Virus record (IMG/VR): IMGVR_UViG_3300021963_000004
Span: 1-42,743 of that record
DNA length: 42,743 nucleotides
Source of the DNA: a virus
Strand: one strand, 5' to 3'
Shown: positions 1-42,743 of the stretch, piece by piece
How the letters are laid out: each line of letters opens with the position of its first letter
Numbering within the stretch: the stretch's first letter is position 1
Notes under the pieces: generated by a model
The model's input: the letters and a program-made list of their open reading frames with translations, nothing else
Database searches by the model: none
What the model was told of the DNA's origin: nothing
Position numbers and translations under genes: made by a program

Positions 1-41
1 TGCCGTGGTCGCTTCTCCGAGTATTCAATCGGCTCGATCTC
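1..41. repeat. 41-bp terminal overlap with 42703..42743
   Basis: The first 41 bases equal the last 41. This is the usual sign of a circularly closed contig. The overlap lies inside a 185-bp block that also occurs at 40873-41057, so it cannot by itself prove circularity. Confidence 0.95.
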
Positions 42-152
42 CTTCTCTCCCTTCGCATCAGGGCACTGCGCCCTGACCTCCACTTCGAGGCCAGAGCGTA
101 GTCCTGTTGCTCGGCGCACCTTATCGGTGGCCGCGTATTTAGAAGTCCGCAA
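1..152 (-). CDS. Endonuclease I (T7 gp3-like), copy B, N-terminal part; continues at 42743..42438
   Basis: This is the first part of a Holliday-junction resolvase gene whose remainder lies at the other end of the window. Joining across the 41-bp terminal overlap keeps the frame and gives 138 residues, close to T7 gp3 (149). The frame carries LRSGLEVEV, holding the catalytic Glu of the family's FRSGLED motif. No ATG is available; I chose TTG at 152-150, which overlaps the SSB stop and aligns with the start of copy A. Bases 1-127 are identical to 40931-41057 in copy A, and homology ends sharply at 127. The enzyme would resolve branched replication intermediates before packaging. The start is inferred; the family is clear from motifs. 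Confidence 0.8.
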   Translation of the reverse strand, partial: MRTSKYAATDKVRRATGLRSGLEVEVRAQCPDAKGEKEIEPIEYSEKRPR

Positions 153-792
153 CGCCGGAACCCTCTGCTTCCGCTTCCGCTTCTGCTGGGACTTCCTCAC
201 CGAATGCGTTCTGCGTCTCCGCAATGTAGCCCTCGCGCTTGGCGAAGCCGACCGAGGCCATGTCGCGGGTGAACGAGCTTACCAGATGGACCACCTGCAC
301 CGCCTCCAACTTCAACGAGTAGTAGAAGTCACCAGTGGGCATGAGCGTGGGCTGTGGCCGGAAGGCTACCAGGATGCGACTCCCCCCATAGATGACGGTA
401 CCCTTGGGCAACGTGCCGCCCTGTGAATCGTACAGGGTGGGCTTGAACTCCCACACCTTACCCGCCTTGGTCGTCCCGCCAGCATCCTTCGCAAACTTGA
501 TCACCACCTTACCGTTTGGGATCTCGTTCCCATCGGAATCCTTGGTGGTGTCCGGCTTACTCAGCACCGACTTGTTCACGGCCTTCGGGTTCTCCGCCTT
601 CGCCTTGGCAAACGCGGCTTCCGCCTGTCCTTCTAACTCGGCCAGGAACGTCCCATCCTTCTCAGGATCCAGTACCAAGTGAACGCTGTAGGTACCCGTC
701 GCCTTGAACTTGGTCTGCGGTTCGTTCAGGTGGGCGTACTTCGCAATGCCTTCGGGAGTAATTACGTTCGGTGTGTATGCTTTCTTCGCCAT
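139..792 (-). CDS. ssb: Single-stranded DNA-binding protein (T7 gp2.5-like)
   Basis: A 217-residue protein beginning MAKKAYTPNV, like T7 gp2.5 (232 aa, MAKK...). It ends with an acidic run (EVPAEAEAEAEGSGVADF) whose last residue is Phe, the arrangement by which gp2.5 contacts DNA polymerase and primase-helicase. Just upstream comes endonuclease I in the T7 order 2.5-3. The start at 792 follows a GGAGG site about 7 bases away; an ATG at 831 would add 13 residues with no good ribosome site. The start overlaps the stop of the preceding gene (TAATG), which suggests translational coupling. It would coat ssDNA during replication and annealing. Confidence 0.88.
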   Translation of the reverse strand: MAKKAYTPNVITPEGIAKYAHLNEPQTKFKATGTYSVHLVLDPEKDGTFLAELEGQAEAAFAKAKAENPKAVNKSVLSKPDTTKDSDGNEIPNGKVVIKFAKDAGGTTKAGKVWEFKPTLYDSQGGTLPKGTVIYGGSRILVAFRPQPTLMPTGDFYYSLKLEAVQVVHLVSSFTRDMASVGFAKREGYIAETQNAFGEEVPAEAEAEAEGSGVADF

Positions 793-1151
793 TAGTTCCT
801 CCGAGAATGATTGAGCCACGACTGCGGGCACTCCACTTCAATGTGCCGCCGGTCGAAGGACTCGATGGTTAATAGGAGCGCGACTTTATCGCCGCCGCCC
901 CGCTTCTCTGCCTCGCCACGAAACATGACAAGGTACTGCCGATCACCGACCTGCTGGATGATCCCGTCAGGGAGCGGGCCACCCCACCGCTCTTGCGGGT
1001 CAGTGTGCTGAAAACAACTATGCCGATGGAGAGATGGTAGCCTCTGGCTCGTATCCTTCACCGTTGGGAAGGTCATACTCCACGCTCCCACCACTAAGCC
1101 CAACAGGAACGCTAGCAGAATCCACCACAGGTAGTGCTGTTGCTTGTTCAC
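792..1151 (-). CDS. Small membrane-anchored protein, unknown function
   Basis: 119 residues with one N-terminal hydrophobic span (roughly residues 7-25, YLWWILLAFLLGLVVGAW) followed by a soluble domain (GGPLPDGIIQQVGDRQYLVMF). The start is GTG, with GAGGAGGT about 8 bases upstream. Its stop overlaps the SSB start. Its 5' third overlaps the preceding 84-residue gene in another frame for 134 bases. I do not recognise the family. A single anchored span suggests an inner-membrane or superinfection-related role, which is a guess. Confidence 0.65.
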   Translation of the reverse strand: MNKQQHYLWWILLAFLLGLVVGAWSMTFPTVKDTSQRLPSLHRHSCFQHTDPQERWGGPLPDGIIQQVGDRQYLVMFRGEAEKRGGGDKVALLLTIESFDRRHIEVECPQSWLNHSRRN

Positions 1152-1272
1152 GTTTGACCTCCTCTCGACCGCGCTCTAGCCCTCGTTGAAACATATTCAA
1201 GCACGCCTGATTCATCACCGCCAACTGCTGCTTGATTCCTCGACGTTTAATCATTCTGTCCACTCGTGCCAT
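1018..1272 (-). CDS. Hypothetical 84-residue protein
   Basis: The N-terminal half is basic and helical (MARVDRMIKRRGIKQQLAVM). The C-terminal half is read over the start of the next gene. An ATG with GGAGGA about 7 bases upstream supports translation. The overlap with 792-1151 is unusually long for this genome, so the C-terminal half may be little constrained. No family recognised. Confidence 0.55.
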   Translation of the reverse strand: MARVDRMIKRRGIKQQLAVMNQACLNMFQRGLERGREEVKREQATALPVVDSASVPVGLSGGSVEYDLPNGEGYEPEATISPSA

Positions 1273-1444
1273 TGGAGTCCTCCTTCTTCAATATCGCGGT
1301 CATTTTATACGTGCCTGCCGGAAACCACACAAGACCTCCAAGATCCCGACGACGCTGACGCACCGACAGGACCAGCCGCCCGCCGAGCAGCTTGACCTTT
1401 TTGAACCACGGCCCTCGATAGCATCCCCGATACCGACGTGTCAT
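1247..1444 (-). CDS. Hypothetical basic 65-residue protein
   Basis: A very basic small protein (MTRRYRGCYRGPWFKKVKLL) with AAGGAG 7 bases before its ATG. It overlaps the start of the next gene by 26 bases, as expected in a tight operon. The charge suggests nucleic-acid contact, but no domain is recognised. Confidence 0.55.
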   Translation of the reverse strand: MTRRYRGCYRGPWFKKVKLLGGRLVLSVRQRRRDLGGLVWFPAGTYKMTAILKKEDSNGTSGQND

Positions 1445-1453
1445 AGTGTCTCC

Positions 1454-1852
1454 TTACCTAGGAACCGGAAGACCCGTCTCGGATTCATAGAGATCATGTA
1501 AGTATTCCTGCTCCTCGGCCATCTCGGCAAGCTCCTGCTTCAGTTGCTCGCACATGGCGACGGTCTCCTCTCGTCGCTGCTTCAACTCGGCAAGCTGCTG
1601 CCTGATCTCATCATATTGTTTTCTCCACGATTCAATGCGTATTTCAAAGGCATCCCGCTCCTGCGTCACCTCGTCCATCTGCGCGAGATGCCAGTCGGCA
1701 AACACCAGGTCGAGTGCCTGCCCGTCCGGTGTCAGTCGATCATACGGCACATCGCATTCGTGTCTGACCGGCCACCCCAACTCGTGCGCCTTCGCCAGAT
1801 AGAGGATATGCAGTTGTGCCGCCACCTGCTCTCTCGTCAATGATTCGCTCAT
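1454..1852 (-). CDS. Coiled-coil protein, unknown function
   Basis: 132 residues. After a compact N-terminal part (about 1-60, LTREQVAAQLHILYLAKAHE), residues about 60-120 form a long heptad-rich coiled coil (RQQLAELKQRREETVAMCEQ). The ATG is preceded by AAAGGGGG and overlaps the stop of the preceding 43-residue ORF (ATGA), so the two are probably coupled. It lies between the RNA polymerase and the SSB, where T7 keeps small host-takeover genes such as gp2, but no similarity to gp2 is visible. Confidence 0.65.
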   Translation of the reverse strand: MSESLTREQVAAQLHILYLAKAHELGWPVRHECDVPYDRLTPDGQALDLVFADWHLAQMDEVTQERDAFEIRIESWRKQYDEIRQQLAELKQRREETVAMCEQLKQELAEMAEEQEYLHDLYESETGLPVPR

Positions 1853-1980
1853 CGCGCCCCCTTTCGATACCGCGCCATGGCGGCGAGGATGGCCGACAGC
1901 ACCGTCGCGCTCTGTTCCCCCGTCGGTCCCTGATTGATCGTCATGCCGACCTTTGCTGCTTGTTGCTTCTTCATTCTCAT
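1849..1980 (-). CDS. Hypothetical 43-residue protein
   Basis: A small ORF filling the gap between RNA polymerase and the coiled-coil gene. It starts MRMKKQQAAKVG, with GGGGGACGGA just upstream, and its stop overlaps the next start as ATGA. A second in-frame ATG at 1974 is possible. Coupled position and codon pattern support it; function unknown. Confidence 0.5.
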   Translation of the reverse strand: MRMKKQQAAKVGMTINQGPTGEQSATVLSAILAAMARYRKGAR

Positions 1981-1989
1981 TCCGTCCCC

Positions 1990-4605
1990 CTATGCAAAGA
2001 AGTATTGTGATTGGTTGACTAACTCTAGCTGAAACGTCCCCTTCGCTGGCTGCTCGGCTATCAGCCGGTTACGGACCTCCTCTGTGAGTCCATTGGTGGC
2101 CTCTCGCACAAAGTTTCCCATCACATCCCCTTGGTACACATCCACAAACGCTTGACGCAGGCCCACGTACAGCTTGTCCATCTCGCAGGCATGGACCCCG
2201 TAGCTGTCATGCACCATCGCAAAGCTCGTGATCCCCTCGTCCAATGCGCGGTTGATCGTGAGCATGAGGCAGGCGGCATCCAATGAGTGAATAAAGTTCG
2301 GGCTAATTCCTTGGGCCTGCGCCCTCCTGTCGAGCCGCTCTGAGTCCTTCCGCAGCATCGCTCGGTACCGTTGCCCCCCGCCCAGGATGAGGTCCACCCT
2401 GAACTGGTCCTGATCCCTGTTGTCCTGCTGCACTGGAAATCCCATCGGCGTGGTCCAGCGGATCGTCCGGCCCCCATCCGTCACGGCCTTGGCGACCGAC
2501 TTCAACCACTTCATCACGGCCCCTGCTGAGGTGATCGTCTCCCCGATGGTCTTCCACACATGCGTTGAGAAGAACTGCGTAGCCGCAAACTCATCCTCGA
2601 ATGGATGCGGCTCCTTCTCACTCCGCTCCTTGACGTACTCTCGGATGTACTCGGTCGCTGCGTGCTGCGTGCCAGAGTACGGGAGAATCATTACGGCTCG
2701 CTTGGTGGCCTTTCGGTCGAAGCCCCAGGCAAGCCATTCCTTTGCGAGAGGCTCATCCATCGCAACGAACTTGGCTTTAACCTTATTGGCCACAATCTGG
2801 TAGATGTCCGATGGTACTTCTGAAGGCGCGAGGTTGACAGAGTTCGCTCCGTCAGCATCCAACAACATAGCTGAGAAGTGTTGTAGCCCGTTGCAGGTAC
2901 CATCCACTGTCACTGGTAGGTGAGAGACATAATTCTCATAGTCTCCACTCTCTACCGCTGCGGCTAGCTCTATCGCAGCGGCCATGAACTGCCATGGCTT
3001 GTCGGCGTCCATCCACTCCCGATTGGTGAATGGCTCTTTGACGCAGGCTATGATCCAGTCCATGTTATTCATCGTCCACTGCTCGCGCTGGTCGTAGCTC
3101 ACCTTGTCCTCGCCGTGCATGTTGGCGATGTGAATGTGCAACCACCGCCAGCCCGATGCACCGAACCGCTTCCCCTCTGCGAACTCAAGCAACCCCTTCG
3201 CCGTATCTGTCCCTTGCGGGTTGAGGATGGAAGGCATGGGATACATGCGCCCGCGAAAATCTAGCTGCGTGGGGAAATAGATGGCCTGCTCGTCCGCGAA
3301 CTTCTCGGCCAACAGGATCGTGTGCTCCATCTGGTAGACCCTGCCGATCTGTGCCTCACGCGCCGCGTACACCTTCGAGGCCACCCGATTGCGAGCCTGG
3401 ATCTCCTCTGGACTCGATCCCTCTATCGCCTTGGGCGTCATAGGGAAGGCCGCCGCCATCGTCTCCGCCGTGGTGCGTACCGGCATCTTGCCGATAGCGA
3501 TTCCCCCCTTGTACCACGCCTCCGAGAGGACTGCGAGCAAGGGCTTATTGATCCGCCATGCGGTAGCCTGCACTGCGTTGGTCGCTCGGTACACGGCTGG
3601 CATCTTTGCCTGGTCTAGTATGTGGAACTGCTCGACCGCTTCCTTGTTCCGCCCGCTCAACGCCTTCACGAGGCGCACAGGTGAGAGGACTTCCTGCGAC
3701 CCGTAGTACCCGCCCTTCCTAATCGTGTCCCACTGCAACGGCGGGATGATCGTCGGCAGGAACATCGGACGCACCCAGCCCGCGTCCTCGATCCATTCGT
3801 TGATGTAGGTCACGGTGTCCGGTGTGGCCCGCACCATCTCCGGCATGATACGGTTACGTCCTGGCGCAACCTTCAGCGAGATGAGCGTGGTCTGTTCCGC
3901 GATGATTGTCAGCACCAGATACCCCAGCGTGGCTAGCTCTGCGGCGGTGAACGGTGTCCATCCCCTCAAGGCTTGGCCGGTATCGTCCCCCTTGATGGAG
4001 TGATTCATAATCGACGCCCGCCGTTTCATGTTCGGCTCGCGCCGCTCAAGATCCTTGAGGACCGTCGTAAACAGGGCGGGGTTACACCGTTTGGCATGAC
4101 GGAACTTGAGTTGCGCCTCAAGGTTCCGCCCGATGCTCATAGCGGTGCGGGTGGATTTCCATGCTGCGGAAACGCCCGCCATGACCCCTTCGAGTCCGAT
4201 CAGTGCGACTACCCGCATTTGGGCGGGCTTATCCGCTTCCCACGCGGCTAGTGCTGCCTTCTCTTCCTTGTTCATCGGGCCATTATCCTTGACACGAGCC
4301 GGTGGAGTCCCCCAGAACCGGCGCAAGAGTAGACGACTGCTCGCCCCCCTGCCCGATCCGGTGGCATTTGCAAACTCCTCGCAGGCCATGCCCACCCGCT
4401 CGATGCTGGTGGAAATCAGACTCCGGCCATAGCCGGTCATGTGCTCAGTGTGCGCCTGCTGGTGGGACTGCTTGTGCCTGGTCTGCCCTGGCCGACGGGA
4501 ATCGGGCACCGTCTTTCCTTCGACCACCGTGACCTGGACGCGCCGCTGTCCGAGGCCAGTCATCTCAGCTTCCAGGGCTAGCTGCCTCGCATATTGGTTG
4601 TCCAT
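1990..4605 (-). CDS. Phage single-subunit RNA polymerase (T7 gp1-like)
   Basis: 871 residues (T7: 883), DNA-directed RNA polymerase for middle and late phage genes. All catalytic residues are present: Asp568 in VDGTCNGLQHFSAM, Lys635 and Tyr643 in TKRAVMILPYSGT, and Asp800 in HDSYG. It ends ...YFFA, like the FAFA terminus of T7 RNAP that feeds into the active site. AAGGAGG lies about 10 bases before the ATG. The integrase is 55 bases upstream, and a phage-type promoter motif sits in that gap. The first ~100 residues diverge strongly from T7 and run into a basic stretch. Identification is firm; the specificity loop differs from T7, so the promoter should differ too. Confidence 0.97.
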   Translation of the reverse strand: MDNQYARQLALEAEMTGLGQRRVQVTVVEGKTVPDSRRPGQTRHKQSHQQAHTEHMTGYGRSLISTSIERVGMACEEFANATGSGRGASSRLLLRRFWGTPPARVKDNGPMNKEEKAALAAWEADKPAQMRVVALIGLEGVMAGVSAAWKSTRTAMSIGRNLEAQLKFRHAKRCNPALFTTVLKDLERREPNMKRRASIMNHSIKGDDTGQALRGWTPFTAAELATLGYLVLTIIAEQTTLISLKVAPGRNRIMPEMVRATPDTVTYINEWIEDAGWVRPMFLPTIIPPLQWDTIRKGGYYGSQEVLSPVRLVKALSGRNKEAVEQFHILDQAKMPAVYRATNAVQATAWRINKPLLAVLSEAWYKGGIAIGKMPVRTTAETMAAAFPMTPKAIEGSSPEEIQARNRVASKVYAAREAQIGRVYQMEHTILLAEKFADEQAIYFPTQLDFRGRMYPMPSILNPQGTDTAKGLLEFAEGKRFGASGWRWLHIHIANMHGEDKVSYDQREQWTMNNMDWIIACVKEPFTNREWMDADKPWQFMAAAIELAAAVESGDYENYVSHLPVTVDGTCNGLQHFSAMLLDADGANSVNLAPSEVPSDIYQIVANKVKAKFVAMDEPLAKEWLAWGFDRKATKRAVMILPYSGTQHAATEYIREYVKERSEKEPHPFEDEFAATQFFSTHVWKTIGETITSAGAVMKWLKSVAKAVTDGGRTIRWTTPMGFPVQQDNRDQDQFRVDLILGGGQRYRAMLRKDSERLDRRAQAQGISPNFIHSLDAACLMLTINRALDEGITSFAMVHDSYGVHACEMDKLYVGLRQAFVDVYQGDVMGNFVREATNGLTEEVRNRLIAEQPAKGTFQLELVNQSQYFFA

Positions 4606-4630
4606 CTCTCTCGCCTCCTTGGTTTACTCC

Positions 4631-4656
4631 TGTACATAGTGGGTGGGATAGGGTGA
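4631..4656 (-). promoter_or_regulatory. Candidate phage RNAP promoter P1
   Basis: Read on the minus strand: CCTATCCCACCCACTATGTA. The CACTATG core resembles T7-family promoters (T7 CACTATAGG; the gh-1 type has CACTATGG). The same motif occurs at 34891-34914 and 10386-10409. Here it lies in the gap in front of the RNA polymerase gene and could autoregulate it. Confidence 0.55.
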
Positions 4657-4668
4657 GATACTACCCTA
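4649..4668 (-). terminator. Weak hairpin at the end of the integrase
   Basis: TAGGGT and ACCCTA can pair around an 8-base loop across the integrase stop codon. There is no U-tract. It may be an attenuator or simply part of the promoter region. Confidence 0.3.
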
Positions 4669-5476
4669 ACACCTTGATTGCGCTGGCTAAAGTCGCAACT
4701 GAGAGGTGCGCGTACTGCATGGTCTGCTGGATGTTGGAATGTCCCAGCAATCGACTGACCGTGGCGATATCCACCCCACCCTGGACCAGCCTCGATGCAA
4801 ACGTATGTCGCAGGGCATACGGTACAAACTCAGAATCTCCCCGCAGGCCTAGCTCTCGACGCCCCACGGCCCACGCCTTAGAGAACCAGTTGTTGGAATA
4901 CGGGAACACCAGGCCTTCCCGCCCTGCCATGATCGCCCTCACCCGCTCTGTCATGGGCACAGAACGCGGTCTGTCGGTCTTGGAGAACACGCACCGGATG
5001 CACCCCGCCTCGATATCCCGTGCTTCCAGGTGCCACAATTCAGAGGGTCTGAGGCCGGTGTCAATCAGGACCATGAGCGCATTGGACTGCTCCCGAAACC
5101 CATGTGCGTCTAGCTCACAGATCATGTTGTATTCCTCGTCCTTGGTCAGCCAACGCAGTCGCCCCTGCCCGATCCTCTTGAACGGGAAGTGCGGCCTACT
5201 GGTAATCTGGTCACGCTGTTGATAGTACGTGAACACCTTAGACAGAGCCATGAGGTTCCGGTTGACTGAGGCTGGCGCAAGCCCTCTCCCCGCCAGCCAC
5301 ACCGCGTACAGGTCGAGGCTCACCGTCCGAATCGAGGTGAGTTCGCGGTCTCCGAAGAACTCCTTGGCCAGATCCAGGGCGTGCTGCGCGGTCACCTCAG
5401 CCCTGGTTCCACGATACACAGCACCCATGACCTCACTTGCCGCGTGGTGCAGCGAGAGCATTTTGACGGTCTTCAT
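4661..5476 (-). CDS. int: Tyrosine recombinase / integrase
   Basis: 271 residues from the ATG at 5476 (AGAGGT upstream; an earlier ATG at 5530 lies inside the preceding gene). There is an N-terminal SAM-like DNA-binding part (about 20-95) and a catalytic domain with Arg143 (TGLRPSEL), Lys166 (FSKTDRPRSVP), Arg223 (YALRHTF), His246 (LLGHSN) and nucleophile Tyr255 (QQTMQYAH). The first position of the HxxR box is Tyr instead of His, a tolerated variant. It would recombine phage attP with a host site. It sits directly before the RNA polymerase, as in integrase-bearing T7-like cyanophages and pelagiphages. No attP or tRNA-like core was found beside it. Confidence 0.93.
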   Translation of the reverse strand: MKTVKMLSLHHAASEVMGAVYRGTRAEVTAQHALDLAKEFFGDRELTSIRTVSLDLYAVWLAGRGLAPASVNRNLMALSKVFTYYQQRDQITSRPHFPFKRIGQGRLRWLTKDEEYNMICELDAHGFREQSNALMVLIDTGLRPSELWHLEARDIEAGCIRCVFSKTDRPRSVPMTERVRAIMAGREGLVFPYSNNWFSKAWAVGRRELGLRGDSEFVPYALRHTFASRLVQGGVDIATVSRLLGHSNIQQTMQYAHLSVATLASAIKVLG

Positions 5477-5693
5477 CTCGACACCTCTTGAAGTGGTTAT
5501 AGATTTCGTCCTGTACCGGCGTCCGCTCAATCGCCTCCATCTTCACAAACCAATTCTTGGACCCTGGTCCACACTCATCGTGCCGCCAGTGCCGGAAGCC
5601 CACCGACTGCCACTGTCCCCAGGCCACGCGCCCGCAGACCAGGCAATGCTCATCCATCGGCCCGCATATTTCTACTTGTTTGGTCTTCACCAT
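5433..5693 (-). CDS. Small Cys/His-rich (possible zinc-binding) protein
   Basis: 86 residues. Residues 17-41 hold EHCLVCG, then a His pair (FRHWRHDEC), a plausible C2-HC zinc site. I chose the ATG at 5693 (MVKTKQ) because GGAGAG lies just upstream; that ribosome site is part of the GAGAGCTAGCATG repeat. The gene overlaps the 55-residue gene before it and the integrase after it. Function unknown; possibly a regulator or host-takeover factor. Confidence 0.65.
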   Translation of the reverse strand: MVKTKQVEICGPMDEHCLVCGRVAWGQWQSVGFRHWRHDECGPGSKNWFVKMEAIERTPVQDEIYNHFKRCRDEDRQNALAAPRGK

Positions 5694-5854
5694 GCTAGCT
5701 CTCCTTCCCCGTCCCATACGTCAATCGTCGCGTGGACTTCTTCGACCGTCGCCCGCAGGATCACCAACCCGCCCTTGGTAGCGAGCACTGGCTTTGATCC
5801 ATCCAAGCTCTCCCATTCATTGCTCAACTCCCAGCCCTTGTATGATGCCCTCAT
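5687..5854 (-). CDS. Hypothetical acidic 55-residue protein
   Basis: Starts MRASYKGWELSNEWESLDG and contains LVILRATVEEVHATIDVWDG, probably one small alpha/beta fold. GGAGGT precedes the ATG closely, and the stop overlaps the next start. No family recognised. Confidence 0.6.
   Translation of the reverse strand: MRASYKGWELSNEWESLDGSKPVLATKGGLVILRATVEEVHATIDVWDGEGELAW
5691..5704 (-). repeat. Early-gene repeat, copy 1 (start-associated)
   Basis: Minus strand GGAGAGCTAGCATG: here the repeat itself supplies the Shine-Dalgarno and the start codon of the 86-residue gene. Another short copy lies at 5885-5898, where it supplies the stop codon of the 71-residue gene. Confidence 0.6.
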
Positions 5855-5888
5855 GGTACCTCCGTCCGTTATAGGTTACCGTGTGATG

Positions 5889-6104
5889 CTAGCTCTCCCG
5901 TCGCGTGGACTTCTTCGACCGTCTCCCGCTGGCTTGTTGATGATACCACAAATGGGTACACAGCACGCACGTATGCCAGGATTCTGTTGGAATGTTAGCC
6001 CTAACGTGACGTGTGGCTCCACAGGCACAGCATTGGTAGCCTGTACCGCTGCTAGGGAAATAAGCAGGACGGTGCTTAGTCGGCTTGGCTGTTGGGTGAT
6101 TCAT
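5889..6104 (-). CDS. Small zinc-ribbon-like protein
   Basis: 71 residues with two cysteine knuckles (QCCACG around 24-29 and HTCVLC around 44-49) about 17 residues apart, the spacing of a zinc ribbon. The C-terminus is basic (GRRSKKSTRRES). AAGGAG lies about 9 bases upstream of the ATG. It is preceded by the shared early repeat and a GC-rich hairpin. Probably nucleic-acid binding; no named family. Confidence 0.65.
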   Translation of the reverse strand: MNHPTAKPTKHRPAYFPSSGTGYQCCACGATRHVRANIPTESWHTCVLCTHLWYHQQASGRRSKKSTRRES

Positions 6105-6122
6105 GGTCGTGTCTCCTTGTGT

Positions 6123-6152
6123 GGTTGATGCGTGCTGTCGTGCTAACTCTCC
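6123..6152 (-). repeat. Early-gene repeat, copy 3
   Basis: Minus strand GAGAGTTAGCACGACAGCA followed by cgcatcaacc, about 20 bases before the start of the 71-residue zinc-ribbon gene. It shares about 30 bases with the copy at 6422-6450, including the stretch running into the ribosome site. Confidence 0.75.
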
Positions 6153-6155
6153 ATC

Positions 6156-6179
6156 GGGAGCCGGAGTGCTCCGGCCCCC
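6156..6179 (-). terminator. GC-rich hairpin, 11-bp stem
   Basis: GGGAGCCGGAG pairs with CTCCGGCCCCC with one mismatch (a G-U in the minus-strand RNA) and a two-base loop. It lies in the gap after the 73-residue gene. No U-tract follows, so it may be a processing or attenuation site rather than a classical terminator. Confidence 0.5.
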
Positions 6180-6188
6180 TGTGCAGAG

Positions 6189-6410
6189 TTAGATCGTGCC
6201 ACCAATGCCGATCTTGGTTTCCTGCGCGTCTTTGATGTTCACGATGTACCGGCCATAGCCTACCCGCTCCTCGACAATGAACTCCTCAGCCCCACCTGCG
6301 TCCGCGTTCATCCCCATCAGTGCCTTGGCAATGTGTGCGGCGTGGCGTTGGTTGCGGGCGTTGACGATCACTGTGCAGCTAACTCTGTACTCTTGCGTGT
6401 CCTTGCTCAT
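6189..6410 (-). CDS. Hypothetical 73-residue protein
   Basis: Starts MSKDTQEYRVSCTVIVNARN, with AAGGAGG 6 bases upstream. The frame is open for 23 further codons upstream, and an alternative start (MTAHINQGG) inside the repeat at 6422-6450 is in frame. The pattern (VIVNARNQRHAAHIAKALMG) suggests a beta-alpha-beta fold in which residues are repeated per strand. No family recognised. Confidence 0.65.
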   Translation of the reverse strand: MSKDTQEYRVSCTVIVNARNQRHAAHIAKALMGMNADAGGAEEFIVEERVGYGRYIVNIKDAQETKIGIGGTI

Positions 6411-6421
6411 AATACCTCCTT

Positions 6422-6450
6422 GGTTGATGTGTGCTGTCATGCTAGCTCTC
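6422..6450 (-). repeat. Early-gene repeat, copy 4
   Basis: Minus strand GAGAGCTAGCATGACAGCA followed by cacatcaacca and then the ribosome site of the 73-residue gene. This copy contains an in-frame ATG that could give a longer isoform. Confidence 0.75.
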
Positions 6451-6505
6451 TGGTCTCTCCCCATGGCGGAACTCGGCACAAGACTCTATACCCCCTCTCC
6501 GGTGA

Positions 6506-6558
6506 TGCTGTCGTGCTAGTTCTCCGCCTCATTTTCGCCTGCTGTCAAGCTAGTTCTC
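6506..6558 (-). repeat. Early-gene repeat, copies 5 and 6 in tandem
   Basis: Minus strand GAGAACTAGCTTGACAGCA (6558-6540) and GAGAACTAGCACGACAGCA (6524-6506), 34 bases apart. Between and around them only very short frames exist, for example about 31 codons starting MRRRTSTTASPERGY. They sit in the gap downstream of the GP88 gene terminator. Confidence 0.7.
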
Positions 6559-6614
6559 GGCCTGTTTTCCTCATTTTTCAGGATATTTTTTCACAAAGCA
6601 AGACCCGTGCCACT

Positions 6615-6636
6615 GAAAATTTTGCCATACGGCAAG
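6615..6636 (-). terminator. Rho-independent terminator after GP88 gene
   Basis: On the minus strand TTGCC and GGCAA pair around a four-base loop, followed by AATTTT. It lies just below the GP88 stop codon. Confidence 0.55.
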
Positions 6637-6644
6637 AATTATGC

Positions 6645-7442
6645 CTATCGTTCTGACAACAAAAACTCCGCATTATCAATAGCTTGTGAGAATTTATCCG
6701 CCTTGTCGTCGTCGTCGTCACTATTTAGGCGCTTGTCAATTTGGATTACAAAACTTCCCGCTATCTCTTTTTTTCTTGCCTTTCCCTTTGCCTTTAGGCC
6801 AATGACTACCGGACCGCTCTGGTCTAAGAATCTAAGATCATTCTCTTCCCCCGATACTACCGGATAGCCTAGCCAAGTTTCTGGAAAGTCTTTAGAAGAG
6901 AAAACCGTAGCGACATGCCCACCATTGGCCAATACTTCTTGACACTGACCTACATTTTCTCCGGAGTAAGAGAATGTTAAATGATAATTAGATGGTAACT
7001 CCCCCCTAAGATAACGGCTCATTTTGAAAAAGTCTTTTGTGTAATCGTAGAATTGCACATCTGGAAACTTCAACATGATGGACCGTGGCCACTTAATATC
7101 TGTTGTACCGTTCAATCTAACCACTAGCTTTTTCCCTTGCTTACTGGCACGTTTTAACTCGTTTGCAATCTCTTTTTCCAGCTTAGCTATAAACGTAGTC
7201 CTATCTGTTAGGAATTCAATAGCCTTACGCTTGCGGGCTAGTGCAATAACTGGAAAGATACCCGCTCGCCCTGCGGTATTAAGACATGCTGCTAAGCAGG
7301 ATTGACTTGCAAATGGGCATAGATTGACCCCTAGGTCATTCTCTTTTCCAGGCGACATGAAAAGACCTAGCGTTAGGTACTCCCCCCCTTCACCCTTTGC
7401 TAGTTTCGTGTTTGCTTTACCTTCTGTTAATAATTTAGACAT
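6645..7442 (-). CDS. GP88-family protein (Pfam 'Gene product 88'-like)
   Basis: 265 residues matching what I know of the GP88 family: NTKLAKGEGGEYLTLGLFMSP, a cysteine cluster (Cys42, Cys49, Cys53 in LCPFASQSCLAACLNTAGRAG minus its ends), VVRLNGTTDIKW, FPDVQFYDYTKDF, NYHLTFSYSGEN, and NDLRFLDQSGPVVIGLKAKG. The strand-helix periodicity and three clustered cysteines suggest a barrel with a metal or iron-sulfur site; that is inference, and biochemical function is unknown. The C-terminus has an Asp run (NSDDDDDKAD). The ATG follows AAAGGGGGG. The gene is AT-rich compared with the structural genes and pairs with DUF932, suggesting a module gained together. Confidence 0.75.
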   Translation of the reverse strand: MSKLLTEGKANTKLAKGEGGEYLTLGLFMSPGKENDLGVNLCPFASQSCLAACLNTAGRAGIFPVIALARKRKAIEFLTDRTTFIAKLEKEIANELKRASKQGKKLVVRLNGTTDIKWPRSIMLKFPDVQFYDYTKDFFKMSRYLRGELPSNYHLTFSYSGENVGQCQEVLANGGHVATVFSSKDFPETWLGYPVVSGEENDLRFLDQSGPVVIGLKAKGKARKKEIAGSFVIQIDKRLNSDDDDDKADKFSQAIDNAEFLLSER

Positions 7443-7471
7443 GCAATCCCCCCCTTTGTTAGTAAAATGAT

Positions 7472-7510
7472 AAAAACTACCACAAGGCGGTAGGGTACCA
7501 ACCTACCGCC
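7472..7510 (-). terminator. Hairpin terminator between DUF932 and GP88 genes
   Basis: GGCGGTAGG and CCTACCGCC form a perfect 9-bp stem with a seven-base loop. On the minus strand a TTTTT run follows nine bases after the stem. It would reduce transcription of the GP88 gene from upstream. Confidence 0.6.
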
Positions 7511-7521
7511 CTAGCTAGATT

Positions 7522-8307
7522 TTATGCTGCCAATTGCGACGCCAAAGACCAGAGACCGGAGTTTATAGACATATTAGCATCGATACTTGTAACCGCTCTA
7601 ACACGTCGCCCGCGTAGGCCATGCAACCCCTTTGCTAGTAGGTTTTCTTGGATTACATTGTAGGCGCTGAATAGGTCCGATTTCATGTCCTGATACCTTC
7701 TAGGTTGTAGGACGCGTCCGGCCATTATGTCGTTCTCCTCGTATCCTAACTTTGGATACTTGAGCGCCACTGCTTGTTTGGCAAACAGTTTCAACCCTTC
7801 TTGACTTACTATGGTATTTTGCATCGATGCTACGGTATTAGCAGCGTTTTCTTGCATGGAAAGAATACGCTGGATAGATGCCATAAAACCGTTCAACCCT
7901 CTTCCGGTATGATGCAACCTACCGGTCGTAAACATATCTCCCCCCATTACTAGACCATTGCTACAAACGAGGCGGTAGCATCCTAATGAGGCGGAAAGGC
8001 TGCTTGCCTTATCATGTGAATTGACAACAACAATCTCCCAATGTAATCCACCTAAGACCGGCGCTGAATTGAGCGCTCGAAACCGTAACATATGTTTGGT
8101 ATAGGCCCCCTTGCCTTCAATCCTCGTTCGGCTTTGGCTAGCATGTACTGGAACAAAGCCAATTTCTTTTTTCACCATGTCAATAATATCCAGCGTGCTT
8201 GCGAATTTATAGCTGGCCGATACTCCCCCCCATGGTGATACCGCCTTCACGCTGCTTGGCAAGTCAAGGTATTCAATTCCAGTTTCATTGTATAGTGCGT
8301 TATTCAT
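7522..8307 (-). CDS. DUF932 phage/plasmid-like protein
   Basis: 261 residues from the ATG at 8307 (MNNALYNETG), chosen because GGGAGAA lies 9 bases upstream; another ATG at 8322 overlaps that site. Features of the DUF932 family are seen: FVPVHASQSRTR, the central HMLRFR and GLHWEIVVVNSHDKASSL stretches, and LGCYRLVCSNGLVMGG. Members occur widely on phages and plasmids and their role is unknown. It is followed by a terminator and the GP88 gene; such neighbours recur in phage accessory regions. AT-rich relative to late genes. Confidence 0.75.
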   Translation of the reverse strand: MNNALYNETGIEYLDLPSSVKAVSPWGGVSASYKFASTLDIIDMVKKEIGFVPVHASQSRTRIEGKGAYTKHMLRFRALNSAPVLGGLHWEIVVVNSHDKASSLSASLGCYRLVCSNGLVMGGDMFTTGRLHHTGRGLNGFMASIQRILSMQENAANTVASMQNTIVSQEGLKLFAKQAVALKYPKLGYEENDIMAGRVLQPRRYQDMKSDLFSAYNVIQENLLAKGLHGLRGRRVRAVTSIDANMSINSGLWSLASQLAA

Positions 8308-8359
8308 GATAAATTCTCCCATGGTTTGTTGGTTTGTTGTTTGAAGGACTACTACTATT

Positions 8360-8440
8360 CTATAGGACTATGCAAAGGTATATTGCGCCTATTGCCATTA
8401 CAACCGCACTGGACCAACCGAAAAGGTTTGCTATCGTCAC
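8360..8440 (-). CDS. Possible 26-residue single-span membrane peptide
   Basis: A GTG-started frame giving 26 residues, almost entirely a hydrophobic span (AVVMAIGAIYLCIVL), between the 59-residue gene and DUF932. The ribosome site is weak; the start lies right after the stop of the upstream gene, so reinitiation would be needed. Kept because the composition is so clearly that of a membrane span. Confidence 0.35.
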   Translation of the reverse strand: MTIANLFGWSSAVVMAIGAIYLCIVL

Positions 8441-8444
8441 TCTA

Positions 8445-8624
8445 TTATACACTTGCCACCTTTGCCATCTTACGCAACAATAGCCACCCTCTTTTTTCCG
8501 CTCGTGCTATCTTATCGTATTCAATTGAACGGTCTAAGGAATTAAACCGCGTTATTCCTTGTCTATATGGTGGAATGTTTGTTGTCTTCCTTACCGTCAC
8601 TATGTTTGCACGCGTACTGCCCAT
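8445..8624 (-). CDS. Basic 59-residue protein, first early gene
   Basis: Starts MGSTRANIVTVRKTTNIPPY and ends RGWLLLRKMAKVASV; strongly basic. AAAGGGGG lies about 6 bases before the ATG, the same style of ribosome site as the GP88 gene. It is the first ORF after the promoter and structured leader at 8661-8893, so it would be among the first proteins made. A regulator or host-takeover role would fit, but no DNA-binding motif is clear. Confidence 0.6.
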   Translation of the reverse strand: MGSTRANIVTVRKTTNIPPYRQGITRFNSLDRSIEYDKIARAEKRGWLLLRKMAKVASV

Positions 8625-8660
8625 GATAGCCCCCTTTGTTGATTGTTTGAAAACATAAGG

Positions 8661-8853
8661 CACGTAGTCTTTTAGATGGTAGGTTTCTCCGGTCTTGATT
8701 AGGGTATGAGCTGCTAAACCTTGAATCTAGTCTTATTGACTATAACCTACGGTCTAGAGTTTTCTCTTTTCCCTCTTATTGCGCCATCCGTTTCTAGTGG
8801 CCTGTCAAGGTTTAAGACCTTCTTTTCACTACTACCATCTAAAACACTACGTG
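8661..8853 (-). ncRNA. Putative structured RNA / leader (long inverted repeat)
   Basis: Bases 8661-8682 and 8832-8853 are inverted repeats of 22 bp with a single mismatch (CACGTAGT...GATGGTAG). Inside, 8691-8696 pairs with 8814-8819 (GGTCTT/AAGACC), 8715-8724 pairs with 8805-8814 (10 bp perfect, TAAACCTTGA/TCAAGGTTTA), and 8728-8732 pairs with 8738-8742. All pairings are nested, giving one long imperfect hairpin. A sigma70-like promoter places transcription start 3-5 bases before the 5' arm. No good ORF fits inside. It may be a free ncRNA, a leader of the early operon, or a DNA-level element. Confidence 0.55.
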
Positions 8854-8863
8854 CACACTGGAT

Positions 8864-8893
8864 ACTATAGCATAATCCAGACCTAAAACGCAA
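8864..8893 (-). promoter_or_regulatory. Sigma70-like early promoter
   Basis: Minus strand: TTGCGT (8893-8888), 18-base spacer, TATAGT (8869-8864) with an extended TGC just before it. Predicted start is about 8858-8856, immediately before the inverted-repeat RNA. Suits recognition by host polymerase for the early block. Confidence 0.55.
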
Positions 8894-8955
8894 TATATTA
8901 AAAAACAATAGGATAGCATGTTGCGCCACTTCTATAGCCTTCAATGTTGTCAAGG

Positions 8956-9050
8956 TTCTTTACACTTTATTCAGCAAGGTGTCAAAACACTAGGAAATCA
9001 GTGTAAAGAAACTTGACAGGCCTATTGTAAGAGTCTTTACACCTTTACAC
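8956..9050. promoter_or_regulatory. Operator-like cluster of CTTTACAC octamers
   Basis: Four copies of CTTTACAC: 8958-8965, 9001-9008 (inverted), 9035-9042 and 9043-9050 (tandem). The first two lie in a perfect 11-bp inverted repeat (TTCTTTACACT, 8956-8966 and 9000-9010). A minus-strand TTGACA (8985-8980) with TAAAGA 17 bases on lies between and over them, and a plus-strand TTGACA is at 9013-9018. Looks like repressor or activator sites controlling divergent or early promoters. Confidence 0.55.
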
Positions 9051-9055
9051 TAGCA

Positions 9056-9101
9056 GCATGAAACGGTAGGCTTTTGTTGATTGAAGGCATGAAACGGTAG
9101 G
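9056..9101. repeat. 15-bp direct repeat, two copies
   Basis: GCATGAAACGGTAGG at 9056-9070 and 9087-9101, a 31-base period (about three helical turns). Directly beside the octamer cluster; the second copy abuts a TTGACA (9103-9108). Probably protein-binding sites or iterons. Confidence 0.6.
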
Positions 9102-9110
9102 ATTGACACA

Positions 9111-9540
9111 AAAAGAAAAAACTAAAGAACGACAATATGATGGCCGGTCTGGTCTAATCGCTCTGCCCAATCTCATATATGATGATATTCTTTCCCTATC
9201 TTTTCAATGCTTTACGGTCTGATTTCCGATTTCAATTCAGGATTTTGAGTCTTTTCGATGGAATTTTGACCCGACGACGGGGGAATTCCAGCCGAGTGAC
9301 CACCACGTATCCCCTAACAGATTTTTTCTCCAAAATATCAACAGGATAGCCCCCTACTCCGAGCCTTCCGAGGCGAGGGGAGGGGGCTTCACTGGTGACA
9401 AGGGTTGCCTATGGGTGCCCACACTGTCCCCCAGATAGGGGCTAGAAGGGGCCGTCCTGACTCTGAGCCGAGACTTCTTTCCAAACTGGGGCTACCCCAT
9501 GCGTTGGCCTCTCGACTCGTCCTGGGGCATCCTAGGCGTT
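9111..9540. other. Non-coding interval, probable genome-end region
   Basis: 430 bases between the last late gene and the early control region with no convincing ORF on either strand. The part 9111-9340 is AT-rich. The part 9345-9540 is GC-rich with several hairpins, including CCCC/GGGG stems near 9431-9446. In T7-like genomes this position, after the last late gene and before the early promoters, holds the terminal repeats, which a circular assembly collapses. No direct evidence for the exact ends. Confidence 0.45.
9348..9388 (-). terminator. Hairpin with 8-bp perfect outer stem
   Basis: AGCCCCCT (9348-9355) pairs with AGGGGGCT (9381-9388); inner GAGCC/GGC segments can also pair. It lies about 150 bases after the last late gene on the minus strand. 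No U-run directly follows, so it may be a late terminator or a packaging-related structure. Confidence 0.4.
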
Positions 9541-9678
9541 TTAGCGGTGAGTGTCCTTGGTACAGGCGTTGGCCTGGTTCGGGAAGCTGCCCTTCTCGTA
9601 CACCGTCCCGTAGGAGTAGGTGCATCCGGCCAGTCCACACAAGAACCCAATGAGTACAAGGAACTTCGTCAGTATCAT
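9541..9678 (-). CDS. Small lipoprotein
   Basis: 45 residues with a classical lipoprotein signal: MILTKFLVLIGFLCGLAGC, lipobox LAGC with Cys at about 19. The mature part is about 26 residues. TAGGAGGC lies just before the ATG. An outer-membrane lipoprotein at the end of the late region could be the o-spanin type (Rz1) used for outer-membrane disruption, but it lacks the usual Pro-rich mature part, and no i-spanin is adjacent except the 47-residue membrane protein. Confidence 0.6.
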   Translation of the reverse strand: MILTKFLVLIGFLCGLAGCTYSYGTVYEKGSFPNQANACTKDTHR

Positions 9679-9685
9679 ATGCCTC

Positions 9686-9829
9686 CTACTTGTTGATGGT
9701 GATAGGGTTCGACGGAGGGGGCCATGTCCCGACGTTGGGGGCATAGTCCGCGAGAGCGAGGGCCATCACCATCCCGACCGCGAGGCCGATGAGGGCGACA
9801 ATGAGGAGCGCCTTGATGGAGGGGGTCAT
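9686..9829 (-). CDS. 47-residue membrane protein
   Basis: Starts MTPSIKALLIVALIGLAVGM, one hydrophobic span, then a short Pro-rich tail (NVGTWPPPSNP). AAAGGA lies 5 bases before the ATG. It is immediately upstream of the lipoprotein gene, so the two may act together at the envelope. No family recognised. Confidence 0.55.
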   Translation of the reverse strand: MTPSIKALLIVALIGLAVGMVMALALADYAPNVGTWPPPSNPITINK

Positions 9830-9840
9830 CGAGATCCTTT

Positions 9841-10005
9841 CTATCCAAGCCCTGGGACTTTGATCCCCTTCGGCTGGATGGGTATGGCAAGAGGGTTGGC
9901 GTCAAACTTGGGGGTCACCGCCTTGAGGTCCATCTGGGTGAGACCCTGGCTGGACTTCTCTGGGGGCAGGTCGTCGTCTTGGATGACCTTGAGGCCCTTA
10001 CACAT
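9841..10005 (-). CDS. Hypothetical 54-residue protein
   Basis: Reads MCKGLKVIQDDDLPPEKSS and ends PIQPKGIKVPGLG. Its ATG overlaps the stop of the FmdB-like gene (ATGTGTAA), so translation is probably coupled. The Pro- and Lys-rich sequence looks like a short virion-associated peptide, but no family is recognised. Confidence 0.45.
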   Translation of the reverse strand: MCKGLKVIQDDDLPPEKSSQGLTQMDLKAVTPKFDANPLAIPIQPKGIKVPGLG

Positions 10006-10225
10006 CGACACTGCCATCGGGGTTGGTCCAGACCGGCTCCTTGATCTTCTGCATCTGGGCCTCGCTGTAGACCCTGGTCCCACCCATCCTGGGGGCAGAG
10101 GGGGCAGAGAGGAGGCGTGCCGCCCAGACCCCACAGCAGACGGAGGGGAGAGCCTCGATGGAACTGGGGGCAATGTGCTCGTGGACGTTCCCACAGGCCG
10201 AACACTTAAAATCGTATCTGGGCAT
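9998..10225 (-). CDS. FmdB-type zinc-ribbon protein
   Basis: 75 residues. The N-terminus MPRYDFKCSACGNVHEHIAP is the FmdB-family signature, with Cys8 and Cys11 forming the first knuckle and Cys30-Cys31 the second (the usual CxxC is contracted to CC). AAGGAG lies about 6 bases before the ATG. Family members are small putative regulators common in phages near packaging genes. The function is not established. Confidence 0.7.
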   Translation of the reverse strand: MPRYDFKCSACGNVHEHIAPSSIEALPSVCCGVWAARLLSAPSAPRMGGTRVYSEAQMQKIKEPVWTNPDGSVDV

Positions 10226-10239
10226 AACCGCTCCTTATG

Positions 10240-10385
10240 CTTAGATTAATTAGATACTGTTATCTTAGCTTTAAGATACTTATACACACCATCATATAAT
10301 AATAAACATATCTTATATATCTATCTATATACACCTAATCATCATCTAGTCATCATCTATCTATATCTATATAGGCATCCATATA
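10240..10385. other. AT-rich tract, candidate replication origin
   Basis: About 145 bases, strongly A+T-rich, with short repeats of atctatctatata and no ORF. On the minus strand it begins immediately downstream of the phage-type promoter at 10386-10409. A phage RNAP promoter firing into an AT-rich segment is the layout of the T7 primary origin. Inference from architecture only. Confidence 0.45.
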
Positions 10386-10409
10386 GGCTTCATAGTGGGG
10401 GACATAGAG
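10386..10409 (-). promoter_or_regulatory. Candidate phage RNAP promoter P3
   Basis: Minus strand CTATGTCCCCCACTATGAAG, matching the motif at 4631-4656 and 34891-34914. It would drive the FmdB-like and small membrane-protein genes and could prime replication in the adjoining AT-rich tract. Confidence 0.55.
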
Positions 10410-10413
10410 GCAG

Positions 10414-10620
10414 TTAGACCTCTTTCTCCTTCTGTTTCAGACACTTAAAGCCATAAGTGTCCTTCTCAGACGACAGGGTGTAAACTTTGTCGAACTCTAG
10501 TGTCAACCGAGCCGCTTCCTGCAAGCACTCCGCCTGAGCCTGCGGCCCTTGGAAGGTCGTCAGCACTTCAGCCTTGAACTGGCCTGGGGCAGAAATCAAT
10601 AGTAGAAACAGGACAAACAT
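10414..10620 (-). CDS. Small secreted or anchored protein
   Basis: 68 residues with a hydrophobic start (MFVLFLLLISAPG) that could be a signal peptide or anchor, followed by a charged helix with two Cys (AECLQEAARLTLEFDKVY ... KCLKQKEKEV). It lies just after TerL; GAGGTAA precedes the ATG. It occupies a spot where T7 has gene 19.x small proteins. Function unknown. Confidence 0.6.
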   Translation of the reverse strand: MFVLFLLLISAPGQFKAEVLTTFQGPQAQAECLQEAARLTLEFDKVYTLSSEKDTYGFKCLKQKEKEV

Positions 10621-10624
10621 GCCG

Positions 10625-12334
10625 TTACCTCATATGATCGGTCCAGCGAATGGACTTGGGTTCGGAGTGGTGGATATTGGCGAGGAAGGTTTCCAGTTCC
10701 TCGTCGAGTTTGGTCGCTCGATAGGCGTCTTGTTCGAGGTCTGCATCAGCCGCCATCGCCTCGACCCAGTAGGCCACCGCGATAGCCAGGGCGTCTACTC
10801 GGTCGTCGTGAACGAGGGCACCCTTGTCTCTCGTGAGTCGGCTGAGTTGGTAGATGAGAGAGTAGGTAATCGCGTGTTCTTGTGGGTACTTAGCGAGGCT
10901 CTGGTAGTCGGTCTCAAGCACGGAGATATCCAGCACGAGCCGATGCCCCTGGATGACCGGCTCAAGGGTGTCGCAGAGCCGCTTCTCCTTCTGGATGTTA
11001 TGCTTCACCTCTTCAGTCGTGACCGGCCACTCCTTGGTCAGGTGGGGTCTCAGAAGCCTCTCAAACATGCCATCACCGAAGTTCGCCTCAATGACCACAT
11101 GGGCCACCTTGAACGTCTTGGCGAGCAAGCTGAGGGCCTTTAAGACGTACTCCTCGTAGCCACCCTGGAAGCCGCCGCAGGCCAGGACATACAGGTAGCC
11201 GTTGAGCATGGCGACGATGGCATAGGAGGTCTCGTCCTTGCCTCGGCCAGCGGGGTCAATGGCCATGACAATACCGCTATAGGGGATCCATTTCCCGACG
11301 AGGGAGAGGGGCCGGTAGAAGAAGTCCCCGTCCATCGCCAGGTTGGTGTCGATGGGGAGGAGGAAGGTGTCGTCGTTGCACCAGATGGGCTTCTCAGGGG
11401 CGTTCTCCTTGTCGCAGTCCAGCATGATGAGGTCGTGGACCTTGAGGGGGTAGCGTTCGGCGTCGGAGAGTCGCGTCCTCAGTTGAAACTGTCGAGCGAA
11501 ACCTGCGAGGCCGTAGCTAAGTGCCCGCTCTCTAAGATCCATAACGGAGAAGCGTCGCGGATCAGTTGGATCTCCAACATGATGATTTGGGCCGGATCCC
11601 AATTGAGCGAGAATTGCTGGGGCCAGTCGTGGACCATACTCTGCGACCTCCTCTGGGTTGGGGTATTGGGCGGGCCAGATGCGGCAGATGTAGCCACGTC
11701 TCGCCAGCTTGTTGTAGACACTGTCTTCCGTCTGTGGGGTGCCAAGGAAGATGACTCGGCAGTGGGCGTCCGGCTTGATGATGGCGTCGAACTCCTTGAC
11801 CTGCTCGGAGAGCTTCTCCCGCATACCAGGAGTGGCGGAGTTGGAGGGGATCTCGATGTCGTCGGCAATGATGATGTCGGCGCGACTACCGGCCAACTGC
11901 GAGGTGATCCCCAATGACTTCATGGAGGGGGCTTTGGCCGCTTGGGCAGGGCGGACGTCGAAGGAGAGTTTGGAATCCCGACCCGTCGAACTGGGAATCA
12001 GCCACGCGAGGTCCGGCATCTCGTAAATGAGGCGCAGACAGAAGGTGGAGAACTCGTCCGCCGCCTGTTTCGAGGCCGAGATGACGAGGACTTTCCAATC
12101 GGGGTGGCCGCCGAGGATCCAGATGGCAAAAGCGACGGTCAGCCAGGACTTGCCCACCCCTCGAAAGGCCTCAAGCAGGAATCGCTTCGGGCCTTTCGCA
12201 AGAGTGTTGGCAATGTCCAGTTGAAGCCATGTTGGTTCAGGAAGATTGAGGTGCTTCCACACGGCAAAGACGAAATTGCGGAAATCGCCGTACCGAGCGG
12301 TGAATGTCACAGCGGAATCGACTGGAACCAGCAT
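10625..12334 (-). CDS. terL: Terminase large subunit (T7 gp19-like)
   Basis: 569 residues (T7 gp19: 586). ATPase domain with Walker A FRGVGKSW (Gly61-Lys62-Ser63) and Walker B in ADIIIADDIEIPS; the motor fuels DNA translocation into the prohead. The C-terminal RNase H-like nuclease is marked by MAIDPAGRGKDETSYAIVAM and later HDDRVDALAIAVAYW, whose Asp residues cut the concatemer. TAGGAGGT lies 5 bases before the ATG. It is preceded by TerS and a Gly/Pro-rich gene. T7-type packaging generates direct terminal repeats. Confidence 0.96.
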   Translation of the reverse strand: MLVPVDSAVTFTARYGDFRNFVFAVWKHLNLPEPTWLQLDIANTLAKGPKRFLLEAFRGVGKSWLTVAFAIWILGGHPDWKVLVISASKQAADEFSTFCLRLIYEMPDLAWLIPSSTGRDSKLSFDVRPAQAAKAPSMKSLGITSQLAGSRADIIIADDIEIPSNSATPGMREKLSEQVKEFDAIIKPDAHCRVIFLGTPQTEDSVYNKLARRGYICRIWPAQYPNPEEVAEYGPRLAPAILAQLGSGPNHHVGDPTDPRRFSVMDLRERALSYGLAGFARQFQLRTRLSDAERYPLKVHDLIMLDCDKENAPEKPIWCNDDTFLLPIDTNLAMDGDFFYRPLSLVGKWIPYSGIVMAIDPAGRGKDETSYAIVAMLNGYLYVLACGGFQGGYEEYVLKALSLLAKTFKVAHVVIEANFGDGMFERLLRPHLTKEWPVTTEEVKHNIQKEKRLCDTLEPVIQGHRLVLDISVLETDYQSLAKYPQEHAITYSLIYQLSRLTRDKGALVHDDRVDALAIAVAYWVEAMAADADLEQDAYRATKLDEELETFLANIHHSEPKSIRWTDHMR

Positions 12335-12346
12335 AAACCTCCTAAG

Positions 12347-12685
12347 TTATTTGACAGGGGTCGTCACGCCAAGGCCATCGCCTCGGAAAGCCACTTCAGG
12401 ACCGAAGTCCTCATAGGGTCTTGGGACTCGGCCAAACGGAACGCCTCCACCACGTCCATCCGACTGAGCGCGTTGCCCGTTCGCCACGAGCAGGAAGGGG
12501 TTGGCCTTGTACTCCTCACGTCGGAGTTCATGGGCCTTGAGTTTGAGGCCCACACGGTTCGAGACAGAGGCATCACTGCGGTCCATCAGGTCTTGAATCC
12601 GGCGAGACGGGGACCAATACCGAGAATCCTTGGGATCCGGCGTAGGGGGCGGAGAGCCACCCCCACCACCGCCACCCATACACAT
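12347..12685 (-). CDS. Gly/Pro-rich 112-residue protein between TerS and TerL
   Basis: Starts MCMGGGGGGGSPPPTPDPKD, then a charged region (RRIQDLMDRSDASVSNRVGL) and NPFLLVANGQRAQSDGRGGG. Its start overlaps the TerS stop (TAATG). The MC-plus-Gly/Pro start resembles the 73-residue MCSAP protein upstream of the portal; the two could be similar virion-associated tail components. T7 has lysis proteins (18.5/18.7) in this position, but no spanin features are visible. Confidence 0.6.
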   Translation of the reverse strand: MCMGGGGGGGSPPPTPDPKDSRYWSPSRRIQDLMDRSDASVSNRVGLKLKAHELRREEYKANPFLLVANGQRAQSDGRGGGVPFGRVPRPYEDFGPEVAFRGDGLGVTTPVK

Positions 12686-12981
12686 TATTCCCCTCCAATC
12701 AGGATGGGGTCTTCGTACTCGTCGAACTTCCGCGCTTCCTCTGCGATTTGCAGGGGGATCACGTCGGTTGGCTCGCGGTCGATACCGTTGTCCTTGAGGA
12801 ACTCGCGGATCTCCTTGAGGATGGAGGCCGTGGGGAGTTCCATCATAGGTTTGCCCTGGGGGTCGATCATCTGGTGGCCTTCTGCGTCCACCATCGGTCG
12901 CCCCTTGAGGTGTTTGAGATGTACCTTGCATAGGCCAGCATGAAGCTGGCCCATGTAGGTTTTTGAGACGGGTGCTGCCAT
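12685..12981 (-). CDS. terS: Terminase small subunit (T7 gp18-like)
   Basis: 98 residues (T7 gp18: 89). Position directly before TerL and size fit, as does the sequence pattern (LHAGLCKVHLKHLKGRPM, then TASILKEIREFLKDNGID), with an acidic C-terminal end. It would recognise and present concatemeric DNA to TerL. Identification rests mainly on size, helical pattern and location. Confidence 0.75.
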   Translation of the reverse strand: MAAPVSKTYMGQLHAGLCKVHLKHLKGRPMVDAEGHQMIDPQGKPMMELPTASILKEIREFLKDNGIDREPTDVIPLQIAEEARKFDEYEDPILIGGE

Positions 12982-13191
12982 TTATTTGAGTCCTAACTTG
13001 GTAGCGAGGTAGGCGAGCGCAATCGGAACTGGAAGACCAAGGGCCTTCCAGTAGATCGAGTGGCGATCAACTACCGCGTGGACTTTGTTATCTTCTGTGA
13101 CGTGTGTATCGAGTAGTTCGAGTTGCCGAAGGTTCTGCTCCTCTAGTACGTCGAATCGCTTCATCAGAAGCTCGAATGCTTGCGGTTCCAT
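12982..13191 (-). CDS. Coiled-coil membrane protein, possible gp17.5-type holin
   Basis: 69 residues from the ATG at 13191 (MEPQAFELLMKRFDVLEEQN; AAAGGAA upstream). A short coiled coil (5-35) is followed by one C-terminal hydrophobic stretch (LGLPVPIALAYLATKLGLK), an arrangement like XhlA-type proteins. It follows the tail fibre gene, where T7 has holin 17.5. With a separate three-span holin candidate at 27711-28121, this may be a holin, antiholin or accessory lysis protein. Confidence 0.5.
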   Translation of the reverse strand: MEPQAFELLMKRFDVLEEQNLRQLELLDTHVTEDNKVHAVVDRHSIYWKALGLPVPIALAYLATKLGLK

Positions 13192-13201
13192 GAAATTCCT
13201 T

Positions 13202-15907
13202 TTATGCGACGGTATACGCGCCGTTTGAGTTCGTAACGATCCAGGTGCCTGCGACAAAGCACTTCAGATACACGCAACTCCCGACGTTCGTGAGCGTGAG
13301 AATGCCGCCTGCTGAACCGGCATTGATGATTTCCGTACCGTTCGTATCGACCGTCATGGCCTGCGCGACCACCTTACGGAATCCGAACTCCAGCCCAGGG
13401 AGGGCCACCGGCAGCACGTAGGCCCAGCCTGCTGCTGCGCCCACGTTGGCGAACGTCGCCCCCGACTCGTCCTCAATCAGGGTCAAGGTGGAAGCCGCGC
13501 TGGTTTCTAATTCGGTTCCAAAATCGAACCGCTGCCGAATGGGAGTGGGGCGCGTTCCCCCCGCAATGTTTACCGAGCAATAGCGGTCCAACGACGCCCC
13601 GCCACTGACTCCTCGGAATAGGGCGTCCGTGTAATTGTCGGAGAGATCCCATGAGGTATTGGTTGCCGCGTTTATTGAGGCATAGATAAGTCGCCAGACA
13701 CCTTCCGTCGGCGCGGCCCCTTTCCACCCTAGGAACTTGTTCCGTCGCACGACCACAGAGTGCAGGTTCAAAGAATTGCACTCAATAAACACCCCGTATT
13801 GTGTTGAAGATCCTCCATCGAAGTAGGCATCGTCCGTGTACTGGACATTGTCCTCGATGACGACAGACCCATCACCGGCTGTGAGGTGGGAATAGAGAAT
13901 GAAGCGGCTTCCGTTGGCAGGAGTGTAGGCGGATAGTGCCCTATTCAATACATTGTCACGAATGACACAATTATTCCCGCTTCCAGCGATGTAGTAGTGC
14001 GCCATGCAGCGTTCAATCGTGTTGCCCGCAACCAACAGATTGTCTCCCGTGGGTGATGATGGAACCGCATGGATAATATATCCCTGCGACCCCGTCACCA
14101 CGCGAGAAAACAAATTATTTAACACGGAGACGTTCGGCCCGAGCACGGAGATCGCCACCTTTGACGCCGCCTCCGCGTTCACGAGCGTTTGAATGCCACT
14201 AAAGGTATTGTTGGCCACGAGGGTGTTCGGAATGTCCCCCCATGTGACGGAGGCGGTAGGGCTTTTGATTAGGATGCCTGCATACGTCCACGCGGCAACG
14301 GCATTCCCCGTGCAGATGTTTTCTCGACCGCGCATATAAATGCCCACTCCAGACGCACCAAACGCACCCGCTCCAATGTACTGAATATCCTCAACGACGT
14401 TGTTGGTGACGACGCAGCGCCAGCCGTCTGCGAGGATGCCGGTTACTGCATCGGTGTTCAGGCCACCACTCGACCGCATCTTCCGCACCGTATTGCCAGA
14501 GATGATCGTCGAGCCTTCCGCCGTATGGATGTCGCTGTTGTCGTAGCCGTAGGAGCCGAGTTCTCCTGTGCGTCCACCCGCGAGGGAGTCCGCCTTCTTG
14601 CCCACGATGATGCCGTAACTGTTGAAGCCTGAGCCGGTGTTCGTGGAGATGATGTTACTGATGTGGTTGTTGAGGATCTTGACCCCGTAGGTTTCGCACG
14701 AGAGCTGAATGGCGCGAATGTTCCCGTTCGTCTGCGTGGAGTCTCGGAAGATACAGTCCCGCACCGTGAACCAGCGTTTCAACGTATTATTCGCTCCCCC
14801 AGTGGTGGGAATCCCATACCCATTGGTCAGGAAGTTGTAGACCTCCATCCCCAGGAATTGATGGTAGTCCTGATCCACCACATCGAGGTCGAAGCCGTCG
14901 GCACCGTTGCAATTCACCACGGCCCCATAGGCGAACGTGGTGATGTGGTCCCCATAGATGGTGACGACGGACGATTTGAGGTAATTGCCTGACGGGAAGA
15001 ACACGGTCGCTGGCGTGCCCGATGCGTCGGCGGCGTCATACGCGGCTTGAAACGCCGCCGTCGAGTCCGCGACACCTGTCTTATCTGCTCCATAGTCAAG
15101 GACGTTGAGCCAGTCCGCTTCACGAGCCGCCAGCGTCCGCGAGGCTGTGGAGCCAGTGGCCGTGACGCTGATGGTTGAGGGATCTGTAATGCCTGATGCG
15201 GGGACGGTATTGACCTCGCGGGCCACACCGAAGTTCTGCACCATGATGTTGCTGGTACCAACTGGCGGAGCGGTCGTGAAGGTGAGGGTTGATCCAGAGA
15301 CCGTGAAATCTGTCTGCGGCGTCTGCGTCACCCCAGAGATCGCCACAAGGAGGGCGGCGGAGGCACCAGGAGGACTCGATAAGGTGAATGCGGTCTGTGC
15401 GCCTGTCCCGCTGAGGAGTTGAACGGTCGGAGAGAAGGCAAGCGTAGTGCCAGTCCATGCGTTGACCGTGGGGTTTCCCGCAGCGTCAAAGTACAGGAAG
15501 TTGTTCTTCCTATTGGCTATCAGCGGCATTTCGAGGATTCCAGCCACTTCAATGGCCGGTGCCCGCACGGAACGTATACTGTCGAGGGCCTGAATATCGG
15601 CGGTCTCCTGCATCACGTACAGGACTTGTAGCGTGGCAGTATCGAGATCCGTCTCACCGAGGACTGAGCCGTTCACAAAGTCCACGAGCGCCTCTTCTGA
15701 GGGCGTGATGCGGCGTATTCGGACGGTGGACGCGACGGCCAGTGGGGTATCAAGAGTAATCACAAAGTCACTGGCGAAGGTGAACGCGGTCGTCTCCACG
15801 AGGTCGATGTAAACGTGGATGTGGTCCCTAGCGATATAGGGCGACGTGAAGGTGAAGTTGCTTTGACCCCCACTCCCCGCCAAGTCAACGATAGATAGAA
15901 AAGCCAT
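13202..15907 (-). CDS. Tail fibre / tailspike with pectate-lyase-like beta-helix (gp17-like N-terminus)
   Basis: 901 residues. Residues about 1-110 match the T7 gp17 attachment domain (SNFTFTSPYIARDHIHVYID ... VRIRRITPSEEALVDFVNGS). A second adaptor-like unit follows (about 160-225, TAFTLSSPPGASAALLVAIS). From about 268, LNVLDYGADKTGVADSTAAF opens a right-handed parallel beta-helix with repeated V..N.I turns, the fold of polysaccharide-degrading tailspikes. The C-terminus is a compact domain. It would bind and perhaps cleave host surface glycans. Substrate cannot be read from sequence. Confidence 0.9.
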   Translation of the reverse strand: MAFLSIVDLAGSGGQSNFTFTSPYIARDHIHVYIDLVETTAFTFASDFVITLDTPLAVASTVRIRRITPSEEALVDFVNGSVLGETDLDTATLQVLYVMQETADIQALDSIRSVRAPAIEVAGILEMPLIANRKNNFLYFDAAGNPTVNAWTGTTLAFSPTVQLLSGTGAQTAFTLSSPPGASAALLVAISGVTQTPQTDFTVSGSTLTFTTAPPVGTSNIMVQNFGVAREVNTVPASGITDPSTISVTATGSTASRTLAAREADWLNVLDYGADKTGVADSTAAFQAAYDAADASGTPATVFFPSGNYLKSSVVTIYGDHITTFAYGAVVNCNGADGFDLDVVDQDYHQFLGMEVYNFLTNGYGIPTTGGANNTLKRWFTVRDCIFRDSTQTNGNIRAIQLSCETYGVKILNNHISNIISTNTGSGFNSYGIIVGKKADSLAGGRTGELGSYGYDNSDIHTAEGSTIISGNTVRKMRSSGGLNTDAVTGILADGWRCVVTNNVVEDIQYIGAGAFGASGVGIYMRGRENICTGNAVAAWTYAGILIKSPTASVTWGDIPNTLVANNTFSGIQTLVNAEAASKVAISVLGPNVSVLNNLFSRVVTGSQGYIIHAVPSSPTGDNLLVAGNTIERCMAHYYIAGSGNNCVIRDNVLNRALSAYTPANGSRFILYSHLTAGDGSVVIEDNVQYTDDAYFDGGSSTQYGVFIECNSLNLHSVVVRRNKFLGWKGAAPTEGVWRLIYASINAATNTSWDLSDNYTDALFRGVSGGASLDRYCSVNIAGGTRPTPIRQRFDFGTELETSAASTLTLIEDESGATFANVGAAAGWAYVLPVALPGLEFGFRKVVAQAMTVDTNGTEIINAGSAGGILTLTNVGSCVYLKCFVAGTWIVTNSNGAYTVA

Positions 15908-15918
15908 GAATGAGTTCC

Positions 15919-18900
15919 TTATTTATTGAGATCGAGGAGTGTTTGCACGAGGCCCCTGCTGGCGCGTGTTCGAGCCATCTTGGTCTTGAGTGCATCGTCC
16001 TGAGAGGACTTGATACCGAGGACGTTTGCGTACTCGTTTTTCGTCTGCTCTAGCGCAGCCGTTCGGTACTTCATCTCCTCAGCCTTGATCGCCTTGATAC
16101 GGTACCCTGGGATGTCGGGTGTCGCGTCCAGGCGGGCATTCGCTGATTCGTTTCCTAACTCGTAGCGAGACCCAGAGATGACCTCTCGGAGCTTCTCGTG
16201 GAACGGTAGGTGTTCGCCATGTGGGATGACGGTGCCGATGAGATCCTGCATCCGGTCATACGCGGAGGCCTTCTGGCCTTCTTGGTAGACTTCTTTCAGG
16301 TCCACTGGCTTCCCACCGATGGTATACTTACTGGCTGGTTCATTGAAGTCGGCCTCAGCGGTAGAATCCGAGAGGCGTTGGAGTTCCGAGAACACCATAT
16401 CTTGAGGAGCCAATCGCGCACTGAAGGGGACAATCGTCGAGTACGGCATCCCGATGCGGGTATCATTGATTCGGCCCACGTAGTCACGCCTCGGAGGGAG
16501 TGCTTGTGAGACCCCTGGGATACGGGCCATCACCGCATCCAGTGTGGAGCGAACCTCACGCATCGCGGGATCATCGTTGAGCGATGAGAGCATGCCTGGG
16601 ACGTGGGACGCCACGTAGTTCTGCCACCAACGGGCGACTTTCGTTTCGTTGTCGTAGCCGCTGAACGTGGAGAAGAACTCCGTCATGTTGCGGAAGTACG
16701 TCTTGGCGACGACAGACTTCGCAAAGGCAGCCGTGGCACCGATGGCTCCGTTGCCAGCCATTTCCGCCTGTTCTGCGGCGGGGGCGTCGAAGAACTTCGT
16801 GATGGCGAGCGACATGGAGTTCGCCAGACCATCGCGGGTGTCTGGATCGAGCATACCGGAGGACGCCGCAAAGTCTGCGGTCATACCGAGGATGTCTCCA
16901 AATGGCTGTAGACGTTGGTAGGAGAGGTAGAGGTCTTCTCCATCCGGTCCCATGCCGTTGAACTTGACAGAGTACGGCTGCCACCCTGGGGGACGATAGA
17001 CGCCCTTGGGTGGTGCGGCACCTGTGATGCGGCCCTCCATAACGAGGAAGCCTGCGCCCAAATACATACTTGAACCAATGGTGAGCTTCCCGATGGCCTC
17101 TGCTGCCTTGAAGCCGCCCCCCCGTGTGTCCGTCCAGAACTGCTTCCGCAGTTGGCCGATGATCGGCGTGAACTCGAAGGTGGTCCGAGTTACGTTGGTC
17201 GGCGTCTTCACGAACGGGAGGATCATGCCTCGAACGATAGGGTGTGAGGACGCTCGTGCGGCCATCTCACCGAGACTGGGGGCACCCAAATGGGTATCAA
17301 CCTTGAGGTCGTTAACGAATGAGGTCTTCTCCGCATACTTCAGCGCGTCAGGAACAATGCCCCTGCGCTGATCGTCGAAGGCGGCGTGGAGTGCGTTGTC
17401 AACGTGCGCGGCGATCCCATCGTGTTTCATGGAACCCGCAGCCACTTGATCCGCTGCATCCATGGCCGCTTTCGATGCGACGTATGCTCGGTAGTTGAGT
17501 TGCTTCCAGAACTCGTCCCCAGCCGTGAGGCCTCGGAACGAGAGGCGCACCCCCTCACCGAAATAATCAATCATCTTGGAGGCGTAGTTGTCGGGATTCA
17601 TATTGAACGCCATCGAACTGATAAACGGGAGTTTCACCTCGGATGTTTCAGCTTTCGAGATGATCGCCTCGCCGGATTTGAACGCGGCCCAACTCATGTT
17701 CATGGCGTCTCTGAAGGCGGTGTGCATGTGGGTGTAGATGCCCAGGCCCATTCTGGCGGACTGGAATCCCTTCCCCGCAGCACCTTGCGCGAGACCGCCC
17801 ATGATGAGCGTGGCAGGCGTGAAGGCGGTGTTCAGCCCTGTGGCGAAGGCGTTGATGCCTTGCGTGGTGAACCGGCCCAGGAGCGCGAGGCCTGTCCAGT
17901 ATTCGTTGTGAATACCGACGAGCTTCGACCCCCACGAGAGGTTCTGTAGTTGGACAATCGCGGCCACCTTGACGGGGTCACCATTGGCGGCAATCATCAG
18001 CCGCTCAATCCTTTCGGCTTCCTTTGGATCTGCGAGTCGCTTGAGTACGGCTTCCTTGTCGAAGATGCCCGTCTTGTAGCCCAATGCGTGCATGCTTCGG
18101 CCTAAGAGCGTTTCCGTCTTGGCGAGTTCCGCCTGGACCCCTGAGAGGCCGACGAAGATTTGCTTATGTGCTTCTCGTGCCTCCATGTCACCGAGAGCGG
18201 CCTTCTTCGCAAGCGCGAACATCTTGAGTCCATGATGCTGCATGAGTTCTTTGACACCCACGAGGACCGCGCCACCATCTTCGAGGGATACCCGCATTTG
18301 CTGAAGTTTGGCGATGGCGAGTTCGGGATCGAGACCGAGGGTGGCGGCACCGGCTCTGGTCGCTGCTTCTGTTTCGACGGTGCTGTTGAGTTGCTTCTTG
18401 GTTGCCGTGCCGAGGTCCGCGAGGCCTTGGAGGACTTCGTTGGGAGTGCCTTCGGTCAGCGGTTGACGGATAGCGACACCCTCTTTGGCCGCAGACTCGG
18501 TGAGTCCCTTTGCGGGAGGAGGAATCGTCTCACCCGCAATCACGCGGTTCACGAGCTTGTCCTGCATCTTGATGAATTTCGCGGCTTCTTTATCTCCCAC
18601 CTTGACGAGCGGTTCCCCGTCCACCTTGAGGACCGTGTAGGCAGGCTTGGGCACTGCTGCGGCTACCACTGGTGCCACTGGGGTGACTGGTGGGGTGACG
18701 TTGGCAGCGGTCGCGCCTGCCTTGGCTGGATCTACGGCTGCGGCTGCGGCGTTGTCCACGGTGCCTGTGGCGGCGAGAGCGGCATCGTCGGCCAGCACTT
18801 GCTTCTCAAGATCCTTCACGATCCTGTCGGAGGCGGCTGCCCCCTTGAACTTATGGACCACGAGCGCGAGACTGTTGAAGATCTTCTGCGCGGCACCGGC

Positions 18901-19488
18901 AGTGAAGGATTCTTCAAGGACACCCTTCACCCTGGCGACGACTTGATTGTCATTGGGATTCTGTGCGAGGAGGTCGAAGGCGGGGCCGACGACAGGGAAC
19001 CGCGCCAGCACATTGGAGATGCGTTGGTGATTGGGGTCGGAGGTCAGCGTGGCCCCGACACCTGTTTGCACTGCGGCACCGATCGCCGTAGTGCCCTTAA
19101 CCGCAAGGCCCGCGCCTTTGAGCACAGCCCCACCAGCCACCCAAGACAGTCCTGCCTCGGTGAGGCCTGCGGTGATCTCACCGGCCACGTTCCTGGGGGC
19201 CTCAGAACCATACTCTAAACTGGCCTTCATCAGACGGGCCTGGTCTTCGAGGCCCATCGCTTCCGCAATAGGTGCCCCGATAGCCCGCACGGTGTTACGC
19301 GCCCCACGTACTGCGTTCTCCGCACCACGAGCAATCCCGCGAAGCCCATCAACGGCGTAGTCGGCCACGCTTGGATCAGTGTGGTCTGACATACTAGGAT
19401 CTGCTGGGTTGGGTTCCTTCGTCAGTGGGATCTTGGTGTCGGTAAACGGCTGGTCCTCGGCTAGAGGCTCGCCAAATTCTTCTGCCAT
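15919..19488 (-). CDS. Internal virion protein D (T7 gp16-like)
   Basis: 1189 residues (T7 gp16: 1318). Large, alanine-rich, helical protein between the gp15-like gene and the tail fibre, as in T7. The N-terminal third has amphipathic and hydrophobic stretches (TAIGAAVQTGVGATL). The rest resembles gp16 cores that extrude from the head to form a conduit across the envelope during DNA ejection. I see no lytic transglycosylase motif at the N-terminus where T7 gp16 has one, so peptidoglycan hydrolysis may lie elsewhere. Confidence 0.85.
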   Translation of the reverse strand: MAEEFGEPLAEDQPFTDTKIPLTKEPNPADPSMSDHTDPSVADYAVDGLRGIARGAENAVRGARNTVRAIGAPIAEAMGLEDQARLMKASLEYGSEAPRNVAGEITAGLTEAGLSWVAGGAVLKGAGLAVKGTTAIGAAVQTGVGATLTSDPNHQRISNVLARFPVVGPAFDLLAQNPNDNQVVARVKGVLEESFTAGAAQKIFNSLALVVHKFKGAAASDRIVKDLEKQVLADDAALAATGTVDNAAAAAVDPAKAGATAANVTPPVTPVAPVVAAAVPKPAYTVLKVDGEPLVKVGDKEAAKFIKMQDKLVNRVIAGETIPPPAKGLTESAAKEGVAIRQPLTEGTPNEVLQGLADLGTATKKQLNSTVETEAATRAGAATLGLDPELAIAKLQQMRVSLEDGGAVLVGVKELMQHHGLKMFALAKKAALGDMEAREAHKQIFVGLSGVQAELAKTETLLGRSMHALGYKTGIFDKEAVLKRLADPKEAERIERLMIAANGDPVKVAAIVQLQNLSWGSKLVGIHNEYWTGLALLGRFTTQGINAFATGLNTAFTPATLIMGGLAQGAAGKGFQSARMGLGIYTHMHTAFRDAMNMSWAAFKSGEAIISKAETSEVKLPFISSMAFNMNPDNYASKMIDYFGEGVRLSFRGLTAGDEFWKQLNYRAYVASKAAMDAADQVAAGSMKHDGIAAHVDNALHAAFDDQRRGIVPDALKYAEKTSFVNDLKVDTHLGAPSLGEMAARASSHPIVRGMILPFVKTPTNVTRTTFEFTPIIGQLRKQFWTDTRGGGFKAAEAIGKLTIGSSMYLGAGFLVMEGRITGAAPPKGVYRPPGWQPYSVKFNGMGPDGEDLYLSYQRLQPFGDILGMTADFAASSGMLDPDTRDGLANSMSLAITKFFDAPAAEQAEMAGNGAIGATAAFAKSVVAKTYFRNMTEFFSTFSGYDNETKVARWWQNYVASHVPGMLSSLNDDPAMREVRSTLDAVMARIPGVSQALPPRRDYVGRINDTRIGMPYSTIVPFSARLAPQDMVFSELQRLSDSTAEADFNEPASKYTIGGKPVDLKEVYQEGQKASAYDRMQDLIGTVIPHGEHLPFHEKLREVISGSRYELGNESANARLDATPDIPGYRIKAIKAEEMKYRTAALEQTKNEYANVLGIKSSQDDALKTKMARTRASRGLVQTLLDLNK

Positions 19489-19497
19489 GTTGTATCC

Positions 19498-21744
19498 TTA
19501 CTTCTTTTGAAATTCCTCGACGTCACGGTCGAAGAATTTGTGTATCTTCTCATACCGCCTGTCGGCCTCATTCTGCGTGGCGTAGGAGGGGAACTTGTCG
19601 AGGCCCACCTTCTTCGCTCTCGCAACCGCCTCATCAGCGGATAGTTCCTTCCCGTCCCAGATGGTGGGGAGGTTGAAGTGCCTGCCGTTAAACTCTACAG
19701 TGATGTTGCGGACTGTTGAGACAGACCCATTCTTGTTGTCCACCCGTCCGGTCCCATGGAGGTTGCGGAGGTGGTGGTTGTAGACGTTGAGTTCTTGCGC
19801 GTTCAGCCCTAACTCCTTCGTTGCTACGTCACGATTCTTGGGATTGATTTTGCCCTTGGCTGCTTCTGCGGCGAGTGTCTCCTGATTGACCGGAATGCCT
19901 GCCGCATCCATCTTCTTGACGAGGGCAGTCTGATCGGTGGCAGCCTTCACTTGGGCTTTTGCCGCTGGCGTCTCTTTCCACATTTCCCACTCTTGGTAGG
20001 CCTTCTTATTCTTGTGGTCCGCCTCGGCGTCCTTAATGGCTTTCAAGAGATCCGCGTTGTACTTGGCACCAATGGCGATGGCCCCTTCCTGCGACAACTT
20101 CATAATTTGAAGCGTGTTCAGTTTAGGATTCTCACGAGCAATGTTTGCCACATGCTGCCGGAACTCAAGGGTGGCCCGTAATGCGAACGTGGCGGTCTCC
20201 CCAAAGAGATCCTCGTTGGCCTTTGTCTTGATGGAGTGCCTGACTTCGTTCTCGACCCTAGTGAAGGTCGTGTCCGCGAAGAGGTCTTTGAAGGTCTCTG
20301 AGTCGTCCCGAAACTGTTTCCCAGCGGTGCGTAATGCAGTCCATTCTTGCTGAGAGATGTGGTAGTGCTGCATGGCGTGGTCTACCGCCAGCATGGTCTT
20401 GGCGTCACCCTTGTTCTTCCCCACGGCATTGGTCAGGTCGATCAAGAACTTGGGGTCGGTGTTTTCTATTCTATCAGCCTTGGCTTGCTTGGTGAGTTGC
20501 TGAAAGTGAGCGAAGTACGTCGCGGCCTTTTCAGGATCAAGCTCGAACATCCTCTCCATGGCCGGTCTTCGCGCAGCCGCTTCTTCTGGTGTAATATTCA
20601 GCCAGTCCTTGACGTGCATGGCAATGTCTACCTGGTTACTGAACAGGTTCTTCTTGGTGAACTCGTTTTGTGCCACTCGATGTTGCTCTTCCAAGATGAC
20701 TCGGCGTTCTTCAATCGTTTTGCCGGTGGCCTCAATCCTCATCCAGTGCTCCAGGTTCCGCCGCTCGGTGTCCACCTCTCCCGCGATGTTCAGGCGGGCC
20801 TCGTGAGACTTGAGCTTGAAGCGGGTGTTGTCAGAGACGAGTCCTGCCGGTCCCTGAAGGTGGCGACCGATATCCAGTACCGTAATGTCCCGCTCTTCGA
20901 GGGCCTTGGAGAGGAGGGCGTCTTGTATCATTTCCCCGATGACGGCCTTATCCCCGCCCTGTGCGCCAATACTCCCTGGACCAAACATGGCCTCGGTCAT
21001 GCGCTGGGCGATAGCCTTATGGTCTCGGTCTTCTGTTCTCTTAAAGGTGCCATCGGCGTTGGTTCCCATGTCGTTCTTGAGTAGGGTACCGAGGAGGGTG
21101 GCCCCGTTCTGGTAGCCGATCTTCTCTCGTTCTTTGGTGCGGTGTGCGATGTGCTCATTCTCTACGGCGCGGCCTCCATCTGCGAGGCGCTCATGGTACT
21201 GCGACTTCGCAATTTCCATCGGCGTATACTTATGGCTTCCGTCCTCGTTGTAGAGGAGTGCCTTCGCACGACTCTCCTGAAACCCGAAGAAGAACTTGCT
21301 GTAGGCATCGGCGGAATCATCGCCCTTCACCCCTGATCTGGCATACTCGTTCTTCAGGTCCATCTGGTCCTGCTCGGCGTGTGCTCTCAGGAATGCGATG
21401 TTAGCGGCCTGCATGAACTGAGGGGCTACGCCACGAGGCAACTGACCTTCCTTGACCGCCTGGTTCAAGTCTTTGATGTTCTTCTGCTGGGCGAGCATGG
21501 TACCGGCCACGGTGCCTTCAGCCTCGTCCCGCTCCCTGAAGACCTTCTCGGTGTACTCCACGGCTTGAAGTCCTGTCGTACCGGAGAAGCGGGCGAGGGC
21601 ATTACCAAGCTGTTCGAGGCCAGTGGTTTTCGGTGCATCAGGAACATCTGCGACAGTAGGGAATGCGAACGAACCCGCTGGGCGGGCATTGACTTCGAGT
21701 TCCCGCCTACGTCCTGGTAGAGCGTCTGGTGTCTGAAGGGCCAT
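19498..21744 (-). CDS. Internal virion protein C (T7 gp15-like)
   Basis: 748 residues, almost the same length as T7 gp15 (747), in the same position. Mostly helical and charged, as expected for a core/ejection protein. The C-terminal part (about 650-745) carries a recognisable phage virion module: GSVSTVRNITVEFNGRHFN, LPTIWDGKELSADEAVARA, ending with a helical DRRYEKIHKFFDRDVEEF. AAGGA precedes the ATG. It forms the internal core with the gp14- and gp16-like proteins. Confidence 0.87.
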   Translation of the reverse strand: MALQTPDALPGRRRELEVNARPAGSFAFPTVADVPDAPKTTGLEQLGNALARFSGTTGLQAVEYTEKVFRERDEAEGTVAGTMLAQQKNIKDLNQAVKEGQLPRGVAPQFMQAANIAFLRAHAEQDQMDLKNEYARSGVKGDDSADAYSKFFFGFQESRAKALLYNEDGSHKYTPMEIAKSQYHERLADGGRAVENEHIAHRTKEREKIGYQNGATLLGTLLKNDMGTNADGTFKRTEDRDHKAIAQRMTEAMFGPGSIGAQGGDKAVIGEMIQDALLSKALEERDITVLDIGRHLQGPAGLVSDNTRFKLKSHEARLNIAGEVDTERRNLEHWMRIEATGKTIEERRVILEEQHRVAQNEFTKKNLFSNQVDIAMHVKDWLNITPEEAAARRPAMERMFELDPEKAATYFAHFQQLTKQAKADRIENTDPKFLIDLTNAVGKNKGDAKTMLAVDHAMQHYHISQQEWTALRTAGKQFRDDSETFKDLFADTTFTRVENEVRHSIKTKANEDLFGETATFALRATLEFRQHVANIARENPKLNTLQIMKLSQEGAIAIGAKYNADLLKAIKDAEADHKNKKAYQEWEMWKETPAAKAQVKAATDQTALVKKMDAAGIPVNQETLAAEAAKGKINPKNRDVATKELGLNAQELNVYNHHLRNLHGTGRVDNKNGSVSTVRNITVEFNGRHFNLPTIWDGKELSADEAVARAKKVGLDKFPSYATQNEADRRYEKIHKFFDRDVEEFQKK

Positions 21745-21752
21745 GGTAATCC

Positions 21753-22442
21753 TTATCCGATATTAGAGGAGTCGAAAGCGATTTGTCTGCCCCCCTGCGT
21801 CTGTGTGGCAGAGGTCTGCTGCGTGGTGGTATTCCCAATGTTGTTGAGATTGCCTGACGCTCCTGGCTTCAGGAGACCAGATGACATCGCGCCGGAACTG
21901 ATGGTGCCAACCGCGCCGAGGATGGGGCCGAAGTAATCCACTGGGGCCTGGGGGCGTGGGACGTAAGACTTCATCTGCGTGACGCGCTGGTCGAACTGGT
22001 CCTGGTAGCCAGTGATATTCTCAGTGTGCTGTTGGTTCTTTGTTCGGAGGTTCTCCTTCAAGATTCCCACTTCACGGTTCTCTTGGAAGGCGTAGTCGTT
22101 GAGGATGATGGAGAGCGAGCGGCCATCCACCCCGCGTTCGGCAGCGGAGGCGATAGCGGAGGACTCAACTTGATCCGCTTGACGGTCAACCTCGATGGTC
22201 TCCGAGCGTGCGTTGAGGGCTTCTTGGCGGGCCTGCTCACCTTCCTGCCGGAGTTGCCGGAGATAGTCTTTGGTGGCGCGTGAGCGTTCCTCTGTGATGG
22301 CCACCTCCTGCGCTTGCCGTTTCTGCTCCTCCTGATCTATTGCCATCTTGCGGGCGTTTTGCTGTCCCTGGATAGACATGGCGGCGCTCGCCGCTGCTGT
22401 GACTGCTGTGACTGCAAGGGCTATGGAGACTGGCTCACACAT
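21753..22442 (-). CDS. Internal virion protein B (T7 gp14-like)
   Basis: 229 residues from the ATG at 22442 (MCEPVSIALAVTAVTAAASA), the MC-plus-hydrophobic start typical of gp14. A long charged helical segment follows (about 30-140), then a Gly/Ser/Thr-rich end. A longer frame up to 22508 overlaps the gp13-like gene and is unlikely. gp14 inserts in the outer membrane during ejection in T7. Confidence 0.85.
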   Translation of the reverse strand: MCEPVSIALAVTAVTAAASAAMSIQGQQNARKMAIDQEEQKRQAQEVAITEERSRATKDYLRQLRQEGEQARQEALNARSETIEVDRQADQVESSAIASAAERGVDGRSLSIILNDYAFQENREVGILKENLRTKNQQHTENITGYQDQFDQRVTQMKSYVPRPQAPVDYFGPILGAVGTISSGAMSSGLLKPGASGNLNNIGNTTTQQTSATQTQGGRQIAFDSSNIG

Positions 22443-22902
22443 GATTAACCGCCTTGACAAATGAATAAAATGTTCGGTGCTCCGGTCCATAGTCATCGAG
22501 CCGCTCAATGAACGAGAACCCTAACCACTTGAGCCAGCGGACGTGGAGCGTATTGCGCTGGTCGATTTCATTACCGATAATTTTGAACGGCTTCTCCATC
22601 AGTGCAACATGCCGCTTGCACTCGCGGAGAAACTGGATACTCAGTGGGGGCTTGGCGAGGGCATCGCTGCCCAACATCCAGATGCGCCCGAAGTCTCCCT
22701 CATGCACGATCCCAAACATCCCTGCCACATGGTAGGTGTTGTCGATGATCGTGCAGCAGATCATGGAATGGTCTGCCCCTGCTTGGAGGGCGGCGAGCGG
22801 GGATAATCCTGTCCCCGCCCGCAACTCGTCATTATCCGCGTCACGTAACTTGGGTGCTAGACACTCTGCGTCCCCTTCACGAAAAGCTCTAACGTAGCCC
22901 AT
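22435..22902 (-). CDS. Internal virion protein A (T7 gp13-like, GNAT-like fold)
   Basis: 155 residues. The order between tail tube B and the gp14-like gene, and the pattern (MGYVRAFREGDAECLAPKLR ... RNTLHVRWLKWLGFSFIERL) fit gp13-type proteins, which have an acetyltransferase-like fold without proven catalysis. The stop overlaps the gp14 start by 8 bases. Probably needed for virion assembly or infectivity. Confidence 0.82.
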   Translation of the reverse strand: MGYVRAFREGDAECLAPKLRDADNDELRAGTGLSPLAALQAGADHSMICCTIIDNTYHVAGMFGIVHEGDFGRIWMLGSDALAKPPLSIQFLRECKRHVALMEKPFKIIGNEIDQRNTLHVRWLKWLGFSFIERLDDYGPEHRTFYSFVKAVNHV

Positions 22903-22904
22903 GG

Positions 22905-25871
22905 TTATACTTGCGCTCCTAATGATCGTTTAGTGTAAAGTCCTTCCCACTCCATGCTGGTCAGCCGGAACGGGAGGAACGAATCGCTGTAGAACGTGAT
23001 AGCTACATGCTTCGATTTGCCGAGAATCCCAAAGGAGAACTTCCCGCTGCTCAAGGACACCAGACCCAACTCGTTATTCACATCCCCGACATGGCGACCT
23101 GTGAAGTTATAGGTGCTGGTGGGACGAGCCAGAACATCCACCTTCACTTGGAAGGCCCCTGACTGACTGAAGGTGACAAACCCACGCTTGAGCGACAGGT
23201 TGCCGGTGGGGTCGATGTTCCCTGTGGTCCGAGAGCGTTTGAAGATCTCACTGAGGGTCGAAGACGCGATGACCCGCTGCCCGATCCAGATAGGATTAGC
23301 AGAGTAATCACCGAGGACCACGATGGTTGTGCCGCCTACCGTGTTAGAGATGATAGGCACATAGCGTCCCACATCGTCCCATGGTGAATTATCAGCCACC
23401 GAGCGGGTCACCACAATCGTCTCTGTAGACGTAATGGTGAATGGGAGCGTGATCGTGGTCTGATCGGTGATGGCAGAATAGATACGCGAAACCGTCTGCG
23501 TATCGTCCATGCGCCGGTCAAGCAGTGTCAGGTAGGGCGAGTAGTCATCCACCCGCCCTGTGAGTAACTGCATGCGTTCGAGGAAGACCTCGCCGTTCCG
23601 CTGTATGAGGAGATAGAGGTCGGAGCCGATGAAGTCTGCACTGAGGATGATCACGCTACTGGCGGTATTGTCGTTGAAGTTCCACCGAAACCAGGCGGAC
23701 TGGATTTTCTTCTCAGCCTTCCACTCAGTCTTGTAGGCGTAGATACTGTCGGGGTCTCCGTCTGTCAGGATAATCGAGAGGCCCTCTAAGGTAGACACGG
23801 CGAGGTGGAACGCACCTGCGGGGATGTAGGCCGGTACGTGGGCACTAACATCGTCCGCTTCCATTGTGACGCCGCTCGTGGCGGAGAGGGCCAGTTCCTT
23901 GAGGCCGGTGTAGGTGGACCTGGCAAAGGCAAAGTGGATGCTCTTACCGGCGTTGACCGGCTGTACATCTGTGAGAGACTCGAAGTTCGAGACCAGATCC
24001 GCCCGCACCAGCGTAGAGGTAAGCGGGATATCCGCGGGGATTTCAAACTGCGCCTGGTCGCTGAACATGAGAAGGCTCTTGTTGTAGAGGATCGCTTGGC
24101 GAAGGATGGATACCTTCTGGTCCGTAGCTCGGAAGTCCACCGCATCCGAATCGAGGATCTGCGTGACTGTGGTACGCCAGAAGTTGAAGTATTCACTGAC
24201 CTCACTGCCGAGGAAGTTCTCGTCTGCCAGCAACATGAGCCGGTTCTTGTAGAAGGCCATCGCGTTGATGGACGCCCCAATGAATGAGGGAAGGGGGTTG
24301 GAGTCCTCGTCCCCTACGAGCCGATCTGCCCAGGCCACTGGGCCATAGGTGAAGCTATCATTGACCTCATGAACCAACTGATAGGGTACAGTCTTCTCGT
24401 TAATCGAGTAGACAATCCCTGGCTTGATGGTCTCTTCCCAGTGCCCTGCACCAAAGGAGAGGCCGGACTGGGAGACAAACTTCACGTAGTATTCACCCTT
24501 GTCGGTGGCGGTGTCTGCGTCAACGGTTATCACAAAGCCATCGGGGGCCTGCGCGGGAAGGTTTGCGAATATCGGTGTTGAACCCTTGAAGCTGAACAGG
24601 GAGTTGCCGCCCTGCGCGTCACGAGAATCGAGGGTGAATGCTTTGGTTCTCTTGACCCAGATTGTGGAGGCGACAAGCTGGAAGGTGTAGCTCCCGCCCC
24701 ATCGCCAGGAGATGTCAGAGGTGAATGCCCCCGACGTATGACTCGTGACCTTGACGCGGATAAACAGATTGGACCCTGAAGCAATACCGGCAGTGGTACC
24801 TGCTGTCGTGCGTGTAGCCAGGACGGACCATCCGCTAATACCATCGACCGATCCCTCAACGTCAATGCTGGCGACGAACGCGCCGCTCGTAACCGTGAAG
24901 TCGAACGTGGTTGCGCCAGACTTATAGTCCAACTCATATACGGAACTGGTAGCCAGGCCCGTCCCAGCGGGGAGATTGATGGCTTCATACGTGTTGGTGT
25001 CTTGGCTGAGGTCGGTGTACAACTGGTTTGCAATCTCGGTGGTGGACAACGTGAGCACGTCAGTCGTCGATGTGACATACCTGGCTCGCTGTAGCCCGTC
25101 GAGGATGACTTCATAGGCACTGCCATACTCTCCGGCGCGAACGAACACCAGAGCTTCCTCTGTCCTGGTGGCACTGAGGGCGGTGTCCATCGCGGGAATG
25201 GTGAGGGTGTTCAGAAGGAACGTGTAGTCAGCAATCGTGAGGGCCTTGAGTTCATACTTTGGGGACGCGGCCAGGAGGTACCGAAAATTCTTATAGGTAA
25301 CGGAGCCGGTGATGGTACCTGATGTCCACGCAGAGGTACGACCCCGAACGAACTTGTAGGTGCCGATGGCGATACCCGCTGTTGTACCATTTGTGGTACG
25401 GGTATCCATGACGACCCACGAACCAGTGCCAGTGACTGAGCCTTCGAGGACGACGGTGGCGGTACCGAAGCCAGCGGTGGTGAAGTCTATCGTGGTCTCC
25501 CCAGTGGCCGTCGCCAGTTCAATGACAGCACCCGTAGAGACAGCGGCAGCCGAAAAGATGGCGGTGGTATCGTCGGACACGTTGATGGTCTTCGAGACTC
25601 CGTCCAAGCCGAACACCTGCACCAGGCCGTTCGAGAGGACAGCCTTAAAGCGGTCCTCGGTATCACGGTTGATGGTGTGAATCTTGGCACTACTCATCGG
25701 GGTCGTGGAGACCTTAGCAATGTACTCAGTTGGGGGGCGTTGCGTGAGTCCTTCCACCACTGACGAGTAGCAGTTCTCCTGCGCGGCCAACTGCGTGATC
25801 GTGCGAAGCCGTGTAGGTTGCTGGCTAATCCCTTGTATCAGATTGGGGACGTTATCAGAGACGAAAGGCAT
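22905..25871 (-). CDS. Tail tubular protein B (T7 gp12-like), enlarged
   Basis: 988 residues against 794 in T7 gp12. The start MPFVSDNVPNLIQGISQQPT is the family signature. The body forms the tail nozzle. Two similar units of about 80 residues are present: about 115-196 (GETTIDFT ... TRTTNGTTAGIAIG) and about 308-392 (GATTFDFT ... TRTTAGTTAGIASG). They look like duplicated beta-sandwich insertions and account for most of the extra length. AAGGAG precedes the ATG. It sits at the distal tail with gp11. Confidence 0.93.
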   Translation of the reverse strand: MPFVSDNVPNLIQGISQQPTRLRTITQLAAQENCYSSVVEGLTQRPPTEYIAKVSTTPMSSAKIHTINRDTEDRFKAVLSNGLVQVFGLDGVSKTINVSDDTTAIFSAAAVSTGAVIELATATGETTIDFTTAGFGTATVVLEGSVTGTGSWVVMDTRTTNGTTAGIAIGTYKFVRGRTSAWTSGTITGSVTYKNFRYLLAASPKYELKALTIADYTFLLNTLTIPAMDTALSATRTEEALVFVRAGEYGSAYEVILDGLQRARYVTSTTDVLTLSTTEIANQLYTDLSQDTNTYEAINLPAGTGLATSSVYELDYKSGATTFDFTVTSGAFVASIDVEGSVDGISGWSVLATRTTAGTTAGIASGSNLFIRVKVTSHTSGAFTSDISWRWGGSYTFQLVASTIWVKRTKAFTLDSRDAQGGNSLFSFKGSTPIFANLPAQAPDGFVITVDADTATDKGEYYVKFVSQSGLSFGAGHWEETIKPGIVYSINEKTVPYQLVHEVNDSFTYGPVAWADRLVGDEDSNPLPSFIGASINAMAFYKNRLMLLADENFLGSEVSEYFNFWRTTVTQILDSDAVDFRATDQKVSILRQAILYNKSLLMFSDQAQFEIPADIPLTSTLVRADLVSNFESLTDVQPVNAGKSIHFAFARSTYTGLKELALSATSGVTMEADDVSAHVPAYIPAGAFHLAVSTLEGLSIILTDGDPDSIYAYKTEWKAEKKIQSAWFRWNFNDNTASSVIILSADFIGSDLYLLIQRNGEVFLERMQLLTGRVDDYSPYLTLLDRRMDDTQTVSRIYSAITDQTTITLPFTITSTETIVVTRSVADNSPWDDVGRYVPIISNTVGGTTIVVLGDYSANPIWIGQRVIASSTLSEIFKRSRTTGNIDPTGNLSLKRGFVTFSQSGAFQVKVDVLARPTSTYNFTGRHVGDVNNELGLVSLSSGKFSFGILGKSKHVAITFYSDSFLPFRLTSMEWEGLYTKRSLGAQV

Positions 25872-25880
25872 GATGACTCC

Positions 25881-26486
25881 TTAGAACATTTGTGTGCGTG
25901 GCCGACGACGACTGATGATGCTCGCCATATCGGAACTGTCAAAGATGTTGTAGTCCCCTGCCTCCACTTCTGCGGTCTGCAAGAGAGCCATCGCCTGTAG
26001 CTCGTCCTGCATGGAGAAGCTGTGGTGATCGCCGGAGCCTACGGTCTGGTCTTGATAGATGCGGGCCGCTCTGATCTTGATATAGCTGCGGGCCGCTTCA
26101 GGGAGTTCAAGCCAGGGCAGAAACCAGATGATGTCAAATTTCTTGTTCTCGGTGAAGATGTAGGTGTGGTTGTATTTGTCATACATCCTCGATCCGCGCT
26201 GGATGACATCCTCGGCCCAGCTAGAGTTGCTGGGGGAGAGGTCCATCTCAAGGGCACTCGCGGGGACTTCAATCTCGTTGGAACCGTTGCGAGAGATTTC
26301 ATACTCGGACTCGGTGTTGAAGAACCATCCCACGGTCTGGACTGCTCGGCTGGTATCTCTGAGGAGGTTGACTGCGATTTGAATGTCAGCGGTGAGGTCA
26401 CCTGAGAGAGAGTTGATGGGGGCTTCGCCTACCGTGGCAAGCATGGTGTTCACGGCTTCTAGTTCTGTTGTACGGGTCTGTGCCAC
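25881..26486 (-). CDS. Tail tubular protein A (T7 gp11-like)
   Basis: 201 residues (T7 gp11: 196). Typical features: ELEAVNTMLATVGEAPINSL at the start, then ETSRAVQTVGWFFNTE-like sequence and a helical C-terminus. The start is GTG with AAGGAG 7 bases upstream. Directly after the capsid gene and its terminator, as in T7. It forms the gatekeeper ring between portal and nozzle. Confidence 0.93.
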   Translation of the reverse strand: MAQTRTTELEAVNTMLATVGEAPINSLSGDLTADIQIAVNLLRDTSRAVQTVGWFFNTESEYEISRNGSNEIEVPASALEMDLSPSNSSWAEDVIQRGSRMYDKYNHTYIFTENKKFDIIWFLPWLELPEAARSYIKIRAARIYQDQTVGSGDHHSFSMQDELQAMALLQTAEVEAGDYNIFDSSDMASIISRRRPRTQMF

Positions 26487-26504
26487 AGGTAAACTCCTTA
26501 AATG

Positions 26505-26541
26505 AAAAAGGAGGGAGGACCGCCGTTAGCGATCCCCCCTC
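26505..26541 (-). terminator. Rho-independent terminator after capsid gene (T7 T-phi position)
   Basis: On the minus strand GAGGGGGGA (26541-26533) pairs with TCCTCCCTC (26519-26511), one G-U pair, 13-base loop, followed by CTTTTT. It lies between capsid and tail tube A, exactly where T7 has its main late terminator, which lets capsid be made in excess of tail proteins. Confidence 0.85.
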
Positions 26542-26550
26542 TAATTTGGC

Positions 26551-27501
26551 CTATGCCTTCTTCAACTCAACCGCACACTCTGGGCGCAGGATACCGTGGC
26601 CCATCGCGTACTTGGCGACGAACAGCGTTCCCTGTCTCCGAATGTCGTATTGGTTTTCCAGCGCCATGTCCAACAGCTTGACCGTACCCACGGCCATCTT
26701 GTGAACGATTACGGCGCAGACGTTGCTGAAGTCACCTTCGTAGGTGTTATTCGCGCCAGGAAGGGCCGAGATAACAGAGTTCGGAAGGTGCATGGTTTTC
26801 TTGATGACGACGTTCGCCACGCGCATAACCTTGCCGGTGCTGAATGCGCCGTTGCTGCCGCCTGGTTCGTTCCAGTCACGGTTGATAGACTTCGTGGACT
26901 GGACGAGGAGGTTGTAGTGCTTGGGTCGCATGAACGCGGTGCGGTCCCCGAAGTCCGGCACAAACTTCTCGTCGAGAGTCTGGGCGGCATCGTAGACACC
27001 CTGCGCGAGCGTGTCGGCAGTCGTGTCATAACCAGCCTGCGTCAGGGCCGTTCCGCCGCTGCCGCCAGTGATGGTGGCCGAGGCGCGGGCCGCGAGCACT
27101 GCAAGCTGAAGCACGTTCTTGTCCGCTTGGTTCGCCAGTGCGTAGCCCATTTCCTTCGTGTAGATGGAACGGACTTCGTAGTGGTTCATCGCTTCGTCAA
27201 TGGAGGCGATGAAGGCATCGCTCAAGAGCAAGCCATCAATGTTGATGACCTTCTCGGCGTGCTTGATTTGCTGGCCCATGATCTCGTTGCCAGGAGTGTG
27301 GTAGGCCGCAGTTGCTTTCCAGGTGACCGGAAATTGTGCGCTCTTACCTGAGCTGATATTGCGTTGAACGAACATCGGGAGGGCCATGTTCATTTCCTCG
27401 AACGCGGCCATCACTTCGCCCGCGAACACTTTGAGGAATAGCGCGAGCGCATCACCCGATACGTTGCTCTGCCCTACTCTGGAAGGAATTGCATTTGACA
27501 T
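26551..27501 (-). CDS. Major capsid protein (T7 gp10-like)
   Basis: 316 residues from the ATG at 27501 (MSNAIPSRVGQSNVSGDALA); an upstream ATG at 27531 has no ribosome site. HK97-fold capsid of the T7 type: the E-loop region has RNISSGKSAQFPVTW, followed by the spine helix NHYEVRSIYTKEMGYALANQ and the late P-domain DFGDRTAFMRPKHYNLLVQS. T7 10A is 344 residues. No frameshifted 10B extension is evident. A strong terminator follows it. Confidence 0.95.
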   Translation of the reverse strand: MSNAIPSRVGQSNVSGDALALFLKVFAGEVMAAFEEMNMALPMFVQRNISSGKSAQFPVTWKATAAYHTPGNEIMGQQIKHAEKVINIDGLLLSDAFIASIDEAMNHYEVRSIYTKEMGYALANQADKNVLQLAVLAARASATITGGSGGTALTQAGYDTTADTLAQGVYDAAQTLDEKFVPDFGDRTAFMRPKHYNLLVQSTKSINRDWNEPGGSNGAFSTGKVMRVANVVIKKTMHLPNSVISALPGANNTYEGDFSNVCAVIVHKMAVGTVKLLDMALENQYDIRRQGTLFVAKYAMGHGILRPECAVELKKA

Positions 27502-27710
27502 TAGAATACTCTCTAGATCAATTAGAAACAATAATGCGTAGCCATGACTTCTCCGACGAAGTTCTCCTGCGTACAGGGCATCTCGTTAAAGGGCCACAGA
27601 ACTCGTGCCAGGTTCACCAGCACGAAGAAGGCCCCACGCACACCTGGATCTCAGGGGGTGGGGGGAGCGGGTCCGCCTCAAATGGTTTAATAGAGGAGGG
27701 GGACGCGCTG

Positions 27711-28121
27711 TTACTTGGTCACGCCCTTCATTTTCTCGTAGGTCCGCATTCCACCGAGGCCGAGGAGGGCTATGAGTAATTCCATAGTCATGCTCGTGTC
27801 GGGGATGGGGAGTACGGGAAGGGTGTGCCCAGTAAAGGTTGCTACCGTGGCGAAGGCCCAGTTAAGGATGGACCATCCGACCACAGCATAGGCAAACGAG
27901 AAGCCGCAGACCCACCCGATGGCAGGACGCCAGCCGGAGACAAACAGACTGCTGTGCTGGGCTTCTTCTTTGTTGACTTGCAACTGTGCGAGGTCAGCCG
28001 TGAGGAAGGCGTTGAGGATGGCCTGCTCTGCGGTGAGCCGTTCAGTTGCGTCGGGTATGAACTTATCGAGGACCGGCTTGACAATGCCCGTCATGGCCCC
28101 TGTGATTACATCTAATATCAT
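27711..28121 (-). CDS. Three-span holin (Holin_3TMs type)
   Basis: 136 residues from the ATG at 28121 (MILDVITGAMTGIVKPVLDK). An amphipathic N-terminal region is followed by GWRPAIGWVCGFSFAYAVVG, the hallmark of three-span holins (Pfam Holin_3TMs), and two more hydrophobic spans. It would open the inner membrane so that lysozyme reaches peptidoglycan. Its place between scaffold and capsid differs from T7, whose holin follows the tail fibre. The ribosome site is weak (CGAGAA). Confidence 0.8.
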   Translation of the reverse strand: MILDVITGAMTGIVKPVLDKFIPDATERLTAEQAILNAFLTADLAQLQVNKEEAQHSSLFVSGWRPAIGWVCGFSFAYAVVGWSILNWAFATVATFTGHTLPVLPIPDTSMTMELLIALLGLGGMRTYEKMKGVTK

Positions 28122-28194
28122 TGTTGTTCTCGTCGCAATCCTCGTCGTACCATTCGCCGAAGTTGAAGCAATGCTGTAAATACTCTGCGCCCAT
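28063..28194 (-). CDS. Doubtful 43-residue ORF overlapping holin start
   Basis: Reads MGAEYLQHCFNFGEWYDEDC and continues through the holin start in another frame. It is acidic with four Cys. There is no Shine-Dalgarno. Its translation could help open the weak holin start, but it may be chance. Confidence 0.25.
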   Translation of the reverse strand: MGAEYLQHCFNFGEWYDEDCDENNNDIRCNHRGHDGHCQAGPR

Positions 28195-28272
28195 GTTAGG
28201 ACACCACACAGCCAGGTGGGGAGCATCCAGTAGGTGCATCAGGCCGTGTCAAAAGGGTTAGGGAATTACCGT

Positions 28273-28307
28273 AGGTGGCCCCAGTGGGAGGGGCACCAGG
28301 GCCACTT
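28273..28307 (-). terminator. Hairpin 1 between scaffold and holin genes
   Basis: GTGGCCC (28275-28281) and GGGCCAC (28299-28305) form a 7-bp stem extended by a G-U and an A-T pair. No U-tract. The loop on the minus strand contains CCTCCCACTGGGG, weakly like the phage promoter core. Confidence 0.4.
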
Positions 28308-28313
28308 CGGTTA

Positions 28314-28352
28314 GTGTGCAGTGCTCCCCGTCTCAGGGGGAGTGGCGCACAC
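28314..28352 (-). terminator. Hairpin 2 right after scaffold gene
   Basis: GTGTGC/GCACAC and CTCCCC/GGGGAG stems are nested around a 4x4 internal loop and a small terminal loop. It starts three bases beyond the scaffold stop. No U-run, so more likely an RNA processing or stability element than a terminator. Confidence 0.45.
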
Positions 28353-28354
28353 AA

Positions 28355-29188
28355 TTAGAGAATATTGGATCGTCCCAGCTTGGCCTCAACCTGTCGCCGG
28401 TAAGCCGAATCCTTCCCATACTTAGGATCGTTCATGGCTGCGGTGAGTTGGGCACGAGACTCGAATACGTCGAAGTCTTGGGGGCTGGGGACTGAACCGG
28501 AGAACTGTTTCGGGTCTGAGCCATTGGCACGTACATACTGGTCCCGAAGGCCAGCGACGGCAAGGCGCACCTTTGACACATCTGTACTGGAAACTGAGTC
28601 GTTGTATGCCTTGAGATCATCAGGACTCAACGTGGACACAGCCCAATCTTGCATACTCTTCAGTTGTGCTTTGCCACCGATGGAGTCGATGATTCCACCG
28701 ATTTGCTCGTCAGCGATACGTGCTTGCGAAACAGCTTCCGCTGCTTGCTGGTCGGCCTGTAGGCCTTTGACGTAGGCATCAACAACTGGTTTCGAGTACC
28801 CCTTCCCCGCGAGTTCTGTGTACTGTGCGGGTGTGAGCGTTCCGGTCTGCACGAGCGATTCAGAGTACGCCTTCGTTTGCTCAGGGGTTAAGCCTGGGAC
28901 GGAAGGGACGTCTATCGCCGGAGCCTTAGTAGCTGCGGGGGGTACACTGGCAGATGAGGCACCCTTTGCGGGTGCGCTGTTCTTTCTCTCCAACTCTGCG
29001 TATGACGACACTACCTTCTTCAGGTCAGCCTGGCCTGTCTTCGGATCATAGAACTTCTCTGGCAACCAGTCAGGCCTCTGCAAGAAGGTACTGAGGTGTG
29101 CATCAGGAGCGTTCGCGTTGTCCGTTGAATCTGAGGTTACCTGGATCGCGCCAGGGGCGTCTGCGAGTTGTGGGGCTGAATCTGACAT
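28355..29188 (-). CDS. Scaffolding protein (T7 gp9-like)
   Basis: 277 residues (T7 gp9: 307). Acidic, Ala/Ser-rich and mostly helical, with LPEKFYDPKTGQADLKKVVS near residue 45, a recurrent scaffold motif, and a basic C-terminal end (YRRQVEAKLGRSNIL) suitable for capsid contact. It lies upstream of the capsid gene as in T7. GGAGGAA precedes the ATG. It would guide prohead assembly and then exit. Confidence 0.85.
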   Translation of the reverse strand: MSDSAPQLADAPGAIQVTSDSTDNANAPDAHLSTFLQRPDWLPEKFYDPKTGQADLKKVVSSYAELERKNSAPAKGASSASVPPAATKAPAIDVPSVPGLTPEQTKAYSESLVQTGTLTPAQYTELAGKGYSKPVVDAYVKGLQADQQAAEAVSQARIADEQIGGIIDSIGGKAQLKSMQDWAVSTLSPDDLKAYNDSVSSTDVSKVRLAVAGLRDQYVRANGSDPKQFSGSVPSPQDFDVFESRAQLTAAMNDPKYGKDSAYRRQVEAKLGRSNIL

Positions 29189-29323
29189 AACCTATTCCTC
29201 CAGGTTAGTAAAAGAAGACGGATGATATTGCTGCAAGCCAGCACCCCACCCTCATCAGGAGTAGGCGGGGGATGAACGAGGGACCAACAGGTGGTGCCCC
29301 GATCTGGGTCAATAAGAGGCTCA

Positions 29324-30031
29324 TTAGAACGACGTCACTTCAATCCACTTCACGAGGAACGAGGCAATCCACGTTCCTGTGGCTGGTACGTTCGCACGGA
29401 TGGAGATGCCTTCATTTTGTGCCAACACGATGGGGTGTTCACCGTTGCCCAAGTCAGGTGCGATAAGATCAACGCCCCCGCCGCCTGTGCCGGTTGCGCC
29501 GCCGCCTTTGGGAATGAAGTATTCCGCGATAGCAGGGGTGGAGCCGACGTTGCCGAAGCATGCGCCCATATTCAGTGTATCGAATGTTTTCGTGCCTGCG
29601 CCGAGTGCCGCAGTGGTGGCGAGACGAAAGCCTGTCGAGAACAATGACGCGCCCATTGCAGCCGCACGAAGCTGAAATTGTGGGTCGGTCACGGTGACTG
29701 CACCGCCGCCGCTGCCATCTGCTGACCAGCCTGTTGAACGAATGACATTGAAGTTAAAGACACCCGCAGCAAACGCGGTCGTGATGTTTCGGAATTCAAG
29801 GACGCTGATCTGTTGGATCACGCAAAACCGCGTAGCGTCAACCCAGCGCATTTGGACAAGCTCACCGTTCGCGGCCATACCTGCGGCAATCGTGCCGGTT
29901 GTGAGTACGCCCCTGTAGTGACCTAACGCCCCGTAGTCGTGTGGCTTTGAAATAACGTGGAGACCTTTTGATGCAAACGCGCCAGCCTCTACAACGCTTC
30001 CGCCTGCACCCTGTAATTGTATTCCTGCCAT
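29324..30031 (-). CDS. Probable virion (head decoration or fibre) protein
   Basis: 235 residues, beta-rich, with no long helices: GALGHYRGVLTTGTIAAGMA, ELVQMRWVDATRFCVIQQIS, and a late GISIRANVPATGTWIASFLV strand pair typical of phage surface jelly-roll proteins. A Gly-rich loop (KGGGATGTGGGG) lies near 177. GGGGGG precedes the ATG. It belongs to a group of six genes between portal and scaffold absent from T7. Structural role inferred from location and composition. Confidence 0.55.
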   Translation of the reverse strand: MAGIQLQGAGGSVVEAGAFASKGLHVISKPHDYGALGHYRGVLTTGTIAAGMAANGELVQMRWVDATRFCVIQQISVLEFRNITTAFAAGVFNFNVIRSTGWSADGSGGGAVTVTDPQFQLRAAAMGASLFSTGFRLATTAALGAGTKTFDTLNMGACFGNVGSTPAIAEYFIPKGGGATGTGGGGVDLIAPDLGNGEHPIVLAQNEGISIRANVPATGTWIASFLVKWIEVTSF

Positions 30032-30075
30032 AGAGTTTCCCCCCTAGTTCCTAGTCGCCATGTTCGGCAATTCTG

Positions 30076-30441
30076 TTACCATAGGTAACCCATAATACTT
30101 ACGCATGCAAAGACGTTCCAAACCCACCACACGTTGTACTGACCGACTAACATGGGAGCGTTTTGCCGTACAGTTGCAGGCGAGACATCTTCTTGCGGAG
30201 GTATCACATCATTGGCGTTGATGCCATAGATACGAATGTTGCCATCTGAGAGATACTGACCCACCACGCGCATAGGCACGATGATGTGGTCTTCGACGGT
30301 ATGATCTGCGGTAGCGACAGGACGTATCCACGCCTCCACCGCTGAGGTAGAGATGAGGCCCGCAGCCGCCACGTCTACGGATGTGACGCTCGATCCTGGG
30401 AATACTCCGAAGTCTAACGTGGCTGTACCTTGTGCGCCCAT
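30076..30441 (-). CDS. Probable small virion protein
   Basis: 121 residues with a beta-rich core (GTATLDFGVFPGSSVTSVDV, AWIRPVATADHTVEDHIIVP) and a short aromatic hydrophobic C-terminus (NVWWVWNVFACVSIMGYLW). The start overlaps the previous stop (TAATG). The core resembles small phage head-surface proteins; the tail could anchor or contact another protein. Function inferred. Confidence 0.5.
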   Translation of the reverse strand: MGAQGTATLDFGVFPGSSVTSVDVAAAGLISTSAVEAWIRPVATADHTVEDHIIVPMRVVGQYLSDGNIRIYGINANDVIPPQEDVSPATVRQNAPMLVGQYNVWWVWNVFACVSIMGYLW

Positions 30442-31535
30442 TACGCCTCCAGAATGTAGCTCATGTGCCCGCGTACTCCGATGGCTGCTGAGAGGTTGAG
30501 TACCAGAGCCGTGTTGACAGCCGTTTCAAACAGGTGGCCTTCCGCAGGGGCGAAGGAGGGTGGAGCAATGCCGGTGTTCGCCACAAAGGACATCGCACCG
30601 GAGAGATTGGTGCCTGCACCAGATTTCCAGCGCACAGCGACGGTGCCATCACAGACGAGGGAATAGGAGAGGACTTTACACTTGTTGCCAGGGTTCGCTC
30701 CGACGATGGTGTTGTCACCACTACCGGCTACGTCGATTGATGCGAAGAGAATGGTTTGACCACGGCGAAGGTCGCTGCGCCAGTCGGTAGAGCCTGCCGT
30801 ACCTTGGTTCGATGTGACCGTCCCAGAGACCGGAACAGGAGTGGTCCGAAGCTGTGCGTCAGTTAGGGGTCCAGACACAGGCTGCGTGACGCCGGATCCA
30901 TCCACAGGGAGTCGCCCTGAAACGGGTGTGTATTGATCGAGAGAGGCCACGTCGAGTTTACCGAGATCCCGCGTGGGTTCATCCGTCACGTCCACCTGAA
31001 GGGTGCCCGCAATGGAGACCGGCAACGTGGCCGGTGCGCCGATATTCACATCAAGTCGACCGCCGACCAGCGCGGCTGGAAGGACGGACAACAGTGTCGT
31101 CAGACGTTGAGCTATTCTCTGAAGGCGTCCGTTCAGGCCGCTTGAGGCGGTGTCTGTGCCAGGTGCCGCTTCTGTGAGAGATCCTGTCTTGGTATCGAAG
31201 TCTGTCTCTGTGAGACGGGTACCCAGTGTGGCCTCTGTAGCCGCACCAGTTGGGAGCGGGAGAGACGCGACACTGACTGGTTGCGTCCCTTGGAAGAACG
31301 TGCCGCTGACAGGGACCGCGACTGCTCGAAGCTGTGCGTCCGTGAGCGGACCGGATACAGGAACAGGGGTCGCCCGAAGTTCTGCGTCAGTGAGTCCACC
31401 ACCACCCCCGCCACCTGCGGGTACGGCTTTGATCCACGCGAGGGAACCTGAGTCCCACACATACTGACCGATGACATTGATATCTTCTGCGTGGTCATAC
31501 GAGGAAACAATAGTTTGCGATTTCTCTCTAGCCAT
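30441..31535 (-). CDS. Repeat-containing virion protein (LTDAQLRxxPVPVSG repeats)
   Basis: 364 residues. After a Gly run (residues about 41-47) two units, LTDAELRATPVPVSG and LTDAQLRAVAVPVSG, follow in tandem; a third, LTDAQLRTTPVPVSG, lies near 230-245. The C-terminal 110 residues form a beta-rich domain (KCKVLSYSLVCDGTVAVRWK ... ALVLNLSAAIGVRGHMSYI) seen in phage head fibres and decoration proteins. It probably forms an elongated appendage with the repeats as shaft. Between portal and scaffold. Confidence 0.55.
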   Translation of the reverse strand: MAREKSQTIVSSYDHAEDINVIGQYVWDSGSLAWIKAVPAGGGGGGGLTDAELRATPVPVSGPLTDAQLRAVAVPVSGTFFQGTQPVSVASLPLPTGAATEATLGTRLTETDFDTKTGSLTEAAPGTDTASSGLNGRLQRIAQRLTTLLSVLPAALVGGRLDVNIGAPATLPVSIAGTLQVDVTDEPTRDLGKLDVASLDQYTPVSGRLPVDGSGVTQPVSGPLTDAQLRTTPVPVSGTVTSNQGTAGSTDWRSDLRRGQTILFASIDVAGSGDNTIVGANPGNKCKVLSYSLVCDGTVAVRWKSGAGTNLSGAMSFVANTGIAPPSFAPAEGHLFETAVNTALVLNLSAAIGVRGHMSYILEA

Positions 31536-31559
31536 TGTTTCCTCTAATCACAACACAGG

Positions 31560-31802
31560 TTAAACTGTTTTCGTACTCTCTTCTTTCACCTTCTTGATGA
31601 CGTTCAGAGAGGCGACTCGGATCTTCTGCGCAAGCTGTTCCCGCGTGAACCAGCGACCCAACTGATACATCTCGTCAGTCAGGGCTGTCTCGTAGTCAGC
31701 GAGGAGGAGTGCCAGGGCAATCCCCTCCTCACTGATTACGGTATGGATTTGTGGCGAATGCCAGTGTCGTGAAATCGTCAAGGCCACTTTGCTATCCGCC
31801 AT
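31560..31802 (-). CDS. Hypothetical 80-residue protein
   Basis: Starts MADSKVALTISRHWHSPQIH and continues with a helical part (LALLLADYETALTDEMYQL, RWFTREQLAQKIRVASL). AAGGAG precedes the ATG. It sits within the virion gene block; its composition suggests a small folded domain, perhaps a chaperone or assembly factor. Unknown. Confidence 0.6.
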   Translation of the reverse strand: MADSKVALTISRHWHSPQIHTVISEEGIALALLLADYETALTDEMYQLGRWFTREQLAQKIRVASLNVIKKVKEESTKTV

Positions 31803-31817
31803 ACATCTCCTTGGGGT

Positions 31818-32486
31818 TTACTTAAATACGCAGACCACATCCGAGTAGTCGGTGAGGAGGGTCGGTGTCGTCGCGCCTGCTGTCTTGAGAATCATCGCGC
31901 CGAAACCTGTCTCACGGCCAGAACCTATCGGGATGTTGGTCGTGGACGAGGCCACGTGCACATCGTCAATCCTGGCGAATGCCTTGAGGCCATCAGGCTG
32001 CACTTGAATCTGCAACTTGTAGTTCGTTGCGGCGGCATACGTGATGCCAGTGTCAGTAATCGTCTCTGTGCTGTTGGAGCGGGTCACGAATTGCCACTTG
32101 CCTGAGTTGACCGAGTGGGTGTACCGGAAGAACACGCCATCCGTAGACTCAACAGACACGCTGTCAATGAAGCCGACGCGCAGGCTGTAGGTGTTGGTAC
32201 CGTCTGACAGGGCGGGGGTGCGGATACTCCACTCACCCTTCCACGTTCCGCCGTTGTCCAAGCGCGTGAGCACTGCACTGGTCAGCCAGCCCGCGAGTCC
32301 ACCCACATCCGTTCCAGGGTTGGAGCTAAGGACGCCGATCTGACTCTGGGTAGCAGGGGCGATGATTGTGCTCGCAGCAGCCGTGCCGGTTGCCGTTGCC
32401 AGAATACCAGGCAAATCTATGATGGTCTCGAAATCACAGTAGTTCCTGTAATAGCGCGACCGTACTCCTTCATTCGCAAATTCCAT
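31818..32486 (-). CDS. Lectin-like (jelly-roll) putative virion protein
   Basis: 222 residues. The pattern resembles concanavalin-like sandwich domains: TWKGEWSIRTPALSDGTNTY, LRVGFIDSVSVESTDGVFFR, YKLQIQVQPDGLKAFARIDD, then RETGFGAMILKTAGATTPT. Such proteins decorate heads or bind carbohydrates. AAAGGA lies before the ATG. No catalytic residues are identifiable. Structural or adhesion role inferred. Confidence 0.5.
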   Translation of the reverse strand: MEFANEGVRSRYYRNYCDFETIIDLPGILATATGTAAASTIIAPATQSQIGVLSSNPGTDVGGLAGWLTSAVLTRLDNGGTWKGEWSIRTPALSDGTNTYSLRVGFIDSVSVESTDGVFFRYTHSVNSGKWQFVTRSNSTETITDTGITYAAATNYKLQIQVQPDGLKAFARIDDVHVASSTTNIPIGSGRETGFGAMILKTAGATTPTLLTDYSDVVCVFK

Positions 32487-32525
32487 GATGATCCTTTCCA
32501 GTACTCAATGACTGGTGTGACAGAG

Positions 32526-32759
32526 TTATTTGAAATCCCGACGAACGGTCCCATCATTGAAGGTCCATTCGGTGTACTCCTGAGTCTCGCCTGTCTTCGA
32601 GACCACGAGTCTACCCTCTTCACGAGAACGACCAGACAATTCTGGTGTCACTTGTTCCAGCGGGGTATGCTGGTGACGCCCGACTTCGAGTGCGGCTTTC
32701 ACTGCAATCGCCACGGCTTCGTCAATCTGCTGTTGAACCGTCTTCTCTTCTTTAGGCAT
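32526..32759 (-). CDS. Hypothetical 77-residue protein after the portal
   Basis: Starts MPKEEKTVQQQIDEAVAIAV with a helix of about 25 residues, then a likely beta hairpin (GRLVVSKTGETQEYTEWTFN). GGAGGG precedes the ATG. It follows the portal gene closely. No family recognised. Confidence 0.6.
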   Translation of the reverse strand: MPKEEKTVQQQIDEAVAIAVKAALEVGRHQHTPLEQVTPELSGRSREEGRLVVSKTGETQEYTEWTFNDGTVRRDFK

Positions 32760-32776
32760 AAACCCTCCGGTTATAA

Positions 32777-34417
32777 TTATGTCTGCTGACCCTGCGCTGG
32801 TGCCTGCTGAGATCCACTGGTAATCTTCATGGCTTCTTTGGCGAGGCCACCCATCTGTGTTACGGCGTTCGGGCCGAGGGTGGAGGCAGCGTTGCTCATC
32901 ATGGACTGCTGCTGCTCTTGCGCGAGTTCTTCCTCTGTCTTGACGAGGCCCTTCATATCAATACCGTCAGCGATACCGATACGTTCGATGATCTCAGGAA
33001 GGTGGAGGAACTGCGGAACAGCCTGTGGGCCGAGGGCCTGCGAGAGGGTCGTGAGGAAGCGCACGAGTTTGTTCCGATCATTGCCGCGACCGAGGGCTTC
33101 GAGGCCGGTGACGATGATGGGCTTGACAGTGCCTTCTGGCATCTTGGGAATGAGGCCGCGCTTTTCGAGCGAGGCGATCTTGAGCTTGACGTATGGGAGT
33201 TGGAGTTCCACCGACATAATCGAGTAGAACCCACCGAGCGTCTGTTCTAGTTCCTCAGCCATATACCGAATCTCTTCGGCTGTGACTCGCTCCGCTTCAC
33301 GTTGTACTGCCGTGTTGAGGAGGAACGCATACGCAAGCTGTTGGATGAAGTCATCGCGGAGGGCTTTCGCCGTAGCGAAGTCCTGCGCTTTGTTCAGTTG
33401 GAGACAGGCCACGTCCTCTACGTTACCGACAGCGAAGCCACCGTTCTCGGTCTGGGCTAGGACTTTCGGCTTGGTCGAGGAGTTGGGCTTGACGAGGAAG
33501 AGGATCTTCGCCGCCGCCGCGCTGCCTTGGACGATAGCTGCTGTAAGGTTTTCAAGACTCGTGAGGTCTCCGATGTACTCTTCGACGTACCCGCGCCCAT
33601 AGTCTTCTCCGTTGATACGGTTAAAGCGGAGCGCAATCCATGGAGACTTCTCTAGGGGGTATGTTCCGCGAGTGGACTCGATGGGGGTGTCATTGACTTC
33701 TTGGTGCGTCTCCCATTTGTCCTTCGTCCGCACCGTGTAGGTGTAGAGAGGGACGCCCTTCTTATTGACGTAGGCGGGGTTCGCTTGGATGGCTGCTCGA
33801 ATGTTGGCAGGCAGGACGATGGGGTCCACCTCTTCCTTGAGGATAATCTCTAGTACATTACCGGCGGGGTCACGACGGACGACGTACTGGTTAATCGGGA
33901 AGGTTCGGAAGCCTTCCTTCGTAGAGTGGAGGAGGGCGTTGCCGGTGACGAGGATGTGCTTGAGTGACTCGAACAGGACCGTCCTGTCTCCCGATGCTTC
34001 GATGGAGGACATGATGATGCGTTCGAGTTTACCGAAGGCCAGTTCCATCTTGGTCTTGAGGTTCTTGGTCTCCGGCGAATCAGCCCCATGTTTCTCTTCG
34101 ATCTCCATGAGCACACCCTCTTCCATCTGTTCTTTGAAGAACGGAGTGTTGGGTGGAAACAGAGTCATCAAGAGTTTGGACGCGAGGTTGTTGACACCAC
34201 GCGCACCGACGGATTGAAAGGGGACGGGGAGGATCGAGGTCGAGTTATGTCCCTGGCGAGGCAGGAGAGAGGGAAGCGTTAGCTCACTACAGTCATACGC
34301 TCTGTCCAGGTACGGCCTGCGATAGGCCGCAAGCTGGTCGTACCTGCCCGCTACCTTCGGCATCTCTCCTGCGGCTGGTGCAGGGGCGTTACTCAGAACT
34401 GCGTCATCTGTTGCCAT
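32777..34417 (-). CDS. Portal / head-tail connector (T7 gp8-like)
   Basis: 546 residues (T7 gp8: 536). Family features: ESLKHILVTGNALLHSTKEG, INQYVVRRDPAGNVLEIILK, and VEEYIGDLTSLENLTAAIVQ, then the long wing/stem helices and ERVTAEEIRYMAEELEQTLG. The dodecamer would form the DNA entry channel and the docking ring for TerL and the tail. It is the first large gene after the terminator and promoter at 34891-34952. Confidence 0.95.
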   Translation of the reverse strand: MATDDAVLSNAPAPAAGEMPKVAGRYDQLAAYRRPYLDRAYDCSELTLPSLLPRQGHNSTSILPVPFQSVGARGVNNLASKLLMTLFPPNTPFFKEQMEEGVLMEIEEKHGADSPETKNLKTKMELAFGKLERIIMSSIEASGDRTVLFESLKHILVTGNALLHSTKEGFRTFPINQYVVRRDPAGNVLEIILKEEVDPIVLPANIRAAIQANPAYVNKKGVPLYTYTVRTKDKWETHQEVNDTPIESTRGTYPLEKSPWIALRFNRINGEDYGRGYVEEYIGDLTSLENLTAAIVQGSAAAAKILFLVKPNSSTKPKVLAQTENGGFAVGNVEDVACLQLNKAQDFATAKALRDDFIQQLAYAFLLNTAVQREAERVTAEEIRYMAEELEQTLGGFYSIMSVELQLPYVKLKIASLEKRGLIPKMPEGTVKPIIVTGLEALGRGNDRNKLVRFLTTLSQALGPQAVPQFLHLPEIIERIGIADGIDMKGLVKTEEELAQEQQQSMMSNAASTLGPNAVTQMGGLAKEAMKITSGSQQAPAQGQQT

Positions 34418-34420
34418 AGG

Positions 34421-34642
34421 TTACCCTGGTATGTTGAGGCCGGACGCGGTTGAATCGCCACCGTCCTCTTCGACTTGATCTGTTCGGAGGGCGTTGCCAC
34501 GTTTCTTGGACTTCTTCTGTGTGGCTACGGCGGTCTGTGTATCACTGATAGCTGCCGCCTGCGCTGCCGGTGGCGGGGGCGGTGGCGGTGGGATTGGGAT
34601 AATCTGTGGCTGTGGGGCTGGCATGGATGGAGCACTACACAT
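34421..34642 (-). CDS. Pro-rich virion/tail assembly protein (T7 gp7.3-like)
   Basis: 73 residues: a start MCSAPSMPAPQPQIIPIPPP with a proline run, an Ala-rich part, a basic patch (KKSKKRGNALRTD), and a GLNIPG end. T7 gp7.3 has a comparable composition and a GGINI-like end, lies just before the portal, and is needed for tail assembly or adsorption. Identification rests on location and composition. Confidence 0.6.
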   Translation of the reverse strand: MCSAPSMPAPQPQIIPIPPPPPPPPAAQAAAISDTQTAVATQKKSKKRGNALRTDQVEEDGGDSTASGLNIPG

Positions 34643-34644
34643 AA

Positions 34645-34866
34645 TTAAACCTTCCCATCTGATTGGTTGTTATAGAGTTGGCGTAGGAGTTTGACTGCGT
34701 TGACTTGCCCACAAAGGACACCGAGTTCGGCAGTGTCTACATAGGGCGAGGGTAGTCTGTCGGGGTAGTAGCTTTCGAGCCACTCCACCAAGTCAAGGGA
34801 TACGAAAGGAGGGGGTACCTCGTCGTCTAGTACTTGAGTGGCAGGAGGGAAAATACCTTGCTGCAT
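34645..34866 (-). CDS. Hypothetical 73-residue protein, first gene of virion block
   Basis: From the ATG at 34866 (MQQGIFPPATQVLDDEVPPP), chosen because GGAGGT lies 8 bases upstream; an ATG at 34881 overlaps that site. A short helical end (ELGVLCGQVNAVKLLRQLYN) follows. It is the first ORF after promoter P2. Unknown function. Confidence 0.6.
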   Translation of the reverse strand: MQQGIFPPATQVLDDEVPPPFVSLDLVEWLESYYPDRLPSPYVDTAELGVLCGQVNAVKLLRQLYNNQSDGKV

Positions 34867-34890
34867 AATCCGTACCTCCAAGGTGAGTGG

Positions 34891-34914
34891 GCTACAGAGT
34901 GGGGGGGATAGGTA
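34891..34914 (-). promoter_or_regulatory. Candidate phage RNAP promoter P2
   Basis: Minus strand CCTATCCCCCCCACTCTGTA, matching the P1 and P3 motif. It lies right after the terminator at 34914-34952 and immediately before the virion genes, the expected place for a late promoter. Confidence 0.6.
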
Positions 34915-34952
34915 AAGATAGGGGGCCTGCGTGAGCAGAACCCCCCATCTTT
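34914..34952 (-). terminator. Strong terminator closing the replication gene block
   Basis: AAAGATGGGGGG and CCCCCTATCTTT form a 12-bp stem in minus-strand RNA (one G-U). The loop continues as a second stem CTGC/GCAG. The one imperfect position pairs only in the minus-strand transcript (A-C mismatch in the other), which supports function in that direction. Confidence 0.75.
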
Positions 34953-34955
34953 CAA

Positions 34956-35270
34956 CTACTTATCTCGGTGAAGGAGTAGCGCAATAATGGAATACACGGC
35001 AAGATCCATGAAGGCGTCCTCCACCCCCTCATTGGCCAGCGTCCCCTTCTTGGCGTAGGCCTGCAACCGGCGCACCTTGTCGGTCGCCCGCACCATTGCC
35101 CCCATCCACGGCTCGATGCCCCACTCCCCTGCTGACCGCACATTATGGAACGGATCTTGGTCCGTCCCATAATCCTGCTGCTTCTTATCATGTAGGTCTC
35201 CGAGTTGCTTCAGGACTACATGGAAGGCTTCACTGGCTGGATGCCTCATAGGGGTCATAGGGGTCTCCAT
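34956..35270 (-). CDS. DUF1599-like (nucleotide modification-associated) protein
   Basis: 104 residues. The pattern KKQQDYGTDQDPFHNVRSAG, WMGAMVRATDKVRRLQAYAK, and LANEGVEDAFMDLAVYSIIA matches DUF1599-type domains found in phages with nucleotide-processing genes; related all-alpha proteins act in nucleotide hydrolysis, but the role here is not established. The start overlaps the exonuclease stop and has a weak ribosome site, suggesting coupling. Last gene before the terminator. Confidence 0.65.
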   Translation of the reverse strand: METPMTPMRHPASEAFHVVLKQLGDLHDKKQQDYGTDQDPFHNVRSAGEWGIEPWMGAMVRATDKVRRLQAYAKKGTLANEGVEDAFMDLAVYSIIALLLHRDK

Positions 35271-36013
35271 GGTATTGGTTGTTTGAGTGTACTATCGTAG
35301 TCACAGGCTCGAAGGATGCGGGCACAGCGAGCCTGCACCAGGGCGTCCTCCTCGGTCAGGCCTGCGTGCTTGTAGGCCGACACGACACAAGCCCACCGAT
35401 CATTCGGGTGAGCACCGGCCAGGATACGTGCGGCCTTGACGGGACCACACCCCTTGATCCCTGGGTAGTTGTCCACCGCGTCACCCGTAAGGATCTGCCG
35501 ATAGAAGTTCTGGTCGGCCTCGTCCTCAGTGATCGTCTCAAGGATGCGGTCCTTCATGTTGTAGTACTCGCCAGGGATAGAACGAAAGTCCTTGTCGATG
35601 CTGGCGATGATCCGACGCTGCCCTGTGTTGGGTTGAGTGGCGAGGATACCGAGGATGTCGTCTGCCTCGATGCTGTCCTTCACGCGGGTATCGTAGTTCT
35701 TCACAAGGTATTCCCGCAAGGCCTTCCACAGGAGCGGCTTACGCACGTTCCGCCGGTTCTCTTTATAGGCTGGCCAGAACGCCTTGCGGAAGTTCACGGT
35801 GTTATGGCACGTAAGCGCCACCACCACCGCGTCCGCCCGCAGTACGTCCTTCAGTTCCGCAATGAGCTTGTCCATCGTGGGCGTTGCCTCCTCTACCTTG
35901 GCGTGCCAGGTATGGAGGCCGTTGCCCCAGTCGGTGTTCACTTCAGCGGCGAACCCAACCTTATAGACTAGCACGTCTCCGTCTAGGAGCATGATCGTCT
36001 TTTGTTTTTTCAT
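35255..36013 (-). CDS. 5'-3' exonuclease (T7 gp6-like, FEN/PIN superfamily)
   Basis: 252 residues (T7 gp6: 300). Acidic metal-binding motifs are in order: MLLDGDVLVYK, NFRKAFWPAYKENRR, DSIEADDILGILA, IASIDKDFRSIPG, and TGDAVDNYPGIKGCGPVKAA, the helix-hairpin-helix site for DNA. It would remove RNA primers and degrade host DNA to nucleotides. Follows DNA polymerase after two small inserts. The start overlaps the preceding stop (ATGA). Confidence 0.93.
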   Translation of the reverse strand: MKKQKTIMLLDGDVLVYKVGFAAEVNTDWGNGLHTWHAKVEEATPTMDKLIAELKDVLRADAVVVALTCHNTVNFRKAFWPAYKENRRNVRKPLLWKALREYLVKNYDTRVKDSIEADDILGILATQPNTGQRRIIASIDKDFRSIPGEYYNMKDRILETITEDEADQNFYRQILTGDAVDNYPGIKGCGPVKAARILAGAHPNDRWACVVSAYKHAGLTEEDALVQARCARILRACDYDSTLKQPIPWRPL

Positions 36014-36261
36014 GCGCCTCTCCGTACAAAGCCGGTTTCAATGAATGGTGAAAAGCCTGTACGCGACCGTACCGCCGCCACATCATCGGCTCGCATAGGC
36101 TTGGGCACAAGATCATCGGTACGGTTGAAGGTCCGCTTAGTCGCACCTTCTAGACTGAAGCACCGATTTGAAACCCGCAAGTAGGGACTTCCCTTCGATG
36201 GTGGATTCTCCAGTCGCGCTTTGATCTGGTACAGTTGTCCTGGTTTTAGGATCATGGGCAT
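36010..36261 (-). CDS. Hypothetical 83-residue protein
   Basis: From the ATG at 36261 (MPMILKPGQLYQIKARLENP; AAAGGGAAA upstream). A small beta-rich domain with basic loops (GATKRTFNRTDDLVPKP). It overlaps the end of the HNH gene by about 125 bases in another frame and the exonuclease start by 4 bases. Unknown function. Confidence 0.6.
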   Translation of the reverse strand: MPMILKPGQLYQIKARLENPPSKGSPYLRVSNRCFSLEGATKRTFNRTDDLVPKPMRADDVAAVRSRTGFSPFIETGFVRRGA

Positions 36262-36583
36262 GTTGTTTCCCTTTCTGGTGTGGGCATTCGCCCAAATTGT
36301 GGCGAGAACAATTACAATTATAACACATAAGTTGCAGTCGGCCTTCTGGGATACCATTATTCCGTAGCCACTGATAGAACCTACTACCAGCCCGTCGGCT
36401 GCTTTCGCTCCTACCTGCGGCTCTATTGATTGATCTCCGATGTTCCGCTCCATCATTGTGAATGTGGTCGATGGTTAAGAACCCTATATCCTGTTCTCCA
36501 CAACACACACACCGATCTCCGAGCTTCTCGAATATCTCTCGCTTGAGTTTTATATTAAACCTTTTGTCTCTCGCTGCCTTCAT
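36137..36583 (-). CDS. Free-standing HNH endonuclease
   Basis: 148 residues starting two bases after the DNA polymerase stop. Zinc knuckle CVCCG (about 25-29), catalytic LTIDHIHNDGAEHR, then FYQWLRNNGIPEGRLQLMCY, and NCNCSRHNLGECPH with the second Cys set: the phage HNH homing-nuclease pattern. The natural domain ends near residue 112; the remaining residues run over the next gene. Such genes are typical mobile inserts between conserved replication genes. The long upstream frame to 36766 lies inside DNA polymerase and is not used. Confidence 0.85.
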   Translation of the reverse strand: MKAARDKRFNIKLKREIFEKLGDRCVCCGEQDIGFLTIDHIHNDGAEHRRSINRAAGRSESSRRAGSRFYQWLRNNGIPEGRLQLMCYNCNCSRHNLGECPHQKGKQHAHDPKTRTTVPDQSATGESTIEGKSLLAGFKSVLQSRRCD

Positions 36584-36584
36584 C

Positions 36585-38378
36585 TCAGTGGATGTCAGCC
36601 CAACTTTTTCCTTGGTGGGCGTCCGCTTCGGTTTTGATTCTGAGTCCGAAGTGCTTCCCTGCTTCGATAATGGTACACTGCGCGATTTCTTTTGCTGCAT
36701 CAGTGCCTCTGCCTTTCGTGACAAGTACAAGCTCGTCATGTATGTAACCCACTTGCCGAATCTCACCCGTCTGAAAGTACCCGCGACTCCGAATCTCTCG
36801 GTTAAATAAGACCACCCACATCTTCGTAAGGATCGCCCCCGCCGATTGCAGCAGGGTATTCAGTGCCGCGTGGTCAGACCGTATGTGGAGGAACCGGCCA
36901 TCCAGTCCTCGGATGGACCGATGCACTGTAGCCTTCACACCCACCGCTTGCTTCAGTTGGTTGAGCGCGGGGAACTGCGTGAGGAATCGGTTACGTAAGG
37001 TGCGTCCCGCCGTTGGCCCTCTCCCTACAATCTGCCCAATTTTTCCATCGCCCGCGCCATAGATAAATCCGTAGATAAAAATCTTGGCCTGGTCCCGCGT
37101 CTCTAGGCCCGCCATCGTCTGGTGGAATGTGTGCGGGTCGCCCGTTGTCACAACCTTCGCATACGCACCGGCATCGTACCGAGCCAGATAGTGGCCCAGC
37201 ATGCGAAGCTCTAGCCCCTTGGCGTCCGAGCCTATCATCTCATGCCCCTCTGGTGCCTTGAACAGCGCACGTACCCGCTTGCCTAGGTCACCCACGCGAG
37301 GGATGTTCCCCAGGTTCGGGTTCTTGTGTGAGCACCGGCCTGTGCCTGTGCCACACGTATCGACCTGACCGTGGATCCGCCCCTTCTTCACCATCTTGAG
37401 GTACGCGGTCTTGCCCTCAGCCACCATGCCGATGACCTTCTGAATTTCTGAGTGACGGGCGAGGAGCTTACACTCCGGCCACTCGGTCCCCAAGGCTACG
37501 AGCGTGTCGTAGTCTGTCTCAGGTTGGCCCGTCTCGGTGAAGGATTCGGGTTGCCATCCCCTGACTTTAATGAGTCTCTCAGCGATGTGCTTGTGACTGC
37601 GGGGGTTAAACGTAACCATCTTTGATTTCGCATACGGTACGCCCTTAGTATATCCTTTAGCCTTGTTATCTCGCTTTGGGATAAACTCCGTTGACTCTTG
37701 CCAGGGCGTGAACGCGAGTTGAAGTACTCCCTCCAACTCTGCTCTCTCTGCTGCGAGGTCAGTGTAGAGGGACGCCGCTGCTTGTTCATCAAAGGGCATT
37801 CCTTCCTCTTCTTGGTCTAGCATGTACCCCTTGAGTTCCATCTCTAGGTCATGCGCCTGTTGGCTGAACCGTACTGACTCGGTGATCGCCTGATACAGCT
37901 TCACCGTCACCCGTATGTCCTGGGCGCAGTAGTCCTGTAAGCCCTGGCTCCATTCCTCGAACCCGTATTGCGCCAACTCTCCCTTGAGTTCGCCGAGCCG
38001 GTACCCCCACGCCTTGAGGCTATGCCGCCCGATCATACCGGCGGGGAAGTCGGGGTTCTTCCGCCGCGTCTTGAAGTCTATGTCCCGTATCTCCGTCCAC
38101 AATACCTTCGAGTCTAACAAGGTGTCCCAGGTCTTGCCCTTTGGCGTGAAGTTGTAGAGTTTCTTCAGCACCCGCAGGTCGTAGTCGAGAATGTTGTGGC
38201 CGATCAAGTAGTCTGCCCGCTCCAACATGGGAAGGATCGCTCGTATCCCCTCGTCTGTTGGCCCGCCGACTGAATGCACTACCCCATCTGCGAGGTCACA
38301 CCACGCAAGGCACCACACTCGGTCTACGGTGTCCAGCAAGCCGTTGGTTTCTAAGTCGAACACGATCCTCGTTTCCAT
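36585..38378 (-). CDS. DNA polymerase, A family (T7 gp5-like)
   Basis: 597 residues (T7 gp5: 704). The exonuclease domain is intact: RIVFDLETNGLLD, GHNILDYDLRVLK, YCAQDIRVTVKLY. Polymerase motifs: A at GSDAKGLELRMLGHYL, B at RDQAKIFIYGFIYGAGDGKI (with Tyr at the nucleotide-discriminating position), C at GYIHDELVLV. It ends KSWADIH like T7 (GKTWADIH). Shorter than T7, mainly in the linker and thumb region. TAGGAGGG precedes the ATG. It would copy the genome with primase-helicase and SSB. Confidence 0.96.
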   Translation of the reverse strand: METRIVFDLETNGLLDTVDRVWCLAWCDLADGVVHSVGGPTDEGIRAILPMLERADYLIGHNILDYDLRVLKKLYNFTPKGKTWDTLLDSKVLWTEIRDIDFKTRRKNPDFPAGMIGRHSLKAWGYRLGELKGELAQYGFEEWSQGLQDYCAQDIRVTVKLYQAITESVRFSQQAHDLEMELKGYMLDQEEEGMPFDEQAAASLYTDLAAERAELEGVLQLAFTPWQESTEFIPKRDNKAKGYTKGVPYAKSKMVTFNPRSHKHIAERLIKVRGWQPESFTETGQPETDYDTLVALGTEWPECKLLARHSEIQKVIGMVAEGKTAYLKMVKKGRIHGQVDTCGTGTGRCSHKNPNLGNIPRVGDLGKRVRALFKAPEGHEMIGSDAKGLELRMLGHYLARYDAGAYAKVVTTGDPHTFHQTMAGLETRDQAKIFIYGFIYGAGDGKIGQIVGRGPTAGRTLRNRFLTQFPALNQLKQAVGVKATVHRSIRGLDGRFLHIRSDHAALNTLLQSAGAILTKMWVVLFNREIRSRGYFQTGEIRQVGYIHDELVLVTKGRGTDAAKEIAQCTIIEAGKHFGLRIKTEADAHQGKSWADIH

Positions 38379-38392
38379 GTACCCTCCTAGTG

Positions 38393-38617
38393 TTACTCTC
38401 GTGGCTTCAGTTTTAACTGGATCAACCCGCTGTGATTGTCGTGCGTCATTATCACTTCGGGGTAATCCTTCCCTGCATTGGCGACGCTCTCACACGAGAG
38501 TACTATCACCCCTCCATGACGCGACAATAGGTCAGCGAACATACAGGATAACAGGCGTAGGTTGATATCCTCGATGACTCTAGTAGTCGTTGTTACCTCC
38601 GACTTCTCCTGCTCCAT
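38393..38617 (-). CDS. Hypothetical 74-residue protein
   Basis: Starts MEQEKSEVTTTTRVIEDINL, then RLLSCMFADLLSRHGGVIVL, a compact alpha/beta pattern. GAGGAGGT lies 6 bases upstream. Overlaps the primase-helicase stop by 38 bases and lies where T7 keeps genes 4.1-4.7. Unknown. Confidence 0.65.
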   Translation of the reverse strand: MEQEKSEVTTTTRVIEDINLRLLSCMFADLLSRHGGVIVLSCESVANAGKDYPEVIMTHDNHSGLIQLKLKPRE

Positions 38618-40202
38618 TCGGTACCTCCTCTTCCCCTATCGGGGCCATGCGCCCAGTATGCTTGTTGTACACCAACTCCCCTGCCTCGCCCGTCTCCCCA
38701 CTGAATCGGTTCTTCAGGACACGCAAGAGAGTAATGTTCTTTCGCTCCTCGTCTTGTTGGTTTCTCTCCTGGCCCACCACAATATCGGATAGCTGGCCGA
38801 TGCTCGCGCTACCTCGGAGCAGGCCCAGGTGGGTCAGTCCCCCTTCTTCCAACGGCGTCCCGTCTGGCCGCTTCAAGTGAGACACCAACAACAGCCCGAT
38901 AGGTAGCTCTTCAACCAGTGACCGTAGCTTGGTCATCAGGTTGTCGATCTTCCTTCGCTCGTCGCCGCTCTCGTCACCTGACACCATGATTGACAAGTGG
39001 TCCAGCACGATCCAGTTACACCCACATGCGTGTGCCATATACTTGATGCGCTGGAACAGGTTCTCCCCGTCGATGCTGCCCCAGTGGTCGTAGAAGAATA
39101 CACTGTTGGCTACCTCGTCCCACCCCTTCTTCAGGGTTTCGACTGAGGCTTTGGTTCTGGCGTGGGGGAGGTGGAGGGGAAGGTCAACGGTAATTGAAAC
39201 CAGGCCCCGTATACTTCGCTGTACGGACTCTTCGAGTGCGATGTAGCCCACTCGCTGTCCTTGTCGGATGGCGTGGACAGCAAGCTCTCGGCAGAGTTGA
39301 GACTTACCGACTCCGCTTCCGGCACAGAAGGTAACGATCTCATGTTGTCTGAGTCCCAGAAGTTTGTCTTGCAGATCCGGCCATGGGTAATCAATGGTGG
39401 CTGCATCGTCGCATCGTACAAGTAAGTCCCAGGTGGAAGTGCCCTCAACGATCCCATCTGGTCGATATACTTTTGCTCCCCAGAGGGCGTCCAAAAGTTC
39501 CTTAGCTCTTCCTGCCACGAGCATTTCGTTGGCGTCTTTGAGGGGGATGTTCCAGACTTTACACTTGCCTGGGGTAAGGAGGGGGGCACACTCAGCCATG
39601 GCTTCGCGGCCTGGGTCGTCCATGTCGAAGGCCAGGACCACGGTCTCGAACCCTTCAAGCCATTCAATCGACCGCGCAATGTCCTTCTTCGCTCCACCTG
39701 CACCATTTCGTAGTGAGACCACTGGCCAACGGTTGTCTTGAAGCTGAGAAATGGACATAGCGTCCACTTCGCCTTCAGTAATGACCACCATCTTACCCTT
39801 GTCCCGCCAGAGATGTTGCCCCCACATAACCGCTGGCTTAGCCTCACCAGTCCATGTGAAATCCTTATCGGGTGACCGGAGCTTCTGACCACAGAGGGCA
39901 CCGCTTGCATCGTGGTACGGGGCAATCTGCACAGGCTGTCCATGTCGAGTCCCAACCATGTATCCAAACTTGCGACAAGTTTTCTCATTGATCCCCCGTT
40001 TTTTGAGGTCACTAAAGGTACCTAATAAGAAGTCTTTAGGTATGGCTGACGCCTTCGCCACAGTCTCGCCGTTCTCCCCTTGCGTATGCACTTGGCAGAC
40101 GAAACAGTACGTATGCCCGTCGGTGTAGTGAGCGAGTCCATCGGATGAACCACACTCCGTACATGGTCCATGTTCAATAAACTCGCTCTCGGTTTTTTCC
40201 AT
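38580..40202 (-). CDS. Primase-helicase (T7 gp4-like)
   Basis: 540 residues (T7 gp4: 566). Zinc-binding domain with Cys14, Cys17, Cys33, Cys36; TOPRIM with VVITEGEVDAMSISQ and LAFDMDDPGREAM; RecA-like helicase with Walker A GSGVGKSQLCRELA, Walker B-like WIVLDHLSIMV, and LLVSHLKRP. The tail is acidic and ends in an aromatic residue (Tyr), as the T7 tail ends in Phe and contacts polymerase. It unwinds DNA and lays down primers. AAGGAGGAG precedes the ATG. Confidence 0.96.
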   Translation of the reverse strand: MEKTESEFIEHGPCTECGSSDGLAHYTDGHTYCFVCQVHTQGENGETVAKASAIPKDFLLGTFSDLKKRGINEKTCRKFGYMVGTRHGQPVQIAPYHDASGALCGQKLRSPDKDFTWTGEAKPAVMWGQHLWRDKGKMVVITEGEVDAMSISQLQDNRWPVVSLRNGAGGAKKDIARSIEWLEGFETVVLAFDMDDPGREAMAECAPLLTPGKCKVWNIPLKDANEMLVAGRAKELLDALWGAKVYRPDGIVEGTSTWDLLVRCDDAATIDYPWPDLQDKLLGLRQHEIVTFCAGSGVGKSQLCRELAVHAIRQGQRVGYIALEESVQRSIRGLVSITVDLPLHLPHARTKASVETLKKGWDEVANSVFFYDHWGSIDGENLFQRIKYMAHACGCNWIVLDHLSIMVSGDESGDERRKIDNLMTKLRSLVEELPIGLLLVSHLKRPDGTPLEEGGLTHLGLLRGSASIGQLSDIVVGQERNQQDEERKNITLLRVLKNRFSGETGEAGELVYNKHTGRMAPIGEEEVPNGAGEVGGNNDY

Positions 40203-40217
40203 TACTCCTCCTTGTGA

Positions 40218-40679
40218 TTAGACTTCAGGTGCAAACTCTGTCTTGTCGTCCACGTATTCCGACACATCAAACGACGGACACGCCTTGAGCGCATCGAGGT
40301 CTCGGTGCCCAACGATGACAGCTTGCGGGTACGTTTCATGTAACTCCTTCAGCGTCAGGTAGAGCGTGGTCCACTGCGCGTCGGTGAAGTTGTTCTCCGG
40401 TTGTAGCTTATCGTCAACACCCCCAACCAGACACACACCAACACTATCAAAGTTATGGCCCAATACATGCGCCCCCTGCTCAGATAGCAAGCGGCCTCTC
40501 TCTCTAGTTCCGTCACGACGAATGATGTAATGGTATCCCACATCAGAGAAGCCTCTCTTTCGATGCCATTCCTTGATCTCCTTCACGCCAATGTCCATCG
40601 TCGGTGTCGTGGCGGAACAGTGGATGACGATATAGTTTGTCACCTTCCTGAGCACGACCCACGGTTTCAATTCATCCAC
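40218..40679 (-). CDS. T7-type lysozyme (N-acetylmuramoyl-L-alanine amidase), copy 1
   Basis: 153 residues (T7 gp3.5: 151). Zinc ligands His20 (VIHCSA), His125 (GHRD) and Cys134 (KACPSFD); catalytic Tyr49 (GYHYII) and Lys132. In T7 this enzyme cleaves peptidoglycan and also inhibits T7 RNA polymerase, aiding replication and packaging. The start is GTG and follows the endonuclease stop at once (GAGGAGGAG upstream). It precedes primase-helicase, the T7 order 3-3.5-4. It has an intact C-terminus, unlike copy 2. Confidence 0.94.
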   Translation of the reverse strand: MDELKPWVVLRKVTNYIVIHCSATTPTMDIGVKEIKEWHRKRGFSDVGYHYIIRRDGTRERGRLLSEQGAHVLGHNFDSVGVCLVGGVDDKLQPENNFTDAQWTTLYLTLKELHETYPQAVIVGHRDLDALKACPSFDVSEYVDDKTEFAPEV

Positions 40680-40680
40680 G

Positions 40681-41079
40681 CTACTCCTCCTCTATCCACA
40701 TGCGGGGCACAATCTGCTTGGCATACAGGAAGCCATTCTTCTTGCACCAATCCGCGTAGGTTGTTTTTGATTTGGCACTGAGCTTCGCGTTCGGGTTGCT
40801 GAACACGAAGCGAATGTCTAGCTCTGGTCGTTGAAACTTGATACACAGATGCTTCGACCTATCGGCTGGCCTGAACCAGCCCTTGCACTCGATGAAGATT
40901 CCGTTGGGCAGTTGGAAGTCGGGATGGTACTGCCGTGGTCGCTTCTCCGAGTATTCAATCGGCTCGATCTCCTTCTCTCCCTTCGCATCAGGGCACTGCG
41001 CCCTGACCTCCACTTCGAGGCCAGAGCGTAGTCCTGTTGCTCGGCGCACCTTATCGGGGATACATCGAATGATGGGCAC
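40681..41079 (-). CDS. Endonuclease I (T7 gp3-like), copy A
   Basis: 132 residues. Catalytic set of the family: Glu22 (LRSGLE), Asp54 (YHPDFQLPNGIF), Glu64 and Lys66 (IECKG); the rest follows T7 gp3 (RSKHLCIKF, PELDIRFVF, TTYADWC). The start is GTG, lying inside the reading frame of lysozyme copy 2. Bases 40873-41057 (residues about 8-69, with all catalytic residues) are identical to copy B, while the C-terminal half has diverged. It would resolve recombination junctions and degrade host DNA. Confidence 0.9.
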   Translation of the reverse strand: MPIIRCIPDKVRRATGLRSGLEVEVRAQCPDAKGEKEIEPIEYSEKRPRQYHPDFQLPNGIFIECKGWFRPADRSKHLCIKFQRPELDIRFVFSNPNAKLSAKSKTTYADWCKKNGFLYAKQIVPRMWIEEE

Positions 41080-41456
41080 GCCTTACCCGCGTCCAGGTCT
41101 CGGTGCCCTACGATCACGGCTTTCGGGTATGCTTCGTGGAGTTCCTTCAGCGTGAGGTAGAGGGTCGTCCACTGCTCGGAGGTAAAGTTGTCTTCAGGAG
41201 TGAGGGTGCCGTCACCGCTAACACCACCGACAAGACAAACACCAACGCTGTGATGATTATGCCCAACCACATGAGCGCCAATTTCATTGAGCGGTCTCCC
41301 TCTCTCTCTGGTGCCATCACGTCGGATGACGTAGTGATAGCCAATGGTGAAAAATCCTCGTTCTCGATGCCACTCAGTTATTTCCTTTATCCCTATGTCC
41401 ATTTTCGCAGGGGAGGCGCTGCAATGAACGCAGATATAGCTGGTTGCTGTTCTCAC
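40818..41456 (-). CDS. T7-type lysozyme, copy 2, with out-of-frame tail
   Basis: Residues 1-133 are a lysozyme paralogue of copy 1, with His11, Tyr40, His118, Lys125 and Cys127 all kept. At residue 133 (FDVS, base 41058) homology stops and the frame runs on for 79 residues across endonuclease copy A in the wrong frame, so the normal last ~13 residues are lost. The start is GTG with AAGGAA upstream. Either a real fused junction or an assembly chimera at the shared endonuclease block. If real, it may be a second RNAP inhibitor or amidase. Confidence 0.7.
   Translation of the reverse strand: MRTATSYICVHCSASPAKMDIGIKEITEWHRERGFFTIGYHYVIRRDGTRERGRPLNEIGAHVVGHNHHSVGVCLVGGVSGDGTLTPEDNFTSEQWTTLYLTLKELHEAYPKAVIVGHRDLDAGKACPSFDVSPIRCAEQQDYALASKWRSGRSALMRRERRRSSRLNTRRSDHGSTIPTSNCPTESSSSARAGSGQPIGRSICVSSFNDQS
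40873..41057. repeat. 185-bp block identical to 42645..42743 plus 1..127
   Basis: Every base matches the other endonuclease copy through this block. On one side (below 40873) the copies stay homologous but diverged; on the other (above 41057) similarity ends at a CCGATAAGG joint. The block covers the catalytic half of endonuclease I. Confidence 0.9.
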
Positions 41457-41495
41457 TTATAGGTTCCTTCCATGTCCGGATGATTGATGGCAAAA

Positions 41496-41822
41496 CTACA
41501 CAGCTCGGAGTGTCTGCATGACGTTATGTTTGATGGTCGTGTTGCGCGTGATCGCGCGAGTACACTTGGCGATCTCTGCCCTCAAACTCTCTCGGTGAAG
41601 GTCGTTTGTGGGATCGTAGGCGACCACCGACAGGGGGCCACGCTCTTTAGTGGAATCAGGACGTAAGCGAACCAGTGCCAGCTTTCCCTTCATGGCAAGG
41701 TTGCGCCACATCGCTAGCCCCGCGGCGTGATCTACTTCAGTTTCTTCGATGTCGCCCCCCTCGTTCAGGAACCGAATAAATTCTGTTTCACGTTGCGTGT
41801 GGTGCATATCTCGCAAATCCAT
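41496..41822 (-). CDS. Hypothetical 108-residue protein
   Basis: From the ATG at 41822 (MDLRDMHHTQRETEFIRFLN), chosen for GGAGG 9 bases upstream; the start lies just after the preceding stop. Helical with charged segments (EVDHAAGLAMWRNLAMKGKL, RAITRNTTIKHNVMQTLRAV). It lies between two halves of the duplicated endonuclease/lysozyme region. No family recognised. Confidence 0.65.
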   Translation of the reverse strand: MDLRDMHHTQRETEFIRFLNEGGDIEETEVDHAAGLAMWRNLAMKGKLALVRLRPDSTKERGPLSVVAYDPTNDLHRESLRAEIAKCTRAITRNTTIKHNVMQTLRAV

Positions 41823-41824
41823 GA

Positions 41825-42448
41825 CTAGGCCCTCCATTGTTGTTTAACTAACGTGAGAAGTCTTTCCTTCACGAAGTTGAGGTTCACCATCGCTTCTGGT
41901 CCACCTCCGTGGTCTGGGTGCAGATCCTTCGCCACCGCTCGATACCCGGCCTCAACGACCTTGATGGCAATTTCTCGCTGAGATACGACGGTTTCTTGGA
42001 ACTTCTTCCTTGTGGATAACTTTCGTTCCTCGATCTCCTTCAGCTCCTTATCCCGTTGAATCTCCGCAGCTTTTTCGGCTGCGGGCTTAGCACGATGGCT
42101 CGCTATGCGCTCCTTTCGCAACTCCTTGGTTTTGTTATCGAACTCTTTGAGAATGCGGGACTCCTCTTTTTTATCCACAGCTTCTTTCAAGCAATCTCGC
42201 TGACTTAGGTTTCCGACGCGCTGGACATCCATGCCTGCGATGGTCAAATACACGTAGGCTTGACTCTTCTCGAAATCACAGTTGTCTCGAATCCACTTGA
42301 GCCACTGGTCCTCTGGGACGTTCTCCCGTTGCTTGGCCAGCCAGGTGCCGCACTCGTGTGCCTTCTTGCCACCCAATTCCTTGGCGTCCACGCAGGCTTG
42401 GTGGGCAGCGTTGATTTGCTTCTTGTAGGACACCAGTTCAGTTCCCAT
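41825..42448 (-). CDS. DUF3102-like protein with C-terminal J-domain-like motif
   Basis: 207 residues. The N-terminal part (GTWLAKQRENVPEDQWLKWI, DNCDFEKSQAYVYLTIAGM) follows the DUF3102 pattern found in phage and plasmid proteins. A long charged helix spans about 95-160. Residues about 165-205 (AGYRAVAKDLHPDHGGGPEA, then FVKERLL) resemble helices II-III of a J domain with the HPD tripeptide. It could recruit host DnaK to a phage complex; that is inference. The start overlaps the stop of endonuclease copy B. Confidence 0.65.
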   Translation of the reverse strand: MGTELVSYKKQINAAHQACVDAKELGGKKAHECGTWLAKQRENVPEDQWLKWIRDNCDFEKSQAYVYLTIAGMDVQRVGNLSQRDCLKEAVDKKEESRILKEFDNKTKELRKERIASHRAKPAAEKAAEIQRDKELKEIEERKLSTRKKFQETVVSQREIAIKVVEAGYRAVAKDLHPDHGGGPEAMVNLNFVKERLLTLVKQQWRA

Positions 42449-42743
42449 GCTTTGATTCCTCCTCTATCCACGCTTGCGGGACCGTTCCCTTGGCGTATTT
42501 GAACCCGAACTTGAAACACCACATACCGTAGGTGGTCTCCGATCCCTTGCCGAGCTTGGCCTTCGGATTCGTGAACACAAACCGTATGTCCAACTCTGGA
42601 TGCTGGTACTTGATACACAGATGCTTCGACCGGTCGGCAGGTCGGAACCAGCCCTTGCACTCGATGAAGATTCCGTTGGGCAGTTGGAAGTCGGGATGGT
42701 ACTGCCGTGGTCGCTTCTCCGAGTATTCAATCGGCTCGATCTC
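42438..42743 (-). CDS. Endonuclease I, copy B, C-terminal part (continues from 152..1)
   Basis: Encodes YHPDFQLPNGIFIECKG with the catalytic Asp, Glu and Lys, then RSKHLCIKYQHPELDIRFVF and TTYGMWCFKFG, ending WIEEESKHGN at a TGA (42440-42438). From 42645 upward the sequence is identical to copy A; below that it differs by scattered changes. Frame is preserved across the contig join, giving a full 138-residue enzyme with 1..152. Confidence 0.85.
   Translation of the reverse strand, partial: EIEPIEYSEKRPRQYHPDFQLPNGIFIECKGWFRPADRSKHLCIKYQHPELDIRFVFTNPKAKLGKGSETTYGMWCFKFGFKYAKGTVPQAWIEEESKHGN
42703..42743. repeat. 41-bp terminal overlap with 1..41
   Basis: Identical to the first 41 bases of the window; see the matching entry. 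Part of the 185-bp duplicated block. Confidence 0.95.

Follow-up and report, generated by a model that had tools for sequence, protein, structure and literature searches.

The RNase III processing sites of phage T7 are short irregular hairpins between cistrons, and the 5′ untranslated region (UTR) of Escherichia coli ompA carries small hairpins. The T7 early transcript contains RNase III processing sites, R0.3 and others, according to Dunn and Studier as cited in PMC4858673. Secondary structure at the 5′ end, as in the ompA stabiliser, makes for stable mRNA, since both RNase E and RppH depend on a single-stranded 5′ terminus (PMC3997798). Stems for RNase III are also found around 16S and 23S rRNA and around the intervening sequences of alphaproteobacterial 23S rRNA (PMC6121014).

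The element described here is known in kind, as an RNA stem in the early leader of a T7-like phage, and is a variant in form, found in one contig. As with the T7 sites, a base-paired element with double-stranded RNA of RNase III size stands before the first early gene, in the early operon of a T7-like phage that is transcribed by host RNA polymerase (here judging from the promoter). Unlike the T7 sites, it consists of two arms that form a long stem around a 149-nt insert, starts from the presumed 5′ end, and is a putative rather than an established cleavage site. As in the ompA 5′ UTR, the stem would lie a few nucleotides from the presumed 5′ end, and it stands before a Shine-Dalgarno (SD) sequence and an open reading frame (ORF); unlike the ompA hairpins, it is long enough for RNase III, and its stabilising effect is putative. 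The rRNA stems are similar in that two arms far apart in the sequence pair around an insert open to excision by RNase III. They differ in that our locus is not rRNA, has no sequence relation to it, and encloses an insert with no known product.

The window analysed is the whole of the 42,743-base IMG/VR virus record IMGVR_UViG_3300021963_000004. It is a contig of an uncultured T7-like (Autographiviridae) phage with an integrase. All assigned genes are on the minus strand, and their order follows the T7 plan.

1990-4605, minus strand, single-subunit RNA polymerase (RNAP)
4661-5530, minus strand, tyrosine-type integrase
6645-7442, minus strand, GP88
7522-8322, minus strand, DUF932 early gene, syntenic in two other contigs, L105 and L185
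10625-12334, minus strand, terminase large subunit (TerL)
36585-38378, minus strand, DNA polymerase
38580-40202, minus strand, primase-helicase

Among named phages, the best matches of the RNAP were 34% identical and those of TerL about 55% (Roseobacter CRP phages and Desulfovibrio phage ProddE). The integrase adjoins the T7-type RNAP, an arrangement also seen in phages BB8 and ProddE, which suggests a temperate lifestyle; the phage is probably a temperate T7-like phage. The G+C content of the first early genes and leader (6500-9300) was ~43-46%, against ~57% elsewhere in the window. An endonuclease and amidase cassette formed a diverged tandem duplication (1-127, 40261-41402 and 42457-42743) with copies 81% and 70% identical. 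Positions 1-127 equal 40931-41057, and 1-41 equal 42703-42743. Since both contig ends fall within the repeat, the contig may look circular only as a result of assembly.

The fold of interest sits at the junction of the late and the early genes. The features of this region, in the order of the minus strand, were as follows.

9346-9398, minus strand, strong G+C-rich hairpin, late terminator-like as judged from the sequence, not part of the leader
8948-9018, minus strand, second inverted repeat (IR) with 19-nt arms (8948-8966 and 9000-9018), GTGTAAAG half-sites and outward-facing TTGACA
8864-8893, minus strand, putative host sigma-70 promoter (TTGCGT, 18 nt, TGC-TATAGT), from sequence and motif score
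8832-8854, minus strand, 5′ arm of the leader stem, GCACGTAGTGTTTTAGATGGTAG, pairing probability ~1.0 for most pairs
8683-8831, minus strand, enclosed 149-nt segment, weakly structured, with no ORF confined to it
8660-8682, minus strand, 3′ arm of the leader stem, CTACCATCTAAAAGACTACGTGC, pairing probability ~1.0 for most pairs
8630-8637, minus strand, SD AAAGGGGG of the first early ORF, like the SDs before the early ORFs of L105 and L185
8445-8624, minus strand, first early ORF, 59 aa, ATG at 8624, no family match

The two arms (8660-8682 and 8832-8854) are 96% complementary and 149 nt apart, so that the whole fold, read as minus-strand RNA, takes up 195 nt (8854-8660). The first-pass annotation had given arms of 22 bp with one mismatch. 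The single mismatch was correct, but the arms are 23 nt long; 22 of the 23 positions pair, and the only mismatch, G-G, divides the stem into 9 + 13 bp. This is about two turns of near-continuous double-stranded RNA, as a T7-type RNase III site requires. No other IR in the window had arms of at least 17 nt with a spacing of 60-400 nt. Its score (length minus 2 per mismatch) was 21. When 8300-9420 was shuffled 2000 times by dinucleotides, the best score was 16, and 200 block shuffles of the complete window reached 17 at most. The minus-strand RNA of 8860-8650 had a folding energy of -70.0 kcal/mol; shuffled sequences gave -43.6 +/- 4.1 kcal/mol, so that z was -6.4. The IR is thus confirmed as real and not a product of chance.

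The arms alone contributed about -36 kcal/mol, about half of the total folding energy, and the enclosed 149 nt showed mild structure only (z = -2.8). Nested inner stems of 6, 10 and 5 bp had been proposed earlier, but the fold prediction does not give this arrangement. The 10-bp element (8715-8724 and 8805-8814) exists as sequence but not in the predicted structure: its pairing probability was ~0.002, and forcing it cost 3.9 kcal/mol in fold prediction. The proposal that no plausible ORF lies inside the repeat was borne out, as no ORF of at least 20 codons was confined to the loop. Four ORFs overlap it (8721-8870 and 8779-8886 on the plus strand, 8747-8953 and 8839-8919 on the minus strand), extend through the arm and promoter, and have no supporting context. 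A reading of the loop as a coding segment was therefore dropped.

A promoter had been placed precisely at the 5′ arm. There is a plausible one: its -10 (TATAGT, 8869-8864) matches at 5 of 6 positions and has an extended TG, and it is the only site with such a score (9, including the TG) within 60 nt of the arm. Its -35 (TTGCGT, 8893-8888) matches at just 3 of 6 positions, which is why a stricter scan missed it. The -10 ends 9 nt ahead of the 5′ arm, so that +1 is predicted about 2-4 nt before the arm (~8858-8856). From the sequence, we infer a start by host RNA polymerase at ~8857. The fit to the arm is weaker than the first-pass annotation had it. The -35 is poor, and about 4.6% of positions in the region lie equally close behind an equal-scoring site; position alone would give such a fit in ~5% of cases, and we treat it as no more than suggestive. 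A stem near the 5′ end is the ompA-type criterion, and here the predicted +1 is 2-4 nt from the arm, the promoter is weak and the start is predicted only.

On the minus strand, the late hairpin is followed by an AT-rich control stretch, the promoter, the fold, the SD, the 59-aa ORF and DUF932, and the early genes after the leader (DUF932, GP88, integrase and RNAP) are on the same strand. The 3′ arm ends 23 nt before the SD and 36 nt before the ATG, and the SD is not locked into the stem according to the pairing prediction. Because the early promoter precedes the fold and the first early gene, with its SD and ATG, follows it, the simplest reading is that of a 5′ leader to the first early message rather than a gene on its own. 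Among the readings offered by the first-pass annotation, those of an early-operon leader and an RNase III target fit best, because the SD and ATG of the first early ORF follow the 3′ arm at 23-36 nt.

By analogy with T7 early RNA, we give about an even chance to the reading that the early leader stem is an RNase III processing site, a shield of the 5′ end, or both. Host RNA polymerase would start at ~8857, just ahead of the 5′ arm, and once the 3′ arm was made, the arms would close into the stem of 9 + 13 bp. The closed stem would hide the 5′ end from enzymes requiring a single-stranded 5′ terminus, and host RNase III would find in it two turns of double-stranded RNA. The enzyme would cut both strands and free the insert of ~150 nt, so that the trimmed mRNA would begin about 30-50 nt upstream of the first early ORF. 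Overall, this would set how stable the first early message is and how well it is translated. RNase III cleavage of a stem is something that sequence alone cannot predict, and the two roles, target and shield, would be partly opposed to each other. If this reading is true, T7-like early operons have a long two-arm leader in addition to the short RNase III sites already known, and stems of this type are gained and lost quickly between relatives.

Relatives were sought by DNA, by arm, and by scans with RNAP, DUF932 and TerL (viral_contigs and genome_contigs). No close DNA relative was found among phages (near and distant) or plasmids, and the arm had no exact match in viral_contigs. The same gene order was present in two contigs, L105 (TerL 70%, DUF932 39%) and L185 (TerL 75%, DUF932 36%); other loci from the RNAP, DUF932 and TerL scans were less useful or more distant. 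In L105 and L185, the IR scan detected no IR of at least 15 nt, and there was no folding signal just before the first early ORF. A more permissive repeat finder reported a 16-nt IR with two mismatches in L185. L105 has a good promoter (TTGGCA-17-TATCAT) that runs straight into the SD and ORF. The same fold with compensatory changes, as in a conserved structural RNA, was thus not seen, since neither contig has a comparable fold. Arm changes that break pairing, which had been suggested as evidence against the RNA, were not seen either: the element is absent from L105 and L185 rather than decayed. Because these two contigs are syntenic with the window and lack it, the element is lineage-specific, an add-on and not a core part of the phage.

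For similar repeats elsewhere, all fetched loci (about 250, mostly of Autographiviridae type) were scanned for long IRs. On the sense strand, IRs of at least 23 nt within 60 nt of a sigma-70-like promoter were found only in the window (23 nt), L124 (25 nt) and L128 (23 nt). The antisense strand served as a control, with a longest promoter-proximal IR of 19 nt; in 133 additional loci, made up of DUF932 hits and of TerL hits from bacterial genomes, none exceeded 18 nt. The two repeats outside the window, from more distant T7-like IMG/VR contigs, were as follows.

L124, 3547-3860, long IR bracketing the first early ORF
L128, 3573-3904, long IR bracketing the first early ORF

Like the IR in the window, these have arms of 23-25 nt behind a sigma-70 promoter at the start of a T7-like early region; each follows a good promoter at the first early cistron, and their folds had z of about -5. 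Unlike the window, their loops hold an ORF (78-83 aa, with its own SD), and the arm begins 34-45 nt after the -10, with roughly 27-38 nt of lead ahead of it. They show no similarity to the window in sequence. The gene in the loop and the longer lead make them analogues, not homologues. In the 157 loci that extend 1.5 kb or more beyond TerL, we found 6 IRs of 20 bp or longer in the 485 kb behind this gene and none in the 571 kb preceding it; this count is an upper bound for RNA elements, because some of the repeats look like DNA repeats (L123 and L115). L115 shares its next gene with L124 but lacks the bracket. The long early IR appears to arise repeatedly and independently and to be easily lost, and the window, L124 and L128 provide three loci for studying how T7-like phages tune their first message.

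A more general proposal is that temperate T7-like phages repeatedly and independently bracket the first transcribed early segment with an IR of 20-25 bp, and that RNase III excises this segment as a separate RNA (a small mRNA in L124 and L128, an ncRNA with its own role in the window). We regard this as distinctly improbable. If true, it would mean that the first product is uncoupled, at the RNA level, from the rest of the early operon.

Two other IRs may be mentioned here. L102 (ProddE) has a perfect 25-bp IR with a 63-nt loop (1090-1202) in its early region, after the excisionase gene. L262 has an IR with 48-nt arms (4517-4691) upstream of its DUF932 gene, with z = -14.6 as RNA; it was rejected as a relative because it consists of a sigma-70 promoter and its inverted copy (TTGACA-17-GATAAT in both directions).

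The repeat might act as DNA, with the RNA fold as a by-product: its arms could bind a protein such as a repressor or an initiator of replication, serve as a signal for recombination or packaging, or be the terminal repeats of a small mobile element. Palindromic operator-like repeats do occur near early promoters in L164 and L123, L262 has its inverted promoter copy, the second IR of the window is operator-like and lies 94 nt upstream, and TTGACA-containing motifs recur within the loop and upstream. The arms themselves, however, are not palindromic and hold no promoter, are single-copy in the genome with no exact match in viral_contigs, and have no flanking target duplication; a spacing of 149 nt is also long for an operator pair. 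We therefore consider a DNA-level role unlikely for the leader repeat. The second IR, in contrast, is more likely to be a set of operator-type DNA sites than part of the leader, although any transcript that starts further upstream would fold there too.

A discrete early ncRNA of ~200 nt would start at the arm, stop at least partly after the 3′ arm and act on host or phage targets. The start and end of the fold would fit a self-contained RNA with paired termini, the loop has no confined ORF, and a U-rich stretch, CUUAUGUUUU, follows the 3′ arm. This stretch is loose and interrupted, however, and the terminator scan scored no intrinsic terminator after the 3′ arm. An intrinsic terminator or attenuator has a compact G+C-rich stem, a short loop and a U run, whereas here a loop of 149 nt and an interrupted U tract are poor for termination. 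The SD and ORF directly downstream also argue against such an RNA. No known family had been recognised earlier, in agreement with our searches: the covariance models of Rfam 15, including 6S RNA and riboswitches, gave no match at the gathering score, and a relaxed threshold over 8300-9400 gave only eukaryotic families, far below their gathering scores. A free-standing ncRNA is quite unlikely, and the decoy or protection roles once suggested for it are less supported than the leader reading.

Alternatively, the repeat could have no function and be left over from an inverted duplication, or from a cassette, since lost, of the IR-bracketed gene-in-loop type seen in L124 and L128. Its absence from syntenic relatives and its empty loop, where those of L124 and L128 can hold an ORF, would be expected of a remnant. 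Non-coding space in phages is scarce, however, and the repeat is placed exactly between promoter and SD; with 22 of 23 positions paired, the stem is either recent or kept. We rate the remnant reading as rather improbable. Signs of a small MITE-like mobile element were not found: the arms are single in the genome and there was no similarity in phages or plasmids, and the flanks (CCAGTGT and CTTATGT) have no common direct repeat as a target-site duplication. A phi29-type pRNA, a retron msr/msd and an anti-CRISPR RNA were dropped (T7-type terminase, no reverse transcriptase among the genes examined, no Rfam match, single-copy arms), and a tRNA-linked attachment site was rejected because no tRNA was found.

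The control stretch upstream of the leader stem has several repeats of its own. Four GTGTAAAG half-sites, two of them as the second IR, are at 8948-9018 and 9035-9051, upstream of the early promoter; they are candidates for the operators of a lysogeny repressor. Similar palindromes, GTTTACACTGTAAAC, lie behind TerL in L164. The sequence AACCTTGACA(GGCC) is at 8799-8814 in the leader insert and at 8948-8957 and 9009-9022 in the arms of the upstream IR, so that a transcript initiated upstream could pair with the insert. Pairs of direct repeats (15-18 nt, spaced 31-32 nt) lie upstream of the early promoter both in the window (9056-9104) and in L105 (3169-3217), with different sequences. Just past the late hairpin, ATCTGTT, the class II pause/terminator motif of T7 concatemer junctions, is at 9316-9322 on the minus strand. 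This 7-mer occurs 9 times in the window, and the copy at 9316-9322 may mark the terminal repeat.
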